Assembly (NCBI RefSeq): GCF_024971095.1
Contig: NZ_CP069717.1
Span: 930,001 to 994,000 of the forward strand
Source of the DNA: Microbacterium neungamense
GTDB taxonomy: Bacteria > Actinomycetota > Actinomycetes > Actinomycetales > Microbacteriaceae
Length of the DNA: 64,000 bases
Direction of reading: 5' to 3'
Positions 1 to 64,000 of this stretch are shown piece by piece; position 1 is the stretch's first letter; every line of letters starts with the position of its first letter. The notes under the pieces were generated by a model. That model saw only the letters and a list, made by a program, of their open reading frames with translations. It was not told where the DNA came from and ran no database searches. A program made the translations under genes and the position numbers.

Positions 1-457
1 CTCGCTGGAGCGCTACCCGGCCGATTCGCCCCTGGCGCTCGATCCCGAGCTGCTGCAGAAGCGCACCAACGACAACCCCGTCTTTTACGTGCAGTACGCG
101 CACGCGCGCACGCACAACGTCGCCCGCAACGCCGCGGACTCCGGGGTTGACCGATCCGAGTTCGCCCCCGACCTGCTCACGCACGAGACCGAGTCGGCGC
201 TGCTGGGCGCGCTGCAGGAGTTCCCGCGGATCGTCGGCTTCGCGGCCGAGGTCCGCGAGCCGCACCGCGTGGCCCGCTACCTGGAGGAGCTCGCCGGGCT
301 CTACCACCGCTGGTACGACAACTGCCGGATCATCCCGCAGGGCGACGACCCGGTCGAGGCGGTGCACCGCACCCGGCTGTGGCTGAACGACGCCACCGGG
401 CAGGTGCTGCGCAACGGGCTGTCGCTGCTCGGCGTGTCCGCCCCGGAGCGGATGTGA
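1..457 (+). CDS. argS: arginyl-tRNA synthetase, C-terminal part (5' end outside window)
   Basis: The reading frame is open from base 2 to a TGA at 455-457, so only about the last 151 residues are present. It contains the class I ArgRS signature [14 protein letters not shown], followed by the helical DALR anticodon-binding domain and a C-terminus ending in SAPERM, as in full-length ArgRS. The enzyme charges tRNA-Arg in the cytoplasm. A GTG at 89 is an internal valine, not a start. The next gene begins one base after the stop, so the two are probably co-transcribed. Confidence 0.95.
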
Positions 458-458
458 C

Positions 459-1223
459 GTGACCGCCGGAGGGCGCGCGTCGCGGCGGCATCGCCGCTGG
501 CCGGTCGTGCTGGTCGTGCTCGTGCTGCTGGCGGCGGCCCTCGCCGTGGCGGCCGAGCTGGTGGCGCGCGCCGTGCTGCCGGGGGTGGTCCGCTCCCTGG
601 TCGTCGAGCAGCTGGACCTGCCGGCCGATCAGCAGCTCGACGTCGAAGCCTCCGGCATCCTGCTGCCGCAGCTGATCGCCGGGCGACTCGACCGGCTGCG
701 CCTCTCCTCCGAGCGGGTGACCCTCGAGGGCGTCACCGGGGCCGCGGACGTCACCGCGCAGGGCGTACCGCTCCGCGGCGGCGACATCGGTGCGGCGCAC
801 GGCACGGTCCGCATCGACCAGGCGCAGCTCGTCGCGCTGCTGTCGCGCTCCGATCTGCCCGTCACCGATGTGACTCTCGAGGAGCCGAACGTCACCGCGA
901 GCGGCGCGATCACGGTGTTCGGCGCCGACATCCCGGTGAGTGTGACGGCCACGCCCGGCGCGGATGCGGGGGAGCTGGTGCTCACACCCGTATCGGTGTC
1001 GGTCGGCGGGAGCGTGATCGACCTCGCCGGGCTCTCCGGACGGCTCGGCGACGTCGGAGAGCGCCTGTCCGCCCCGCAGCAGGTGTGCATCGCCGACCGG
1101 CTCCCCGCCGGGCTGATCCTGACCGGCCTGCGGATCGAGGGTGAGAGCGCCGTTGCCGAGATCGACATCGACGGCCGGATCGCGACGGACCCGGCCCTCC
1201 TCGACCCCGGCACCTGCCCCTGA
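459..1223 (+). CDS. LmeA-like (DUF2993) phospholipid-binding protein
   Basis: A 254-residue protein with a basic N-terminus (RRHRRW) and one strong hydrophobic segment at about residues 14-38, fitting a signal anchor or uncleaved signal peptide. The rest is an extracytoplasmic beta-rich domain resembling the DUF2993/LmeA family. In mycobacteria LmeA binds anionic phospholipids and assists mannan maturation; a similar envelope role here is inference. The GTG start lies one base past the argS stop. The family call rests on overall pattern (hydrophobic anchor, repeated short strands, conserved VCIADRLPAG-like C-terminal stretch), so it is good but not certain. Confidence 0.7.
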   Translation: MTAGGRASRRHRRWPVVLVVLVLLAAALAVAAELVARAVLPGVVRSLVVEQLDLPADQQLDVEASGILLPQLIAGRLDRLRLSSERVTLEGVTGAADVTAQGVPLRGGDIGAAHGTVRIDQAQLVALLSRSDLPVTDVTLEEPNVTASGAITVFGADIPVSVTATPGADAGELVLTPVSVSVGGSVIDLAGLSGRLGDVGERLSAPQQVCIADRLPAGLILTGLRIEGESAVAEIDIDGRIATDPALLDPGTCP

Positions 1224-1285
1224 CCCTCCCTCCCCCTGACCCTCCCTCCCCCTGACCCTCCTTCCCCCCGACCCTCCTTGCCCCC
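1221..1285. repeat. short tandem repeat, C-rich
   Basis: Three near-identical 16-17 bp units of the form TGACCCTCCCTCCCCC follow directly after the DUF2993 stop, with a fourth partial copy. A mirror-like G-rich series (GTCGGAGGGCGG repeated) lies at 1371-1400. Together they flank the palindrome at 1302-1368. Confidence 0.85.
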
Positions 1286-1301
1286 TGACTCCTTTCTTCG
1301 G

Positions 1302-1368
1302 GTTTGGGGCGGATTCTCACGATTGGGGCGGCGCAGGTCCGCCCCGGACGTGAGAATCCGCCCCAAAC
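1302..1368. repeat. long perfect inverted repeat between convergent genes
   Basis: The arms are exact 19-bp reverse complements (1302-1320 and 1350-1368), beginning GTTTGGGGCGG and ending CCGCCCCAAAC. Inside them is a second 7-bp stem, GGGGCGG/CCGCCCC (1325-1331, 1339-1345). The element sits between a plus-strand and a minus-strand gene that converge, so a bidirectional terminator is possible, but no T-tract follows. A REP-like mobile palindrome is the other option. Confidence 0.8.
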
Positions 1369-1435
1369 GGGTCGGAGGGCGGGTCGGAGGGCGGGTCGGA
1401 GGTGGTCGTGGGCGGGTCGGCGGGCGGAGGGCGGG

Positions 1436-2491
1436 TCAGGGGCGTTCGTCCTCGACGGCCTGCTGGGCGCTGCGCAGCTCCGCGGTCGCGATCTGCGCGT
1501 CCTGCTCCGCGCGACGCAGCCGGTGCTCGGCCAGAGTCTGCGCGCCGTAGCGATTCGCGACCCGGTCCTCGTCCTCGGCGGCGGCGGTGACGATGTAGGC
1601 GCTGGCGAGCAGGATCACCTGGGTGGACAGGTTCAGCCAGATCAGCAGGGCCAGCAGCGACGCGAACGACGCCAGCAGCGGGTTCGCGCGCGCCCCGCCG
1701 ACGAACAGCCCGGACAGCTCCTGCAGCACGAGCAGGCCGGCGCCGCCGATCATCGCGCCCGACCAGAGCGCGCGTGCGCGGGCCCGGACGCCGGCGAGGG
1801 CGCGGAACGCGGCCGCGATCAGCACCGTGTTCAGGGCGAACACGATCACCAGCGAGATCAGGCGCACCGACCAGAACAGCACCGGCGAATCCTCCGGCAG
1901 CCCGAGCAGCCCGCCCGCCCATCTCAGCACCGCACGGCCGGCGAAGGTGAGGGCGGCGGAGCCGACGAAGGCGGCCGCGATGATCGCCGCGAGGCTCAGA
2001 TTGCGAAGTATGACGAGCGGCGGTGCCACATCGTCCGACACCGTTCCGGCGATGGACCGCATCGCCACCCGGAGCGACCCGATGGCCCCGAGGGCCGCGC
2101 CGATCAGGCCGACCAGCGACACGATCCCGGTGATCGACAGCCCCGCGGGCGCGCGGATCTCGGACGGGTCGATGAGCCCGGGCCCGTCCGGGCGCTCCTT
2201 GATCAGCCCGGGCACCGCGGAGTCGATCGCGGACACCACGGCGTTCCACGCCACGTCGTCCGATGTCAGCCACAGCGCGGCCGCGGAGAACCCGAGCAGC
2301 ACGGCGGCGAAGACGCTGAACAGCGCCCGGTAGGTCACGCCGTCCGCGAGTATCGGCCCGTGCCGCTCCATGTGCAGCAGCACGGCGCGCACGATCCGCA
2401 GCTGCAGACCGCGGCGGATCAGCGCCGCACCGGCCCGGGCGATCGCCCCCGGGCGCTTCTCCCGGCGTTCGGCTTCGGTTGCGGCATCCAT
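1436..2491 (-). CDS. YihY/BrkB family membrane protein
   Basis: A 351-residue integral membrane protein with about six hydrophobic segments and the family features: an N-terminal amphipathic stretch, GVTYRALFSVFAAVLLGFS, a middle GALGAIGSLRVAMR segment, and a C-terminal WLNLSTQVILLASAYI helix. Members were once called ribonuclease BN; their function in actinobacteria is not established. The frame also allows a GTG at 2500, but a -10-like TAGGGT (2504-2499) overlaps that codon and lies 7 nt before ATG 2491, so I chose ATG 2491 as a leaderless start. The C-terminal tail is a charged, probably helical cytoplasmic extension. Confidence 0.85.
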   Translation of the reverse strand: MDAATEAERREKRPGAIARAGAALIRRGLQLRIVRAVLLHMERHGPILADGVTYRALFSVFAAVLLGFSAAALWLTSDDVAWNAVVSAIDSAVPGLIKERPDGPGLIDPSEIRAPAGLSITGIVSLVGLIGAALGAIGSLRVAMRSIAGTVSDDVAPPLVILRNLSLAAIIAAAFVGSAALTFAGRAVLRWAGGLLGLPEDSPVLFWSVRLISLVIVFALNTVLIAAAFRALAGVRARARALWSGAMIGGAGLLVLQELSGLFVGGARANPLLASFASLLALLIWLNLSTQVILLASAYIVTAAAEDEDRVANRYGAQTLAEHRLRRAEQDAQIATAELRSAQQAVEDERP

Positions 2492-2498
2492 CCGAATC

Positions 2499-2504
2499 AC
2501 CCTA
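2499..2504 (-). promoter_or_regulatory. -10 element of leaderless yihY-like gene
   Basis: TAGGGT on the minus strand, 7 nt before ATG 2491. No convincing -35 hexamer is seen. Confidence 0.5.
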
Positions 2505-2558
2505 ACCAGAACGGCCGCGGGCGTGCAGGGCTTGACAGGACGGCGCCCGGCGGTGCCC

Positions 2559-2564
2559 TAGAAT
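2559..2564 (+). promoter_or_regulatory. -10 element upstream of lysA
   Basis: TAGAAT about 60 bp before the lysA GTG. A perfect TTGACA lies at 2532-2537, but the 21-bp gap is longer than the usual 16-19 bp, so the pair is not a standard promoter. TAGAAT alone is a good match to the actinobacterial -10. Confidence 0.45.
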
Positions 2565-2625
2565 CGGGGGCATCCTCGCCGGCCGTCCTCCGCCCCGGGG
2601 TACCCGTCCCCACGATTGGTGCACT

Positions 2626-4053
2626 GTGCATTCCGCTGTCTCCCCGCCTGCCCCGGGCTGGCTCGTCGTGCCCGACGACCCGAACGACCTCGTCGAGGGG
2701 GTGTGGCCGGCATCCGCGCGCCGCGACGAGGACGGCGAGCTCGTGATCGGCGGCGCCCGGGCATCCGCCCTGGTCCGCGCCCACGGCACGCCGCTGCTCG
2801 TCATCGACGAGCAGGAGGTGCGCCGCCGAGCCGCCGCCGTCCGCACGGCGTTCGAGTCCGCCGCGCGGCGCCACGGCACCTCCGCCCGCGTGTACTACGC
2901 CGGCAAGGCGTTCCTCACCAGCGCGATCGTCCGCTGGGTCACCGCCGAGGGCCTGTGCGTCGACGTGTGCACCGGCGGGGAGCTCGAGCTCGCCCTCGCG
3001 GCCGGCGCGGAGCCGTCGCGGCTGGGCTTCCACGGCAACAACAAGTCCACCGCCGAGCTCGAGCGCGCGATCGAGGCCGGGGTCGGCACGATCATCATCG
3101 ACAGCGCCATCGAGATCGAGCGGCTCGCCGCGCTCACCGCGCGCCTGGACGCCGAGCAGGGCGTGATGCTGCGGGTGAGCAGCGGCGTGCACGCCGAGAC
3201 CCACGACTTCCTCGCCACCGCGCACGAGGACCAGAAGTTCGGATTCCCGATGGCGGATGCCGCGGCCGCGGTGGCCCGCATCCGGGAGATCCCCGGGCTG
3301 CGCTTCCTCGGGCTGCACTGTCACATCGGCTCGCAGATCTTCGGCGTCGCAGGCTTCCGCGAATCCGCGGCCCGCGTACTCGACCTGCACGAGGAGCTGC
3401 TCCGCGACGGCGAGGTGCCGCAGCTGAACCTCGGCGGCGGCTTCGGCATCGCCTACACCCGCGCCGACGACCCCACGCCGATCGAGGAGCTGGCCGACGG
3501 CATCGTCGCCGCCGTGGCGGAAGGGTGCGCGGCCCGCGGCATCCCGGTGCCGGCGCTGTCCTTCGAGCCCGGACGCTACGTCGTCGGGCCCGCGGGCGTC
3601 ACCCTCTACGAGATCGGCACGATCAAGGACGTCGTGCTGGAGGCCGGGGTGCGCCGCTACGTGAGCGTGGACGGCGGCATGAGCGACAACGCGCGGACCG
3701 CGCTGTACGGCGCGCAGTACTCGGCGCGGCTCGCCTCGCGCGCCGGATCCGGGGACCCCGCGCTGGTGCGCGTCGTCGGCCGGCACTGCGAGTCCGGCGA
3801 CATCGTCGTCGATCACGAGTACCTCCCCGACGACGTCGCCCCCGGCGACCTGCTCGCCGTCCCGGTCACCGGCGCGTACTGCGCGCCGCTGGCCAGCAAC
3901 TACAACCACGTCCCGCGTCCGCCGGTGATCTCCGTGCGCGACGGGGAGTCCCGGCTGATCCTGCGCGGCGAGACCGTGCAGGACCTGCTGGCCCGCGACC
4001 CGGGGCTCGATCCGGGGGACGGTACCGGACACCGCACAGAAGGAGCACGATGA
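2626..4053 (+). CDS. lysA: diaminopimelate decarboxylase
   Basis: A 475-residue PLP enzyme making L-lysine from meso-diaminopimelate in the cytoplasm. The alanine-racemase-type barrel comes first, with the PLP lysine in VYYAGKAF (about residue 90). It is followed by LGLHCHIGSQ, the phosphate-binding LNLGGGFGI, and FEPGRYVVG. The C-terminal beta domain carries CESGD and GAYCAPLASNYN, which complete the active site of the dimer. Start is GTG 2626. The stop overlaps the hom ATG (ATGA), so lysA, hom and thrB form an aspartate-family amino-acid operon. Confidence 0.96.
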   Translation: MHSAVSPPAPGWLVVPDDPNDLVEGVWPASARRDEDGELVIGGARASALVRAHGTPLLVIDEQEVRRRAAAVRTAFESAARRHGTSARVYYAGKAFLTSAIVRWVTAEGLCVDVCTGGELELALAAGAEPSRLGFHGNNKSTAELERAIEAGVGTIIIDSAIEIERLAALTARLDAEQGVMLRVSSGVHAETHDFLATAHEDQKFGFPMADAAAAVARIREIPGLRFLGLHCHIGSQIFGVAGFRESAARVLDLHEELLRDGEVPQLNLGGGFGIAYTRADDPTPIEELADGIVAAVAEGCAARGIPVPALSFEPGRYVVGPAGVTLYEIGTIKDVVLEAGVRRYVSVDGGMSDNARTALYGAQYSARLASRAGSGDPALVRVVGRHCESGDIVVDHEYLPDDVAPGDLLAVPVTGAYCAPLASNYNHVPRPPVISVRDGESRLILRGETVQDLLARDPGLDPGDGTGHRTEGAR

Positions 4054-5354
4054 CCGACTATCGACGACTTCGGGTGGCACTGCTCGGCGCAGGCGCCGTC
4101 GGCTCTCAGGTGGCGGCGCTGCTGCTGCGGCACGGCGACGAACTCGCCGACCGCGCCGGCGCCCGCCTGGAACTGGCCGGCATCGCCGTCCGCGACCTCG
4201 ACGCCCGTCGCGACGTCGACCTGCCGCGGGAGCTGTTCACCACGGATGCCGAGAGCCTGATCACCGGGGCGGACATCGTCATCGAGCTGATGGGGGGCAT
4301 CGAGCCGGCCCGCTCGCACATCCTGCTCGCCCTGGGGTCGGGCGCCGACGTCGTCACCGCGAACAAGGCGCTGCTGGCCACCCACGGTCCTGAGGTGTTC
4401 GAGGCCGCCGACCGCGTCGGCGCGTCGGTGTACTACGAGGCCGCCGCGGCCGGGGCGATCCCGATCATCCGCCCGCTGCGGGACTCGCTCGCCGGCGACC
4501 GTGTGGTGCGGATCATGGGCATCGTGAACGGCACCACGAACTACATCCTGGACCGGATGGACAGCGAGGGCGCCGACTTCGCCGAGGTCCTCGCCGACGC
4601 GCAGCGGCTGGGCTACGCCGAGGCGGACCCGACCGCCGACGTCGAGGGCTTCGACGCGGCGCAGAAGGCCGCGATCCTCGCCAGCCTCGCCTTCCACACC
4701 GCCGTGCCGCTGGATGCCGTGCACCGCGAGGGCATCACGCAGATCACCGCGTCGATGATCGAGGAGGCCCGCGGTGCCGGCTTCGTCATCAAGCTGCTCG
4801 CGGTGTGCGAGCGGCTCGTGGACGAGGGCGCCGAGTCGATCTCCGTGCGCGTCTACCCGGCCCTGGTGCCGCGCACGCATCCGCTGGCCTCTGTGCACGG
4901 CGCCAACAACGCCGTCTTCGTCGAAGCGGAGGCGGCGGGGTCGCTGATGTTCTACGGCGCCGGCGCCGGCGGCGTGCAGACCGCCTCGGCCGTGCTCGGC
5001 GACGTGGTCTCGGCGGCGCGGCGGCACATCGCCGGCGGCGTCGGGGTGGGCGAGTCGACCAGGGCGAACCTGCCGGTCGCGCCGATCGGGCACGTCACCA
5101 CCCGCTACCAGATCACCCTCGAAGTCGACGACGAGCCGGGCGTGCTCGCCACCGTCGCCGGCATCCTCAGCGAGGGCGGCGTGTCCGTCGCGACCGTGGT
5201 GCAGACCGTGGAGGGCGAGGAGGTGCCGACCGCGCGGCTCATCATCGGCACGCACCGGGCATCCGAGAGCGCCCTGAGCGCCACCGTCGACCGGCTGGCC
5301 GCCAGCGGGGTCGTCGAGCGCGTGGTGTCGGTGCTGCGCGTCGAAGGGGAGTGA
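4050..5354 (+). CDS. hom: homoserine dehydrogenase with C-terminal ACT domain
   Basis: A 434-residue NAD(P)-dependent enzyme reducing aspartate semialdehyde to homoserine. The N-terminal Rossmann motif is LLGAGAVGSQV. The catalytic region has NGTTNYIL and GYAEADPTADVEGFDAAQKAAIL. An ACT domain at about residues 350-434 (ITLEVDDEPGVLATVAGILSE) suggests allosteric control, typically by threonine. ATG 4050 overlaps the lysA stop and has AAGGAG seven bases upstream. The stop overlaps the thrB GTG. Many actinobacteria place thrC between hom and thrB; here it is absent. Confidence 0.96.
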   Translation: MTDYRRLRVALLGAGAVGSQVAALLLRHGDELADRAGARLELAGIAVRDLDARRDVDLPRELFTTDAESLITGADIVIELMGGIEPARSHILLALGSGADVVTANKALLATHGPEVFEAADRVGASVYYEAAAAGAIPIIRPLRDSLAGDRVVRIMGIVNGTTNYILDRMDSEGADFAEVLADAQRLGYAEADPTADVEGFDAAQKAAILASLAFHTAVPLDAVHREGITQITASMIEEARGAGFVIKLLAVCERLVDEGAESISVRVYPALVPRTHPLASVHGANNAVFVEAEAAGSLMFYGAGAGGVQTASAVLGDVVSAARRHIAGGVGVGESTRANLPVAPIGHVTTRYQITLEVDDEPGVLATVAGILSEGGVSVATVVQTVEGEEVPTARLIIGTHRASESALSATVDRLAASGVVERVVSVLRVEGE

Positions 5355-6355
5355 GCGTGGGCGTCACCATCGTCCCCTCCGAGGCGGTCACCGGCCACCC
5401 GGAGGCGCCGGCACCGGAGGGCGCCACCCGGACCGTGCAGGTCACCGTCCCCGCCACGAGCGCCAACCTCGGACCCGGCTTCGACACGCTCGGCCTGGCG
5501 CTCAGCATCTACGACACGCTCACCGTGTCCTCCTTCCCGGACGACCGGCTCGAGATCGAGGTCACCGGCTCCGGCGCCGAGGAGATCCCGCGGGATGCCA
5601 GCAACCTCGTCGTCCGTTCGATCGCGCACGTGTTCGCGGATGCCGGGCGCCCGCTGCCCGGGCTGCGGCTGCACGCCGCGAACGGCGTCCCGCATGGGCG
5701 GGGGCTCGGCTCGTCCGGCGCCGCGGTGACGGCGGGCGTGCTCGCCGCCAAGGGGCTGCTCGCCGGCGAGGTCGACTTGGACGACGACACCCTGCTGCGC
5801 CTGGCCACCGAGTTGGAGGGCCACCCCGACAATGTCGCGCCCGCGCTGTTCGGCGGCCTCACCATCGCCTGGACCGGCGATCGCGGGCCGCAGCACAAGA
5901 AGCTGCTCGTGCACCGCGGCGTGGCGCCGCTGGTGCTCGTGCCCGGCTTCACGATGTCCACGTCCCTGGCGCGCTCGCTGCAGCCGCACCAGGTGCCCCG
6001 GGAGGACGCCGTGTTCAACGTGTCGCGCTCGGCGCTGCTGGTCGCCGCGCTGACGCAGAGCCCGGAGCTGCTGCTGGACGCCACCGCCGACCGGCTGCAC
6101 CAGGACTACCGCGGCGCGGCGATGCCGGAGACGCTGCGGCTGGTGCAGGCGCTGCGCCGCGAAGGATATGCGGCCGTCGTCTCCGGCGCCGGCCCCAGCG
6201 TGCTCGTGCTCGCCGACGGGCCCGGACGCCGCCGCGGAGCGGTCGAGGTGGCGGACGCCGCGGCGGACACTCCGTGGACCGCGCACATGCTCGCCGTCGA
6301 CGTACGGGGTGGTACAGTTAGGGATCGAGCGGAGGGCTCCACGTACCTTTCGTGA
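5351..6355 (+). CDS. thrB: homoserine kinase
   Basis: A 334-residue GHMP-family kinase phosphorylating homoserine on the route to threonine. The N-terminal PATSANLGPGFDTLGLAL box and the ATP-binding GRGLGSSGAA loop (about residues 114-123) are intact, as is the C-terminal SGAGPSVLVL motif. GTG 5351 overlaps the hom stop (GTGA); a second GTG at 5357 is also possible. The 3' end overlaps a putative rho promoter (TACAGT at 6313-6318). Confidence 0.95.
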   Translation: MSVGVTIVPSEAVTGHPEAPAPEGATRTVQVTVPATSANLGPGFDTLGLALSIYDTLTVSSFPDDRLEIEVTGSGAEEIPRDASNLVVRSIAHVFADAGRPLPGLRLHAANGVPHGRGLGSSGAAVTAGVLAAKGLLAGEVDLDDDTLLRLATELEGHPDNVAPALFGGLTIAWTGDRGPQHKKLLVHRGVAPLVLVPGFTMSTSLARSLQPHQVPREDAVFNVSRSALLVAALTQSPELLLDATADRLHQDYRGAAMPETLRLVQALRREGYAAVVSGAGPSVLVLADGPGRRRGAVEVADAAADTPWTAHMLAVDVRGGTVRDRAEGSTYLS

Positions 6356-6508
6356 ATCTCGCCCCCTCGCACTTCTGCGAGATCCGCACGTGTTTCCCCA
6401 GGACTTCCGTGGTCCTGGCCGGCTGGCGCTCTGTGCCCGCGCGCGTGACACGCGCAGCTTCTGCTGTGCGCAGGATTGCTCTTTCCCACGACATATGAGG
6501 GAGTACTC
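6313..6508 (+). promoter_or_regulatory. rho promoter candidate and structured leader
   Basis: TACAGT at 6313-6318, inside the thrB 3' end, could start a leader of about 185 nt before rho. The leader holds a CCAGGAC/GTCCTGG stem around 6402-6420 and two overlapping hairpins. One pairs 6441-6446 with 6450-6455. The other pairs 6452-6458 with 6463-6471 and includes a small bulge. They share bases 6452-6455, so they cannot form together. Rho is autoregulated in other bacteria; such control here is inference. Confidence 0.4.
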
Positions 6509-8587
6509 GTGGAGAACTTCTCCGAGACCCAGAACGACCAGGCTCCGGCCGCGTCCGAGTCGGCTGCGGCCGCCGCGACGGTGACCGAAGCACCGGTGCG
6601 CAAGCGCGCACCCCGGCGCGCGACCAGCGCATCCGCCGCCGCGGATGCCGCGCCTGCGGCGGCGCCGTCCGCCGAGACGCCGGCGGCTCCGGCATCCGAC
6701 GCCGCTGCCTCCCCTGCTGCGGCCGGCTCCTCCGCGACCGCCGCGGAGTCGAGCGCGGACGCTGCCGAGGAGAAGCCGAAGGCCAAGGCGCCGCGCCGTA
6801 CGCGGGCGAAGAAGGCGGATGCCGAGGCGGCCGCCGTTCCGGCATCCGAGGCACCGGCGTCCGACACGGCGGCAGCCGACACCGCGATCTCTGCCGAGGC
6901 CGCGCCGGCCGGCGAGACGGCCGAGCGCGCCGGCGACGCCCCGGCCAAGCGCCCCGCGCGCGGTCGCCGCAGCAAGGCGCAGGACGCCGACAAGGCAAAG
7001 GACGCCGACAAGGCCCAGGGCGCTGAGGCATCCGGCGCCGACGCGGCAGGCGAGACGACCGCCGGGCAGAAGCCGGCCGACGCCGCCGCGGCGGAAGCAG
7101 CAACCGGCGACGCGAAGCAGGCCGACGGCAAGCAGGCGGACGGCAAGCAGGCAGAAGCCCGGCAGGGCGAGGGCAAGCAGGGCGACGCGTCCGAGAAGCC
7201 CGAGGCCGACGGCGACGAGGGCGAGGGCGGCGGCCGCGGTCGTGGCCGCAACCGCAACCGCAGCCGCGGGCGCGGCCAGAACGGCGGCGGGCAGGCCCAG
7301 CAGCCCCAGGCCGAGGAGGAGCAGGCCGGCGGTCGCACGCGTCAGCGCAACAAGCGACGCGGCGGCGGCAACGTCACCGCGGACGAGTTCGAGACCGAGA
7401 TCGGCGAGGACGACGTCCTCATCCCGATCGCGGGCATCCTCGACGTGCTCGACAACTACGCCTTCGTCCGCACCAGCGGCTACCTGCCCGGCGCGACCGA
7501 CGTGTACGTCTCGCTCGGCCAGGTGAAGAAGTACAACCTGCGCAAGGGCGACGCGATCGTCGGCGCCATCAAGCAGCCGCGCGAGGGCGAGCAGCAGGGG
7601 CGTCAGAAGTACAACGCCCTGGTGAAGGTCGACTCCATCAACGGCCTGTCGCCCGAGGACGCCGGCAACCGCGTCGAGTTCGGCAAGCTCACCCCGCTGT
7701 ACCCGCAGGAGCGCCTGCGTCTGGAGACCGCGCCGGAGAAGCTGACCCAGCGGATCATCGACCTGGTCGCCCCGATCGGCAAGGGCCAGCGGGGCCTGAT
7801 CGTGGCGCCGCCGAAGGCCGGCAAGACCATCGTGCTGCAGCAGATCGCGAACGCGATCGCGCAGAACAACCCCGAGGTGCACCTCATGGTCGTGCTCGTC
7901 GACGAGCGCCCGGAAGAGGTCACCGACATGCAGCGCTCGGTGAAGGGCGAGGTCATCGCCTCGACCTTCGACCGCCCCGCGGAGGACCACACCACCGTCG
8001 CCGAGCTCGCCATCGAGCGCGCCAAGCGCCTGGTGGAGCTGGGCCGGGACGTGGTCGTGCTGCTCGACTCGATCACCCGCCTCGGCCGCGCCTACAACAT
8101 CTCCGCGCCGGCATCCGGCCGCGTGCTCACCGGCGGTGTGGACGCCTCGGCACTGTACCCGCCGAAGCGGTTCTTCGGCGCGGCGCGCAACATCGAGAAC
8201 GGCGGATCGCTGACCATCCTCGCCACCGCCCTCGTGGAGACCGGCTCCAAGATGGACGAGGTGATCTTCGAGGAGTTCAAGGGCACCGGCAACAGCGAGC
8301 TGCGCCTGTCCCGCGCCCTGGCCGACAAGCGGATCTTCCCGGCGGTCGACGTGAACGCGTCCAGCACCCGCCGCGAGGAGATGCTGCTCTCCCCGGACGA
8401 GGTCAAGATCACATGGAAGCTGCGCCGCGCCCTCGCCGGTCTCGACCCGCAGCAGGCGCTCGAGGTGGTCCTCGGCAAGCTCAAGGAGACCGGCTCCAAC
8501 GTCGAGTTCCTGTTCCAGATGCAGAAGTCGATCCCGGCCCCGCCGGCGACCGGCTCCGGCCACGGGCACGAGAACAACATCCGCTGA
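6509..8587 (+). CDS. rho: transcription termination factor Rho
   Basis: A 692-residue RNA-dependent ATPase/translocase. Residues 1 to about 300 are low-complexity, Ala/Pro/Glu-rich then Gln/Gly/Arg-rich with short repeats (ADGKQ, DADKAK), and no RhoN helical domain is visible. The RNA-binding cold-shock-like domain starts near GILDVLDNYAFVRT. The ATPase core has Walker A PPKAGKTIVL, Walker B VVVLLDSITRL, and the Q/R-loop region further on. I chose GTG 6509 because GAGGGAG lies 5 nt before it; an in-frame TTG at 6476 is less likely. Long disordered N-termini are usual for actinobacterial Rho. Confidence 0.95.
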   Translation: MENFSETQNDQAPAASESAAAAATVTEAPVRKRAPRRATSASAAADAAPAAAPSAETPAAPASDAAASPAAAGSSATAAESSADAAEEKPKAKAPRRTRAKKADAEAAAVPASEAPASDTAAADTAISAEAAPAGETAERAGDAPAKRPARGRRSKAQDADKAKDADKAQGAEASGADAAGETTAGQKPADAAAAEAATGDAKQADGKQADGKQAEARQGEGKQGDASEKPEADGDEGEGGGRGRGRNRNRSRGRGQNGGGQAQQPQAEEEQAGGRTRQRNKRRGGGNVTADEFETEIGEDDVLIPIAGILDVLDNYAFVRTSGYLPGATDVYVSLGQVKKYNLRKGDAIVGAIKQPREGEQQGRQKYNALVKVDSINGLSPEDAGNRVEFGKLTPLYPQERLRLETAPEKLTQRIIDLVAPIGKGQRGLIVAPPKAGKTIVLQQIANAIAQNNPEVHLMVVLVDERPEEVTDMQRSVKGEVIASTFDRPAEDHTTVAELAIERAKRLVELGRDVVVLLDSITRLGRAYNISAPASGRVLTGGVDASALYPPKRFFGAARNIENGGSLTILATALVETGSKMDEVIFEEFKGTGNSELRLSRALADKRIFPAVDVNASSTRREEMLLSPDEVKITWKLRRALAGLDPQQALEVVLGKLKETGSNVEFLFQMQKSIPAPPATGSGHGHENNIR

Positions 8588-8593
8588 GCTGAC

Positions 8594-9667
<1,074 letters not shown>

Positions 9668-9759
9668 CCCGCCGGGCGGTTCTGACCCCCTGATGGGGCG
9701 AGGGGCGGGGCTGTGGACAACCGGAGCGGGTCGGCGCGGGCGGCGGGCACACTGGGCGG

Positions 9760-10345
9760 ATGCCGAAGCGCCGCCAGCACCGACCGGACGGACTCCCGGA
9801 CGCGTTCACCGTCGCCCAGGGGAGACGGCACGGTCTGAGCGACGCCCGGCTGCGGCATCCGGAACTGCGCCGACCGCACCATGGCGCGCGGGCGTTCGGC
9901 GAACTCGACGCACCGGAGCCTGTGTCCACGGCGGACGGCCTCGCAGACTTCGCCGAGATCGAGCGGGCGTGGGGGCAGCACCGCACGCTGCTGCTCGGGC
10001 GCGTGCACGAGTATCTGCCGGCGCTGCCCGAGGGAGCGTTCCTCACCGGGTACGTCGCTGCGGTGCTGCAGCGTCTTCCGGTGCCGCTGCGACCCTGCCG
10101 CGGATGCCGGGGCGCCCGGCCGACCCGCAGGCGAAGGCGGTGGCCACCCGCGATCAGCTGGCCGTGTTCGCGGGGGCGAAGAGAGCACGCACCTCACCCG
10201 GGCGCAGCTCGCGCGCGACATCGACAAGTATCACGCGTACGCCGCTGCCGGATGGGACACCGTCCGGCTCACGAACGAGCTGGTGTTCCGTCAGGAGGCG
10301 GAGGCCCTGCGCCGCATCCGCGCGGCCCTCCGCCGCCGCGCCTGA
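9760..10345 (+). pseudogene. decayed AbiEi/DUF559-like endonuclease-domain gene
   Basis: From ATG 9760 the frame reads like the N-terminus of actinobacterial AbiEi-type/DUF559 proteins (PDAFTVAQGRRHGLSDARLR, then LLLGRVHEYLPALPEGAFLTGYVAAV). After about 10080 that frame becomes meaningless. The typical C-terminal end of the same family (THLTRAQLARDIDKYHAYAAAGWDTVRLT) resumes in another frame and stops at 10345. The span is only about 195 codons, shorter than the roughly 300 usual for such proteins, so both a frameshift and an internal deletion are likely. The family call is from pattern memory. Confidence 0.6.
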
Positions 10346-10434
10346 CCCCCCGTTTCCCGTTACTTTCTTCGTGACCCGTTCGGCGGCCATGCTGGGCGGT
10401 GACGGCCTGCCGGGCCCGGCATGATTGCTGCCCC

Positions 10435-10589
10435 CTGTCCTCGATGATCCGGGGGGTGTTGTCACCGGGCCTGGTTGGCGGTGTGTGATCGCTGATAGGG
10501 GCTGGACCCGAGCATGCTCGAGGCCGTTCGTAACGTGGATGCCGAGACGCGCCGCCGCGGACGCCGTCACGAGTGAAGCGGAGGACGAA
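10435..10589 (+). ncRNA. candidate bridge RNA region of the IS110 element
   Basis: About 155 nt of noncoding sequence between the left end and the transposase GTG. IS110 elements encode a structured bridge RNA there whose loops pair with target and donor DNA. Visible structure includes GGTG/CACC around a TTGT loop (about 10454-10465) and a 12-bp palindrome CGAGCATGCTCG (10509-10520). The RNA ends and guide loops are not assignable by eye. Confidence 0.35.
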
Positions 10590-11807
10590 GTGGTCACCAG
10601 CATCGACAGATACGACGAGGTCGACGTGTTCGTTGGGCTCGACGTCGGCAAGGGCGAGCATCACGCGGTCGCGCTCGACCGGGAAGCCAAGCGACTATTC
10701 GACCGAGCACTCCCGAACGACGAGCGCCAATTGCGGGCGGTGATCGACCAGCTCGCCTCGCATGGCGTGGTGCTGCTGGTCGTAGATCAACCCGCGACGA
10801 TCGGTGCACTCCCGGTCGCGGTCGCGCAAGCCGCAGGTGCTCTCGTCGGTTACCTGCCGGGGTTGGCGATGCGGCGCATCGCGGATCTGCATCCCGGTGA
10901 GGCGAAGACCGACGCGAGAGACGCGGCGATCATCGCCGAAACGGCCCGCACCATGCCGCACACGCTCCGGTCGATCCAGGTCGCCGACGAGAAGGTCGCG
11001 GAGCTGAGCATGCTCTGCGGGTTCGACGACGACCTCGCCGGTCAGATCGTCCAGGTCTCCAACCGGATCAGGGGTCTGCTCACCCAAATCCACCCGGCGC
11101 TGGAACGCGTGCTCGGGCCGCGGCTGGATCACCCCGCGATCCTGGACCTGCTGCAGCGCTACCCGTCGCCGGCGGCGATGAAGACTGCGGGTGAGAAGCG
11201 GCTAGGGAACCGGCTGCTGAAGAACGCGCCCCGCAAAGGTCGTGTCTGGGCGGCAGAGATCATGACCGCGCTCGGCGAGCAGACCGTCGTGGTGACCGGC
11301 ACCGACGCCGCCGCGCTGGTGCTCCCCAGGCTCGCAGAGCAGCTCCAGGCGTTGCGACGGCAGCGTGATGAGATCGCCATCGAGGTCGAGAAGATCGTCG
11401 ACGCTCACCCTCTTCAACCGGTCCTGACGAGCATGCCCGGAGTCGGCGTCAGGACCGCAGCCCGGCTCCTCACCGAAGTCACCACCAAGACCTTCGCCAC
11501 TGCCGGGCACCTCGCCGCCTACGCCGGCCTCGCACCCGTGACCCGACGATCCGGCACCTCGATCCGCGGCGAGCATCCCTCCCGGCGCGGGAACAAGATC
11601 CTGAAACGGACCATGTTCCTCTCCGCGTTCGCCGCACTCCGAGACCCCGAATCACGCGCCTACTACGACCGCAAGATCGCCCAAGGCAAACGCCACAACC
11701 AGGCCCTCATCGCCCTAGCTCGACGCCGATCCGACGTCCTCTACGCCATGCTCCGCGACGGCACCCTCTACCAACCGCGACCAGCCCAACCCGCCCTCGC
11801 CGCTTGA
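10590..11807 (+). CDS. IS110-family transposase (DEDD recombinase)
   Basis: A 405-residue protein. The N-terminal RuvC-like DEDD domain begins [17 protein letters not shown] and has the later acidic block [17 protein letters not shown] coiled-coil linker follows (about residues 230-290). The C-terminal Transposase_20-type domain contains [15 protein letters not shown] and [14 protein letters not shown], where the catalytic serine is expected. I chose GTG 10590 because GGAGG lies 5 nt upstream; the open frame extends further upstream without family-like sequence. The gene looks intact, so the element may still be active. Confidence 0.9.
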
Positions 11808-11824
11808 CAGAGGACATAGGGGCA

Positions 11825-11844
11825 CCCCCCATACGCAAAGGGGG
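11825..11844 (-). terminator. hairpin downstream of cysE
   Basis: A CCCCC/GGGGG stem (within 11825-11830 and 11840-11844) with a 9-base loop, 16 bp past the inferred original cysE stop and next to the IS right end. No T-tract is present. Confidence 0.35.
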
Positions 11845-11859
11845 CGGATCGTCGCGGGG

Positions 11860-12431
11860 TCAGATCGTGTAGTCGGGGCGGAGAGGAGCAGGGCGCGCGC
11901 GTCGGCGGTGGACGAGCCGGTGCGCGGCCGGGCGGGGACGCCGGTGAGCACGCTGTCCGGCGGCGCATCCCTGGTCACCACGGCGTTCGCGCCGATCACC
12001 GAGCGGGCGCCGATCGTGATCGGGCCGAGGACCTTCGCGCCGGCGCCCACCGCCACCCCGTCCTCGAGGGTCGGATGCCGCTTGCCGCCGTCCCGGGTGC
12101 GGCCGCCGAGCGTCACGCCGTGGTACAGCATCACGTCGTCGCCGACCTCGGCGGTCTCGCCGATCACCACGCCCATGCCGTGGTCGATGAACAGCCGGCG
12201 GCCGATCGACGCCCCGGGGTGGATCTCGATGCCGGTCAGCCAGCGGGTGAGCTGCGATCCCGCCCGCGCGAGGAAGCGCACCCGGCGCCGCCACAGCGCG
12301 TGCCACACCCGGTGCGCCCACACCGCGTGTAGCCCCGGGTACAGCAGCGCGATCTCCAGACCGCTCCGGGCGGCCGGATCGCCGCGCCGGGCGGCCTCCA
12401 CGTCCTCGCGCAGGCGGCCGATGACGCCCAT
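11860..12431 (-). CDS. cysE: serine O-acetyltransferase, C-terminal end frameshifted
   Basis: CysE acetylates serine with acetyl-CoA, the first step of cysteine synthesis. The left-handed beta-helix is intact ([32 protein letters not shown], then LYHGVTLGG and [14 protein letters not shown]). ATG 12431 overlaps the cysK stop by one base. The frame then misses the expected end: a PDYTI-stop at 11860 is encoded one frame over, and the span of 572 bp is one base short of a multiple of three. As written, the frame instead runs on to 11715, into the IS (238 residues). The damage is near CCGCCCCGAC (about 11870-11885), after the catalytic domain, so activity may survive. Confidence 0.85.
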
Positions 12432-13369
12432 CAGTCCTCGCGCAGGTCCTCGAACAGCGCGGTGGAGATGTAGCGCTCGCCCGTGTCGGGGACGACCGCG
12501 ACGATCGTCTTGCCCTCGTTCTCCGGCCGCGCCGCGACCTGCAGCGCCGCCCACACGACCGCACCGGAGGACATGCCGACCAGCAGCCCCTCGCGGGCGG
12601 CGAGGTCGCGCGAGACGCGCAGAGCGTCGTCGAAGTCGGCGGTGATGACCTCGTCGATCACGTCGCGGTCGAGGATCGCGGGCACGAAGTTCGGGCCGAT
12701 GCCCTGGATCTTGTGCGGCCCGGGGCGGCCCTCGGTCAGCACGGGGGAGTCCTTCGGCTCGACGGCGATCACCTTCACCTCGGGCTTCGCCTCCTTCAGC
12801 GCCTGGCCGGTGCCGGTCACGGTGCCGCCGGTGCCCACGCCCGCGACCAGGATGTCGACGGCGCCGTCGGTGTCGCGGAGGATCTCCTGCGCGGTGGTCT
12901 CGCGGTGGATCTGCGGGTTGGCCTCGTTCTCGAACTGGCGCACCCAGACGGCGCCCGGGGTCTCGGCGACGATGCGCTCGACCTCCTCGATGGCGCCCTT
13001 CATGCCCTTGGTCGGGTCGGTGAGCACGATCTCCGCGCCGAACGCCTTCAGCAGCACGCGGCGCTCCTTCGACATCGACGACGGCATGGTCAGGACGACG
13101 CGGTAGCCGCGCGCCGCGCCGACCATGGCCAGGGCGATGCCGGTGTTGCCGCTGGTGGACTCGACGATCGTGCCGCCGGGCTTCAGCTCGCCGGATGCCT
13201 CGGCGGCGTTGATCATGGCGATGCCGATGCGGTCCTTCACGCTGGCGGCGGGGTTGTAGTACTCGAGCTTGGCGAGCACGGTCGCGCCCGCGCCCTCGGT
13301 GACGCGGTTGAGGCGCACGAGCGGGGTGTTGCCGAACGCGGTGGTGATGTCGGGGTGGATGCCGGTCAT
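12431..13369 (-). CDS. cysK: cysteine synthase A (O-acetylserine sulfhydrylase)
   Basis: A 312-residue PLP enzyme turning O-acetylserine and sulfide into cysteine. The PLP lysine is in [11 protein letters not shown] (about residue 44), the substrate loop is [10 protein letters not shown], and the phosphate-binding glycine loop is [15 protein letters not shown] 13369 has AAAGG about 8 nt upstream; an in-frame upstream extension to 13474 lacks family sequence. A minus-strand TAGTCT (13410-13405) fits a promoter giving a leader of roughly 28 nt. The gene forms a two-gene operon with cysE, whose product normally binds CysK. Confidence 0.95.
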
Positions 13370-13479
13370 TGCGGGCCTTTCTCGGAGGCTGCGGATGCTG
13401 CACCAGACTACTTCCCGGGGTCGGCGGCCGTGCGTGCGCGGCGTAACGAAGCGACGCGAAGCGCGTGCCGGCATGCCCG

Positions 13480-13485
13480 TACCCT
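13480..13485 (+). promoter_or_regulatory. -10 element of leaderless prmC
   Basis: TACCCT followed by exactly 6 nt and ATG 13492. Confidence 0.5.
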
Positions 13486-13491
13486 GGATTC

Positions 13492-14348
13492 ATGCCCGAG
13501 ACCCTCGCCGCGCGCCTGCGCGCCATCGCCGCGCGGCTGGCCGCCGCCGGCGTGCCCGACCCCGTTGGGGACGCAGAGCTGCTGGCGGGTCACGTGCTCG
13601 GGCTCTCCCGAGGCGGCGTGCAGGCGGCGGTCGTCCGCGGGGATGCGCTGACGGATGCGGATGCCGCGGCGCTCGACGCCCTCGCCGCACGCCGTGCGGC
13701 GCGCGAGCCGCTGCAGCACCTCACCGGCATCGCGGCCTTCCGGCATCTCGAGCTGGCCGTCGGGCCCGGCGTGTTCGTGCCCCGCCCGGAGACCGAGACG
13801 GTGGTGCAGTTCGCGATCGACGCGCTGCTGAGCAGCCCGGACGAGGCGCCGATCGCGGTCGATCTCGGCACCGGCAGTGGCGCGATCGCACTGGCGATGG
13901 CGACCGAGGTGCCGCACGCGCGCGTCTTCGCCGTCGAGCTGTCCGAGGCGGCGCACGCCTGGGCGGCCCGCAACGTCGCAGGGACCGAGAACCTCACCCT
14001 CGTGCACGGCGATCTTGCGACCGCCCTCCCGGAGCTGGACGGCACGGTCGCCGTGGTCGTGTCCAACCCGCCGTACGTCCCCGATGACGCGGTGCCCCGA
14101 GATCCCGAGGTGCGCCTGTTCGACCCCGCGCAGGCGCTCTACGGCGGCGCCGACGGGCTGGACGTGGTCCGCGTGATCAGCCGCAGGGCGGCGGAGCTGC
14201 TCCGCCCCGGGGGATGCTCGTGCTGGAGCACGGCGAGCTGCAGGGCGAGGCGATCCGCGGCATCCTCACCGGCGACGGCTGGCGCGCGCCCGCCACGCAC
14301 CAGGACCTGACCCGGCGCGACCGGGCGACGACGGCGCTGCGCGCCTGA
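13492..14348 (+). pseudogene. prmC: release-factor glutamine methyltransferase, frameshifted as written
   Basis: PrmC methylates the glutamine of the RF1/RF2 GGQ loop. The N-terminal helical domain, the SAM-binding DLGTGSGAIALAMA, and the catalytic VVVSNPPYVPDD are in frame. After LLRPGG the frame goes wrong: the run CCCCGGGGG (about 14204-14212) seems one G short. Beyond it the correct ending (MLVLEHGELQ, then a stop at 14346) lies in another frame. The span of 857 bp is one base short of 286 codons. As written, translation stops at 14310 with a wrong tail. The motif-bearing part is intact, so this may be a sequencing slip. Confidence 0.85.
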
Positions 14349-14465
14349 CCGGCGTCGCGGCCGCCTCGCGGCCGCCGGCCCGGCACCGCCTCGCGCGCCG
14401 CCGGCGCGGCACCGCCCCTGCCTGAGGACGGCCGGCCGACCGCGCCGCGTAGACTGGGATCCGCC

Positions 14466-15161
14466 ATGTCTTCCGCCTTCGATTGCCGCGACGAGGCCCA
14501 GCTCCTCGCCGGCATGCGCCACTCCCGTCAGGCCATCGCCCGCGGCGAGCTCGTCGTGATCCCCACCGACACCGTGTACGGGATCGCCGCCGACGCCTTC
14601 TCGCCGTCCGCCGTGCAGCGCCTGCTGGACGCCAAGGGCCGCGGGCGCGACATGCCGCCGCCCGTCCTCGTCGCCGGCCCCGACACCCTCGCCGCACTGG
14701 TGGAGCGGGTGCCCGAGCCGGTGCAGCGCCTCGTGGACGCGTTCTGGCCCGGAGGGCTCACCATCGTCCTGCCCGCGCAGCCGTCGCTGGTGTGGGACCT
14801 CGGCGAGACCAAGGGCACCGTCGCCGTGCGGATGCCGGACAACCGGATCGCCCTGGAGCTGCTGGCGGAGACCGGCCCGCTGGCCGTGTCCAGCGCGAAC
14901 CTCACCGGCCGCGAGGCGGCCATCACCGCCGCGAACGCGCAGGAGATGCTCGGCGACAGCGTGGCGGTCTACCTCGAGGCCGGGTTCAGCGAGACCGGCA
15001 TCCCCTCGACCATCGTCGACGCCACCTCCCTGGTCGGCGACGCCGAGAAGCCGGTGGTGCGCATCCTCCGCGACGGCGCCGTGACCCGCGAGCAGCTCGA
15101 GGGCGTGCTCGGCGAGCTCCTGGAGCCGGAGGAGCAGCCCGGCCCGGACGGCTCGGCGTGA
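14466..15161 (+). CDS. tsaC: L-threonylcarbamoyladenylate synthase
   Basis: A 231-residue YrdC/Sua5-domain protein making threonylcarbamoyl-AMP for the t6A37 modification of tRNAs. Typical features are the N-terminal VIPTDTVYGIAADA, the KGRGRDMPPPVLV segment, and SSANLTGREA. ATG 14466 lies 10 nt after a TAGACT (14450-14455). The stop overlaps the next gene's GTG. It is the short TsaC form with a brief acidic tail. Confidence 0.92.
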   Translation: MSSAFDCRDEAQLLAGMRHSRQAIARGELVVIPTDTVYGIAADAFSPSAVQRLLDAKGRGRDMPPPVLVAGPDTLAALVERVPEPVQRLVDAFWPGGLTIVLPAQPSLVWDLGETKGTVAVRMPDNRIALELLAETGPLAVSSANLTGREAAITAANAQEMLGDSVAVYLEAGFSETGIPSTIVDATSLVGDAEKPVVRILRDGAVTREQLEGVLGELLEPEEQPGPDGSA

Positions 15162-16405
15162 AGCAGTACCTCTTCACCATCATCCTGACGGCGACCATCA
15201 CGTTCGCGCTGTCCTGGGCGGTGTGGCGGCTGAGCCTGCGGTTCAAGCTCTACCCGGGCATCCGTGAGCGCGACGTGCACAAGACGCCGACCCCGCGCCT
15301 GGGCGGCGTGGCGATCTTCCTCGGCATCGCGGCCGCGATCGGCGCCTCCGCGGCGAACCCGTTCTTCGAGATCATGTGGTCGCCGCCGCAGACGATGTGG
15401 TCCGTGCTCGGCGCGGCGCTGCTGATCGCGGTGACCGGCGCGATCGACGACCTGTGGGACCTGGACTGGTTCATCAAGCTCGGCGTGCAGTTCCTGGCCG
15501 CGGGGGTGATCACCGTCGGGGGAGGGCTGCAGATCTTGTCGCTGCCGATCGGCGACATGATCCTCGTCTCCAGCTGGGTCAGCATCGGCGTGACCATGTT
15601 CGCGATCGTCATGGTGATGAACGCGGTGAACTTCATCGACGGCCTGGACGGTCTCGTCGCCGGCGTGTGCCTGATCGCGAACGGCGTCTTCTTCGTCTAC
15701 GCGTACATCCTCACCCGCGACTCGGGGGCGTCCAGCTACTTCAACCTGGCGACCTTCCTCGCGGCCGTGCTGATCGGCGCCTGCCTCGGCTTCCTCCCGC
15801 TGAACTGGAGCCCCGCCAAGCTGTTCATGGGCGACTCCGGCGCCCTGGTGATGGGCCTGCTGATGGCGACCTCCGCGGTGTCGCTCACCGGGCAGATGCC
15901 CGCCAGTGCCCTCGACCCCGAGCAGTTCGGCCGCTCCCAGCTGCTGGGCAGCTTCCTGCCGATCCTGCTGCCGCTCGTGGTGATCCTGCTGCCGCTGCTG
16001 GACTTCGGGCTCGCCGTCTTCCGGCGGATGCGCGCGGGGAAGTCCCCGTTCTCCCCGGACCGCAAGCACCTGCACCACCGGATGCTCGATCTCGGCCACC
16101 GCGACCGGGACGCCGTGCTGATCTTCTACGCCTGGACCGCCATCGCCTCGCTCGCGGTGCTGCTGATGTACATCGCGAGCAGTGAGGACTGGCCCGGCGG
16201 CTACCTCGTCGGGGTCGGCTTCGGCGTCCTCGGCGGCGCCGCCTGCCTGGTGGTCACGTTCAGCCCGACGCGGCGCCGGAGCGACCGCGCCGGCACGACC
16301 CGCGCCGCACCCCGGCCGACCGCACCGCCTGCCGCCCAGCCGACCACCCGGCCGACCACCCGGCCGACCGCCCAGCCCACCACCCAGCCCCGGGAGCCCG
16401 AATGA
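15158..16405 (+). CDS. WecA/TagO/MraY-family undecaprenyl-phosphate sugar-1-phosphate transferase
   Basis: A 415-residue membrane protein with about 10-11 hydrophobic segments. Family motifs are the PTPRLGG loop, the acidic AIDDLWDLDW, the catalytic NAVNFIDGLDGL, FMGDSGAL, and the cytoplasmic HLHHRMLDLGH loop. It should load a sugar phosphate onto undecaprenyl phosphate to begin a cell-wall glycopolymer. The nucleotide sugar is not predictable, though GlcNAc-1-P is usual for WecA/Rv1302 homologues at this position. The last about 45 residues are a Pro/Thr/Arg repeat (PTTRP, PTAQP). GTG 15158 overlaps the tsaC stop. Confidence 0.88.
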   Translation: MKQYLFTIILTATITFALSWAVWRLSLRFKLYPGIRERDVHKTPTPRLGGVAIFLGIAAAIGASAANPFFEIMWSPPQTMWSVLGAALLIAVTGAIDDLWDLDWFIKLGVQFLAAGVITVGGGLQILSLPIGDMILVSSWVSIGVTMFAIVMVMNAVNFIDGLDGLVAGVCLIANGVFFVYAYILTRDSGASSYFNLATFLAAVLIGACLGFLPLNWSPAKLFMGDSGALVMGLLMATSAVSLTGQMPASALDPEQFGRSQLLGSFLPILLPLVVILLPLLDFGLAVFRRMRAGKSPFSPDRKHLHHRMLDLGHRDRDAVLIFYAWTAIASLAVLLMYIASSEDWPGGYLVGVGFGVLGGAACLVVTFSPTRRRSDRAGTTRAAPRPTAPPAAQPTTRPTTRPTAQPTTQPREPE

Positions 16406-16896
16406 GCACCAGCCCCGTCTCCAGCACGCCGATCCTGCGCCGCACGCTGCTCTGGTCCGCCGTGGGCGCCGCGGCGCTGGCCGTCCTCGCCGGCGGGATC
16501 GGCTTCGCGGCGGCCGGCGCGGACGGACTGTGGAGCGGCCTGCTGGGCGTGCTCCTCGCCGTGGTGTTCCTCGCCATCACCGGCGCCAGCATCCTGTTCG
16601 CGAACCGCTGGTTCGGCGACCCGCTGTACGTCCAGCTGTTCTTCGCGATCGTGCTCGGCGGCTGGCTGCTCAAACTCGGCGTGTTCGTCGTGGTGATGAT
16701 CGTGCTCAGCGGTCAGCCGTGGATCGTGCCGATGGTGTTCTTCCTCTCCATCGTCGCGGGGGTGCTGATGTCACTCGTCGTCGACGTGATCGTGCTCACC
16801 CGGATGCGGCTGCCGCACGTGAGCGACGTCTCGCTGCCCACCCAGGCCCCCGAGGACACCGCCCCGGGCGAGCCCGGTCAGGGCCCCCGGGGCTGA
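16402..16896 (+). CDS. AtpI-like small membrane protein
   Basis: A 164-residue protein with four hydrophobic segments. ATG 16402 overlaps the preceding stop (ATGA). It sits just ahead of atpB, where actinobacteria carry the ATP synthase protein I/Rv1303-like gene, which is thought to help c-ring assembly. Sequence motifs are weak, so the call rests on topology (paired helices, a GGWLLKLG turn) and position. Confidence 0.6.
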   Translation: MSTSPVSSTPILRRTLLWSAVGAAALAVLAGGIGFAAAGADGLWSGLLGVLLAVVFLAITGASILFANRWFGDPLYVQLFFAIVLGGWLLKLGVFVVVMIVLSGQPWIVPMVFFLSIVAGVLMSLVVDVIVLTRMRLPHVSDVSLPTQAPEDTAPGEPGQGPRG

Positions 16897-16918
16897 TTCG
16901 GGGCGCCGCCGATTCTGA

Positions 16919-16966
16919 TAGGGTGGGGTGGTGCCCGCCGCTCGCCACGCGAGCGCTTGCGCCTGA
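16919..16966 (+). promoter_or_regulatory. ATP synthase operon promoter with leaderless micro-ORF
   Basis: TAGGGT (16919-16924) is followed by 6 nt and GTG 16931, which opens an 11-residue ORF (VPAARHASACA, stop at 16966). The atpB GTG is 33 bp further on. The spacing equals that of the leaderless genes in this window, so the peptide may be translated from the 5' end of the atp mRNA. Confidence 0.4.
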
Positions 16967-16999
16967 AGCACACGACCATCGTCGCCCCGGTGTTCACCG

Positions 17000-18113
<1,114 letters not shown>

Positions 18114-18140
18114 TCCACACCGACTTCTGAAGGAGACAGG

Positions 18141-18716
18141 ATGCTGAACGCTCTTGTCACGAACCTGGCCGCGGAGGGGGAGTCGGCGAACAACCCGCTG
18201 ATCCCCGCCTGGTACGACATCATCTGGTCGGGCCTGTGGTTCCTCGTCATCCTCCTCGTCGTGTGGAAGGTCGCCCTGCCGCGCCTGATCGCGATGCTCG
18301 ATGAGCGCTCCGCGGCCATCGAGGGCAACATCGCCAAGGCCGACGAGGCGCAGAAGCAGGCGGAAGCCGCGCTGGAGGAGTACACCCGCCAGCTGGCCGA
18401 GGCCCGCACCGAGGCCGGCGAGATCCGCGAGGCCGCCCGCGAGGACGGCAAGAAGATCATCGCCGAGGCCAAGGAGACCGCATCCGCCGAGGCGGCGCGC
18501 ATCACCGCCGCCGCGCACGCGCAGATCGAGGCCGAGCGCCAAGCCGCATTCGTCTCGCTCCGCAGCGAGGTCGGCACCCTGGCCATCGACCTGGCCGGCA
18601 ACGTCGTGGGCGAGACCCTCTCCGACGACGCGCGCGCCGCAGCCGTGGTGGACCGCTTCCTCGCGGACCTCGAGGCGTCCGAGACCGTCCGGCAGGCTCA
18701 GGGACCGGTGTCCTGA
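18141..18716 (+). CDS. atpF: ATP synthase F0 subunit b
   Basis: A 191-residue peripheral-stalk subunit. One membrane helix at about residues 25-48 ([16 protein letters not shown]) is followed by a long charged Ala/Glu-rich coiled coil. AAGGAG precedes ATG 18141, and the stop overlaps the atpH ATG (TGATG). Confidence 0.94.
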
Positions 18717-19504
18717 TGGGCAGCGCGACCACTCAGGCACTCGCGGCGACGACGGACGCGCTTGCCGCGGAGTCGGGCCTCACCCTCGACAGCGCGGCGG
18801 AGCTGTTCGCGGCCGCGCGCACCGTGGGCGAGTCCGGACAGCTGAGCGGCGCGCTCGCCGACCCCGCGGCGCCCGCGCGGGCCCGCACCGCGCTCGCACA
18901 GGCCGTCTTCGCCGGCTCCTCCGCCCCCGTCCGATCCGTGCTGACCGCGGCCGTCGCCCAGCGCTGGTCCAGCGCCTCCGACCTCGTCGAGGGGATCGAG
19001 GAGCTGGCCATCCGCACCGCGGCGATCGCCTCGGTCGGAGACGACGTCGCTGCCGAGCTGTTCTCGGTCTCGCGCCTCGTCGCCGCGAACCCCGAGCTCG
19101 AGCTCGCCCTCGGCAGCAGGCTCGGGGACGCCGAGGCCAAGGGCGCTCTCATCGAGAAGCTGCTCGCCGGGAAGGCCTCGCCGGCCGCCGTGCTGATCGC
19201 CTCCTCGCTGGTGCGCCAGCCGCGCGAGCGCCGTGTGCGCCAGCTGCTGGGCCGCGCCATCCGGATCGTCTCCGCCCAGCGCAGCCGCACCGTCGCCACC
19301 GTGCACACCGCGACTCCGCTGAACGCCGAGCAGCAGACCCGCCTGCGCGACGCGCTCTCGCGCCGCTACGGCGGCGAGGTCTCGCTCAACGTGGTGTCCG
19401 ACCCCGGCGTCGTCGGCGGCCTGCGCGTGCAGGTCGGGGACGACGTCATCGACGGCAGCATCTCCGCCCGACTCGCCGACCTTCGCCAGAAGCTCGCGAG
19501 CTGA
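18716..19504 (+). CDS. atpH: ATP synthase F1 subunit delta
   Basis: A 262-residue subunit linking the peripheral stalk to F1. It resembles the actinobacterial delta form with an added N-terminal helical region, and ends in the conserved [23 protein letters not shown] block. ATG 18716 overlaps the atpF stop. Confidence 0.93.
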
Positions 19505-19557
19505 CAACGACTTGGCGCGGGGAACCGCGCGGACTCTCACATATCAAAGGGAAGACA

Positions 19558-21198
19558 ATGGCAGAACTATCGATCAGCCCCGACGTCATCCGTGACGCGC
19601 TGAAGGACTTCGCCGCCGCCTACGAGCCCACCGGGGCCGCAGCGACCGAGGTCGGCACCGTCATCGACGCCGCAGACGGCATCGCGCACGTCGAGGGCCT
19701 GCCGGGCGTCATGGCCAACGAGCTGGTGACCTTCGCGGACGGCACCAAGGGCCTCGCGCTCAACCTGGACGAGCACGAGATCGGCGTCGTCGTCCTCGGG
19801 GACTTCACCGGCATCGAGGCGGGCCAGCAGGTCACCCGCACCGGCGAGGTGCTCTCCGTGCCCGTCGGCGACGGCTACCTCGGCCGCGTCGTCGACCCGC
19901 TCGGCAACCCGATCGACGGCCTGGGCGCCATCGCCACCGAGGGCTCGCGCGAGCTCGAGCTGCAGGCTCCGGGCGTCATGCAGCGCAAGTCGGTGCACGA
20001 GCCGCTGCAGACCGGCATCAAGGCCATCGACGCCATGATCCCCGTCGGCCGCGGCCAGCGCCAGCTCATCATCGGCGACCGCCAGACCGGCAAGACCGCG
20101 ATCGCGATCGACACGATCATCAACCAGAAGGCCAACTGGGAGTCCGGCGACGTCAGCAAGCAGGTCCGCTGCATCTACGTCGCGATCGGCCAGAAGGGCT
20201 CGACCATCGCCGGTGTGAAGGGCGCCCTCGAGGAGGCCGGCGCGATGGAGTACACCACGATCGTCGCCGCTCCGGCATCCGACCCCGCGGGCTTCAAGTA
20301 CCTCGCCCCCTACACCGGCTCGGCCATCGGCCAGCACTGGATGTACGGCGGCAAGCACGTCCTGATCATCTTCGATGACCTGTCGAAGCAGGCCGAGGCC
20401 TACCGCGCCGTGTCGCTGCTGCTGCGCCGCCCGCCGGGGCGCGAGGCCTACCCGGGTGACGTCTTCTACCTGCACTCGCGTCTGCTCGAACGCTGCGCGA
20501 AGCTGTCCGACGACCTCGGCGCCGGGTCGATGACCGGTCTGCCGATCATCGAGACCAAGGCGAACGACGTCTCGGCGTACATCCCGACCAACGTGATCTC
20601 GATCACCGACGGTCAGATCTTCCTGCAGTCCGACCTGTTCAACGCGAACCAGCGTCCCGCCGTGGACGTCGGCATCTCGGTGTCCCGCGTCGGCGGCGAC
20701 GCTCAGGTGAAGTCGATCAAGAAGGTCTCCGGCACGCTGAAGCTGGAGCTCGCGCAGTACCGCTCGCTCGAGGCGTTCGCGATGTTCGCGTCCGACCTCG
20801 ACGCGGCCTCGCGTCGTCAGCTCGCCCGGGGTGCGCGCCTGACCGAGCTGCTCAAGCAGCCGCAGTACTCGCCGTACCCGGTGGAGGAGCAGGTCGTCTC
20901 GATCTGGGCCGGCACCAACGGCAAGCTCGACTCGATCGAGGTGTCCGACGTGCTGCGGTTCGAGCGCGAGCTGCTGGACTACCTGCGCCGCAACACCAAG
21001 GTGCTCGACACGCTCCGCGAGACGAACGTCCTGGACGACGACACCGTGGCCGAGCTGGAGAAGCACACCGACGCCTTCATCCTGGAGTTCCAGGGCGGCA
21101 AGGGCCACGCCATCGGCGCCCCCGGCCACGAGGAGCACGAGGCGGCCTCCGCCGAGGACGTGAACCAGGAGAAGATCGTCAAGGGCCGCCGCGGCTGA
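19558..21198 (+). CDS. atpA: ATP synthase F1 subunit alpha
   Basis: A 546-residue non-catalytic nucleotide-binding subunit. The P-loop is [14 protein letters not shown] (about residues 173-186), with [11 protein letters not shown] before it and [14 protein letters not shown] further on. ATG 19558 follows AAAGGGAAG. The C-terminus has a His/Glu/Gly-rich tail longer than in E. coli. Confidence 0.97.
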
Positions 21199-21217
21199 GC
21201 GCTGAGGCGAGATAATC

Positions 21218-22117
21218 ATGGGCGCTCAACTCAGGGTCTACAAGCAGAAGATCAGTTCTGCTCAGACGACCAAGAAGATCACGAAGGCGATGGAGCTCAT
21301 CGCGGCTTCGCGCATCCAGAAGGCGATGGCGCGCGTCAAGGCGTCGTCCCCCTTCGCGCGGGCCGTGACGCGGGCCGTCTCCGCGGTCGCCACCCACTCG
21401 AACGTCGACCACCCGCTCACCCGCGAGCCCGAGACGATCCGCCGCTCCGCGGTGGTCATCTTCTCGTCCGACCGCGGTCTGGCCGGTGCCTTCAACTCGC
21501 AGATCCTCCGTGAGGGCCTCGAGCTGGCGGAGCTCCTGCGCGAGCAGGGCAAGGAGCCGGTGTTCTACCTGATCGGCCGCAAGGCCGTCGGGTACTTCCA
21601 GTTCCGCGGCATCGACTCGGCGGCCGAGTGGACCGGCGACACCGACACCCCGTCGTTCCACACGGCGGAGGAGATCGCGCAGTCGCTGCTGGACGCGTTC
21701 TCGCGCGGCGGCGACGCCGGCGGCGTGGACGAGATCCACCTCGTCTACAACCGCTTCGTCAGCATGATGACGCAGACGCCGGAGACCCTGCGCCTGCTGC
21801 CGCTCGAGATCGCCGAGTCGGACGAGACGGATCCGGGCAGCCAGGTCTACCCGCTGTACGAGTTCGAGCCGGATGCCGCGACCGTGCTGGACGCGATCCT
21901 GCCGGTGTACATCCAGAGCCGCGTCTTCAACGCGCTGCTGCAGTCGGCCGCCGCCAAGCAGGCCGCCACGCAGAAGGCGATGAAGTCGGCCAGCGACAAC
22001 GCCGACAAGCTCATCACGGACTACACCCGTCTGCGCAACAACGCGCGTCAGGCGGAGATCACGCAGCAGATCGCCGAGATCGTCGGCGGCGCCGACGCCC
22101 TGGCGTCGAGCAAGTAA
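21218..22117 (+). CDS. atpG: ATP synthase F1 subunit gamma
   Basis: A 299-residue central shaft. The N-terminal helix ([26 protein letters not shown]) and C-terminal helix ([21 protein letters not shown]) form the coiled coil that turns within the alpha/beta hexamer; [10 protein letters not shown] is the conserved Rossmann-like segment. Confidence 0.95.
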
Positions 22118-22125
22118 GCCTCTAA

Positions 22126-23595
<1,470 letters not shown>

Positions 23596-23597
23596 TC

Positions 23598-23858
23598 ATG
23601 GCGCTCAACGTCCACCTCGTCTCCGCCGACGCGGAGGTCTGGTCCGGCGAGGCCACCCTCGTCGTCGCCAAGACCGTCGAGGGTGAGATCGGCATCATGG
23701 CCGGCCACGAGCCCGTGCTCGCGATCCTCGCCCAGGGCGAGGTGCGCATCACCGAGCCGAACGGATCGAAGGTGCTCGCGAACGCCCAGGACGGGTTCCT
23801 GTCCATGGAGGGCGACGAGCTCACCATCGTCGCCGGCAACGCCGCACTGATCGCCTGA
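23598..23858 (+). CDS. atpC: ATP synthase F1 subunit epsilon
   Basis: An 86-residue subunit consisting only of the N-terminal beta-sandwich (LVSADAEVWSGEA, GEIGIMAGHEPVLAIL). The C-terminal helical hairpin used for inhibition in E. coli is missing, as is common in actinobacteria. ATG 23598 is 2 nt past the atpD stop. Last gene of the operon. Confidence 0.94.
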   Translation: MALNVHLVSADAEVWSGEATLVVAKTVEGEIGIMAGHEPVLAILAQGEVRITEPNGSKVLANAQDGFLSMEGDELTIVAGNAALIA

Positions 23859-23868
23859 CGACCTTCCC

Positions 23869-23911
23869 ATCCGCCTCGGACCCTCCGCTCGCCGGAGTGT
23901 CCGAGGCGGAT
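23869..23911 (+). terminator. ATP synthase operon terminator
   Basis: Perfect 13-bp arms (ATCCGCCTCGGAC at 23869-23881 and its complement at 23899-23911) enclose a second CTCCG/CGGAG stem. There is no long T-run, as is usual at this GC content. Confidence 0.8.
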
Positions 23912-23933
23912 TCGTCTGCATCCCCGGAGCACG

Positions 23934-24671
23934 ATGAAGATCCTCCTCCCGCCGTCCGAGACCAAGCGCCCGGGCGGTTCCGGCCCGGCCTTCGACCCGG
24001 CCGCCCTGGCCCTGCCCTCGCTGCTCCCGCAGCGGGAGGCGGTGATCGACGCCCTCGTCGCGCTCGCGGCGGATGCGGATGCCTCGCGGCGGGTGCTCAA
24101 GCTCAGCGAGCGCCAGGCGGGTGAGGTCGCGCACAACCGGATGCTGCGCAGCGCGGCGGTGATGCCCGCGATCGACCGGTACACCGGCGTCCTCTACGAC
24201 GCCCTGGACGCCGCGGGTCTGGACGCCGCCGGGCGCCGCTGGCTCCGCGACCACGTCCTGATCCACTCCGCGCCGTTCGGCCCGGTCGGCGCGCTCGACG
24301 GCATCCCGCCGTACCGCCTCGCCGCGGGCACGTCGCTGCCGGGCATCCCGCCGCTGCGCCGGCACTGGGCGGATGCCGTGACCGGCGCCCTGACGGGGGA
24401 GGGCTTCGTCCTCGATCTCCGCAGCGAGGCGTACGTCGCGCTCGGGCCGGTGCCGGCATCCGTCCCCTCCGCGTACGTGCGCGTGGTGAGCGACGGCGGC
24501 CGCGCCCTGAACCACTTCAACAAGAAGGCGAAGGGCGCGCTGGTGCGTCGCCTCGCGTCCGAACGCCCGCGGGTGCGGTCGCTGGAGGGCCTGCTGCGGT
24601 GGGCGGACGACGCCGGCGTGCCGCTGCGCGAGGCGGAACAGGGCGTCCTCGAACTCGTCGGCGAGGCGTGA
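23934..24671 (+). CDS. yaaA: YaaA/DUF328 family peroxide-stress protein
   Basis: A 245-residue cytoplasmic protein beginning MKILLPPSETKRPGG, the family signature. It continues with RYTGVLYDALD, LIHSAPFGPVGALDGIPPYRL and FNKKAKGALVR, matching the helix-hairpin-helix fold of YaaA. In E. coli YaaA lowers free iron during peroxide stress. The gene lies alone after the atp terminator; the short gap suggests its own promoter or read-through. Confidence 0.85.
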   Translation: MKILLPPSETKRPGGSGPAFDPAALALPSLLPQREAVIDALVALAADADASRRVLKLSERQAGEVAHNRMLRSAAVMPAIDRYTGVLYDALDAAGLDAAGRRWLRDHVLIHSAPFGPVGALDGIPPYRLAAGTSLPGIPPLRRHWADAVTGALTGEGFVLDLRSEAYVALGPVPASVPSAYVRVVSDGGRALNHFNKKAKGALVRRLASERPRVRSLEGLLRWADDAGVPLREAEQGVLELVGEA

Positions 24672-24702
24672 ACGGCGCCTGCGGCACCGCCCGCGTGTGC
24701 GA

Positions 24703-24732
24703 TTGATCCGATATTCTCCGCGCCGCTAGCAT
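24703..24732 (+). promoter_or_regulatory. promoter of the DUF5684-like gene
   Basis: TTGATC (24703-24708), an 18-bp spacer and TAGCAT (24727-24732), giving a leader of about 68 nt. This is one of few places here with both hexamers at good spacing. Confidence 0.5.
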
Positions 24733-24806
24733 GGCGAATGCGAGGCCCAGGGCCTTGCAGCGGGGGACGACACGCGTCCTCCCGAGACCGAGGGAATGTG
24801 AGTCTC

Positions 24807-25610
24807 ATGTACGACGACTACGACGGAAGCTATGCGGCGTTCTTCGCCGTCTACTTCTTCGTCCTCTTCCTGATGGTGGTCGTGGGGTACGTCCTCACGT
24901 CCCTGTTCCTGATGAAGATCTTCGAGAAGGCCGGCGTGCAGGGCAAGTGGCGCGCCTGGGTCCCGTTCTACAACTTCATGGTGTTCTTCAAGCTGGGCGA
25001 CTTGAGCCCCTGGCTGGCGTTCGGGTTCCTGCTGACCTGGATCCCGGTCCTGGGGTGGCTCGTCGGCATCGCGATGGTCGTCGTCTCGGCGCTGGCCGCC
25101 TGGCGCGTCGGCCTGAAGCTCCAGAAGGAGGCCGTCTGGGTCGTCCTCTGGGTGCTGCTCAGCATCGTCTGGCTCGGCATCAACGCCTTCGACAAGTCGC
25201 GCTGGAATCCGAACATCGCCCCCGCCCCGTGGGCGGGTAACGGCTTCCTCGCCGACCGCACGGTCTGGGAGGGCGTCCCGGTGCAGCCGAGCGCCGCCGG
25301 CCCGGCCGCTCCCGGCTACGGCGCCGCGCCGCAGGGCTACGCACCCCCGCAGGGCTACGCACCGCCGCAGGGCTACGGCACGCCGAACACCCCGCCGGCT
25401 CCGCCGGCCCCCGGCACGCCGTCCGCTCCCGGCGCCGGCGCTCCCGGCGGACCGGCGGTGCCGCCGCCGCCGAGCACTCCGCCGGCGCCGAACACCCCGC
25501 CCGCGCCGCCCTCGGCGCCGCCGGCGGCTCCTCCGGCGCCCCCGGCTCCGCCCACGGACCCGAACCGGCCCCCGGCTCCGCCCACGGACCCGAACCGGCC
25601 CCCGGCCTGA
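24807..25610 (+). CDS. DUF5684-like membrane protein with proline-rich tail
   Basis: A 267-residue protein. Four hydrophobic segments lie in residues 10-125, with the pattern W-x-WVPFYN (KWRAWVPFYNF) typical of DUF5684/signal-peptidase-associated small membrane proteins. A long Pro/Ala/Gly tail follows from about residue 160, including three PPQGYA repeats and two exact 30-bp DNA repeats (25541-25570, 25571-25600) encoding PPTDPNRPPA. ATG 24807 is preferred over GTG 24798, which is only 2 nt from the AGGGA site. No function is known. Confidence 0.7.
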   Translation: MYDDYDGSYAAFFAVYFFVLFLMVVVGYVLTSLFLMKIFEKAGVQGKWRAWVPFYNFMVFFKLGDLSPWLAFGFLLTWIPVLGWLVGIAMVVVSALAAWRVGLKLQKEAVWVVLWVLLSIVWLGINAFDKSRWNPNIAPAPWAGNGFLADRTVWEGVPVQPSAAGPAAPGYGAAPQGYAPPQGYAPPQGYGTPNTPPAPPAPGTPSAPGAGAPGGPAVPPPPSTPPAPNTPPAPPSAPPAAPPAPPAPPTDPNRPPAPPTDPNRPPA

Positions 25611-25613
25611 CCC

Positions 25614-25643
25614 GAGAACCCCCGGCACCCGCCGGGGGTTCTC
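25614..25643 (+). terminator. intrinsic-type hairpin
   Basis: Perfect 13-bp arms (GAGAACCCCCGGC / GCCGGGGGTTCTC) around a 4-base loop, 4 bp after the upstream stop, followed by CTGTTCG. Confidence 0.85.
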
Positions 25644-25754
25644 CTGTTCGCGCCCGGAGTGACTGCCGGTCCGCCGACTGTCGATCCGGCGCCTGTCGAT
25701 GGCGCGCGGATCGATGCGGCGCGGCGCGGGGCGGGACGGCGTCTTGGGCTCGGC

Positions 25755-25760
25755 TAACGT
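25755..25760 (+). promoter_or_regulatory. -10 element of leaderless aldo/keto reductase gene
   Basis: TAACGT, 6 nt, then ATG 25767. Confidence 0.5.
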
Positions 25761-25766
25761 GGAGAC

Positions 25767-26750
25767 ATGGTGAACTCGCAGCGCCGCGTCGGCGCATCCG
25801 GTCTCGTCGTCTCCGCCACCGGCCTCGGATGCAACAACTTCGGCCGGTCCGGCACCGCCACCCAGACCATCGAGGGCACGCGCGAGGTGATCGACGCCGC
25901 ACTGGCCAACGGCGTGTTCTTCTTCGACACCGCCGACATGTACGGCGCCGATCCCGGCCTCAGCGAGACGCTGATGGGGGAGGCGCTGCAGGGCCGCCGC
26001 GACCGCGTCGTGCTCGCCACGAAGTTCGGCCACGAGCGGGACATGGGCTACGACTTCCCGGCCGGCCGCGGCTCGCGCCGGTACGTGCGCCACGCGGTGG
26101 AGCAGTCGCTGCGCCGCCTGCGCACCGACTGGATCGACCTGTACCAGCTGCACCTGCCCGACCCGCAGACCCCGATCGCCGAGACGATCGACGCCCTGGA
26201 CGAGCTCGTCGCGGAGGGCAAGATCCGCTACTACGGGCACTCCAACCTCGACGGCTGGCAGATCGCGGAGGCGGAGTTCACCGCCCGCGCACGCTCGACC
26301 GGCCGGTTCATCTCGGCGCAGAACCACTACTCGCTGCTGGCACGTGCCGCCGAGCGCGAGGTGCTGCCGGCGGTAAACCGCTACGGACTCGGCTTCTTCC
26401 CGTACTTCCCGCTGAAGAACGGGCTGCTCACCGGCAAGTTCACCCGCGAGGGCGGACCGGAGCGCAGCCGCATCATGGCCACGCGGCGGCACATCTGGGC
26501 GGATGCCCCGTGGGACGCGCTCGAGGCGTACCAGCGGTTCTGCACCGAGCGCGGCATCACCATGCTGCAGGCGACGTTCGGCTGGCTGCTCGCGCAGCCG
26601 GGGGTCTCCAGCGTGATCGCCGGGGCGACCTCGGCCGCCCAGGTGGAGGCGAACGCGGCCGCCGCGGACGCGTGGACGCCCACCGGGGAGGACCTCGCCG
26701 CCATCGACGCGCTGTTCCCGCTGCCGGAGGACCCGGGCGCGCGGATGTGA
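25767..26750 (+). CDS. aldo/keto reductase
   Basis: A 327-residue (beta/alpha)8 NADPH-dependent oxidoreductase. The catalytic tetrad can be placed: Asp and Tyr in DTADMYG, Lys in LATKFGHE, His in YYGHSN. The cofactor-binding C-terminal part has GVSSVIAGATSAAQVEANAAA. It is most like the AKR groups that act on aldehydes or sugars; the substrate cannot be told. Confidence 0.9.
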   Translation: MVNSQRRVGASGLVVSATGLGCNNFGRSGTATQTIEGTREVIDAALANGVFFFDTADMYGADPGLSETLMGEALQGRRDRVVLATKFGHERDMGYDFPAGRGSRRYVRHAVEQSLRRLRTDWIDLYQLHLPDPQTPIAETIDALDELVAEGKIRYYGHSNLDGWQIAEAEFTARARSTGRFISAQNHYSLLARAAEREVLPAVNRYGLGFFPYFPLKNGLLTGKFTREGGPERSRIMATRRHIWADAPWDALEAYQRFCTERGITMLQATFGWLLAQPGVSSVIAGATSAAQVEANAAAADAWTPTGEDLAAIDALFPLPEDPGARM

Positions 26751-26819
26751 GCACGGATTCCACTACGATGACTGAACGAGCCGCCGCATCGGCGGCCACC
26801 CCCGCACCGGAGGCCGCAC

Positions 26820-27686
26820 GTGGTTGAGACGACGACGCACACGCATCGCGTGAGCGGAGGACTGCGCGTGTCCTGGGCGGGGGCGACCGACCGCGGACGA
26901 CGTCGCGAGAACAACCAGGACGCCTTCCTCGCCCGGTACCCCCTCTTCGTGGTCGCCGACGGGATGGGCGGGCACGCCGGGGGCGAGATCGCCAGCCAGC
27001 GCACCATCAGCAGGCTCGACGCGGTGGTGGAGAGCGGCGAGGTGTCGATCGAGGCGATCGAGCAGGCGCTGATCCACGCGGTCGAGGACATCCGCACGCA
27101 TCCGGACACCACCGACGAGGGCACCGGCACGACCCTGACCGGGGTCGTCCTGGAGGCCGGCGACGAGCCGCGCTGGGTGGCGCTGAACATCGGCGACTCG
27201 CGCGTGTACCTGAAGCGCGGGGATCGGCTCGCGCAGGTGACCACCGACCACTCGGTGGTGCAGGAGCTGATCGCGGCGGGGAAGATCAGTCCGGAGGAGG
27301 CGGACGGGCATCCGTACAGCAACGTGATCACCCGCGCCGTCGGCGCCGGGGAGCTGGCCGCCCCGGACTACGTCGCGGTCGACCTGCAGCCCGAGGACGT
27401 GCTCGTGGTGTGCTCGGACGGGCTGACCAAGGAGCTGACCGATTACGGCATCCTGCACTTCCTCCGCGAGAACCCGGATCCGGGCACCGCGGTCGACGCG
27501 ATGATGGAGGCCGCGCTGGAGAACGGCGGCCGCGACAACGTGACGCTGATCGTGGTGCGAGTGGATGCCGATGAGGAGGCGTCGTCGGAGACGGCCGCCG
27601 ACGCGGAGTCTACGTCCGACACGGCCGCCGACGCATCGACGGGGGCCGCCGAGTCGTCCTCCACAGACGACGGATCCGGGAATTGA
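26820..27686 (+). CDS. PP2C-family serine/threonine protein phosphatase
   Basis: A 288-residue metal-dependent phosphatase. Metal-ligand motifs are complete: RENNQDAF, VVADGMGGHAGGE, NIGDSRVY, VCSDGLTKEL and GGRDNVTLIVV. The last about 40 residues are a disordered Ser/Ala/Asp tail, and there is no membrane helix, unlike mycobacterial PstP. GTG 26820 has GGAGG 6 nt upstream; TACGAT (26764-26769) is a possible -10. It is followed closely by the FtsK/EccC-like ATPase. No partner kinase is in the window. Confidence 0.9.
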   Translation: MVETTTHTHRVSGGLRVSWAGATDRGRRRENNQDAFLARYPLFVVADGMGGHAGGEIASQRTISRLDAVVESGEVSIEAIEQALIHAVEDIRTHPDTTDEGTGTTLTGVVLEAGDEPRWVALNIGDSRVYLKRGDRLAQVTTDHSVVQELIAAGKISPEEADGHPYSNVITRAVGAGELAAPDYVAVDLQPEDVLVVCSDGLTKELTDYGILHFLRENPDPGTAVDAMMEAALENGGRDNVTLIVVRVDADEEASSETAADAESTSDTAADASTGAAESSSTDDGSGN

Positions 27687-27743
27687 CCGGCTGACCCTGG
27701 GGACAACCGCTCTCCGCCCCGTCGCGTGCGGTGGGATGGGGGC

Positions 27744-30551
27744 ATGGATGCCACCACGATCGTCCTGCCGTCCGCCCCGGCCGATCCGGGCCGTCCGCCC
27801 TTGCCGGTGCTGGCGGCGGTCGTGCCGGTGGTCGCCGGGGTGGTGCTCTGGCTCGTCACCGGGTCGCTGATCGCGCTGTGCTTCGCGGGCCTGGGCCCGC
27901 TCATGCTGGGCGCCTCGTTCGCGGACGGGCACCGGGCACGCCGCCGGGCGCGCCGGCGGGCGGCGTCCGAGGCGGATGAGGCGTGGATGCGCGCGGATGC
28001 CGAGCTGGAGCGGCTGCACGCCGCCGAGCACGCCGACCTGTGGCACCGCCGTCCGGACGCCGCCGCGTGCCTGCGGCAGCCGCCGCTGCGCGGCTCCGAG
28101 GGCATCGCGCGGGGCACCGCGGTCGTCATCGGACGCGGTGAGCTGCCCAGCGGCGTGCGGGTGAGCGGAGGCGACGACGACCGCTCCCGCGCGTTCCGCG
28201 AGCGGGCGGCGCGGATCCGGGACGCGCCGGTGACCGTGCCGCTGGGCGGCGGGATCTGCATCCGCGCCCCCGAGCCGGTGGCGGCGGCGGTTGTCCGCGC
28301 GCTCCTGATGCAGCTGTGCCTGCGTTTCACCCCCGCGCAGCTGGCCGTGCACGGCGACCGGCTGGAGGAGTGGGGACTCGGCGCCCTGCCGCACGCCGCG
28401 GGGCGCCGGGGCGCGTTCCGACTCGGCGTCGGCACGCAGGACGGGGCGGATGCCGCGGTGTGGGTGTGCCCCCCGGATGCCGACCCGCCGGACGGGATCA
28501 CCACCGTGCTCGACGCGACGGAGCTGCTCCGGGCGTGGCTGCGGACGCCCGACGGGGTCCGCGAGGTCGCCGTCGAGGGGGTGTCGCGCGAGCAGGCTCT
28601 GCTCGCCATCGCGGAGTGCGCCGCGCCCCGGTTCGCGGCCAGGGGAGAGGAGGAGCAGGGACTGCCCGCGCGGGTGGGCTTCGCGGAGCTGGGCGCGCAC
28701 GCCGCCGCGCGCGGGAAGGGCGCCGCGGCGAGCCTCGCCGTCGCGATCGGCCGCGGCGTGCGGGACGAGGCGGTCGTCGACCTCGTCGAGGATGGCCCGC
28801 ACGCCGTCGTCACCGGCATGACCGGGACGGGCAAGAGCGAGCTGCTGACCACCTGGGTCGCCGCGCTCGCCGCCGCGCACGGCCCGGACGAGATCGCCTT
28901 CGTGCTCATCGACTTCAAGGGCGGCACGGCATTCGAGCCGCTGCGGGCGCTGCCCCACGTCACGGCGGTCGTCACCGATCTCGACGCCGGCGGTGCTCAG
29001 CGCGGCGTGCGCAGCCTAACGGCCGAGCTGCGCCGGCGCGAGGCGGTGCTCGCGCAGGCCGGGGCCCGCGACATCCGGGACTGCCCCGGCCTCGGACGGC
29101 TGGTCATCGTCGTCGACGAGTTCGCGGCGCTGCTGTCGGAGCATGCGGATCTGGGGGCGGTGTTCACCGACATCGCCGCCCGCGGCCGTGCGCTCGGGAT
29201 GCACCTCGTCCTCGGCACGCAGCGGGCGGCGGGGGTGATCCGGGACGCCCTCGCCGCGAACTGCCCGCTGCGGATCAGCCTCCGCGTCGCGGACCCCGCC
29301 GACAGCCGGCTCGTCATCGGCTCCGCGGCGGCCGCCGAGATCCCGGGCGGCCCGGAGTCCCGTGGCCTCGCGTTCGTGCGTCGCCCGCGGGACGCCGAGG
29401 CGGAGGCGGTGCGGGTGGCGCTCACCGTCGCCGACGACCTGCGCGTCGCTGCGCGGCGCTGGGAGGGCGTTCCGGTGCCGCCGAGCCCCTGGCTGCCGCC
29501 GCTCCCGGACCGCGTTCCGCTCGCCGACGCCGCGGATGCCGGCGGGACGCCGGTGCTCGGACTCGCCGACGATCCGGAGCTGCAGCGGCAGACCTGGGTG
29601 CCGGCGGGTGCGGGCTGGGCGATCGTGGGCGGTCCCGGCAGCGGGAAGACCGCCGCGATCCGCCTCCTCGCCGTGCAGCACCCGGATGCGGTGCTCGTCC
29701 CCGCCGACCCGGAAGGCGCATGGGATGCCGTGGCGGAGCTGTCCACCGGGCGGCACGGGCTCGTGCTGTGCGACGACCTGGACGTGCTGCTGGCCGGCTA
29801 CCCGTCGGAGTACGCCCAGCTGTTCCTCAGCCGCTGGGAGACGATCGCCCGGTCCGAAGGCGGAGCGGTCGTGACGCTGTCCCGGGCCTCGGGGCCGCTC
29901 ACCCGGGTGATCGACCTCCTGCCGCACCGCGCGCTGCTGCGCCTGCCGAGCCGGGTGGAGCACCTCGCCGCAGGGGGCGAACCGGGCGCCTTCGACCGCG
30001 ACCGTCCTGCCGGCCGCGCGCTGATCGGCGCCCACGAGGTGCAGCTGTGCTGGGTGGACGAGCCCGACCCGCGGACCGCGGCGCCGGGCGGCCGCCACGC
30101 GCCCGCGATCGCCGCCCGGAATCCGGTCGCGCCGCTGACGCCCCGCTGGCAGCCGCGCGCCGCCGTGTCGGGCGTGCTCACCCCGGCTGTCGCCCCGGCG
30201 CTCGCGGCGCTGCGCGTCGCACACCCCGGCCACCTCGTCACCGGGCTGGACGACGCCGCCCCCGAGAGCCGGCACGGCGCCGCGGCGAACCCCGAGCACG
30301 GCGTCGCGACGAGCGGGGCCGCTCCCGCGGACCGGCCCCGGATCCTCGTCGCCGACCCGGAGCAGTGGCGCACCCACTGGGCCCAGCTGCAGCTCGTTCG
30401 TGCCACCGGCGAGTTCGCGGTGGCCGCGGAGTGCGCCCCGGAGCTGCGTCAGCTGGGCATCCGCGACCTGCCGCCGTTCGCGCGACTGCACGCCGGGCGG
30501 GCGTGGCGCGTGCGGCAGGGGCGACCGCCGGAGCGGGTGCTGCTGTCGTGA
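27744..30551 (+). CDS. FtsK/SpoIIIE (EccC-like) ATPase, two P-loop domains
   Basis: A 935-residue protein with two N-terminal membrane helices (about residues 18-60), as in EccC of type VII secretion. The first ATPase domain has a canonical P-loop ([11 protein letters not shown], about residue 357), FVLIDFKGG and [11 protein letters not shown]. The second has [11 protein letters not shown] (about residue 628) and [11 protein letters not shown] but is otherwise diverged. ATG 27744 is 6 nt after TGGGAT. No WXG100, EccB/D or mycosin gene is nearby, so the system it serves is unknown. The PP2C gene next door suggests phospho-control, which is inference. Confidence 0.8.
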
Positions 30552-30552
30552 C

Positions 30553-31665
30553 TCAGAGCACGGATGCCAGCGGCGTCTCCTCCAGCCCGTGCGCCGCGGC
30601 CACGCCGGCGTTCACGACGCGCCCGCCCGCGGTGTTCAGTCCCGCCGCGAGGGCCGGGTCGTTGCGCAGGGCCTGCTCCCACCCGAGCCGCGCGATCTGC
30701 CGCACGTACGGCATGGTCGCGTTCGTCAGCGCGGAGGTCGACGTGTTCGGCACCGCGCCGGGCATGTTCGCGACGCAGTAGAACACCGAGCCGTGCACCA
30801 TGAACGTCGGGTCGTCGTGCGTGGTGGGGCGCGTGCCTTCGAAGCATCCGCCCTGGTCGACGGCGATGTCGACGAGCACGCTGCCCTCGCGCATGTCGGC
30901 GACCATGTCGCCGGTGACCAGCTTCGGCGCCCGGGCGCCGGGGATCAGCACCGAGCCGATCACCAGGTCCGAGCCGACGACGGCACGGCGCAGATCCATC
31001 GGGTTCGAGGCTGCCGTCTTCACCCGGCCGGCGAACAGCTCGTCGAGGTACCGCAGGCGGGGGATGTTCGTGTCGAAGACGGTGACGTCGGCGCCCATGC
31101 CGGCGGCGATCGTCGCCGCGTTCGCGCCGGCGACCCCGCCGCCGATCACCGTGACCTGCGCCGGCCGGGTGCCCGGCACCCCCGACATCAGCAGCCCCAG
31201 ACCGCCCTGCGAGCGCATCAGGGTGTGCGCGCCGACCAGCGGCGCCAGGCGGCCGGCCACCTCGCTCATCGGCGCCAGCAGGGGCAGGGAGCCGCCGGGC
31301 AGCTGCACCGTCTCGTACGCGATCGCGGTGACGCCGTCGGCGAGCAGGCGCTCGGTGAGGGCCCGATCCGCGGCGAGGTGGAGGTAGGTGAACAGCACCA
31401 GGTCGTCGCGGAAGTGACGGTACTCCGACGCGATCGGCTCCTTCACCTTCAGCAGCAGCTCGGCGCGACCCCACACCTCGTCGGCATCCGGCACGAGCGT
31501 GGCGCCGGCATCCGCGTACTCCTGGTCGCTCATCGAGGAGCCCGCCCCGGCGCCCCGTTCCACGAGCACCTCGTGGCCCGCCGCCACGAGGTCGTGCACG
31601 CCGGCGGGGGTCAGGGCCACCCGGAACTCGTTGTTCTTGATCTCGCGGGGGACGCCGATTCTCAT
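30553..31665 (-). CDS. ald: alanine dehydrogenase
   Basis: A 370-residue NAD-dependent enzyme interconverting alanine and pyruvate plus ammonia. It begins [20 protein letters not shown] and has the KVKEP substrate loop, the [16 protein letters not shown] region, the Rossmann [17 protein letters not shown], and the C-terminal NADH-binding block with DQGGCFE. AGGAAAGAGG lies upstream of ATG 31665. Its stop and that of the FtsK-like gene are one base apart, converging. Confidence 0.96.
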
Positions 31666-31719
31666 CGCGATTCCTCTTTCCTCCTCGTCATCGAGGGGTC
31701 AGCACCCCTGGTGGGGGTG

Positions 31720-32715
31720 TCAGATGCCGGCGCCGGGACGGATGATCCCGACGTCCTTGCCGCCGCCGCGGACGGTCAGCGGCAGCTGTGCGGCCAGCGC
31801 GGCGACGTCGGCCTCGGCGAGAGCGCCGGCGCGGGCCAGGAGCGTGGCGGCGACGATCGTCGCGGCGCGGCCGTTGCCGTCGAGCATCTTCAGCGCGACG
31901 GTCGCCCCGTTCGGCGCCACCATCACCATGACGCCCTCGGCCCCGACCTTCGCGAACACGCCCAGCGACTCGATCGCGAGGGTGTCCGGCTCGCCCGGGC
32001 CGGCGATGGTCCACGGGTTCTCCCGCACCACGCGGACCAGCGTGCCCGCGACCCGGTGCAGTGCGAACGGGGAGCGCTCGGAGGCCGTGCCGATGCGGTG
32101 GATGCCGCGGGCGAGGCCGGTCAGGGTGACCGCGTGCACGGGTGCGCCGCATCCGTCCACCGCGGTGTGCGCGACCTTCTCACCGGTGAGCCGCTCGACG
32201 ACCTCGCGGATGTGCACCTGGAGCGGGTGCGCCGGGTCGAGGTAGCCGTCGGTGGGCCAGCCGGTGGCGACGCAGGCGCGCAGCATGAGGGCGTGCTTGC
32301 CCGAGCAGTTCATCCGGAGGCGAGACTTCTCCGCGTGGTCGCGGATCAGCTCCCAGCGGGTGCGCGCGTCGGAGGGCCAGTCCGGAGGGCATCCCAGGTC
32401 GTCTTCGGTGAGGCCGCCCGCGGCGAGCACCTCTCGCACCACTTCGACGTGCCGGTCGGTGCCGGAATGGCTGGCCGTGCCCAGCGCCAGCTGCTCGCCG
32501 TCGAGGGCGGCGCCGGCGGTGACGCACGCGATCGCCTGCAGCGGTTTGAGGCTGGAGCGGGGGAGGATCAGCGCGTCGACGTCGCCGTGCCGGGCGATCA
32601 GGTCCCCGTCCGGGGAGAGCACGACGGCCGCACCGGCATGACGTGATTCTACGAAGCCGCTGCGTTCCACGACGGCGAGTTCGACGGCATCCGCGACGGT
32701 GAGAGTCTCCAGCAC
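31720..32715 (-). CDS. asparaginase II-like protein
   Basis: A 331-residue member of the bacterial 'asparaginase' family (Pfam Asparaginase_II), unrelated to classic type I/II L-asparaginases. Typical segments are SSLKPLQAIACV, LALGTASHSGTDRHVEVV, NCSGKHALMLRACVATGWP and VDGCGAPVHAVTLTGLARG. GTG 32715 is 7 nt after minus-strand TAGGCT (32728-32723), supporting a leaderless start. It is divergent from the osmC-like gene. The stop is about 54 bp from the ald start, so the two minus genes could be co-transcribed. Confidence 0.88.
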   Translation of the reverse strand: MLETLTVADAVELAVVERSGFVESRHAGAAVVLSPDGDLIARHGDVDALILPRSSLKPLQAIACVTAGAALDGEQLALGTASHSGTDRHVEVVREVLAAGGLTEDDLGCPPDWPSDARTRWELIRDHAEKSRLRMNCSGKHALMLRACVATGWPTDGYLDPAHPLQVHIREVVERLTGEKVAHTAVDGCGAPVHAVTLTGLARGIHRIGTASERSPFALHRVAGTLVRVVRENPWTIAGPGEPDTLAIESLGVFAKVGAEGVMVMVAPNGATVALKMLDGNGRAATIVAATLLARAGALAEADVAALAAQLPLTVRGGGKDVGIIRPGAGI

Positions 32716-32722
32716 GCCCTCC

Positions 32723-32728
32723 AGCCTA
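32723..32728 (-). promoter_or_regulatory. -10 element of leaderless asparaginase-like gene
   Basis: TAGGCT on the minus strand, 7 nt before GTG 32715. A plus-strand CAGACT (32744-32749) lies 6 nt before the divergent ATG 32756. Confidence 0.5.
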
Positions 32729-32755
32729 TCGCCGACGCCGTGACAGACTGTGGCC

Positions 32756-33241
32756 ATGGCCACTCCGCTCGGGGAACACCGCTACGCCCTCACCGCCACC
32801 TGGACCGGGAACCGGGGAACCGGCACCAGCGGCTACCGCGACTACTCCCGCGACGTCACGCTGCGCATCCCGGGCAAGCCGGACCTGCTCGCCTCGTCCG
32901 ACAAGCCGTTCCGCGGCGACCCGTCGCGGTGGAACCCGGAGGACCTGCTGCTGGCCGCGCTGTCCGAGTGCCACCTGCTGTCCTACCTGCACGCCTGTGT
33001 CACCGCCGGCGTCGTGGTCACCGCGTACCGGGACGAGGCGGCCGGGGTGATGCGGGAGGACGGCCGCGGCGGCGGAGCGTTCACCGAGGTGGTGCTGCGA
33101 CCGCGGGTCGTCGTCGCCGAGCCGTCGATGATCCCGGCGGCGGAGGAGGCGCACCACCGGGCGCACGAGTGGTGCTTCATCGCGAACTCGGTGAACTTCC
33201 CGGTGCGCCACGAAGCGGTGGTCACCGCCGACGGACCCTGA
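32756..33241 (+). CDS. OsmC-family protein
   Basis: A 161-residue protein of the OsmC/Ohr hydroperoxide-reductase fold. The first catalytic-type cysteine is in LLLAALSECHLLSYLHAC; a second candidate lies in EWCFIANSVNFPV, as in the YhfA/OsmC-like branch. The basic segment and ordering fit a dimeric peroxidase, but the substrate is unknown. The stop codon is formed inside the repeat at 33233-33275. Confidence 0.85.
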   Translation: MATPLGEHRYALTATWTGNRGTGTSGYRDYSRDVTLRIPGKPDLLASSDKPFRGDPSRWNPEDLLLAALSECHLLSYLHACVTAGVVVTAYRDEAAGVMREDGRGGGAFTEVVLRPRVVVAEPSMIPAAEEAHHRAHEWCFIANSVNFPVRHEAVVTADGP

Positions 33242-33275
33242 GCCGGTCGAAGGACCCTAGCGTGTCGAAGGGTCC
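33233..33275. repeat. degenerate GGACCCT...TCGAAGG palindromic repeat
   Basis: Two GGACCCT copies (33233-33239, 33252-33258), each followed or preceded by GTCGAAGG-like sequence, can pair with AGGGTCC (33269-33275). It lies between the converging osmC-like and plsC-like genes and overlaps the osmC stop. Similar TCGA-centred palindromes recur in many actinobacterial genomes (from memory). Confidence 0.6.
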
Positions 33276-33292
33276 GCGACCTCTCGCGGTGA

Positions 33293-34063
33293 TTACCGCC
33301 GCTCGTGCGGGAGGACCTGCTTGATCTTCTCGATCGGCGTCTGCGCGGGCGGCTCGTTGTAGACCCCCGCGAGCTCCTGGCCGGAGAGGGCGTGGATCGC
33401 CGCCATGATCTCGTCGGTCGCCTGACGGCGCGCCCGCCCGCTCGAAGCGGCGCCATGCACCGACAGATCGAGCGGCCGGCCGAAGCGGACGGTCACCCGC
33501 TCGTTCAGCGACGGCATCGACGCACCGACCGGCATCACCCGGTCGGTGCCGATCAGCCCCACCGGGACCACCGGCGCCCCCGTCTGCAGCGCGAGGAACG
33601 CGACCCCGGTGCGGCCCTTGTACAGGCGGCCGTCGGTGGAGCGGGTGCCCTCCGGGTAGAGCGCGACGGCGAGCCCGTCCTCCAGCAGCCGGCGCTGCTG
33701 ATCCAGCGCGTCAAGCGCCGCCTGCCCGGCGCCGCGGCGGACCGGGATCGCCCCGACCGAGGTGAAGAACAGCCGCGACAGGGCGCCGCGCAGCCCGGGG
33801 CCGTCGAAGTAGCTCGACTTGGCCAGGAAGTGCACCGGGCGGGGAGCGGCGACGGGGATCGCGATGGAGTCGATGAAGGACAGGTGGTTGCTCGCGAAGA
33901 TGACCGGCCCGGTGCGTGGGACGTTCTCGCGGCCTTCCACGTGCGGCCGGTACACGGCGCGGGCCAGCGGGGCGGCGACGAGGCGGCCGAAGAAGTAGGC
34001 CAGACCTGCGCGGCGGGGCGTCGGGGCATCCGATGCGGCGGCATCCACCTGATCAGAGGTCAT
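33293..34063 (-). CDS. 1-acyl-sn-glycerol-3-phosphate acyltransferase (PlsC family)
   Basis: A 256-residue membrane-associated acyltransferase converting lysophosphatidate to phosphatidate. Block I NHLSFID carries the HX4D catalytic pair, block II is GAIPVRRG, and block III is the glycerophosphate-binding LYPEGTRSTDG. ATG 34063 lies 6 nt after minus-strand TACGCT, so a leaderless mRNA is likely. Substrate preference cannot be read from sequence. Confidence 0.9.
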   Translation of the reverse strand: MTSDQVDAAASDAPTPRRAGLAYFFGRLVAAPLARAVYRPHVEGRENVPRTGPVIFASNHLSFIDSIAIPVAAPRPVHFLAKSSYFDGPGLRGALSRLFFTSVGAIPVRRGAGQAALDALDQQRRLLEDGLAVALYPEGTRSTDGRLYKGRTGVAFLALQTGAPVVPVGLIGTDRVMPVGASMPSLNERVTVRFGRPLDLSVHGAASSGRARRQATDEIMAAIHALSGQELAGVYNEPPAQTPIEKIKQVLPHERR

Positions 34064-34069
34064 CCGAGA

Positions 34070-34075
34070 AGCGTA
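34070..34075 (-). promoter_or_regulatory. -10 element of leaderless plsC-like gene
   Basis: TACGCT on the minus strand, 6 nt before ATG 34063. Confidence 0.5.
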
Positions 34076-34186
34076 ACCGGAGGAACATGCCGGGCACGGC
34101 ATGGCCGGCGGGCCGTCCGCGTTCAGCGCGGGCAAAGACGCGTGGGGGATGATGGTGCTTTCCGTCCGCGATCCCGAGGTCTCATC

Positions 34187-35164
34187 GTGCGCCTGCGTCC
34201 CGTCGCCCTCCTGTCCACCATCGCCCTCGCCGGCGTGCTGCTGACCGCGTGCGCGGGTGAGGGGGACGCCGAGGCGACGCCGACGCCGTCCGCGGAGTCC
34301 TCGTGCGTGCTCGACAAGAAGTCCGGTCCCGGGTCGGATGCGGTGCAGGTGGAGGGCTCCGGCCTGGAGGCGAAGGTCACGGTGCCCGCCGGCACCGAAT
34401 TCGCGGATGCGGAGCGCACGGTCGTCTCGAAGGGGGACGGCGAGGACGTGCTCCCGGGCGATCTCATCTCGGTGCGCTACCAGCTGGTCGACGCGGTCAC
34501 CAATCAGGTGCTCGGCACCTCCGAGCGCGGGCCCGACGGCGTGCTGCCGGTGCTGCTGAACCCGAACCAGCAGCAGCAGCTGTACGACTTCACGCAGTCC
34601 TCGATCTTCCTCGTGGCGGCCGAGTGCGAGCCGATCGGCTCCGAGATCGTGCTGACGCTGCCGAGCTCCATGCTCGGCGAGGGCCAGAACCCGGTCGCGC
34701 TGTACGTGCAGACCCTGGAGAAGCTCCCCACGGTCGCGAAGGGCGCCGAGCAGGAGCCGCAGGACGGCATGGCGACTGTGAAGCTGGACGACAAGGGCGA
34801 GCCGACCATCGGCATCCCCGAGGGCGACGCACCCACCGAGACCACCCTCGCCGTGCTGAAGAAGGGCGACGGCGCGGTGGTCGGCGCGGGCGACCTCGTC
34901 ACCGTGCAGTACCGCGGCGTGAAGTGGAGCGACGGCGAGGAGTTCGACTCCACCTGGACCAATGCGGCCTTCCCCGCCCAGTTCCCGGCGAGCGGTGTCG
35001 TCACCGGCTTCCGGAAGGGCCTCGAGGGGCAGACCGTCGGTTCGCAGGTGCTCGTCGAGATCCCGCCCGCCGAGGGGTACGGCGCGGCCGCCGAGCACGA
35101 GCTCAAGGAGGAGACGCTCGTCTTCGTGATCGACATCCTGGGCACCACGCCGCTGGAGCAGTGA
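34187..35164 (+). CDS. FKBP-type peptidyl-prolyl isomerase lipoprotein
   Basis: A 325-residue exported protein. The signal peptide ends in a lipobox (LAGVLLTAC, about residues 12-20), predicting a lipid anchor outside the membrane. A first FKBP-like half (GDLISVRYQLVDAVTNQ) looks degenerate. The second half is canonical (VTVQYRGVKWSDGEEFDSTW, then VLVEIPPAEGYG) and should help fold secreted proteins. GTG 34187 has CGAGG 8 nt upstream. Confidence 0.88.
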   Translation: MRLRPVALLSTIALAGVLLTACAGEGDAEATPTPSAESSCVLDKKSGPGSDAVQVEGSGLEAKVTVPAGTEFADAERTVVSKGDGEDVLPGDLISVRYQLVDAVTNQVLGTSERGPDGVLPVLLNPNQQQQLYDFTQSSIFLVAAECEPIGSEIVLTLPSSMLGEGQNPVALYVQTLEKLPTVAKGAEQEPQDGMATVKLDDKGEPTIGIPEGDAPTETTLAVLKKGDGAVVGAGDLVTVQYRGVKWSDGEEFDSTWTNAAFPAQFPASGVVTGFRKGLEGQTVGSQVLVEIPPAEGYGAAAEHELKEETLVFVIDILGTTPLEQ

Positions 35165-35182
35165 TCGCCCGCTGACACGGCC

Positions 35183-35188
35183 TAGGCT
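35183..35188 (+). promoter_or_regulatory. -10 element of leaderless dxr
   Basis: TAGGCT, 6 nt, then ATG 35195. Confidence 0.55.
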
Positions 35189-35194
35189 GGCGGC

Positions 35195-36277
35195 ATGCGT
35201 CGCGTCATCGTCCTCGGCTCCACCGGCTCCATCGGCACTCAGGCGCTGGACGTCATCCGCGCCAACCCGCGGCGATTCGAGCTGGTCGGCGTCGCCGCGG
35301 GCTCGAACGCCGAGCTGCTTGCGCAGCAGGCCGCGGAGTTCCGGGTGGAGAGCACCGCGCTCGGCGCCGCCGAGGCGGAGCAGCTGGTGCGCGACGTGGA
35401 GGCGGACGTCGTCCTGAACGCCATCACCGGCTCGATCGGGCTGGGGGCCACGCTCGCCGCGCTGAAGGCGGGGCGGACCCTCGCGCTGGCCAACAAGGAG
35501 TCGCTCATCGTCGGCGGCGAGCTGGTGCTCGCCGCCGCGGCCCCGGACCAGATCGTTCCGGTCGACTCGGAGCACTCCGCCCTCGCCCAGGCTCTGCGCT
35601 CCGGCGGTCCGGGTGAGGTCAGGCGGCTGATCGTCACGGCATCCGGCGGACCGTTCCGTGGACGCAGCCGGGAGGACATGGCGGATGTCACACCCGCCGA
35701 GGCGCTGGCGCACCCGACGTGGGACATGGGCCGCGTCATCACGACCAACTCGGCGACCCTGGTGAACAAGGGGCTGGAGGTGATCGAGGCGCACCTGCTG
35801 TTCGGCGTGCCCTACGACGACATCGAGGTGGTCGTGCACCCGCAGTCGATCGTGCACTCGATGGTCGAGTTCGTCGACGGGTCCACCATCGCCCAGGCGT
35901 CCCCGCCCGATATGCGGCTGCCGATCTCGCTCGGGCTGGACTGGCCGCACCGCGTCGGCGGCGTCGGACGCCCGCTGGACTGGCGGACGGCGACCAGTTG
36001 GACGTTCGAGCCCCTCGACGACGAGGCGTTCCCGGCGGTCGCGCTCGCGAAGGCGGTCGGGCGTGCCGGTGAGACGTTCCCGGCGGTGTACAACGCCGCC
36101 AACGAGCAGGCGGTGGACGCGTTCCACGAAGGTCGGCTGCCGTTCCTCGGCATCGTCGACACGATCCAGCGCGTGATCGACGCTCACGAGCCCCCCGAGA
36201 CGCTCACGATCGACACTCTGGCGGAGGCCGAGCGCTGGGCCCGCGCCAAGGCCGACGCCCTCATCGCCGCCTCCTGA
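35195..36277 (+). CDS. dxr: 1-deoxy-D-xylulose-5-phosphate reductoisomerase
   Basis: A 360-residue NADPH enzyme of the MEP isoprenoid pathway making 2-C-methyl-D-erythritol 4-phosphate. The NADPH site is [15 protein letters not shown]. Metal and substrate motifs are [26 protein letters not shown] and TASGGPFRG. ispG, two steps on in the same pathway, lies 5 kb downstream, with rseP between; this dxr-rseP-ispG order is typical of actinobacteria, here opened by two minus-strand genes. Confidence 0.97.
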
Positions 36278-36330
36278 CCCCCACGACCGATCCGATCCCC
36301 CGGATCCCCTCCCGGGGTCGGGGCGCGCTG

Positions 36331-37932
36331 TCAGTCGTCGTAGGGGACGGGCCAGCGCGGCTCGGGGACGGGCCAGCCGGCGTCGCGCAGGGCGCGGCGG
36401 GCGAGCTCGCGGGCGGAGTAGGGCGTGCGCACCCCGCGGATGTCGCGGTAGTCCTGGTGTCCGGGGCCGGCCCACAGGATCGCGTCGCCCTCGCCGACCA
36501 GGCCGACCGCGGCCACGATCGCCTCCTCGGGCGGGGAGTACTCGTGGATCTCGGCATCCGGACGCGCCCGCCGGGCGCCCTCGACGAGAGTCCTCCGGAT
36601 CGACGCCGGGTCCTCGAACCGCGGATGGTGGTCGGTGACCACCAGGATGTCGCTGCCCTCCACGGCCGTGCGGGCCATGTCGTACCGCTTGGTGGCGTCG
36701 CGGTCGCCGTCCGCGCCGAACAGCATCAGCACCTTGCCGGGCGTCACCCGGCGCACCGCGGCGAGCGTCTTCTCGAACGCGTCGGGGGAGTGCCCGAAGT
36801 CGACGTACACGGCCGGTCCCCGCTCGCCGGAGACGAACTCGGTCCGCCCGGGCAGGTACGCGCGGATGCCGCCGTCCCGCTCCAGTCCGCCGGCGATCCG
36901 CTCCCACGAGTAGCCGCCCTCGAGCAGCATCACGATCGCGAGCCCGGCGTTCGCGGCCATGTGCGGGCCGATCACCGGCACCGTCGTGGTCAGCCGGCCC
37001 TGCGGCCCGGCCAGGGTGAACACGGTGCCGTTCTGCCGCTCGTCGTCGATCGTGACCACCCAGTCGGCCGCGGCCGCGGCATCCGCGTCGGCGGCGATCG
37101 CCGGCGTGCCCACGGTGACCACGGGGATGCCGGCCTCGGCCACCACCCGCGCACCGGCCGGGGAGTCCAGGCACACCACGCCGCGGCGGGCGCGGTCCGG
37201 CTGGAACAGCGGCAGCTTCGCCCGGAAGTACTCCTCCATGTCGGCGTAGTCGTCGAGGTGGTCGTGCGACAGGTTGGTGAAGCCGGCGACGTCGAACACG
37301 ATCCCGTCCACGCGATGACGCGACAGCGCCTGTGCGCTCACCTCGACCGCCACCGCCTCCACCGCGCGCTCGCGCATCAAGGCCAGCAGCGCGTGCATCT
37401 CGGATGCCTCGGGCGTGGTCAGCCGCGACACGATCACCTGTCCCGCGATGTGCCGCTCCGCGGTGGACGACAGCCCGGTGACGACCCCGAGCTGATCGAG
37501 GATGCCCTCGAGCAGGTGCGACACGCTGGTCTTGCCGTTCGTGCCGGTGGTGCCGAACAGCAGCGGCAGCGGGTCGTCCGCGCCGGTGCCGTACACCCAG
37601 GCGCTCAGCGCGCCGAGGACCCCGCGGGGGTCGTCCACGACCACGATCGGCAGACCGGCGGATGCCGCGAGCTCGGCGCCGGCGGCATCCGTGATGATCG
37701 CGACGGCGCCCTTCTCGGCCGCGGTCCCCGCGAACTCCGCGCCGTGCCGGTTCACCCCCTGGATCGCCACGAACGCCTCCCCGGCCCGGAGGTCGGCGGT
37801 GGCGAGGGTGATCCCGCTGAGGTGGACGTCGGCGATGTCGCCGCGGACGTCACGGGCGAAGCGGTCGGCGAGCTCGGCCAGGGCGCGACGGGGTGGGTCG
37901 GCGGGGCGGAGCACAGGAGGAAGGTTGCTCAT
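36331..37932 (-). CDS. MurE-like UDP-MurNAc-peptide ligase with unusual specificity motif
   Basis: A 533-residue Mur ligase. The P-loop is GTTGTNGKTSV (residues 127-137). The central domain has TTPEASEMHALL and FTNLSHDHLDDY, and the C-terminal domain has YVDFGHSPDAFEKTL. It should add a diamino or other amino acid to UDP-MurNAc-L-Ala-D-Glu. At the usual DNPR motif of meso-DAP enzymes it reads DHHPR (residues 434-438). B-type peptidoglycan of Microbacteriaceae lacks DAP at position 3, so a different substrate is plausible. It lies outside any dcw cluster seen here, so it may be a second paralogue. Confidence 0.85.
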   Translation of the reverse strand: MSNLPPVLRPADPPRRALAELADRFARDVRGDIADVHLSGITLATADLRAGEAFVAIQGVNRHGAEFAGTAAEKGAVAIITDAAGAELAASAGLPIVVVDDPRGVLGALSAWVYGTGADDPLPLLFGTTGTNGKTSVSHLLEGILDQLGVVTGLSSTAERHIAGQVIVSRLTTPEASEMHALLALMRERAVEAVAVEVSAQALSRHRVDGIVFDVAGFTNLSHDHLDDYADMEEYFRAKLPLFQPDRARRGVVCLDSPAGARVVAEAGIPVVTVGTPAIAADADAAAAADWVVTIDDERQNGTVFTLAGPQGRLTTTVPVIGPHMAANAGLAIVMLLEGGYSWERIAGGLERDGGIRAYLPGRTEFVSGERGPAVYVDFGHSPDAFEKTLAAVRRVTPGKVLMLFGADGDRDATKRYDMARTAVEGSDILVVTDHHPRFEDPASIRRTLVEGARRARPDAEIHEYSPPEEAIVAAVGLVGEGDAILWAGPGHQDYRDIRGVRTPYSARELARRALRDAGWPVPEPRWPVPYDD

Positions 37933-37980
37933 GTCGCATCCATGTTCTCACGCGGTCATCGCGCGGCATGTGCGGGGCGT

Positions 37981-37986
37981 TAGCGT
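37981..37986 (+). promoter_or_regulatory. -10 element of leaderless rseP
   Basis: TAGCGT, 6 nt, then GTG 37993. Confidence 0.5.
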
Positions 37987-37992
37987 GGACGG

Positions 37993-39279
37993 GTGGAAAC
38001 CCTGCTGTATCTGGGCGGCATCCTGTTCATGCTCGTCGGTCTCGGCCTGTCCATCGGGCTGCACGAGATCGGGCACCTCGTGCCCGCGAAGCTGTTCGGC
38101 GTGCGGGTCGGCCAGTACATGATCGGGTTCGGCCCCCGGCTGTGGTCCCGGCGCATCGGCGAGACCGAGTACGGCGTGAAGGCGCTGCCGCTGGGCGGGT
38201 TCATCTCGATGTCGGGCATGTATCCGCCGTCGGACGTCTCCGGCCCCGCCAAGGGCGTCTTCCGCACCCTCGTGCAGGACGCCCGCACCGCGAACGACGA
38301 GACCATCGCGGACGGGGAGCAGCATCGCGTGTTCTACCGGCTGCCGGTGTGGAAGCGCATCGTGGTGATGCTCGGCGGGCCGCTGATGAACCTCGTCCTC
38401 GGCATCCTCGTCTTCACGGTCCTCGCCTCCGGGATCGGCATCCAGCAGGCCACGACGACCGTGGCCGCGGTCAGCGAGTGCGTGCTGCCGGCCGCGTCGG
38501 AGCCGACCGAGTGCGGCCCGGGCGACCCGCCCGCGCCGGCCGCCGAGGCCGGCATCCGTCCCGGCGACGAACTGGTGAGCGTCGGCGGCGCCCGCACCGA
38601 GACGTTCGCCGAGGCGTCGGCGATCATCCAGGCCTCGCCGGGCGAGCCGCTGCCGGTCGTCGTGCGCCGGGACGGCGAGGAGGTGCACCTGACGCTCACC
38701 CCGGTCACCGCCGAGCGGGAGTTCGCCGAGGACGGCAGGACCGTGGTCCGCGAGGTCGGCTACGCCGGCGTGTCCGCGCAGGTCGCGTACGTGGCGCAGC
38801 CGATCGGCACCGGCCCGGCGCTGGCACTGCAGCAGGCCGGCGCGGTGACCTCGATGATCGCCACCCTGCCGGTGCGGCTGTGGGACATCGGGGTCGCCCT
38901 GTTCACCGATCGCGAGCGCGACCCGAACGGCCCGCTCAGCGTCGTCGGGGTCGGCCGCATCGCCGGTGAGGTGGCGGCGACGGATGCCCCGGTGCTGAAC
39001 CGCCTGGTGGTGCTGCTGAACCTGCTCGGCGCGCTCAACATCGCGCTGTTCGTGTTCAACATGATCCCGCTGCTGCCGCTGGACGGCGGACACATCGTCG
39101 TCGCGCTGTGGGACGGTCTGCGCCGGGCGTGGGCGCGCCTCACCGGTCGCCCGGAGCCGGGGCCGGTGGATGCCACGCGCCTGGTGCCGCTGACGGTGAT
39201 CGTCGCCGCGGTGCTGATCGGGATGGGCGCGCTGCTGCTCATCGCCGACCTGGTGAAACCGGTCGATCTGTTCGGCTGA
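37993..39279 (+). CDS. M50-family site-2 protease (RseP/Rip1-like)
   Basis: A 428-residue intramembrane zinc metalloprotease. The zinc site is HEIGH in the first membrane helix (about residues 25-29), and the third ligand is in NMIPLLPLDGGHIV near the C-terminus. A PDZ domain lies between (about residues 180-240, AGIRPGDELVSVGG). Relatives cut anti-sigma factors; targets here are unknown. It sits between dxr and ispG as in other actinobacteria. Confidence 0.93.
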   Translation: METLLYLGGILFMLVGLGLSIGLHEIGHLVPAKLFGVRVGQYMIGFGPRLWSRRIGETEYGVKALPLGGFISMSGMYPPSDVSGPAKGVFRTLVQDARTANDETIADGEQHRVFYRLPVWKRIVVMLGGPLMNLVLGILVFTVLASGIGIQQATTTVAAVSECVLPAASEPTECGPGDPPAPAAEAGIRPGDELVSVGGARTETFAEASAIIQASPGEPLPVVVRRDGEEVHLTLTPVTAEREFAEDGRTVVREVGYAGVSAQVAYVAQPIGTGPALALQQAGAVTSMIATLPVRLWDIGVALFTDRERDPNGPLSVVGVGRIAGEVAATDAPVLNRLVVLLNLLGALNIALFVFNMIPLLPLDGGHIVVALWDGLRRAWARLTGRPEPGPVDATRLVPLTVIVAAVLIGMGALLLIADLVKPVDLFG

Positions 39280-39283
39280 CGGT

Positions 39284-41146
39284 TCAGCCGAGCGCGTGCG
39301 CGACCAGCCGGTGCAGGGTGCGGATGCCGTCGCGGGACAGGATCGACTCCAGGTGGCCCTGCACGCTCGCGAAGCGCTCGCCGCGGAGCGCGTAGACGTC
39401 GCCGGACCCGGCATCCGCCGACACCTCCGCGGGCCCCACAGCGCCGGTGCCCGGCGCGACGCGCGCCGTGAACGTGTTGTAGAAGCCGACCGACGCCTCC
39501 TCCTCGAACACGGGGACCGTCTTCTGCACACCCTGATGCGGCGCGTTCAGCGGCACCAGCGGGATGCCGAGCCGGTCGGCGAGGATCTGGTGGCTCAGGC
39601 ACACCGCGAGCAGCGGGCGCCCGGCATCCATCCGCCGCGCGACGACCTCCCGCATCCGCGCGATCCGCGGCGACGAGCCGTCCCGCGGGTCGCCCGGTCC
39701 GGGACCGGCCACGACGAGCTCGGCGGCGTCCACCGCGGCATCCGCCACCTCGTCCCACGGCGCGATCGTGACGTCCAGCCCGAGGTGGCGCAGCTGGTGC
39801 GCCAGCATGGTGGTGAACCGGTCCTCGGCGTCCACCACGAGTGCGCGGTGCCCCGCGAACGGACCCGTGCCCGGGGCCTCCTGCGGCTGCAGCCAGAAGT
39901 CGGCCAGCCTCGCGTTGCGGGAGGCGAGCAGCGCGGCGATCTCCGGGTCGTCGGCGAGCGGACGCGGCACGGTCGGGGCATCCGGGTCCTCCTGCGCCTC
40001 GGCGACGTGGTCGCGCTCGATCGCGCCGATCGCCCCCAGCACGCCCGCGGCCTTCCCGTGCGTCTCGCCGACCTCGCCGAGCGGGTCGGAGTGCCGCACC
40101 AGGGTCGCGCCGACCGGCACCCGCAGGCGCCCGCCGTCGATGTACACGGTGCGGATCAGGATGGGGGCGTCGAGGTCGTGTCCGCCGTGCGCGTTGGGGG
40201 TGAACAGCGCGGCGACGCCGGAGTAGTAGCCCCGCGGCTCCCGTTCGTGCCGGCGGATGACGGCGCACGCGTTCTGCATGGGGGAGCCGGTCACGGTCGG
40301 GGCGAACATGGTCTCGCGCAGGACGTCGCGCGGGTCGAGCCGGCTGCGGCCGCGGAGCATGTACTCGGTGTGGGTGAGGCGCGACATCTCCTTGAGGTGC
40401 GGTCCGGTGATGCGCCCGCCGTCCGAGCAGACGGCGCTCATCATCTTCAGCTCCTCGTCGACCACCATGAACAGCTCCTCGGTCTCCTTGGTGGAGGAGA
40501 GGAACTCCGTCAGCGACTCCTTGGTGGCGCCGCCGGCCGGATGCCGGAACGTGCCCGAGATCGGGTTCATGGTGACCACGCCGTCGCGGGCGACGACGTG
40601 CGCCTCCGGGCTCGCGCCGACCGCGATGTGACCCGGGGTGACCACCGCGAAGGTCCAGTAAGCGCCGCGCTCGTGCTCGAGCAGCGCGCGGAACCAGGTG
40701 AGCGCGGCGGTGCGGTCGTCCCCGTCGAAGGAGGCGGTGTAGTCGCGGCGGATGACGAAGTTCGCCCCCTCGCCGCGGCCGATCTCGTCGGCGATCACCC
40801 GCTCCACGATCCCGGCGTACTCCTCGTCGGACAGGTCGAAGCCGCCGTCGCGCAGCGGGATCGGCGCATCCGGCAGCTGGGCGAGCAGCTCTGCCGTCGG
40901 GATGTGCTCGTGCGTCGCGACGAGCAGGCAGCGCAGCGGGGTGCCGTCGTCCTGCGCCTCGAACCCGCGCTCGCGCACCTGCCGGTACGGCACCATCGCG
41001 AACACCTCGCGGGCGCTGCCGTCGTCGTCGAGCGGGATGTCGGCGAGCAGGTCGACGTCGACCACCTCGCCGGTGAGCAGCTCCACGGTGTCGGCGCCGT
41101 CGCGTGCGATGAGCACGTACGAGGTGCTGGGGTCGGCCAGCTTCAT
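39284..41146 (-). CDS. fused anthranilate synthase (TrpE-TrpG, PhzE-like)
   Basis: A 620-residue fusion. The N-terminal chorismate-binding domain has AYWTFAVVTPGHIAVGASPE, MNPISGTFRHP and APTVTGSPMQNACAVI. The C-terminal class I glutamine amidotransferase has its nucleophile in LAVCLSHQ (Cys516) and the His-Glu pair in SVQGHLESIL. It should make anthranilate (or an aminodeoxy product, as PhzE does) from chorismate and glutamine. ATG 41146 has AGGAG 5 nt upstream. The preceding 110 bp form a Trp-codon attenuator, which argues for tryptophan synthesis. Confidence 0.9.
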   Translation of the reverse strand: MKLADPSTSYVLIARDGADTVELLTGEVVDVDLLADIPLDDDGSAREVFAMVPYRQVRERGFEAQDDGTPLRCLLVATHEHIPTAELLAQLPDAPIPLRDGGFDLSDEEYAGIVERVIADEIGRGEGANFVIRRDYTASFDGDDRTAALTWFRALLEHERGAYWTFAVVTPGHIAVGASPEAHVVARDGVVTMNPISGTFRHPAGGATKESLTEFLSSTKETEELFMVVDEELKMMSAVCSDGGRITGPHLKEMSRLTHTEYMLRGRSRLDPRDVLRETMFAPTVTGSPMQNACAVIRRHEREPRGYYSGVAALFTPNAHGGHDLDAPILIRTVYIDGGRLRVPVGATLVRHSDPLGEVGETHGKAAGVLGAIGAIERDHVAEAQEDPDAPTVPRPLADDPEIAALLASRNARLADFWLQPQEAPGTGPFAGHRALVVDAEDRFTTMLAHQLRHLGLDVTIAPWDEVADAAVDAAELVVAGPGPGDPRDGSSPRIARMREVVARRMDAGRPLLAVCLSHQILADRLGIPLVPLNAPHQGVQKTVPVFEEEASVGFYNTFTARVAPGTGAVGPAEVSADAGSGDVYALRGERFASVQGHLESILSRDGIRTLHRLVAHALG

Positions 41147-41175
41147 GGTTCTCCTGGATTCCGGGCGGCCAGACG

Positions 41176-41232
41176 AAAAGACCGCCCTGGTGGGCGGTCT
41201 GTGAGTACGCGAACACACCGCCTAGACGGCGG
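41176..41232 (-). promoter_or_regulatory. tryptophan attenuator (terminator and antiterminator stems)
   Basis: Reading the minus strand: segment 1 CCGCC (41232-41228) pairs with segment 2 GGCGG (41222-41218). Segment 2 GGCGGT (41222-41217) can instead pair with segment 3 ACCGCC (41198-41193). Segment 3 AGACCGCCC (41200-41192) pairs with segment 4 GGGCGGTCT (41187-41179), followed by TTT, as a terminator. Segment 1 overlaps the leader codons just after the two Trp codons. A ribosome stalled there would free segment 2 to block the terminator. Confidence 0.85.
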
Positions 41233-41254
41233 GCCACCATGCGGGGACGTTCAC
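41222..41254 (-). CDS. trp leader peptide
   Basis: GTG 41254 opens MNVPAWWPAV (10 residues) and stops at TAG 41222. The tandem Trp codons (41239-41234) stand immediately before segment 1 of the attenuator. The peptide senses charged tRNA-Trp; no other role is expected. The ribosome site (AGGCGC) is weak. It lies about 75 bp before the fused anthranilate synthase ATG. Confidence 0.8.
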   Translation of the reverse strand: MNVPAWWPAV

Positions 41255-41306
41255 GCGCCTGAAACTACCACATCGGGGCACCCAGCCTCCGTCGATCCTG
41301 GCGTCG

Positions 41307-41312
41307 TAGGCT
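41307..41312 (+). promoter_or_regulatory. -10 element of leaderless ispG
   Basis: TAGGCT, 6 nt, then GTG 41319. Its region overlaps that of the divergent trp leader. Confidence 0.55.
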
Positions 41313-41318
41313 TGAGGC

Positions 41319-42470
41319 GTGCCAGCAGTGAACCTTGGGATGCCGCGCGTCCCCGACGTCCTCGCCCCGCGTCGCAAGTCCCGCCAGATCCGGGTCGGCA
41401 AGGTGCTCGTCGGCGGTGACGCGCCTGTCAGTGTGCAGTCGATGACCACGACGAAGACCACCGACATCAACGGCACGCTGCAGCAGATCGCCGAGCTGAC
41501 GGCATCCGGCTGCGAGATCGTGCGCGTCGCCGTGCCGTCTCAGGACGACGCCGACGTGCTGCACATCATCGCGAAGAAGAGCCAGATCCCGGTCATCGCC
41601 GACATCCACTTCCAGCCGAAGTACGTCTTCCAGGCCATCGACGCCGGCTGCGCGGGCGTGCGCGTGAACCCCGGCAACATCCGCAAGTTCGACGACCAGG
41701 TGGGCGCGATCGCGAAGGCGGCCGCCGCCGCGGGCGTGTCGCTGCGGATCGGCGTGAACGCCGGCTCGCTGGATCGCCGCCTGCTCGAGAAGTACGGCAA
41801 GGCCACGCCGGAGGCGCTCGTGGAGAGCGCCGTGTGGGAGGCGTCGCTGTTCGAGGAGCACGACTTCCACGATTTCAAGATCTCGGTCAAGCACAACGAC
41901 CCCGTGGTGATGGTGAAGGCCTATCGGATGCTCGCCGAGCGCGGCGACTGGCCGCTGCACCTGGGCGTCACCGAGGCAGGCCCCGCGTTCCAGGGCACGA
42001 TCAAGAGCGCCACCGCGTTCGGCATCCTGCTGGGCGAGGGCATCGGCGACACCATCCGCGTCTCCCTCTCCGCCCCGCCCGCGGAGGAGGTCAAGGTCGG
42101 CCATCAGATCCTGCAGTCGCTGAACCTCCGAGAGCGCAAGCTCGAGATCGTGTCGTGCCCGTCCTGCGGTCGCGCGCAGGTGGACGTCTACTCGCTCGCC
42201 GACAGCGTGACCGAGGGGCTGAAGGACATGACCGTGCCGCTGCGCGTCGCGGTGATGGGCTGCGTCGTGAACGGTCCCGGCGAGGCTCGCGAGGCCGACC
42301 TGGGTGTCGCCTCCGGCAACGGCAAGGGCCAGATCTTCGTGAAGGGCGAGGTCATCAAGACCGTGCCCGAGGCCGAGATCGTGCCGACGCTGATCGAGGA
42401 GGCGAACCGGATCGCCGCCGAGATGGGTCCGGACGCGCCCATCGGCACCGCCCAGGTCGTCACGGCCTAA
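41319..42470 (+). CDS. ispG: 4-hydroxy-3-methylbut-2-enyl diphosphate synthase
   Basis: A 383-residue [4Fe-4S] enzyme of the MEP pathway, converting MEcPP to HMBPP. The TIM-barrel start has [14 protein letters not shown]. The cluster cysteines are in SCPSCGR and [12 protein letters not shown], where the glutamate ligand also lies. GTG 41319 is supported by the -10 spacing. Confidence 0.97.
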
Positions 42471-42542
42471 GCACCTGCCCTGCCGTTCGCGCGGGTGCCG
42501 GCGTACCGTTGTCCCTAGGGGGACGGATGCCCGGGAGGCGCC

Positions 42543-43052
42543 ATGCGTATCGCCACGTGTCTCGTCGTCGTCGTGCTGTCGCTCGGCCTGAGCGGATGCG
42601 CCGGGGCGGCGCCGCCGGGAGCCGATGACCCTGTGCCGTCCGCGACGGCGTCCGCGTCCCCGAGCGACACCCCATCCGGATCCGGTCAGCCGTCGGCATC
42701 CGAGACCCCGCCGCAACCCGGGGCGGAGGACACCGCCGCACCGGCCCCCGGCGTGTACCGCGACTACGACGACGGCGCGATCGAGGCCGTCTCCGGCACC
42801 AAGGTGCTGTTCTTCCACGCCTCCTGGTGCCCGCAGTGCCGGGCGCTGGACGAGGAGCTGCGCAGCGCCGGCGTCCCCGACGGGATGACCGTGTTCAAGG
42901 TGGACTACGACGACAGGGTGGATCTGCGGCAGAAGTACGGGGTCACCCGGCAGACCACCGTCGTGTACGTGGACGACGAGGGGCGGAAGCTGTCCAGCGC
43001 GGTCCTGTACGACGACCCGTCGATCGCCTCGCTGCTCGCCGCGGCCCCGTGA
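42543..43052 (+). CDS. thioredoxin-fold lipoprotein
   Basis: A 169-residue exported protein. The signal peptide ends in LGLSGC, a lipobox, followed by a Ser/Pro/Thr linker. The thioredoxin domain starts near residue 70 with the active site ASWCPQC, then VFKVDYDD and GVTRQTTVVYVD (cis-Pro variant: Thr-Thr). GGGAGG precedes ATG 42543. The CcdA-like gene follows at once, so the pair should move reducing power to extracytoplasmic thiols. Confidence 0.87.
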   Translation: MRIATCLVVVVLSLGLSGCAGAAPPGADDPVPSATASASPSDTPSGSGQPSASETPPQPGAEDTAAPAPGVYRDYDDGAIEAVSGTKVLFFHASWCPQCRALDEELRSAGVPDGMTVFKVDYDDRVDLRQKYGVTRQTTVVYVDDEGRKLSSAVLYDDPSIASLLAAAP

Positions 43053-43670
43053 GACCGCGATCACGGCATCCCTCCTGCTCAGTCTCGCCGCCGGGGTGCT
43101 GACGGTGGCCGCCCCGTGCGTGCTGCCGCTGCTGCCGGTCATCGTCGGGGGCGCGGCCGTCGCGGATGGCACGCGCAGTCGCTTCCGCCCGTACGTCATC
43201 GCCGCATCTCTGGCGGTGAGCGTGGTGGTCTTCACGCTGGCGCTCAAGGCGACGACGGCGCTGCTCGGCGTCCCTCCCGCGGCGTGGCAGGCGGTGTCCG
43301 GGGCGCTCATCATCCTGCTCGGCGTCGACCTGATCTTCCCCGCTCTCTGGGACCGGCTCTCCGCCCGGTTCCGGTGGCAGGAGCGCAGCGGCGAGCTGCT
43401 GCAGGGATCCGGATCCCGTCGCGGGGCGCTCGGCGACGTGCTGACCGGTGCCGCCCTGGGGCCGGTGTTCTCGAGCTGCAGCCCCACCTACGCGCTGATC
43501 GTCGCGGCGGTGCTGCCGGTGTCGTTCGCCGAGGGGGTGCTGTACGTGACGGCCTACGCCGTCGCGCTCGCGGGGACGCTGCTGATGATCGGCCTGCTCG
43601 GGCGACGGGTGGTGCGCCGGCTCGGCTGGCTCGCCGACCCGCGCTTGCGCCGCGTGATCGAGGGTGCGCG
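43051..43670 (+). pseudogene. CcdA-like (DsbD family) membrane protein, both ends damaged
   Basis: Frame 1 encodes TM segments of the CcdA family: TVAAPCVLPLLPVIVGG with the first redox Cys, and GPVFSSCSPTYALIVAAVLP with the second. No ATG/GTG/TTG precedes the first membrane helix in frame; the first is GTG 43096, halfway through it, while the GTG overlapping the upstream stop (43049) is one frame off. At the 3' end, after DPRLRRVIEG, the gene runs without a stop into the repeat array at 43671 and on, antisense, into the RNB gene. The usual last helix is missing. Confidence 0.7.
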
Positions 43671-43861
43671 GGGCGTTTCGTCTCGGTCGCGCTGCGCGCG
43701 TCCTCGCTCAACGACCGGGGGAGGGCGACCTGGCGTGGTGGGGCGTTTCGTCTCGCTCCGGCTGCGCCGGTGCTCGCTCAACGACCGGGGGAGGGCGACC
43801 GGGGGTGCGCGGGGCGTTTCGTCTCGGTCGCGCTGCGCGCGTCCTCGCTCAACGACCGGGG
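43671..43861. repeat. three-copy direct repeat array, about 60 bp unit
   Basis: Copies start at 43671, 43741 and 43812, each opening GGGCGTTTCGTCTCG and closing CTCGCTCAACGACCGGG. Copies 1 and 3 are identical over at least 50 bp; copy 2 differs in its centre. Spacers are 10-11 bp. The array lies between the truncated ccdA and the RNB stop codon at 43869. I recall related GTTTCGTCTCG...CTCAACGACC sequences in other Microbacteriaceae. Confidence 0.85.
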
Positions 43862-43868
43862 CGTCCGG

Positions 43869-45287
43869 TCAGAGCTCGAAGTCGACGGTGCCGTTCGCGA
43901 TGTCGGCGCGCACGAGGCGCAGCGACACCGTCTCGCCGGGGGCCGTCCCGTCCGGCACCGGAGCGGCCACGGTCACGGCGGGCTCGGCGAACTGCACACT
44001 CGCCCGGCCCTCGCCACGGGGCTCGATCACCGTCCCCTCCAGCCGCGAGCCCACCAGCGGCGTCAGCAGCGCCGCCTCGACCCGGTCGAGCGTCTCCGCG
44101 TTCAGCCGCGACGCCCGCTGCGCCGACGCCTCCATCAGCGCGGGCACCTCGGCGAGCGACCGGCGCACCCACTCGGGCACCGCCTGGCCCTGCGTCACGG
44201 CCAGGCAGATCGCCAGCGACCAGCGGTCGACCAGCCGACGCAGCGGCGCGGTCGCGTGCGCGTACGGCGCCGCGATCGCCGCCTGCACGGCGTCTTCGGG
44301 CGCCTCCCCGTCGAAGGCGAGGTATCCGGCCCCGCGGAACAGCGAGGCGGCCGCCTCGAGCACGGGCAGCGTCATCGGGTCGTTCCGGTCGAGGCTGCGC
44401 AGGTACTCGCCGTACCGCCCGCTGGTCCACGGCCGGCCGAGCGCCACGGTCCTCCGGCGGAACGTCTCGAACGCCTCCTCGCTGGGCTGCGGCATGGTCC
44501 GCAGCACGCCGATCCCCGCCTCCAGCATGAGCGCCGCCGCGGCCATCCCGGTCATCAGCGACAGCTGCGCGTTCCAGTCCTCGACCGGCAGCGGATGCCG
44601 ACGCTGGATGCCGTACGTGCCGTCCGCGTCCTGCACGACCTCGGCATCCGGGATGTTCAGGCTGGCGCCGCCGCGGCGCCGCTCCTGCTCCTGACGCAGC
44701 GTGCCGATCTCGCGCAGCAGCGACAGCTGCCCGGCATCCCCGCGGTCGACTGCGACCTGCGCCGAGACGTAGTCCAGCTGCTCGCGAGAGCGGATCAGCG
44801 CGCGCTCCAGGCCGAATGCGGTCACCGCGCCGGCGTCGTCCAGGTCGAACGTCCACACCAGTGCGGGACGGTCGACGCCGGGCAGCAGGGACGCCCGGTC
44901 CTCGCTGAGCACTCGCGGATGCAGGGGGATCGTGCCGTCGGCGGCGTACAGGGTCTGCCCGCGCCGGCGCGCCTCGCGGTCCACGGCCCCCTCGGGGGTG
45001 ACGAACCCCGGGACGTCCGCGATCGCGTAGCGCACGCGGTACCCGGCATCCGACCCCTCGAGGTGGAACGCCTGGTCGAGGTCCCGTGCGCCGGCCGGGT
45101 CGAGGGTCACGAACGGCACCTCGCGCAGGTCGCGGCCGGTCTCCGCCGGACGCGCCGCCTCCGCCTCGGCGAGGGCCTGCGCCGGGAACTCCTCCGGCGC
45201 ATCGAGCGACTCCCGCAGAGCGGCGAGGGCGGCGGCCAGCTCGCTCTGCGCGGCGGACGGGGCGACGTGCGATCGGAGCTGAGGCAT
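43869..45287 (-). CDS. RNB-domain exoribonuclease
   Basis: A 472-residue RNase II/R-type 3'-5' exonuclease without N-terminal cold-shock domains. The catalytic aspartates are in LDPAGARDLDQAFHLEG, and ADVPGFVTPEGAVDREA and YAHATAPLRRLVDR are conserved RNB blocks. A short C-terminal beta domain may act like S1. ATG 45287 lies 6 nt after minus-strand TAGGCT (45299-45294). Confidence 0.9.
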   Translation of the reverse strand: MPQLRSHVAPSAAQSELAAALAALRESLDAPEEFPAQALAEAEAARPAETGRDLREVPFVTLDPAGARDLDQAFHLEGSDAGYRVRYAIADVPGFVTPEGAVDREARRRGQTLYAADGTIPLHPRVLSEDRASLLPGVDRPALVWTFDLDDAGAVTAFGLERALIRSREQLDYVSAQVAVDRGDAGQLSLLREIGTLRQEQERRRGGASLNIPDAEVVQDADGTYGIQRRHPLPVEDWNAQLSLMTGMAAAALMLEAGIGVLRTMPQPSEEAFETFRRRTVALGRPWTSGRYGEYLRSLDRNDPMTLPVLEAAASLFRGAGYLAFDGEAPEDAVQAAIAAPYAHATAPLRRLVDRWSLAICLAVTQGQAVPEWVRRSLAEVPALMEASAQRASRLNAETLDRVEAALLTPLVGSRLEGTVIEPRGEGRASVQFAEPAVTVAAPVPDGTAPGETVSLRLVRADIANGTVDFEL

Positions 45288-45293
45288 GACGCC

Positions 45294-45299
45294 AGCCTA
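45294..45299 (-). promoter_or_regulatory. -10 element of leaderless RNB exonuclease gene
   Basis: TAGGCT on the minus strand, 6 nt before ATG 45287. Confidence 0.55.
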
Positions 45300-45434
45300 C
45301 GATCCGCTCCCGACGCGGACGGCGGATGCCCCGCGCCGAGGCACCCCGGGCATGCCGCACCGGGCATCCGCACCGGCAGCCCGCATCCCGGGCATCCGCA
45401 CCCGCCGCCGTTCCGGCCGCCTCCCGCGCGTCAC

Positions 45435-45440
45435 TAGAAT
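45435..45440 (+). promoter_or_regulatory. -10 element of leaderless proS
   Basis: TAGAAT, 6 nt, then GTG 45447. The preceding 100 bp hold imperfect GGGCATCCGCACC repeats. Confidence 0.55.
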
Positions 45441-45446
45441 CGACGG

Positions 45447-47204
45447 GTGGTCACTCGCCTAACGAACTTCTTCCTGCGCACGCTCCGTGAGGACCCCGCC
45501 GATGCGGAGGTCACCAGCCACCGGCTCCTGGTCCGGGCCGGCTACATCCGGCGCACCGCGCCGGGCATCTTCACCTGGCTGCCGCTGGGCCTGCGGGTGA
45601 AGGCGAGGCTCGAGCAGATCATCCGCGAGGAGATGGCCGCCGCCGGCGCGTTCGAGGTGCACTTCCCGGCCCTGCTGCCGCGCGACCCGTACGAGCAGTC
45701 CGGCCGGTGGGAGTCGTACGGTGACGGCATCTTCCGCCTGCAGGACCGCAAGGGCGCCGACTACCTGCTCGCGCCCACGCACGAGGAGATGTTCACCCTG
45801 CTGGTGAAGGACCTCTACTCCTCGTACAAGGACCTGCCGCTGACGATCTACCAGATCCAGGACAAGTACCGCGACGAGGCGCGTCCGCGAGCCGGGCTCC
45901 TCCGCGGCCGCGAGTTCACGATGAAGGACGCGTACTCCTTCGACGTCACGGATGCCGGGCTGGATGCCAGCTACCAGGCGCAGCGCGACGCCTACGAGCG
46001 CATCTTCCAGCGGCTCGGCCTCGAGTACGTCATCGTCGCGGCGGACAACGGTCTGATGGGCGGCGCCCGCAGCGAGGAGTTCCTGCACCCCACGCCGGTC
46101 GGCGAGGACACGTTCGTCCGCAGCGCCGGCGGCTACGCCGCCAACGTCGAGGCGTTCACCACGATCGCGCCCGAACCCATCGCGTGGGACGACGCGCCGG
46201 CCCCGGTCGTCTTCGACTCCCCGAACACGCCCACCATCGACACGCTCGTCGCGTACGCCAACGAGGTGCTCGAGGGGGAGTACACCGCCGCCGACACGCT
46301 GAAGAACGTCGTGCTCGCGCTCACCCACCTCGACGGCACCCGCGAGCTCGTCGTCGTCGGCATCCCCGGCGACCGCGAGGTCGACGAGAAGCGCGCCGAG
46401 GTCGCGTTCGCCCCTGCGGCGGTCGAGCCCGCGACGGATGCCGACTTCGAGCGCCACCCGCTGCTGGTGCGCGGCTACATCGGACCGTGGTCGGAGACCG
46501 GCCCGATCCTCGGGGAGGAGTCGGCCACCGGCATCCGCTACCTCGTCGACCCGCGCGTCGTCGACGGGACCCGCTGGATCACCGGCGCGAACATCGACGA
46601 GAAGCACGTGCACTCGCTCGTCGCGGGCCGCGACTTCGTCGCCGACGGCACCGTCGAGATCGCGAACGTCCGCGCCGGCGACCCGGCGCCGGACGGCTCC
46701 GGCCCGGTGGAGCTCGCCCGCGGCATGGAGATCGGCCACGTCTTCCAGCTCGGCCGCTTCTTCGCCGAGACGCTGGGCCTGAAGGTCCTCGACGAGAACG
46801 GCAAGCTCGCCACCGTCACGATGGGCTCGTACGGGATCGGCGTGACCCGGATCCTCGCGATCCTCGCCGAGCTGAACAATGACGAGAAGGGCCTGATCTG
46901 GCCGGCGTCCGTCGCTCCGTTCGACGTGCACGTGGTCGCGACCGGCAAGGACGAGCTCGCGTACGAGCTCGCCGAGCGCGTCTCCGCCGAGCTCGAGAGC
47001 GCCGGCCTCGACGTGCTCTACGACGACCGGCCCAAGGTGTCTCCCGGCGTGAAGTTCGGCGACGCCGAGCTCGTCGGCGTGCCGCGGATCCTCGTCGTCG
47101 GACGCGGTGCCGCGGACGGCCAGGTCGAGCTTTGGGACCGTCGCAGCGGCGACCGCGACACCCTGTCCGTCGAGGAAGCGGTGACGCGGCTGTCCGCCCG
47201 CTGA
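45447..47204 (+). CDS. proS: prolyl-tRNA synthetase
   Basis: A 585-residue class II synthetase of the bacterial type with the editing (INS) domain between motifs 2 and 3. Motif 1 is near [19 protein letters not shown], motif 2 is [23 protein letters not shown], and motif 3 is [10 protein letters not shown]. The C-terminal anticodon domain has [18 protein letters not shown]. Confidence 0.97.
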
Positions 47205-47224
47205 GGCGCAGCACCGGTCGCGGC

Positions 47225-47611
47225 TCAGTCCCGCGCCGGCCTGGCCCGCGCCGGCTTGGCCAGCAGCACTCCCGCGGTCGCGGCGACCGCGAACACGGCA
47301 TCCGGCACCCACGTGCCGAGCGCCGCGACGTGCCGCACGAAGAAGCCCGGCAGCGCCCACAGCGCCCACCACAGCCGGGGTGCGGCCGGCAGGCTCCAGA
47401 CGATCGCCGCGCCGAGCACGGCCGCGAGGCATCCGAACGAGGCGATCAGCACCACGGCCGCCGGCTCGAACGGGTCGTCGGCGAACGCGGTCGACGCGGC
47501 GATCATCGCGCAGAGCGCGAACAGCACGCTCAGAAGCACCTGACCGGTGCGGATGCGGACCCGCGGGCGGCGGTCGGCGGCGGGCGCGTGGGCGAGGGCG
47601 GTGGCGGACAT
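47225..47611 (-). CDS. four-helix membrane protein of unknown function
   Basis: A 128-residue protein with four predicted membrane helices (about residues 24-46, 52-72, 80-98, 103-120) and a basic N-terminus. AAGGAG lies 7 nt before ATG 47611. It is divergent from the membrane LuxR-type gene at 47772, so it may be its regulatory target; no family is recognised. Confidence 0.55.
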   Translation of the reverse strand: MSATALAHAPAADRRPRVRIRTGQVLLSVLFALCAMIAASTAFADDPFEPAAVVLIASFGCLAAVLGAAIVWSLPAAPRLWWALWALPGFFVRHVAALGTWVPDAVFAVAATAGVLLAKPARARPARD

Positions 47612-47771
47612 GAGGACTCCTTCGATCGGGGACCGGATGCCGTGACGCTATGCCGTCGCACCGCCGCGCGGCACTGCGGCGACCGCAACAGGGGGTGCGG
47701 TCGACCGCATTTCTCCGGACGGATGCCGCGGAGGCCGCCCCGGACCGGCGCGGAGTGGTCATACTGAGCGG

Positions 47772-48798
47772 ATGAAGCGGCGGAGGAAGCGCGATCCTGC
47801 TCGCCGGCCGGCAGCCGGCCGGGCGGCGACCACGTGGACCGCGGCCACCCTGGTGCCGGCGGCGCTCGCGCCGGCGGCCCTGGTCTTCGCCGGGGCGGTG
47901 GTCGGCGGCGTGGAGTCCGCGCTGCTCGTCCCGGCGCTGTTCGTGCTGGCCGGCCTCCTGGGTCCGCTGTGGCGGGCGGCCGACCTCAGCTGCCGTCTGC
48001 TCGTCGCGCTCGGGGCCGCGCACCTGCTGGCGTTCGCGGCGTCGGCGGCCGCACGGGTGATCCCCGCCGCGGCCGCGTGGTGGCATCTGCTGTCGCAGCT
48101 GCTCTTCGTCGCCGGGTTCGCGCTGCTGGTCGTCCTCGCCGCCGGCTATCCGGCGGGTCCTGTGCCGCGGCCCGCCTGGTCGGCGCTGGCCGCACTCGTC
48201 GTCCCGGTCGCCGCGGCCCTCGCCGGCCCCACGCCCGCCGTGCTCGGCGATGGCGAGTACGGTCCGATCGCGGCGGTCCTGCCGCCGTGGATCGCGACGG
48301 CCTCGGCCGTCGTCCTCGCACTGCCGCTGGTCGCCGCCGTGATCGCGATCGTCCGGTTCGTCCGCGACGGTCGCGACATCCGCGGGCGGCTCACGCTTCC
48401 GCTCGCGGCGCTCGCGCTCGTCGGGCTGCTGCTGGCCGCCGGCGCCGTGGTCTCCGGGGGTTTCGCGACGGCCGCCTTCCTCGCTGCCGGTCGCTCTGAT
48501 CGCGGGGAGCCGCCCGGCCACGACGGCATCCGCCGGCGCCGCGAGGACCGGCATCGGCACCGCCGGTCTCGCCGCCGACGCCGAGGGGCTGGCGCGGCTC
48601 ACGCCCCGCGAACGGGAGGTGCTCGCCCTGATGGCCGAGGGTCACGGGAACGCCGAGATCGGCCGGATGCTGCACATCTCGCTGTCCGCAGTGGAGAAGC
48701 ACTCCACCGCGATCTTCACCAAGCTCGGCCTCGACCGCTCCGGCGGCAGCCACCGGCGCGTCGCGGCCGTGGTGGCGTATCTGCGCGGCATCCGCTGA
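47772..48798 (+). pseudogene. membrane-bound LuxR-family regulator, frameshifted as written
   Basis: The first about 238 codons (from ATG 47772, 6 nt after CATACT) encode seven or so hydrophobic helices. A LuxR/GerE helix-turn-helix follows in another frame: LTPREREVLALMAEGHGNAEIG, then LSAVEKHSTAIFTKLGL, ending at TGA 48796. The junction lies near 48478-48492 (CTCGCTGCCGGTCGC). The span of 1027 bp is one base over 342 codons, so one extra base would explain it. The intact form would be a sensor with integral membrane domain and DNA-binding tail. Confidence 0.75.
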
Positions 48799-48840
48799 CC
48801 GCTGCACCCCGCGAGCGGCCTCGCGTGACAGGCTGGGGAC

Positions 48841-49875
48841 ATGACTGATGCATCCCTGCCGGAGGGTCTCCGCCGCGACGTGACCGCACTGCTCGACGAC
48901 GCGGGCATCCGATCCGATCGGGCCCTGGTGGCGCGGATGCTGCAGACCGGCCTGATGCTCGGGATCGAGCACACCGACCGGCTCGACCTGAAGATCGCGT
49001 CCGCGGCGCTCAGCGAGATGCGGGATGCGTTCCGGCTGTTCCGGCCGTTCCACGACGTGCCCAAGGTGACCGTCTTCGGGTCCGCGCGCACCCGCCACGA
49101 CGACCCGCTCTACCTGCAGGCCCGCGACGTCGCCGCTGCGCTCGCCGCGGACGGCTGGATGGTCGTCACGGGCGCCGGTCCCGGGATCATGCAGGCGGCC
49201 GCCGAGGGCGCCGGGGCGCAGATGTCGCTCGGCGTGTCGATCCGGCTGCCGTTCGAGGAGAAGGCGAACTCGATCGTCGCCGAGAACGCCCAGGTCGTCT
49301 CGATGAAGTACTTCTTCACCCGCAAGCTCATGCTGATGAAGGAGTCCCGCGGGTTCATCTGCCTGCCGGGCGGATTCGGCACCCTGGACGAGATGTTCGA
49401 GCTGCTCACCCTGCAGCAGACCGGCAAGGCCGAGCCGATGCCGATCGTGCTGCTCGACGCGCCCGGCGGCGGATTCTGGGAGGGCCTGCGCCGCTTCGTC
49501 CAGGAGCAGATGGTGCCGGCCGGGGTGATCTCCCCGGACGATCTCGACCGCGTGCTGGTCACGGACTCCGTCGAGCGCGCGGTCGCCGAGGTGACCGGGT
49601 TCTGGCGCAACTACGACTCGCTGCGCTGGGTGGGGGACCAGCTCGTCCTCCGTCTCGTGCACGAGCCCACGGATGCCGACATCGCGGCCCTCAACGAGCG
49701 GTTCGCGGACATGCTGGCGGACGGCTCGATCGCCCGCAGCGGCCCGCTCCCGGTGGAGCGGTCGGACGGGGACGCCGTGGAGCTGCCGCGCCTGGTGCTC
49801 ACCCTCAAGCAGCGCGCGGTGGGATCGCTGCACACGCTGATCCGCGCGATCAACGAGCTGCCCTCGGCACGCTGA
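48841..49875 (+). CDS. LOG-family (TIGR00730) Rossmann-fold protein
   Basis: A 344-residue protein with the lysine-decarboxylase-like LOG fold: VTGAGPGIMQAAAEGA, the signature PGGFGTLDEMFELLTLQQ, and nucleotide-binding VTVFGSAR. Family members release free cytokinin-type bases from nucleotides or cleave AMP. About 60 N-terminal and 60 C-terminal residues extend the usual core. ATG 48841 lies 6 nt after CAGGCT. Confidence 0.85.
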   Translation: MTDASLPEGLRRDVTALLDDAGIRSDRALVARMLQTGLMLGIEHTDRLDLKIASAALSEMRDAFRLFRPFHDVPKVTVFGSARTRHDDPLYLQARDVAAALAADGWMVVTGAGPGIMQAAAEGAGAQMSLGVSIRLPFEEKANSIVAENAQVVSMKYFFTRKLMLMKESRGFICLPGGFGTLDEMFELLTLQQTGKAEPMPIVLLDAPGGGFWEGLRRFVQEQMVPAGVISPDDLDRVLVTDSVERAVAEVTGFWRNYDSLRWVGDQLVLRLVHEPTDADIAALNERFADMLADGSIARSGPLPVERSDGDAVELPRLVLTLKQRAVGSLHTLIRAINELPSAR

Positions 49876-49972
49876 GCGAGAGTTCAGGCGGCGATCACGC
49901 GCCGGTCACCTCGGGGGAGGAACCTGCCGCATGCACGACCCGCGCATGCACGACCCGCCCCTGGAGGAACCG

Positions 49973-52038
49973 ATGCCCCTGATCGACAACATCCGCCGCA
50001 GCCTGCCGCTGGTGGCCACCGGCGCCGACCACGCGCGCGGCAAGCGCTCGCCGGTGACCTGCGCGCTGAAGTGCGCGAGCGCCTGCCTCGGCCCGGAGTG
50101 CAACACCTCCGACAACGAGCACTTCCGCTCCATCGCCTCCGCGGTCTTCTCGCGGCGCGCCCTGCTCGGACTCGGCGTCACCGGTGCCGTCGCCGCCGTC
50201 GTCGGCGTCGGGCGCGGCACCCCGACCTCCGCTCCTGCCGCGGCGGGCGCCGCCGGCGCGGGCGCGTCGTTCGGCCGCCCCGGCACGGCCGGCCTCGCCT
50301 TCGAGGCCATCCCGCCGGTCCCGGCCACGATCGATGCGGTCTCGGTGCCCGCCGGATACACCTGGAAGCCGATCATCCGCTGGGGCGACCGGCTGTTCTC
50401 CGACGCGCCGGTCTTCGACATCGACGCCCAGACCCCCGAGGCGCAGGCCCGCCAGTTCGGCTACAACTGCGACTACCTCGACATCCTCGCCGACCCGAGC
50501 GGCAAGACCGGCGTGCTCGTGAACAACCACGAGTACGTCAACCCGAACCTGATGTTCCCGGCCACCACCGACCCGGCCGAGCTGCGTCGCCGCGGCGACA
50601 TCTACAAGGCCGCGCAGGGCATGTCGGTGTTGGAGATCCGCCGCGACCGGGTCGGCGACCCGTGGCAGTACGTCGTGGACGGCAAGCGCAACCGCCGCAT
50701 CACGGTGGAGACCGTGTTCGAGCTGACCGGACCGGCTGCCGGGTCCGACCTGGTGAAGACAGCCGCCGACCCGGAGGGTCGCTGGGTGCACGGCACGCTC
50801 GGCAACTGCGCCGGCGGCACCACGCCGTGGGGCACCGTCCTCTCCGGCGAGGAGAACTTCAACGGCTACTTCGCCTGGGCCGCGGACACGCCCGAGCAGA
50901 AGCGCTACAGCGGCTCCAGCACGAGCGCCACCTCGACCGGGTGGGAGACGTACGATCCGCGCTTCGACGCCCACGACCCCGGCTACGTGAACGAGCCGAA
51001 CCGCTTCGGCTACATCGTCGAGATCGATCCGCAGGATCCCACCTCGACGCCGCGCAAGCACACCGCGATGGGCCGGTTCAAGCACGAGGGTGCGAATGTG
51101 CACGTCGCCGAGGACGGCCGCGTCGTCGCGTACATGGGCGACGATGAGCGCAACGACTACCTCTACAAGTTCGTGTCGAAGAACCGCATCTCCGGCTCGC
51201 GCAAGAAGAACCTGACCCTGCTCAGCGAGGGCGACCTGTACGTGGCGCGGTTCCGCGGCAACTCGCCGGCATCCGAGATCGACGGCTCCGGCGCGCTGCC
51301 CTCCGACGGCGCCTTCGACGGCACGGGGGAGTGGATCGCGCTCACCCGCAACGGCGAGAGCGCGATGCCCGGGTTCACCACCGAGCAGGTGCTGGTGTAC
51401 ACGCGTCTCGCCGCGGATGCGGTCGGCGCCACCAAGATGGACCGCCCGGAGGACGTCCAGCCGCACCCGCAGACCGGCCGCGTCTACGTGGCGCTCACGA
51501 ACAACACCCGCCGCACCGTGGCCGACGAGGCGAACCCGGTCACCGGCAACCGCTACGGCCACATCCTGGAGATCACCGAGACCGCCGGCCAGGCGGGGAG
51601 ACGTTCGGCTGGAGCGTGCTGATGCTGTGCGGCGACCCGGCGTCCTTCGAGCACGCCTACTTCGCCGGCTTCCCGAAGGAGCTGGTCTCGCCGATCTCCT
51701 GCCCGGACAACGTCGCCTTCGACTCCGAGGGCAACCTGTGGATCTCCACCGACGGCGCGCCGAGCACCATCGGGCGCAACGACGGCCTGTTCAAGGTGCC
51801 GCTCGAGGGCGAGCACCGCGGGCACGTGCAGCAGTTCCTCGCCGTCCCGCGGGACGCCGAGACCTGCGGCCCGGTGATCCACGACCGTGAGGGCCTGGTG
51901 TTCGTCGCCGTGCAGCACCCCGGCGAGGACGGCGAGTTCGGCGCCCCGCGCTCGCTGTTCCCCGACTACGGCTCCACCGCCCCCGGCGACGTGCCGGACG
52001 CGCCCCGGCCGTCCGTGGTGCAGGTGTACCGCGGCTGA
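49973..52038 (+). pseudogene. PhoX-like alkaline phosphatase, frameshifted as written
   Basis: ATG 49973 follows GGAGGAA. A twin-arginine signal (FSRRALLGLGVTGAVAAVVG, about residues 58-77) predicts Tat export. The PhoX/DUF839 body has VLVNNHEYVNP, WGTVLSGEENFNGYF, KHTAMGRFKHEGANV and QPHPQTGRVYVALTNN, which bind the Fe/Ca cofactor. After EITETAGQAG the frame fails: GGGG at 51595-51598 seems one G short, and the proper end (ETFGWSVLMLCGDP, stop at 52036) is one frame over. The span is one base short of 689 codons. Confidence 0.85.
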
Positions 52039-52048
52039 TCCGCATGAC

Positions 52049-52085
52049 ACGAGGCGGGGCCGCCGTCGGGCGGGCCCCGCCTCGT
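52049..52085 (+). terminator. hairpin after phoX-like gene
   Basis: Perfect 13-bp arms, ACGAGGCGGGGCC (52049-52061) and its complement (52073-52085), with an 11-base loop. Confidence 0.75.
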
Positions 52086-52185
52086 CCTGCACGCCCAGGG
52101 CCCGCGAACGAACCCGGGCGCCACTCCGCCGGTCCCGCGTGATCGGCGCAGCGCCGGCGGCTGCTCCGCGCCCCCCCGCGTCGGC

Positions 52186-52233
52186 TATCCTGTACGGATG
52201 CCCGCGGGGAAGTCTGCCCGCGGTGAGAGCTGA
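52186..52233 (+). promoter_or_regulatory. nusA-operon promoter with leaderless 11-codon ORF
   Basis: TATCCT (52186-52191), 6 nt, then ATG 52198 encoding MPAGKSARGES, stop at 52231-52233. The ORF's DNA contains a 7-bp hairpin (52202-52208 with 52217-52223). The nusA ATG and its AGGGAGG site begin 15 bp later, so translation of the small ORF could affect nusA. Confidence 0.45.
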
Positions 52234-52247
52234 ATAGGGAGGCCGCT

Positions 52248-53231
52248 ATGGACATCGAACTGGGGCTGCTGCGCGGGATCGAGAAGGAGAAGGAGATCCC
52301 CTTCGACGAACTCGTCGCGATCATCGAGCAGGCCGTTCTGACGGCATACGGCAAGCACGTCTCCGCCGAGGGAACCGTCCCCGAGGGCGTCCGTGTCGAA
52401 CTCGACCGCAAGACCGGGCACGTCGCCGTGCTGCAGCCGGTGCGCGACGAGGACGGCGCGATCATCGGCGAGGAGGAGACCACTCCCGAGGACTTCGGCC
52501 GCATCGCCGCCTACGCCGCCAAGCAGGTCATCAGCCAGCGCCTGCGCGACCTCGCCGACGACGCCGTGCTCGGCGAGTTCCGCGGCAAGGAGGGCGACAT
52601 CGTCGCGGGCGTCGTGCAGCAGGGCCCCAACCCGCGGATGATCCACGTCGACCTCGGCTCGGTCGAGGCGATCCTGCCTCCCGAGGAGCAGGTCCCCGGC
52701 GAGGAGTACACCCACGGGTCGCGCCTGCGCGTGTACGTCACCAGCGTCGCCAAGGGCGCCAAGGGCCCGTCGATCACGGTCTCCCGCACGCATCCCGGCC
52801 TGGTGCGCAAGCTGTTCGCGCTCGAGGTGCCGGAGATCGCCGGCGGTCTCGTCGAGATCGTCTCGCTCGCCCGCGAGGCGGGCCACCGCACCAAGATCGC
52901 GGTGCGCGCGAACGACCCCTCCGTCAACGCCAAGGGCGCCTGCATCGGCGAGATGGGCCGCCGCGTCCGCGCCGTGACCGAGGAGCTCGCCGGCGAGAAG
53001 ATCGACATCGTCGACTACAGCCCGGATCTGGCGACCTTCGTCGCGAACGCCCTGTCACCGGCCAAGGTGAGCAGCGCCTTCGTGCTGGACGCCGGCACGA
53101 AGGCGGTCCGCGCCCTGGTGCCCGACTACCAGCTGTCGCTCGCCATCGGCAAGGAAGGGCAGAACGCCCGCCTGGCCGCGAAGCTCACCGGCGCCAAGAT
53201 CGACATCCAGCCCGACAGCGTGATGGAGTGA
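52248..53231 (+). CDS. nusA: transcription termination/antitermination factor NusA
   Basis: A 327-residue short NusA. The N-terminal RNA-polymerase-binding domain is followed by an S1 domain (about residues 110-180) and two KH domains ([22 protein letters not shown] and [16 protein letters not shown]). The C-terminal acidic repeats of E. coli are absent, as usual in actinobacteria. AGGGAGG precedes ATG 52248. rimP, which usually heads this operon, is not present. Confidence 0.96.
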
Positions 53232-53266
53232 GGCGCTGAGACCGGGGCGCAGCTTCGAGGTGTAGG

Positions 53267-53557
53267 ATGGAACCCGTACGAACGTGCGTCGGCTGTCGCC
53301 TGCGCGCTCCCCGCTCCGCCCTGATCAGGGTGGTCGCCGTCAACGGAGAGCTCGTCCTGGACGAGCGCGCCGTGATGCCGGGCCGGGGAGCGTGGCTACA
53401 TCCGACGCCCGGATGCCTGGAGGCCGCGCTGCGGCGCCGGGCTTTCGCACGAGCACTCCGTGTGTCTCCGCCGCTCGATTTCCCCGAGGGCGAGGACATG
53501 CAGACCATCGAGAAACGGCTGAACGGCTATGGAAACAAAGTGAACGGCTCGAAATGA
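53267..53557 (+). CDS. YlxR-family (DUF448) RNA-binding protein
   Basis: A 96-residue basic protein starting MEPVRTCVGCRLRAPRSALIR, with GRGAWLHPTPGCLEAALRRRAF, both typical of YlxR. In Bacillus and Clostridium relatives bind RNA or the RNase P complex; the role here is not known. It lies between nusA and infB in the usual order. ATG 53267 overlaps a TAGGAT. Confidence 0.88.
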   Translation: MEPVRTCVGCRLRAPRSALIRVVAVNGELVLDERAVMPGRGAWLHPTPGCLEAALRRRAFARALRVSPPLDFPEGEDMQTIEKRLNGYGNKVNGSK

Positions 53558-53582
53558 GACCCGTCCGCGACTAATGGTCTGC

Positions 53583-53612
53583 CCTGTCTGGGCCGACCGA
53601 CCCAGACAGGAG
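53583..53612 (+). promoter_or_regulatory. hairpin holding the infB ribosome-binding site
   Basis: Perfect 10-bp arms CCTGTCTGGG (53583-53592) and CCCAGACAGG (53601-53610) with an 8-base loop. The 3' arm contains the start of the AGGAG (53608-53612) that serves infB GTG 53617, so folding would hide it. Confidence 0.65.
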
Positions 53613-53616
53613 AATT

Positions 53617-56412
53617 GTGGCTGCCAAACCACGTGTACACGAGATCGCCGCTGAGCTCGGCGTCGACAGCAAGTTCGCGCTCGCCAAGCTCAAGGAGCTC
53701 GGCGAGTTCGTGAAGAGCCCGTCCTCGACCATCGAGCCGCCGGTGGCGCGCAAGCTGCGTGCGGCGATCGAGGCGGACCCGGCGGCGAAGCCCGCCGCCG
53801 CGAAGGCGGAGTCCAAGCCCGCCCCGAAGACCCAGGGTGCCGCGAAGCCCGCGACCTCGACCCCCGGGCCCAAGCCCGGCCCGGCGAAGCCCGCCGCTCC
53901 GGCCGCCCCGGAGGCGCCGGCAGCCTCGGCGGCACCGGCTCCCGCAGCCGGCGCTCCGGCGGCCCCCGCGGCGAAGCCCGCCGCACCGGCCCCCGGCCCG
54001 GCCGCCCCCGCGCCGAAGCCCGGCTCCGCCGCGCCCAAGCCCGGCGGCAACGCCCCGAAGCCCGGTGGCGGCGCTCCGCGTCCCGGCGCCCCGCGTCCGG
54101 GCAACAATCCGTTCTCGTCGGCGCAGGGCATGGGCCAGCGTCCGGCTGGACCGCGTCCTGGTAACAACCCGTTCTCCTCGCAGCAGGGCATGGGCCAGCG
54201 CCCGACGCCGGGCAACATCCCGCGTCCGCAGGCCCCGCGTCCCGGCTCGCCCCGCATCGGCGCTCCGCGTCCGGGCGGACCGGGTCGTCCCGGCGGCGCT
54301 CGCGGCGGCCAGGGCGGTCGCCCCGGCGCGCCGTTCCAGCAGCGCTCCGGCGGTCCGGGTCGTCCCGGCGGCGCCGGCACCGGCGGCGGCTTCCAGCGTC
54401 CCGGCGGCGGTGGCGGCTTCGCCGGCCGTCCCGGCGGTGGCCGTGGCCGCGGTCCCGGCGGCGGCACGGCTGGCGCGTTCGGCAAGGGCGGCGGCAAGAG
54501 CAAGCAGCGCAAGTCGCGGCGGGCGAAGCGCCAGGAATTCGAGATGCGGGACGCCCCGGTCGTCGGCGGCGTCAACGTCCAGAAGGGCAACGGCGAGATC
54601 ATCCGGATGCGCCGTGGCGCCTCCATCGCCGACTTCGCGGACAAGATCGAGGCGCTGACCGGCTACACCGTGCAGCCCGGCACCCTCGTCACGATCCTCT
54701 TCAACCTCGGTGAGATGGCCACCGCGACCGAGTCGCTGGACGAGGCCACCTTCGAGGTCCTCGGCGCCGAGCTGGGCTACAAGGTCCAGATCGTCTCGCC
54801 CGAGGACGAGGACAAGGAGCTCCTCGAGGGCTTCGGTCTCAACCTGGAGCAGGAGCTCGAGGAGGAGAACGAGGAGGACCTCGAGATCCGCCCGCCGGTG
54901 GTGACCGTGATGGGTCACGTCGACCACGGTAAGACCCGCCTGCTGGACGCGATCCGCCAGACCAACGTCATCGAGGGCGAGGCCGGCGGCATCACCCAGC
55001 ACATCGGTGCGTACCAGGTGTGGACCGAGCACGAGGGCATCGAGCGCGCGATCACCTTCATCGACACCCCGGGTCACGAGGCGTTCACCGCCATGCGCGC
55101 CCGTGGTGCGCAGGTGACCGACCTCGCGATCCTGGTGGTCGCCGCCGACGACGGCATCATGCCGCAGACGGTGGAGGCCCTGAACCACGCCCAGGCGGCC
55201 GGTGTGCCGATCGTGGTCGCGGTCAACAAGGTCGACAAGCCCGAGGCCAACCCGGCCAAGGTGCGCCAGCAGCTGACCGAGTACGGCCTGGTGGCCGAGG
55301 AGTACGGCGGCGACGTCATGTTCGTCGACGTGTCCGCGCGTCAGGGCACCGGCATCCAGGAGCTCCTGGACGCCGTGCTGCTCACCGCCGACGCCGGTCT
55401 GGACCTCACCGCCAACCCGAACAAGGCGGCACGCGGTGTGGCCATCGAGGCGAAGCTCGACAAGGGCCGCGGCGCCGTGGCGACCGTGCTGATCCAGTCC
55501 GGCACCCTGCGCGTCGGCGACGCGATCGTCGCCGGCACGGCGTACGGTCGCGTCCGCGCCATGCTCGACGAGAACGGCGAGGCCGTCGAGGCCGCCGCCC
55601 CGTCGCGCCCGGTGCAGGTGCAGGGTCTGAACTCGGTGCCCCGCGCCGGCGACGTGTTCATCGTCACCGACGAGGACCGCACCGCGCGTCAGATCGCCGA
55701 GAAGCGCGAGGCCGTGGAGCGCAACGCGCAGCTGGCGAAGGCTCGCAAGCGCATCTCGCTCGAGGACTTCACCCGCGCTCTGGAAGAGGGCAAGGTCGAG
55801 ACGCTCAACCTCATCATCAAGGGCGACGTGTCCGGTGCCGTCGAGGCGCTGGAGGAGTCGCTGCTCAAGATCGAGGTCGACGACTCGGTCCAGCTGCGGA
55901 TCATCCACCGCGGGGTGGGTGCGATCACCGAGTCCGACGTGAACCTCGCGACGATCGACAACGCGATCATCGTGGGCTTCAACGTCCGCCCCGACACCAA
56001 GGCCCGTGAGGCCGCGGCGCGCGAGGGCGTGGACATCCGGTTCTACTCGGTCATCTACAACGCGATCGACGAGATCGAGAACTCTCTCAAGGGCATGCTC
56101 AAGCCGGAGTTCGAAGAGGTCCAGTCCGGTGTCGCCGAGATCCGCGAGGTGTTCCGCTCCTCGAAGTTCGGCAACATCGCGGGCTGCATCGTCCGCTCCG
56201 GCACGATCACCCGCAACGCCAAGGCCCGCGTCATCCGCGACGGCGTCGTCATCGCCGATGGCCTCGCCATCGAGTCGCTGCGCCGCTTCAAGGACGACGT
56301 GACCGAGGTCCGGACGGACTTCGAGTGCGGTATCGGCCTGGGCAAGTACAACGACATCCAGATCGGCGACGAGATCGAGACCACGGAACTGGTCGAGAAG
56401 CCTCGCGGCTGA
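53617..56412 (+). CDS. infB: translation initiation factor IF-2
   Basis: A 931-residue GTPase delivering initiator tRNA to the 30S subunit. The N-terminal IF2_N helix region ([24 protein letters not shown]) is followed by a 300-residue Pro/Ala/Gly/Arg-rich linker with repeats such as [10 protein letters not shown]. The G domain has G1 GHVDHGKT (about residue 434), DTPGHEAF and NKVDKPE. Domains II-IV end in [18 protein letters not shown] 53617 follows AGGAG. Confidence 0.97.
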
Positions 56413-56427
56413 TCTGACGGCTGCTCC

Positions 56428-56512
56428 GGCGGCTGCCTTCCCATCGCTCGCAGAGCGGGGGCCCCGCCCGCTTCGCGGGCACCCCGATGCTCGCGCCGGG
56501 AAGGCAGCCGCC
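56428..56512. terminator. large inverted repeat between infB and rbfA
   Basis: Perfect 15-bp arms, GGCGGCTGCCTTCCC (56428-56442) and its complement (56498-56512), enclose a 55-bp GC-rich centre with an inner CCCGC/GCGGG stem. It could terminate or process the infB message before rbfA. Confidence 0.6.
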
Positions 56513-56573
56513 TCCGCACGTTCCGGCCCGTCGTCGCTGTACTGTGCGGGGTAAGTAGGAAAGAGGTAGGAAG

Positions 56574-57011
56574 ATGGCTGGAGAACGACAGGCACGGCTC
56601 GCGGACCGCATCCGCGTGATCCTCGCCGAGCGTCTGGAGAAGGGCCTGCGCGACCCGCGGCTCGGCTTCGTGACGATCACCGACGTCCGGGTCTCCGGCG
56701 ACCTGCAGCACGCCTCCGTGTTCTACACGGTCCTCGGCAGCGAGGAGGAGCGCATCGCCAGCGGCGCCGCGCTCACCTCCGCGACCGGGATGCTGCGCCG
56801 CGAGGTGGGCCGTCAGCTGAACGTGCGCCTCGTCCCGACGCTGGAGTTCATCCCGGATGCCCTGCCCGAGACGGCCGATCACATCGCCGATCTGCTGCGG
56901 CAGGCGCGCGAGCGGGATGAGGAGGTCGCCCGCCTGGCATCCGCGGCGACCCACGCCGGCGACGCCGACCCGTACCGTCGCGACGACGACGAGGACGACG
57001 ACGAGCGCTGA
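56574..57011 (+). CDS. rbfA: ribosome-binding factor A
   Basis: A 145-residue KH-fold protein needed for 16S rRNA 5'-end maturation. It has RLADRIRVILAERLEKGLRDPRLGFVTITDVRVSGDL and the LRREVGRQLNVRLVPTLEFIPD strand-helix pattern, then an acidic Asp-rich tail. AGGTAGGAAG precedes ATG 56574. TACTGT at 56540-56545 is a possible -10. Confidence 0.95.
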   Translation: MAGERQARLADRIRVILAERLEKGLRDPRLGFVTITDVRVSGDLQHASVFYTVLGSEEERIASGAALTSATGMLRREVGRQLNVRLVPTLEFIPDALPETADHIADLLRQARERDEEVARLASAATHAGDADPYRRDDDEDDDER

Positions 57012-57070
57012 CCACCCTCCCGCGGCGTTTCCGACCGCGTAGAACGGCCCCAGCCGGGCGCGAATCACTC

Positions 57071-57089
57071 GAACGGGAAGTCCCCGTTC
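57071..57089 (+). terminator. possible rbfA terminator
   Basis: GAACGGG/CCCGTTC (57071-57077, 57083-57089) with a 5-base loop, followed after 8 bases by a short TATTT. Confidence 0.5.
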
Positions 57090-57207
57090 AGATCGTATTT
57101 CCGTACTTTCGGGCAAACAGTTGACACGCGTAGACTCGGCGGAGTGTACTTGGCATGTCCCTCCGCACGGTCGCGGAGGGGGGACCGGCGGATGCTCCGG
57201 CCGGCCG

Positions 57208-57687
57208 ATGAACCTGGGGGTCATCGTGCGAACTGCTTATCGTGTGCTCGCGTATCTCGTGTGTGCGCTCGTCGCCGTGCAGGCGGCCAGCCACGCGTGG
57301 GCGTCGGCCGGCCTGGCGGCCTACATCTTCGGCGGAGGGACGATCGATCCCAGCGCCGCGGCGCCGCCGCCCGTGCCGGAGTTCCTGGGCCTCATGATCC
57401 ACGGCATGAACGGGATGTACGTCATCCCGCTGGTGTCGATCGTGCTGCTCATCCTGTCGTTCTTCGTCAAGGCGCCCAAGGCGGTCGCGTTCGCCGTGGC
57501 GATCGTGCTGCTGGTGGGTCTGCAGGTGACGCTCGGCATCCTCGGGCACGGCCTGACGTTCCTCGCCCTGCTGCACGGCCTGAACGCCCTGGTCCTCTTC
57601 GGCACCGCGCTCACCGCCGGCACCGTCGTCGGCCGGCGGCCGCTGGTCGAGCGCGCGGCCGCGGAACCGGTCTCCGCGACGGTCTGA
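57208..57687 (+). CDS. four-helix membrane protein paired with multicopper oxidase
   Basis: A 159-residue protein with four hydrophobic helices (about residues 12-32, 62-80, 88-108, 112-134), HGMNGMYV and HGLNALVLFG repeats, and histidines near membrane faces that recall small quinol/cytochrome-type proteins. A second start is GTG 57226, which has GGGGG 5 nt upstream. A leader hairpin CCCTCCGC/GCGGAGGG (57159-57180) and TAGACT (57131-57136) precede it. Its stop is one base before the oxidase ATG, so the two are co-expressed. No family name is certain. Confidence 0.65.
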   Translation: MNLGVIVRTAYRVLAYLVCALVAVQAASHAWASAGLAAYIFGGGTIDPSAAAPPPVPEFLGLMIHGMNGMYVIPLVSIVLLILSFFVKAPKAVAFAVAIVLLVGLQVTLGILGHGLTFLALLHGLNALVLFGTALTAGTVVGRRPLVERAAAEPVSATV

Positions 57688-57688
57688 C

Positions 57689-59170
57689 ATGCCGGCGGCC
57701 GAGGGCATCCGCTCCCGCACGGCACTGATCGCGCGGGTCATCGCGCTCGGGCTGCTGGCTCTGCTCCTCATCGTGCTGGGGACGATGTGGTGGCAGAGCC
57801 TGCGGCCCGGAGCGTACGCCGTCACGGCGGCGGCGGGCCACGGCGCTCACGGCGGGGGACCCGTGAGCGTCGTGGATCTCGTCACCGATCCAGAACGGCC
57901 CGCCGACGTCGCCGTCGACCTGGTGGCCCGCACCGAGACCGTGCGGATCGCCGGCGGCAGGGCGTTCACCGGGAACACCCTGAACGGCAGCACGCCGGGG
58001 CCCGTGATCCGAGCGCGGCAGGGCGACCTGGTCGAGGTGCGGCTTCGGAACGAGGACGTGCCGGAGGGGATCACCCTGCACTGGCACGGCGTCGACGTGC
58101 CCGCCGCGATGGACGGGGTGGCCGGCGTCACACAGGACGCGATCGCGCCCGGCGAGAGCTTCGTGTACCGCTTCATCGCCGACCGGGCGGGCACCTACTG
58201 GTACCACTCGCACCAGGTGTCGCACCGCCAGGTCATCGCCGGCCTCTACGGTGCGCTGGTGATCGATCCTGCTGCCGGTGCGGAGCCGGACGTGACCGAG
58301 GTGGTCGCCGCCGCACACACCTACCCGGACGGCATCCGCTCGCTCGGGGACGCCGGACGCGAGCTGCGAGCGGATGCCGAGCCCGGAGACCGGGTCCGCG
58401 TCCGGGTGATCAACACCGACAACGCGCCGATCTCGGTGTGGGCGTCCGTGCCGTTCCTCGTCCGCGCCGTCGACGGCACCGAGGTGAACCGGCCGACGCC
58501 GGTGGAGGGGGAGCGGGTGCTGATCACCGCCGGCGGCCGCGTCGACGTCGAGGTGCGGATGCCGCGCAGCGGCGGGGTGCGCGTGCACGTGCCCGGGGCA
58601 TCCGTGCTGCTCGGGGAGGACGCCGCAGCGGCTCCGCAGCCGCAGCGTCAGCTCGACCTGCTGCACTACGGTTCACTGCACTACGGTTCACCGGAGGGGG
58701 CGGGCGCCATGCCTGCCGGCTTCGACCCGGCGCACCCCGACCGCGACTTCCGCTACGAGATCGGCCGGCTCCCCGGCTTCCTGGACGGGCGCCCCGGTCT
58801 GTGGTGGACGGTCAACGGCCGCACCGGCACGGACGCCGCGATGTTCCCCGTCAGAGAGGGGGATGTGGTGCGGGTGACGATCTCGAACGCCAGTGGGGAG
58901 GTGCATCCGATGCACCTGCACGGCCACCACGTGCTGGTGCTCTCCCGCAACGGCGTCGCCGCGACGGGCAGCCCGTGGTGGGTCGACTCGCTGAACGTGG
59001 AACACGGCGAGACCTACGAGATCGCGTTCCTCGCCGACAACCCCGGCATCTGGATGGACCACTGCCACAACCTGCCGCACGCGGCCGAGGGCCTCGTCGC
59101 GCATGTGGTGTACGACGGGGTCTCCACGCCGTTCCTGCTCGGCCACGACACCGGCAACGTGCCGGAGTGA
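57689..59170 (+). CDS. multicopper oxidase
   Basis: A 493-residue secreted or anchored enzyme. One N-terminal membrane helix (about residues 12-34) precedes cupredoxin domains. All four copper motifs are present: HWHG, WYHSHQ, HPMHLHGHH and HCHNLPHAAEGL, so both type 1 and trinuclear type 2/3 sites should form and reduce O2 to water. The axial type 1 ligand position is Leu rather than Met, which usually raises redox potential. A small tandem repeat (HYGSLHYGS) is near residue 325. Substrate is unknown; copper or metal oxidation is possible. Confidence 0.9.
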   Translation: MPAAEGIRSRTALIARVIALGLLALLLIVLGTMWWQSLRPGAYAVTAAAGHGAHGGGPVSVVDLVTDPERPADVAVDLVARTETVRIAGGRAFTGNTLNGSTPGPVIRARQGDLVEVRLRNEDVPEGITLHWHGVDVPAAMDGVAGVTQDAIAPGESFVYRFIADRAGTYWYHSHQVSHRQVIAGLYGALVIDPAAGAEPDVTEVVAAAHTYPDGIRSLGDAGRELRADAEPGDRVRVRVINTDNAPISVWASVPFLVRAVDGTEVNRPTPVEGERVLITAGGRVDVEVRMPRSGGVRVHVPGASVLLGEDAAAAPQPQRQLDLLHYGSLHYGSPEGAGAMPAGFDPAHPDRDFRYEIGRLPGFLDGRPGLWWTVNGRTGTDAAMFPVREGDVVRVTISNASGEVHPMHLHGHHVLVLSRNGVAATGSPWWVDSLNVEHGETYEIAFLADNPGIWMDHCHNLPHAAEGLVAHVVYDGVSTPFLLGHDTGNVPE

Positions 59171-59181
59171 CGCACGCCGGA

Positions 59182-59240
59182 GCGGCGCTGGCGGAACCAC
59201 CCGTGCCGGCGCGGCGCCTGCCGGAACCACCCGTGCCGGC
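59182..59240. repeat. two-copy tandem repeat, 29-30 bp
   Basis: Units 59182-59210 and 59211-59240 share GGAACCACCCGTGCCGGC and lie between the converging multicopper oxidase and mutY genes. Confidence 0.75.
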
Positions 59241-59244
59241 GCGT

Positions 59245-60150
59245 TCAGCGCGGCAGCCGCAGCATCCCGTCGGCCGCCTCGAGCAGCCCGTCGGCGATGA
59301 GGGAGTCGATCGCCCGGTCGCGCTGCGCCGGGTCCGGCCAGTCCGCGGCGACGGCATCCGCCGGCATCCGGTGCCCGTCCGCGTGCCGCAGCGCGCGCAG
59401 CACCGCGCCGCGCGCCTGCCGGTGCGAGCCCTCGTAGCGCGCCTGACGCCGCCGGGTGTCCCCGGTGTCGGGGCGGCCGGCCGCGACCCAGGCGCAGCCG
59501 CCGCGCAGCGGGCACGCCTCGCACCGTGGCGCGCGGGCGACGCAGACCGTGGCGCCCAGCTCCATCGCCGCGGCGTTCACGACGGCGGATTCGGCCGCAC
59601 CAGCCGGCAGCAGCGCCGCCATGGCGTGCAGGTCGCGCGGCGACGGGGGAGCGGGCTGCGAAAGGCCGGCGAGGGCGCGCGCGAGCACGCGACGCGTGTT
59701 GGTGTCGACGACGGGATGCCGGTCGCCGTACGCGAACACCGCGACCGCGCGCGCCGTGTAGTCGCCGATCCCGGGCAGGGCGAGCAGTACGGGCACCTCC
59801 CGGGGGACGACGCCGCCGTGGCGCTCGGTGATCGCGGTCGCCGCGCGGTGCAGCCACAGCGCCCGCCGCGGATACCCGAGGTTCGCCCACTGCTGCACCA
59901 CATCGGCCGGCGTGGCGGCGGCCAAGGCCGCCGGCGTCGGCCACCGCCGGAGCCAGGCGTCCAGATGCGGGATCACGCGGGTCACCGGGGTCTGCTGCAG
60001 CATGAACTCGCTGACCAGCACGCCCCACGCGCCGTAGCGCTCGTGGAAGGCGGGCCGCCGCCACGGCAGATCGCGCGCGTTCGCGGCGTACCATTCCCGC
60101 AGCGCGTCCGCGATGCCGGAGGCGGTTCCGGCGACGGTCGTGGCGGGCAT
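59245..60150 (-). CDS. mutY: A/G-specific adenine glycosylase
   Basis: A 301-residue base-excision repair enzyme removing adenine opposite 8-oxoguanine. Present are LPWRR, SEFMLQQTPVTRVIP, the helix-hairpin-helix LPGIGDYTARAVAVFAYG with the catalytic Asp just after (VDTNTRR), and the [4Fe-4S] cluster cysteines C-x6-C-x2-C-x5-C (CVARAPRCEACPLRGGC). It lacks the long C-terminal NUDIX-like domain and has a short helical tail. ATG 60150 is 6 nt after minus-strand TATGCT. Confidence 0.93.
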   Translation of the reverse strand: MPATTVAGTASGIADALREWYAANARDLPWRRPAFHERYGAWGVLVSEFMLQQTPVTRVIPHLDAWLRRWPTPAALAAATPADVVQQWANLGYPRRALWLHRAATAITERHGGVVPREVPVLLALPGIGDYTARAVAVFAYGDRHPVVDTNTRRVLARALAGLSQPAPPSPRDLHAMAALLPAGAAESAVVNAAAMELGATVCVARAPRCEACPLRGGCAWVAAGRPDTGDTRRRQARYEGSHRQARGAVLRALRHADGHRMPADAVAADWPDPAQRDRAIDSLIADGLLEAADGMLRLPR

Positions 60151-60156
60151 CCGGCC

Positions 60157-60223
60157 AGCATAATCGCGCAGACGGGAGCCCGTGGGCGCACGGCCCTCCC
60201 GTGGAGCCGGGGCCGCGTAGGCT
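60157..60223. promoter_or_regulatory. divergent leaderless promoters of mutY and truB
   Basis: Minus-strand TATGCT (60162-60157) lies 6 nt before mutY ATG 60150. Plus-strand TAGGCT (60218-60223) lies 6 nt before truB GTG 60230. The two -10 boxes are about 55 bp apart. Confidence 0.6.
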
Positions 60224-60229
60224 GAACGG

Positions 60230-61123
60230 GTGGTATCGCCCGGCATCCTCCTCGTCGACAAACCCGGCGGACTGACCAGTCACGACGTGGTCGCCCGCAC
60301 GCGCCGCGCCTTCGGGACGCGCAAGGTGGGGCACGCCGGCACCCTCGACCCCATGGCGACCGGGCTGCTGGTCATCGGCATCGAGGGTGCGACTCGCCTG
60401 CTCACCTACATCGTCGGCGCGGACAAGACGTACACCGCGACCATCCGCCTTGGTCAGCGCACCACGACCGACGACGCGGACGGCCAGATCCTGGCGCAGG
60501 CGGATGCCGGCGCCTGGGCCTGCGTCGACGAGAACCGCATCGCCGCCGGCGTCGCCGCCCTCACCGGGGCGATCGCGCAGGTGCCCAGCGCCGTCTCGGC
60601 GATCAAGGTCGACGGCCGTCGCGCGTACGACCGGGTCCGCGCCGGCGAGGACGTGCAGCTCGCCGCGCGCCGCGTCACCGTCCGCAGGTTCCAGGTGCTC
60701 GCCGACCGGCCCGGGGACGGCATCCGCGATCTCGACGTCATCGTCGACTGCTCCTCCGGCACCTACATCCGCGCCCTCGCCCGCGACCTCGGCGACGCGC
60801 TCGGCGTCGGCGGGCACCTCACCGCGCTGCGGCGCACCCGCGTGGGCGGGTTCGACGTGGCATCGGCCGTCGGCATCGACGAGCTGGCCGGCGCCGTGCC
60901 GCTGACGCCGGCCGAGGCCGCCCGCCGCGTCATGCCCGTGCTGGAGGTGGACGCCGAGGAGGCGCGGGACCTGCGCCACGGCAAGCGCCTGATCGGCCAG
61001 GCCGGCCGGCTGGTCGCCGCCGAGGTCGCCGCGATCGACCCGGAGGGTCTGCTCGTGGGTGTCGTGGAGGCGCGCGGGAAGGACATCAAGAGCGCGATGA
61101 ACATGCCGGAGGGGGAGCGATGA
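60230..61123 (+). CDS. truB: tRNA pseudouridine-55 synthase
   Basis: A 297-residue enzyme. It has GILLVDKPGGLTSHDVV, KVGHAGTLDPMATGLL with the catalytic Asp (about residue 41), YTATIRLGQRTTTDDADG, and the C-terminal PUA-like region with ARDLRHGKRL. Its stop overlaps the next ATG. It belongs to the nusA-infB-rbfA-truB-ribF neighbourhood, here split by the oxidase pair and mutY. Confidence 0.96.
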   Translation: MVSPGILLVDKPGGLTSHDVVARTRRAFGTRKVGHAGTLDPMATGLLVIGIEGATRLLTYIVGADKTYTATIRLGQRTTTDDADGQILAQADAGAWACVDENRIAAGVAALTGAIAQVPSAVSAIKVDGRRAYDRVRAGEDVQLAARRVTVRRFQVLADRPGDGIRDLDVIVDCSSGTYIRALARDLGDALGVGGHLTALRRTRVGGFDVASAVGIDELAGAVPLTPAEAARRVMPVLEVDAEEARDLRHGKRLIGQAGRLVAAEVAAIDPEGLLVGVVEARGKDIKSAMNMPEGER

Positions 61124-61488
61124 TCCTGTGGTTCACGATCGTGCAGATCGCAGTGGCCTGCGCCGCCGGGCTGTTCTGCACCGTCGCGGGACTGGCGGGC
61201 CGGCGTCCCAGCGACTACACGGTCGGCAGCCTCGCGGTCGTCGAGCTGCTCCTGATCGTGCAGATCGTCGTCGCGATCGTCGCGCCGCTCGCCGGCAACC
61301 CGCCCACCGGCGACCTGCTCGAGTTCTGGGTCTACCTCGTCTCTGCCGCCCTGCTGCCGGTGGGCGGCGTGCTCTGGGCGCTGCTCGAGCGCAGCCGCTG
61401 GAGCACGGTGATCCTCGGCGTGGTCGCCTTCGCACTGGCGATCATGCTGTGGCGGATGCAGGTGATCTGGACCGTGCAGATCGCCTGA
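61120..61488 (+). CDS. four-helix membrane protein of unknown function
   Basis: A 122-residue hydrophobic protein (helices at about residues 3-25, 36-58, 66-84, 92-112). ATG 61120 overlaps the truB stop (ATGA), so it is probably co-translated. No family recognised; co-conservation with truB/ribF in Microbacteriaceae is likely but untested. Confidence 0.65.
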   Translation: MILWFTIVQIAVACAAGLFCTVAGLAGRRPSDYTVGSLAVVELLLIVQIVVAIVAPLAGNPPTGDLLEFWVYLVSAALLPVGGVLWALLERSRWSTVILGVVAFALAIMLWRMQVIWTVQIA

Positions 61489-61579
61489 GACCGCCCCGCG
61501 CCGGCATCCGCCGCGGCGGCGCCCCCGACCCGGCGGGCGCCGTCCCGGGTCCGCCGCCGGGCCTAGGATGGAACACGCA

Positions 61580-61999
61580 ATGTCCCACACACTCACGCGG
61601 ACCCGGATGACGGGCATCGGGCGCGTCCTCGTCATCGTCTACGCCGTGATGGCGCTCGCCGCGACCGGGCGCAGCTTCGTGCAGATCGTGCGGCGCTTCG
61701 AGGAGGCGCCACTGGCGTACACGCTCTCCGCCGTCGCCGCCGTCGTCTACATCCTCGCCACGCTGGCGCTCGTGCTCGCCGGCCGTCGCGGCTGGTACGC
61801 GGTGGCCTGGACGGCGATCGTGTTCGAGCTGACCGGCGTCCTCGTGGTGGGCACCCTGAGCCTCACCATGCCCCAGCTGTTCGCGCACGACAGCGTGTGG
61901 TCCGCCTTCGGGATGGGCTACCTGTTCGTGCCGCTGGTGCTCCCCGTCTTCGGACTGTGGTGGCTGCGCACGCACCGTCCCGCGGAGGTGACGGCGTGA
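61580..61999 (+). CDS. four-helix membrane protein of unknown function
   Basis: A 139-residue protein with four helices and an IVYAVMALAATGRS start region. TAGGAT (61564-61569) lies 10 nt before ATG 61580; an upstream in-frame ATG at 61568 overlaps the -10 and is less likely. The stop overlaps the ribF GTG, which has a strong GGAGGTGA site. Confidence 0.7.
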   Translation: MSHTLTRTRMTGIGRVLVIVYAVMALAATGRSFVQIVRRFEEAPLAYTLSAVAAVVYILATLALVLAGRRGWYAVAWTAIVFELTGVLVVGTLSLTMPQLFAHDSVWSAFGMGYLFVPLVLPVFGLWWLRTHRPAEVTA

Positions 62000-62979
62000 T
62001 CGTCTTCCGCGCCCCCGGCGAGATCCCGGCGGACTTCGGGCGCACCGTCGTCGCCATCGGCAAGTTCGACGGCGTGCACCTCGGACATCAGGCCGTGATC
62101 CGGCGGATGCGCGAGCTGGCATCCCGGCACGGAGCGCGCTCGGTCGCGGTCACCTTCGACCGCAACCCGCTCGCGGTGATCCGCCCCGACCGCTGCCCGG
62201 AGAACCTCGTCGACGTCGATCGCAAGATCGCCCTGCTCGGGGAGCACGATCCCGACGCCACCCTGCTGCTCACCTTCGACGAGCAGCTGGCCTCCCGGAC
62301 CGCGGAGGAGTTCGTGGCGGACATCCTCGTCGCCGCGCTGCGCGCGTGCGCCGTGCTCGTCGGCCACGACTTCCGCTTCGGTCGCGGCGGCGCCGGCAGT
62401 CCCGAACTGCTGGGGGAACTGGGCGCGGCGCACGACTTCGAGGTCGAGGTCGTCGAGGACGTGTACCTGCCCGGCTCCGACCGCCGCGTCTCATCCACCT
62501 GGATCCGGGAGCTGCTCGCCGAAGGCGACGTCGCCGGTGCGGCGCGCCTGCTCGGCCGTCCGGTGGACGTGACCGGCGAGGTCGTGCACGGGCTCAAGCG
62601 CGGCCGCGAGCTGGGCTTCCCGACCGCGAACCTGTCCGAGACCGTCGACGCTCTGGTCCCCGCGGACGGCGTGTACGCCGGATGGCTGCGCGATCACGAC
62701 TCCGGCATCCGGCATCCGGCCGCGATCTCGGTCGGCACGAACCCGACCTTCGACGACGTCGCCCGCCGCCAGGTCGAGGCGCACGTCCTCGGCGCCGACG
62801 ACCTCGACCTGTACGGGCACCGGGTGACCGTCGAGTTCACCGAGCACCTGCGCGGAATGGTCGCGTTCGCCGACATGGACGCCCTGCGTGAGCAGATCGC
62901 CGACGACGTCGCCGCCGCCTTTGCCGTGCTCTCCCGGGAAGAGCCGCAGAACGACCCCGGACGCCGCCCCCCGGCTTAG
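61996..62979 (+). CDS. ribF: bifunctional riboflavin kinase/FAD synthetase
   Basis: A 327-residue enzyme making FMN then FAD. The N-terminal nucleotidyltransferase domain has AIGKFDGVHLGHQAVI and VGHDFRFGRGGAG; the linker has SSTWIRELLAEGDV. The C-terminal kinase domain has GRELGFPTANL and DGVYAGWL. GTG 61996 overlaps the upstream stop. Confidence 0.96.
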   Translation: MIVFRAPGEIPADFGRTVVAIGKFDGVHLGHQAVIRRMRELASRHGARSVAVTFDRNPLAVIRPDRCPENLVDVDRKIALLGEHDPDATLLLTFDEQLASRTAEEFVADILVAALRACAVLVGHDFRFGRGGAGSPELLGELGAAHDFEVEVVEDVYLPGSDRRVSSTWIRELLAEGDVAGAARLLGRPVDVTGEVVHGLKRGRELGFPTANLSETVDALVPADGVYAGWLRDHDSGIRHPAAISVGTNPTFDDVARRQVEAHVLGADDLDLYGHRVTVEFTEHLRGMVAFADMDALREQIADDVAAAFAVLSREEPQNDPGRRPPA

Positions 62980-62982
62980 GAT
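62977..62982 (+). promoter_or_regulatory. -10 element of leaderless lipoprotein gene
   Basis: TAGGAT overlapping the ribF stop, 6 nt before ATG 62989. Confidence 0.5.
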
Positions 62983-62988
62983 CAGGGC

Positions 62989-63630
62989 ATGTCCCGCCGT
63001 CGCGTCGCCGCGGTCGCCTTCGCCGCGCTCCTCCTTCTTCCCGCCGTGAGCGGCTGCGCACCAGGCCCGGGACCGACCGCGGACCCGGCATCCCCGCCCG
63101 CATCCGCGCCGCCGACCTCGGCGTCGCCGTCGCCGGATGCGACCCCGACCGACGACGCGACCGACGACGCGGCCGACGACATCGCCCTGCCGGAGTCCTG
63201 CGAGGACGTCTTCAGCAACGAGCTCACCGCGCGGATGCTCGACGCCGGTCAGCAGCTGAACGACCCGTCCCTCACCATGCCGTCCACGGAGCTGCCGGCC
63301 GGGCAGGCGCTGCTGGAGAGCGTCCCCCGGCTGCACTGCACCTGGGGCGCCGCCTCCGAGGTCGGCGCCGCAACCGACGTCGCCCTCGTCGACGAGGCGC
63401 AGGCCGCGCAGCTGCAGCAGGCGTTCGCCGCGGAGGGATACGAATGCGCGGACCTGCCGGAGGACCCCGCGCAGACCCGGTGCGCGATGCACCAGGTGTT
63501 CGAGGGCGAGCTGCCCGGGGAGCTCGGCGAGATCCACGTGTTCCGGGCGAACGCGTGGCTGTCCACCCGCTGGCTGAATCTGGACATGACCGGGTACGCC
63601 GACGACATGGTCGCCCAGCTCTGGAGGTGA
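62989..63630 (+). CDS. putative lipoprotein of unknown function
   Basis: A 213-residue protein. Signal peptide with lipobox (LPAVSGC, cysteine at about residue 23), a Pro/Ser/Ala/Asp linker with TDDA repeats, then a compact domain with cysteines in PESCEDVF, LHCTWG, YECADL and TRCAMH that could form two disulfides. This four-cysteine layout resembles small secreted actinobacterial domains without known function. Confidence 0.75.
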   Translation: MSRRRVAAVAFAALLLLPAVSGCAPGPGPTADPASPPASAPPTSASPSPDATPTDDATDDAADDIALPESCEDVFSNELTARMLDAGQQLNDPSLTMPSTELPAGQALLESVPRLHCTWGAASEVGAATDVALVDEAQAAQLQQAFAAEGYECADLPEDPAQTRCAMHQVFEGELPGELGEIHVFRANAWLSTRWLNLDMTGYADDMVAQLWR

Positions 63631-63632
63631 CG

Positions 63633-63650
63633 TCGCCCGGCGTCGGGCGA
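63633..63650 (+). terminator. hairpin after lipoprotein gene
   Basis: TCGCCCG/CGGGCGA (63633-63639, 63644-63650) with a GCGT loop, 3 bp after the stop. Confidence 0.55.
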
Positions 63651-63694
63651 GGCGGTTCCGCTGGCATCTTCCGGCATCCGGCGACGTGATGGCG

Positions 63695-63762
63695 TAGAAT
63701 CGGGCGTGGGCTCCCGCAGTCACGCATGCCGAGATGCGCGCGCGCAGCCCCGCCATCCGTGA
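63695..63762 (+). promoter_or_regulatory. promoter with possible leaderless 18-codon ORF
   Basis: TAGAAT (63695-63700), 5 nt, then GTG 63706 opening an 18-residue ORF ending at TGA 63760-63762. The next gene's ATG is 76 bp further on, with its own GGAGGAG. Confidence 0.35.
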
Positions 63763-63837
63763 CGTTCCGGCACGCGCCGCGCACGGAAGAGCCATGTTCG
63801 CCGGTCACAGGCGACGGATACTCAGCTCAGGAGGAGC

Positions 63838-64000
63838 ATGCCGAGCACGGCAACCGCCGCACCGCGGCGCAGGAAGACGTCCCGTCACGACGACGAAGCC
63901 CCGCTCATCCCGATCCTCGCGCGCAAGGTGCGCGAGATCGAGGCGAAGGCGCAGCGGGGGAAGCTCGGACCCACCAACCGGGTGAAGTTCCAGGTCGTCG
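63838..64000 (+). CDS. N-terminus of a larger protein (3' end outside window)
   Basis: Fifty-four codons from ATG 63838, preceded by AGGAGGAG. The start is a basic, disordered stretch (APRRRKTSRHDDE) followed by LIPILARKVREIEAKAQRGKL. The remembered N-terminus of Microbacteriaceae DEAD/SNF2-type helicases is similar, but too little is visible to assign function. Confidence 0.45.
   Translation, partial: MPSTATAAPRRRKTSRHDDEAPLIPILARKVREIEAKAQRGKLGPTNRVKFQVV

Follow-up and report, generated by a model that had tools for sequence, protein, structure and literature searches.

The minus strand from 41254 to 41176 of the window (the whole 64,000-nucleotide stretch of Microbacterium neungamense DNA that was analyzed) carries a real, conserved trp attenuator. 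With a probability of about 0.9, this leader is a ribosome-mediated tryptophan transcription attenuator controlling a PhzE-type TrpE-TrpG fusion, which is probably the only anthranilate synthase of the cell.

Anatomy of the Leader and Its Gene

The leader peptide is read on the minus strand as GTG AAC GTC CCC GCA TGG TGG CCC GCC GTC TAG (41254-41222), with its Trp codons clustered in tandem. An intrinsic terminator follows, consisting of a 9-bp stem and a short U run. The features are listed in Table 1. A sequence-only reading of this DNA had described a GTG-started decapeptide with two adjacent Trp codons, and its coordinates are correct to the base; segments 1-4 and the TTT also lie where that reading placed them. 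Within segment 3, the part that pairs with segment 2 is ACCGCC at 41198-41193.

Table 1. Features of the attenuator and of the gene behind it
Feature	Positions	Strand	Basis
Putative -10 box of leader promoter, TAGTTT, 7 bases 5' of leader GTG	41262..41267	-	motif and spacing
Helix 0 (basal), 5' strand GTGAAC, codons 1-2, partner 41214-41209	41249..41254	-	folding, swap test
Leader peptide ORF, GTG to TAG, MNVPAWWPAV, 10 amino acids	41222..41254	-	sequence reading
Tandem Trp codons 6 and 7, sensor	41234..41239	-	invariant across 13 rows of alignment A1
Segment 1, CCGCC	41228..41232	-	sequence and folding
Segment 2, GGCGGT	41217..41222	-	sequence and folding
Helix 0 (basal), 3' strand GTTCGC	41209..41214	-	folding, swap test
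Segment 3, terminator arm AGACCGCCC	41192..41200	-	sequence and folding
Segment 4, GGGCGGTCT, 9-bp terminator with segment 3	41179..41187	-	sequence and folding
Short U run, TTT, behind terminator	41176..41178	-	sequence
Shine-Dalgarno-like AGGAG of fusion gene	41151..41155	-	sequence
PhzE-type TrpE-TrpG fusion, 620 amino acids, regulated gene	39284..41146 (stop included)	-	domain and structure matches

The frame of the fusion begins at 41218 in the ORF list; the putative start is taken to be the ATG at 41146, behind the AGGAG. Its product combines a chorismate-binding domain (PF00425) with a glutaminase domain (PF00117). Cys-516 and Glu-600 are invariant in alignment A2 of the fusion and His-598 is nearly so; we take these three residues to be the catalytic triad. 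The named relatives closest to the fusion are from Microbacterium, both among the best 80 of 568 relatives and in the tree described below. Over window positions 35195-42470, the fusion is flanked by a site-2-protease-like gene and ispG and is encoded on the opposite strand; a dxr-like gene lies farther along. Between the starts of the leader and of ispG there are 64 bases.

Conservation of the Leader

The fusion was found in 14 of 120 family genomes, the window's own included; the match in one of the 14 carriers (G053) spans residues 9-318 only. An in-frame TGG TGG leader lies at most 330 bases upstream of the match in 13 of the 14. In the 1.4-Mb genome G027 the fusion (locus L022) likewise sits divergently beside ispG, but no WW leader was found there. 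A scan of named genomes covered the best 80 of 568 relatives, with at least 593 stretches matching; all 80 are actinobacterial by title and most are Microbacterium. Of these 80 loci, 73 are preceded by a WW leader whose -10 box stands 6-7 bases from the start codon. The other seven are two cut by contig ends (L147 and L148), four from Ornithinimicrobium/Serinicoccus (L179-L181 and L187), in which the fusion is kept and no WW leader was found, and one from a Streptomyces MAG (L192). The Trp codons are thus conserved in related genomes, as the sequence-only reading had anticipated.

A model of the leader (R1) was built from the 13 family leaders, the window's own among them. In the window's own 2.55-Mb genome R1 has a single match with an E-value of 0.01 or lower, at 72.4 bits and E 2e-16, a score that is not independent. 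Matches at this threshold occur in 107 of 398 family genomes, and their scores fall into a high group and a separate low tail, antisense hits being part of the latter. The 398 genomes contain 56 places scoring at least 33 bits; the gene that follows is the fusion in 49 cases, trpB in 6, and a methyltransferase-like ORF in 1. Hits below 31 bits, several of them antisense to true hits, were rejected as noise; for the best three of these (L109-L111), tblastn detected neither the fusion nor TrpE within roughly 2.5 kb.

At the six trpB loci (L097, L098, L102, L105, L107, and L108, in genera g15, g21, and g74), a leader reading WWTA, WWAA, or WWHA up to the stop codon, with a terminator, precedes the gene. 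The ORF behind it scores over the TIGR00263 cut-off in all six. The g21 and g74 genomes of this group (G211, G161, and G136) have no TrpE above 276 bits, G161 having a near full-length 251-bit match, and the three g15 genomes have TrpE at 511-518 bits. Attenuated indole salvage behind the trpB leaders is a possibility. Locus L101 (G089:C1:3691883-3691984, minus strand) has the WW leader MHMTTAWWPTFSVG, read up to its stop codon, with hairpins and a U run, before the methyltransferase-like ORF (PF08241). In the M. neungamense genome no WW leader was found before trpB or trpD; two small WW ORFs lie elsewhere or on the other strand.

Promoter and Predicted Leaderless Start

The -10 box is absent from the sequence-only reading and new in this analysis. 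In all 13 leadered fusion loci of the family, the sole TANNNT within 45 bases upstream lies 6-7 bases before the leader start, the start having been picked by us where several candidates existed. The count of 73 among the 80 best named loci favored starts with a -10 box and was for that reason repeated with a blind start choice, the nearest in-frame ATG or GTG at least 3 codons before WW being used. The box then stood at 6-7 nt in 67 of the 73 WW leaders, against a background of 443 of 63,985 (0.7%) for all ATG and GTG in the fetched DNA.

According to the available part of the S. lividans mapping study, that organism has TAnnnT as its -10 box, with a mean distance of 6.3 bases to the start, and its trpL1, upstream of a single trpE, is leaderless (PMC8079986). 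Because of this mapping and of the box 6-7 bases before the start codon, translation of the M. neungamense leader peptide probably starts at the bare 5' end of a leaderless RNA, the position of the box being compatible with a predicted transcription start at 41254 and no 5' UTR. Leaderless short ORFs were reportedly described as attenuators in mycobacteria by Canestrari in 2020.

Alternative Structures and Covariation

The computed pairing energies are -10.0 kcal/mol for 1:2, -14.0 kcal/mol for the 2:3 hairpin, and -18.4 kcal/mol for 3:4. With the ribosome masked so that Trp6 or Trp7 is in the A site, the best fold of an RNA ending at segment 3 is 2:3 (-14.2 kcal/mol). With the ribosome masked at the stop codon, the 2:3 antiterminator is lost (-1.9), and 3:4 appears once segment 4 has been made. 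Unmasked RNA extending through segment 4 forms a 5' hairpin and the 3:4 terminator. These states bear out two earlier claims, namely that the three pairings are mutually exclusive and that a ribosome stalled on Trp masks segment 1; together with the anatomy they also support the view that classic enterobacterial-type logic operates in an actinobacterium. Once segment 4 is present, 3:4 belongs to the best fold in 4 of 4 ribosome states, the stall at the Trp codons included, and the decision would therefore be made during transcription under kinetic control. A kinetic, co-transcriptional decision is usual in known attenuators. The leader folds better than chance (z -3.0), none of 200 shuffles being equally good.

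An extra 5' helix that the sequence-only reading had not described pairs the first codons with the stretch behind segment 2. In our reading of the single best folds, this basal helix 0 is present in 11 of the 13 family leaders. It is missing from the best folds of L014 and of the 95-base L001, and other folds of L001 itself show it.

Covariation was assessed by a swap test, in which real strand pairs were compared with swapped pairs among 75 non-redundant leaders over 5000 permutations. The set started from 116 unique leaders, 7 of which were excluded because their stop codon lay more than 18 bases beyond the first Trp codon; the remaining 109 clustered to 75, and leaders before trpB and before the methyltransferase-like ORF were taken in. 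In the 32-leader alignment A3 the register of segments 1 and 2 is not constant across species, and for this reason the swap test was preferred to a pair count there. For helix 0 the mean energy is -12.45 kcal/mol as against -9.69 kcal/mol for swapped pairs (z -10.2, 0 of 5000 permutations), and for hairpin 1:2 the z-score is -6.2 (0 of 5000). No signal was obtained for 2:3 among the 75 leaders (z 0.0), because this pairing hardly varies. Two control stretches gave z -2.3 (57 of 5000) and 0.3; the former value indicates that the swap test does not fully remove kinship. The signal is broad, not absolute, the leader's own pair ranking in the top 10% of swaps for helix 0 in 23 of 75 leaders and for 1:2 in 12 of 75.

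The strands of helix 0 are formed by different sequences in different genera with the pairing kept, and in the swap test the codons before WW vary while their pairing persists. In the 13-row alignment A1, two pairs of 3:4 have two-sided changes; 1:2 has no two-sided change there, and 4 of its 5 pairs never vary. The compensatory changes that the sequence-only reading expected in its three stems are thus found for 1:2 by the swap test and for 3:4 in A1, and 2:3, which hardly varies, is uninformative; helix 0 also shows such changes. Leaders from two Kutzneria species (L188 and L189) differ jointly in segments 1 and 2, CCGTC/GACGG versus CCGCC/GGCGG, and segment 3 is CCGTC in both.

In the mechanism that we propose, transcription would begin at the leader start codon and a ribosome would load directly onto the end of the RNA. 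At low charged tRNA-Trp the ribosome would stall at codons 6-7 and cover segment 1, so that 2:3 could pair and RNA polymerase would read into the fusion. With enough tryptophan, a ribosome at the stop codon would cover segment 2, and 3:4 would terminate transcription at about 41176. Were no ribosome loaded, helix 0 and 1:2 would form, segment 3 would be free, and transcription would stop as well.

Tryptophan Synthesis in the Genome

The M. neungamense genome is a single contig and 99.97% complete. A profile search detected three chorismate-binding ORFs at E 0.01 or better, namely the fusion, PabB (337.5 bits against a cut-off of 328.4), and isochorismate synthase (240.4 bits against 224.75), and no TrpE besides the fusion. 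Elsewhere the genome has trpD and trpB, and trpC was recognized by eye beside trpB. At the relatives' 30 best-scoring TrpE loci, hisI lies upstream in 29 and the Trp-operon membrane gene downstream in 29, with both present in 28. In M. neungamense the end of the hisI frame is the start of the Trp-operon membrane gene, with no trpE between them. This genome content strengthens the assignment of the fusion to tryptophan synthesis, which had been made from the sequence alone. The phenazine marker PF03284 had no match in the genome; the control was also silent in 14 of 14 genomes, so this result is uninformative.

A canonical TrpE was counted as present at 345 bits or more to TIGR00564. It is missing from 7 of the 14 fusion carriers and from 5 of the 106 non-carriers (Fisher p 3e-5, in a set of 120 genomes whose related members are not independent), and the remaining 7 carriers have both proteins. 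With the 324.5-bit partial match of G022 counted as missing too, the figure for non-carriers is 6 of 106 (p 7e-5). The cut is thin, the lowest TrpE counted as present scoring 345.6 bits (G114) and the second hit of G115 scoring 333.5; among the TrpE-less non-carriers, G061 is 75% complete and G073 has a near full-length 256-bit match.

Fusions in Large Genomes

We picked 12 large genomes of the same class, 11 of genus g91 and 1 of g94, which we take to be Streptomyces-like and Micromonospora-like from their leaders and the tree. All 12 have the fusion, with 18 matches in total, of which 16 are reported as loci, and a leader precedes it at 12 of the 16 loci, one per genome. The leadered fusions are 52-57% identical to that of the window. 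A Trp triplet is present in 11 of the 12 leaders, 8 of which end WWWTA(H/P)PAA(H/R). The leader nearest to the published S. lividans MFAHSTRNWWWTAHPAAH is MFAHSTQNWWWTAHPAAH. A back-translated S. lividans trpL1 pattern gave no matches in 396 phylum genomes and was discarded as too strict, since close variants occur in the same draw.

Of the loci that lack a leader in the large genomes, L198, L199, and L206 lie behind a PF00857 isochorismatase and L212 lies near a class-II DAHP synthase. L192 of the Streptomyces MAG, too, lies behind an isochorismatase and has no Trp leader. Genomes G744, G504, and G761 have a leadered copy as well (L209, L210, and L211). In a tree of 60 rows chosen by us, the four isochorismatase-linked copies (L192, L198, L199, and L206) form one clade (SH-aLRT 99), and the branch separating these copies plus L212 from all other rows has weak support (SH-aLRT 32). 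The leader label changes 3 times on the tree as against 7.7 times in shuffles, with 0 of 500 shuffles as low.

Alternative Explanations

The attenuator could be real and the fusion nevertheless make ADIC, like PhzE, for a phenazine-like or other product, being merely co-regulated with tryptophan supply. The nearest solved structure is indeed PhzE (3r74, 537.6 bits), and no cut-off was reached among the 25 best NCBIfam models listed, the best anthranilate synthase models scoring 154.7 and 137.5 bits, far under their cut-offs of 645 and 739. Why anthranilate synthases finish the reaction and PhzE stops before anthranilate is invisible in sequence, according to the accessible text of PMC5958127. 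The attenuator itself tells what the fusion gene answers to, not whether anthranilate or ADIC is released. The fused enzyme of S. venezuelae, however, is reportedly termed an anthranilate synthase (Ashenafi 2015). A near-complete genome with trpD and trpB in which no other TrpE was detected also speaks against an ADIC synthase, as does the separation of the 12 leadered copies from the leader-free, isochorismatase-linked clade. We therefore consider ADIC formation unlikely and anthranilate the probable product.

Even less probable is control by translation, in which the helices would govern ribosome access to the fusion gene and not termination. Among the related loci the terminator is broken in L019 and U-poor in L020, which is in favor of such control, but in the window the 3:4 hairpin does not include the AGGAG at 41155-41151 and is followed by a U run. 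Hairpins are common in a GC-rich genome, and they could form an ordinary terminator behind a chance small WW ORF, with expression independent of tryptophan. We regard this as the least probable explanation of all, since many genera retain the whole set of in-frame tandem Trp codons, start codon, spacing of the -10 box, and hairpins, and since variation in the codons before WW leaves the pairing intact. Tryptophan-dependent transcription attenuation of an anthranilate synthase is thus our preferred reading.

A broader proposal is offered tentatively, and we would not wager on it at even odds. The leader may be a default-off switch that reads both ribosome loading on a bare 5' end and the supply of Trp-tRNA, with its Trp codons caged in the 5' arm and with helix 0 re-evolved by genus. 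It might stay with the gene through Actinomycetota and mark the PhzE-type fusions that took over tryptophan synthesis, trpE having been replaced in several lineages. The leader suggests itself as a candidate sequence criterion for telling tryptophan-dedicated PhzE-type fusions from antibiotic-cluster ones, which enzyme sequence alone is said to be unable to separate in the portion of PMC5958127 available. The data also suggest that a PhzE-type fusion has taken the place of TrpE in the window's own genome and in six other carriers among 120, and that the attenuator is widespread; no Rfam model recognized it at cut-off. The predicted leaderless start, the basal helix, and the way in which the leader tracks the role of PhzE-type fusions deserve further study.

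Comparison with Known Systems

The arrangement is not a first; it adds a Microbacteriaceae example to a kind of actinobacterial trp attenuator previously reported for Streptomyces. Lin is said to have described in 1998 a trp attenuator of S. venezuelae that controls a fused gene. In the available part of the S. lividans paper, the gene behind trpL1 is a single trpE for anthranilate synthase (PMC8079986). Because near-copies of its leader precede fusions in Streptomyces-like genomes, the S. lividans trpE is presumably fused as well. As far as the accessible text on these systems goes, the attenuator of the window has in common with S. lividans trpL1-trpE and with S. venezuelae a Trp-rich leader peptide, a terminator, and a single stand-alone gene; like trpL1, it is predicted to be leaderless. 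It differs in its leader of 10 amino acids with two Trp near the stop and in hairpin 1:2, which begins one base behind the Trp codons; leaders of the Streptomyces type contain three Trp and have a longer tail (WWWTAHPAAH).

Leifsonia xyli belongs to the Microbacteriaceae. It was in the set of Seliverstov (2005), the available part of which names trp attenuators for Corynebacterium and Streptomyces and not for Leifsonia xyli; these predictions for Actinobacteria share with the window leader two or three UGG codons, a GC-rich terminator, and classical attenuation (PMC1262725). We found no paper on tryptophan leader-peptide attenuation in Microbacterium, in a search whose reach into subscription journals was poor.

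The enterobacterial Trp_leader (RF00513) has the same logic and aligned over the same parts of the window leader. Its score of 14.9 bits (E 1.5) lies far under the cut-off of 41 and is second by bits among six sub-threshold Rfam matches to the leader stretch. No Rfam family reached its cut-off on the whole 64-kb window, and only a tRNA did so on 6 related loci. Compared with the enterobacterial leader, that of the window is shorter and has its -10 box right before the start codon. With the ADIC synthases PhzE and Lim6 the window's fusion has the fused architecture in common, but its neighbors are a protease-like gene and ispG instead of an isochorismatase gene in front, and a Trp leader precedes it.
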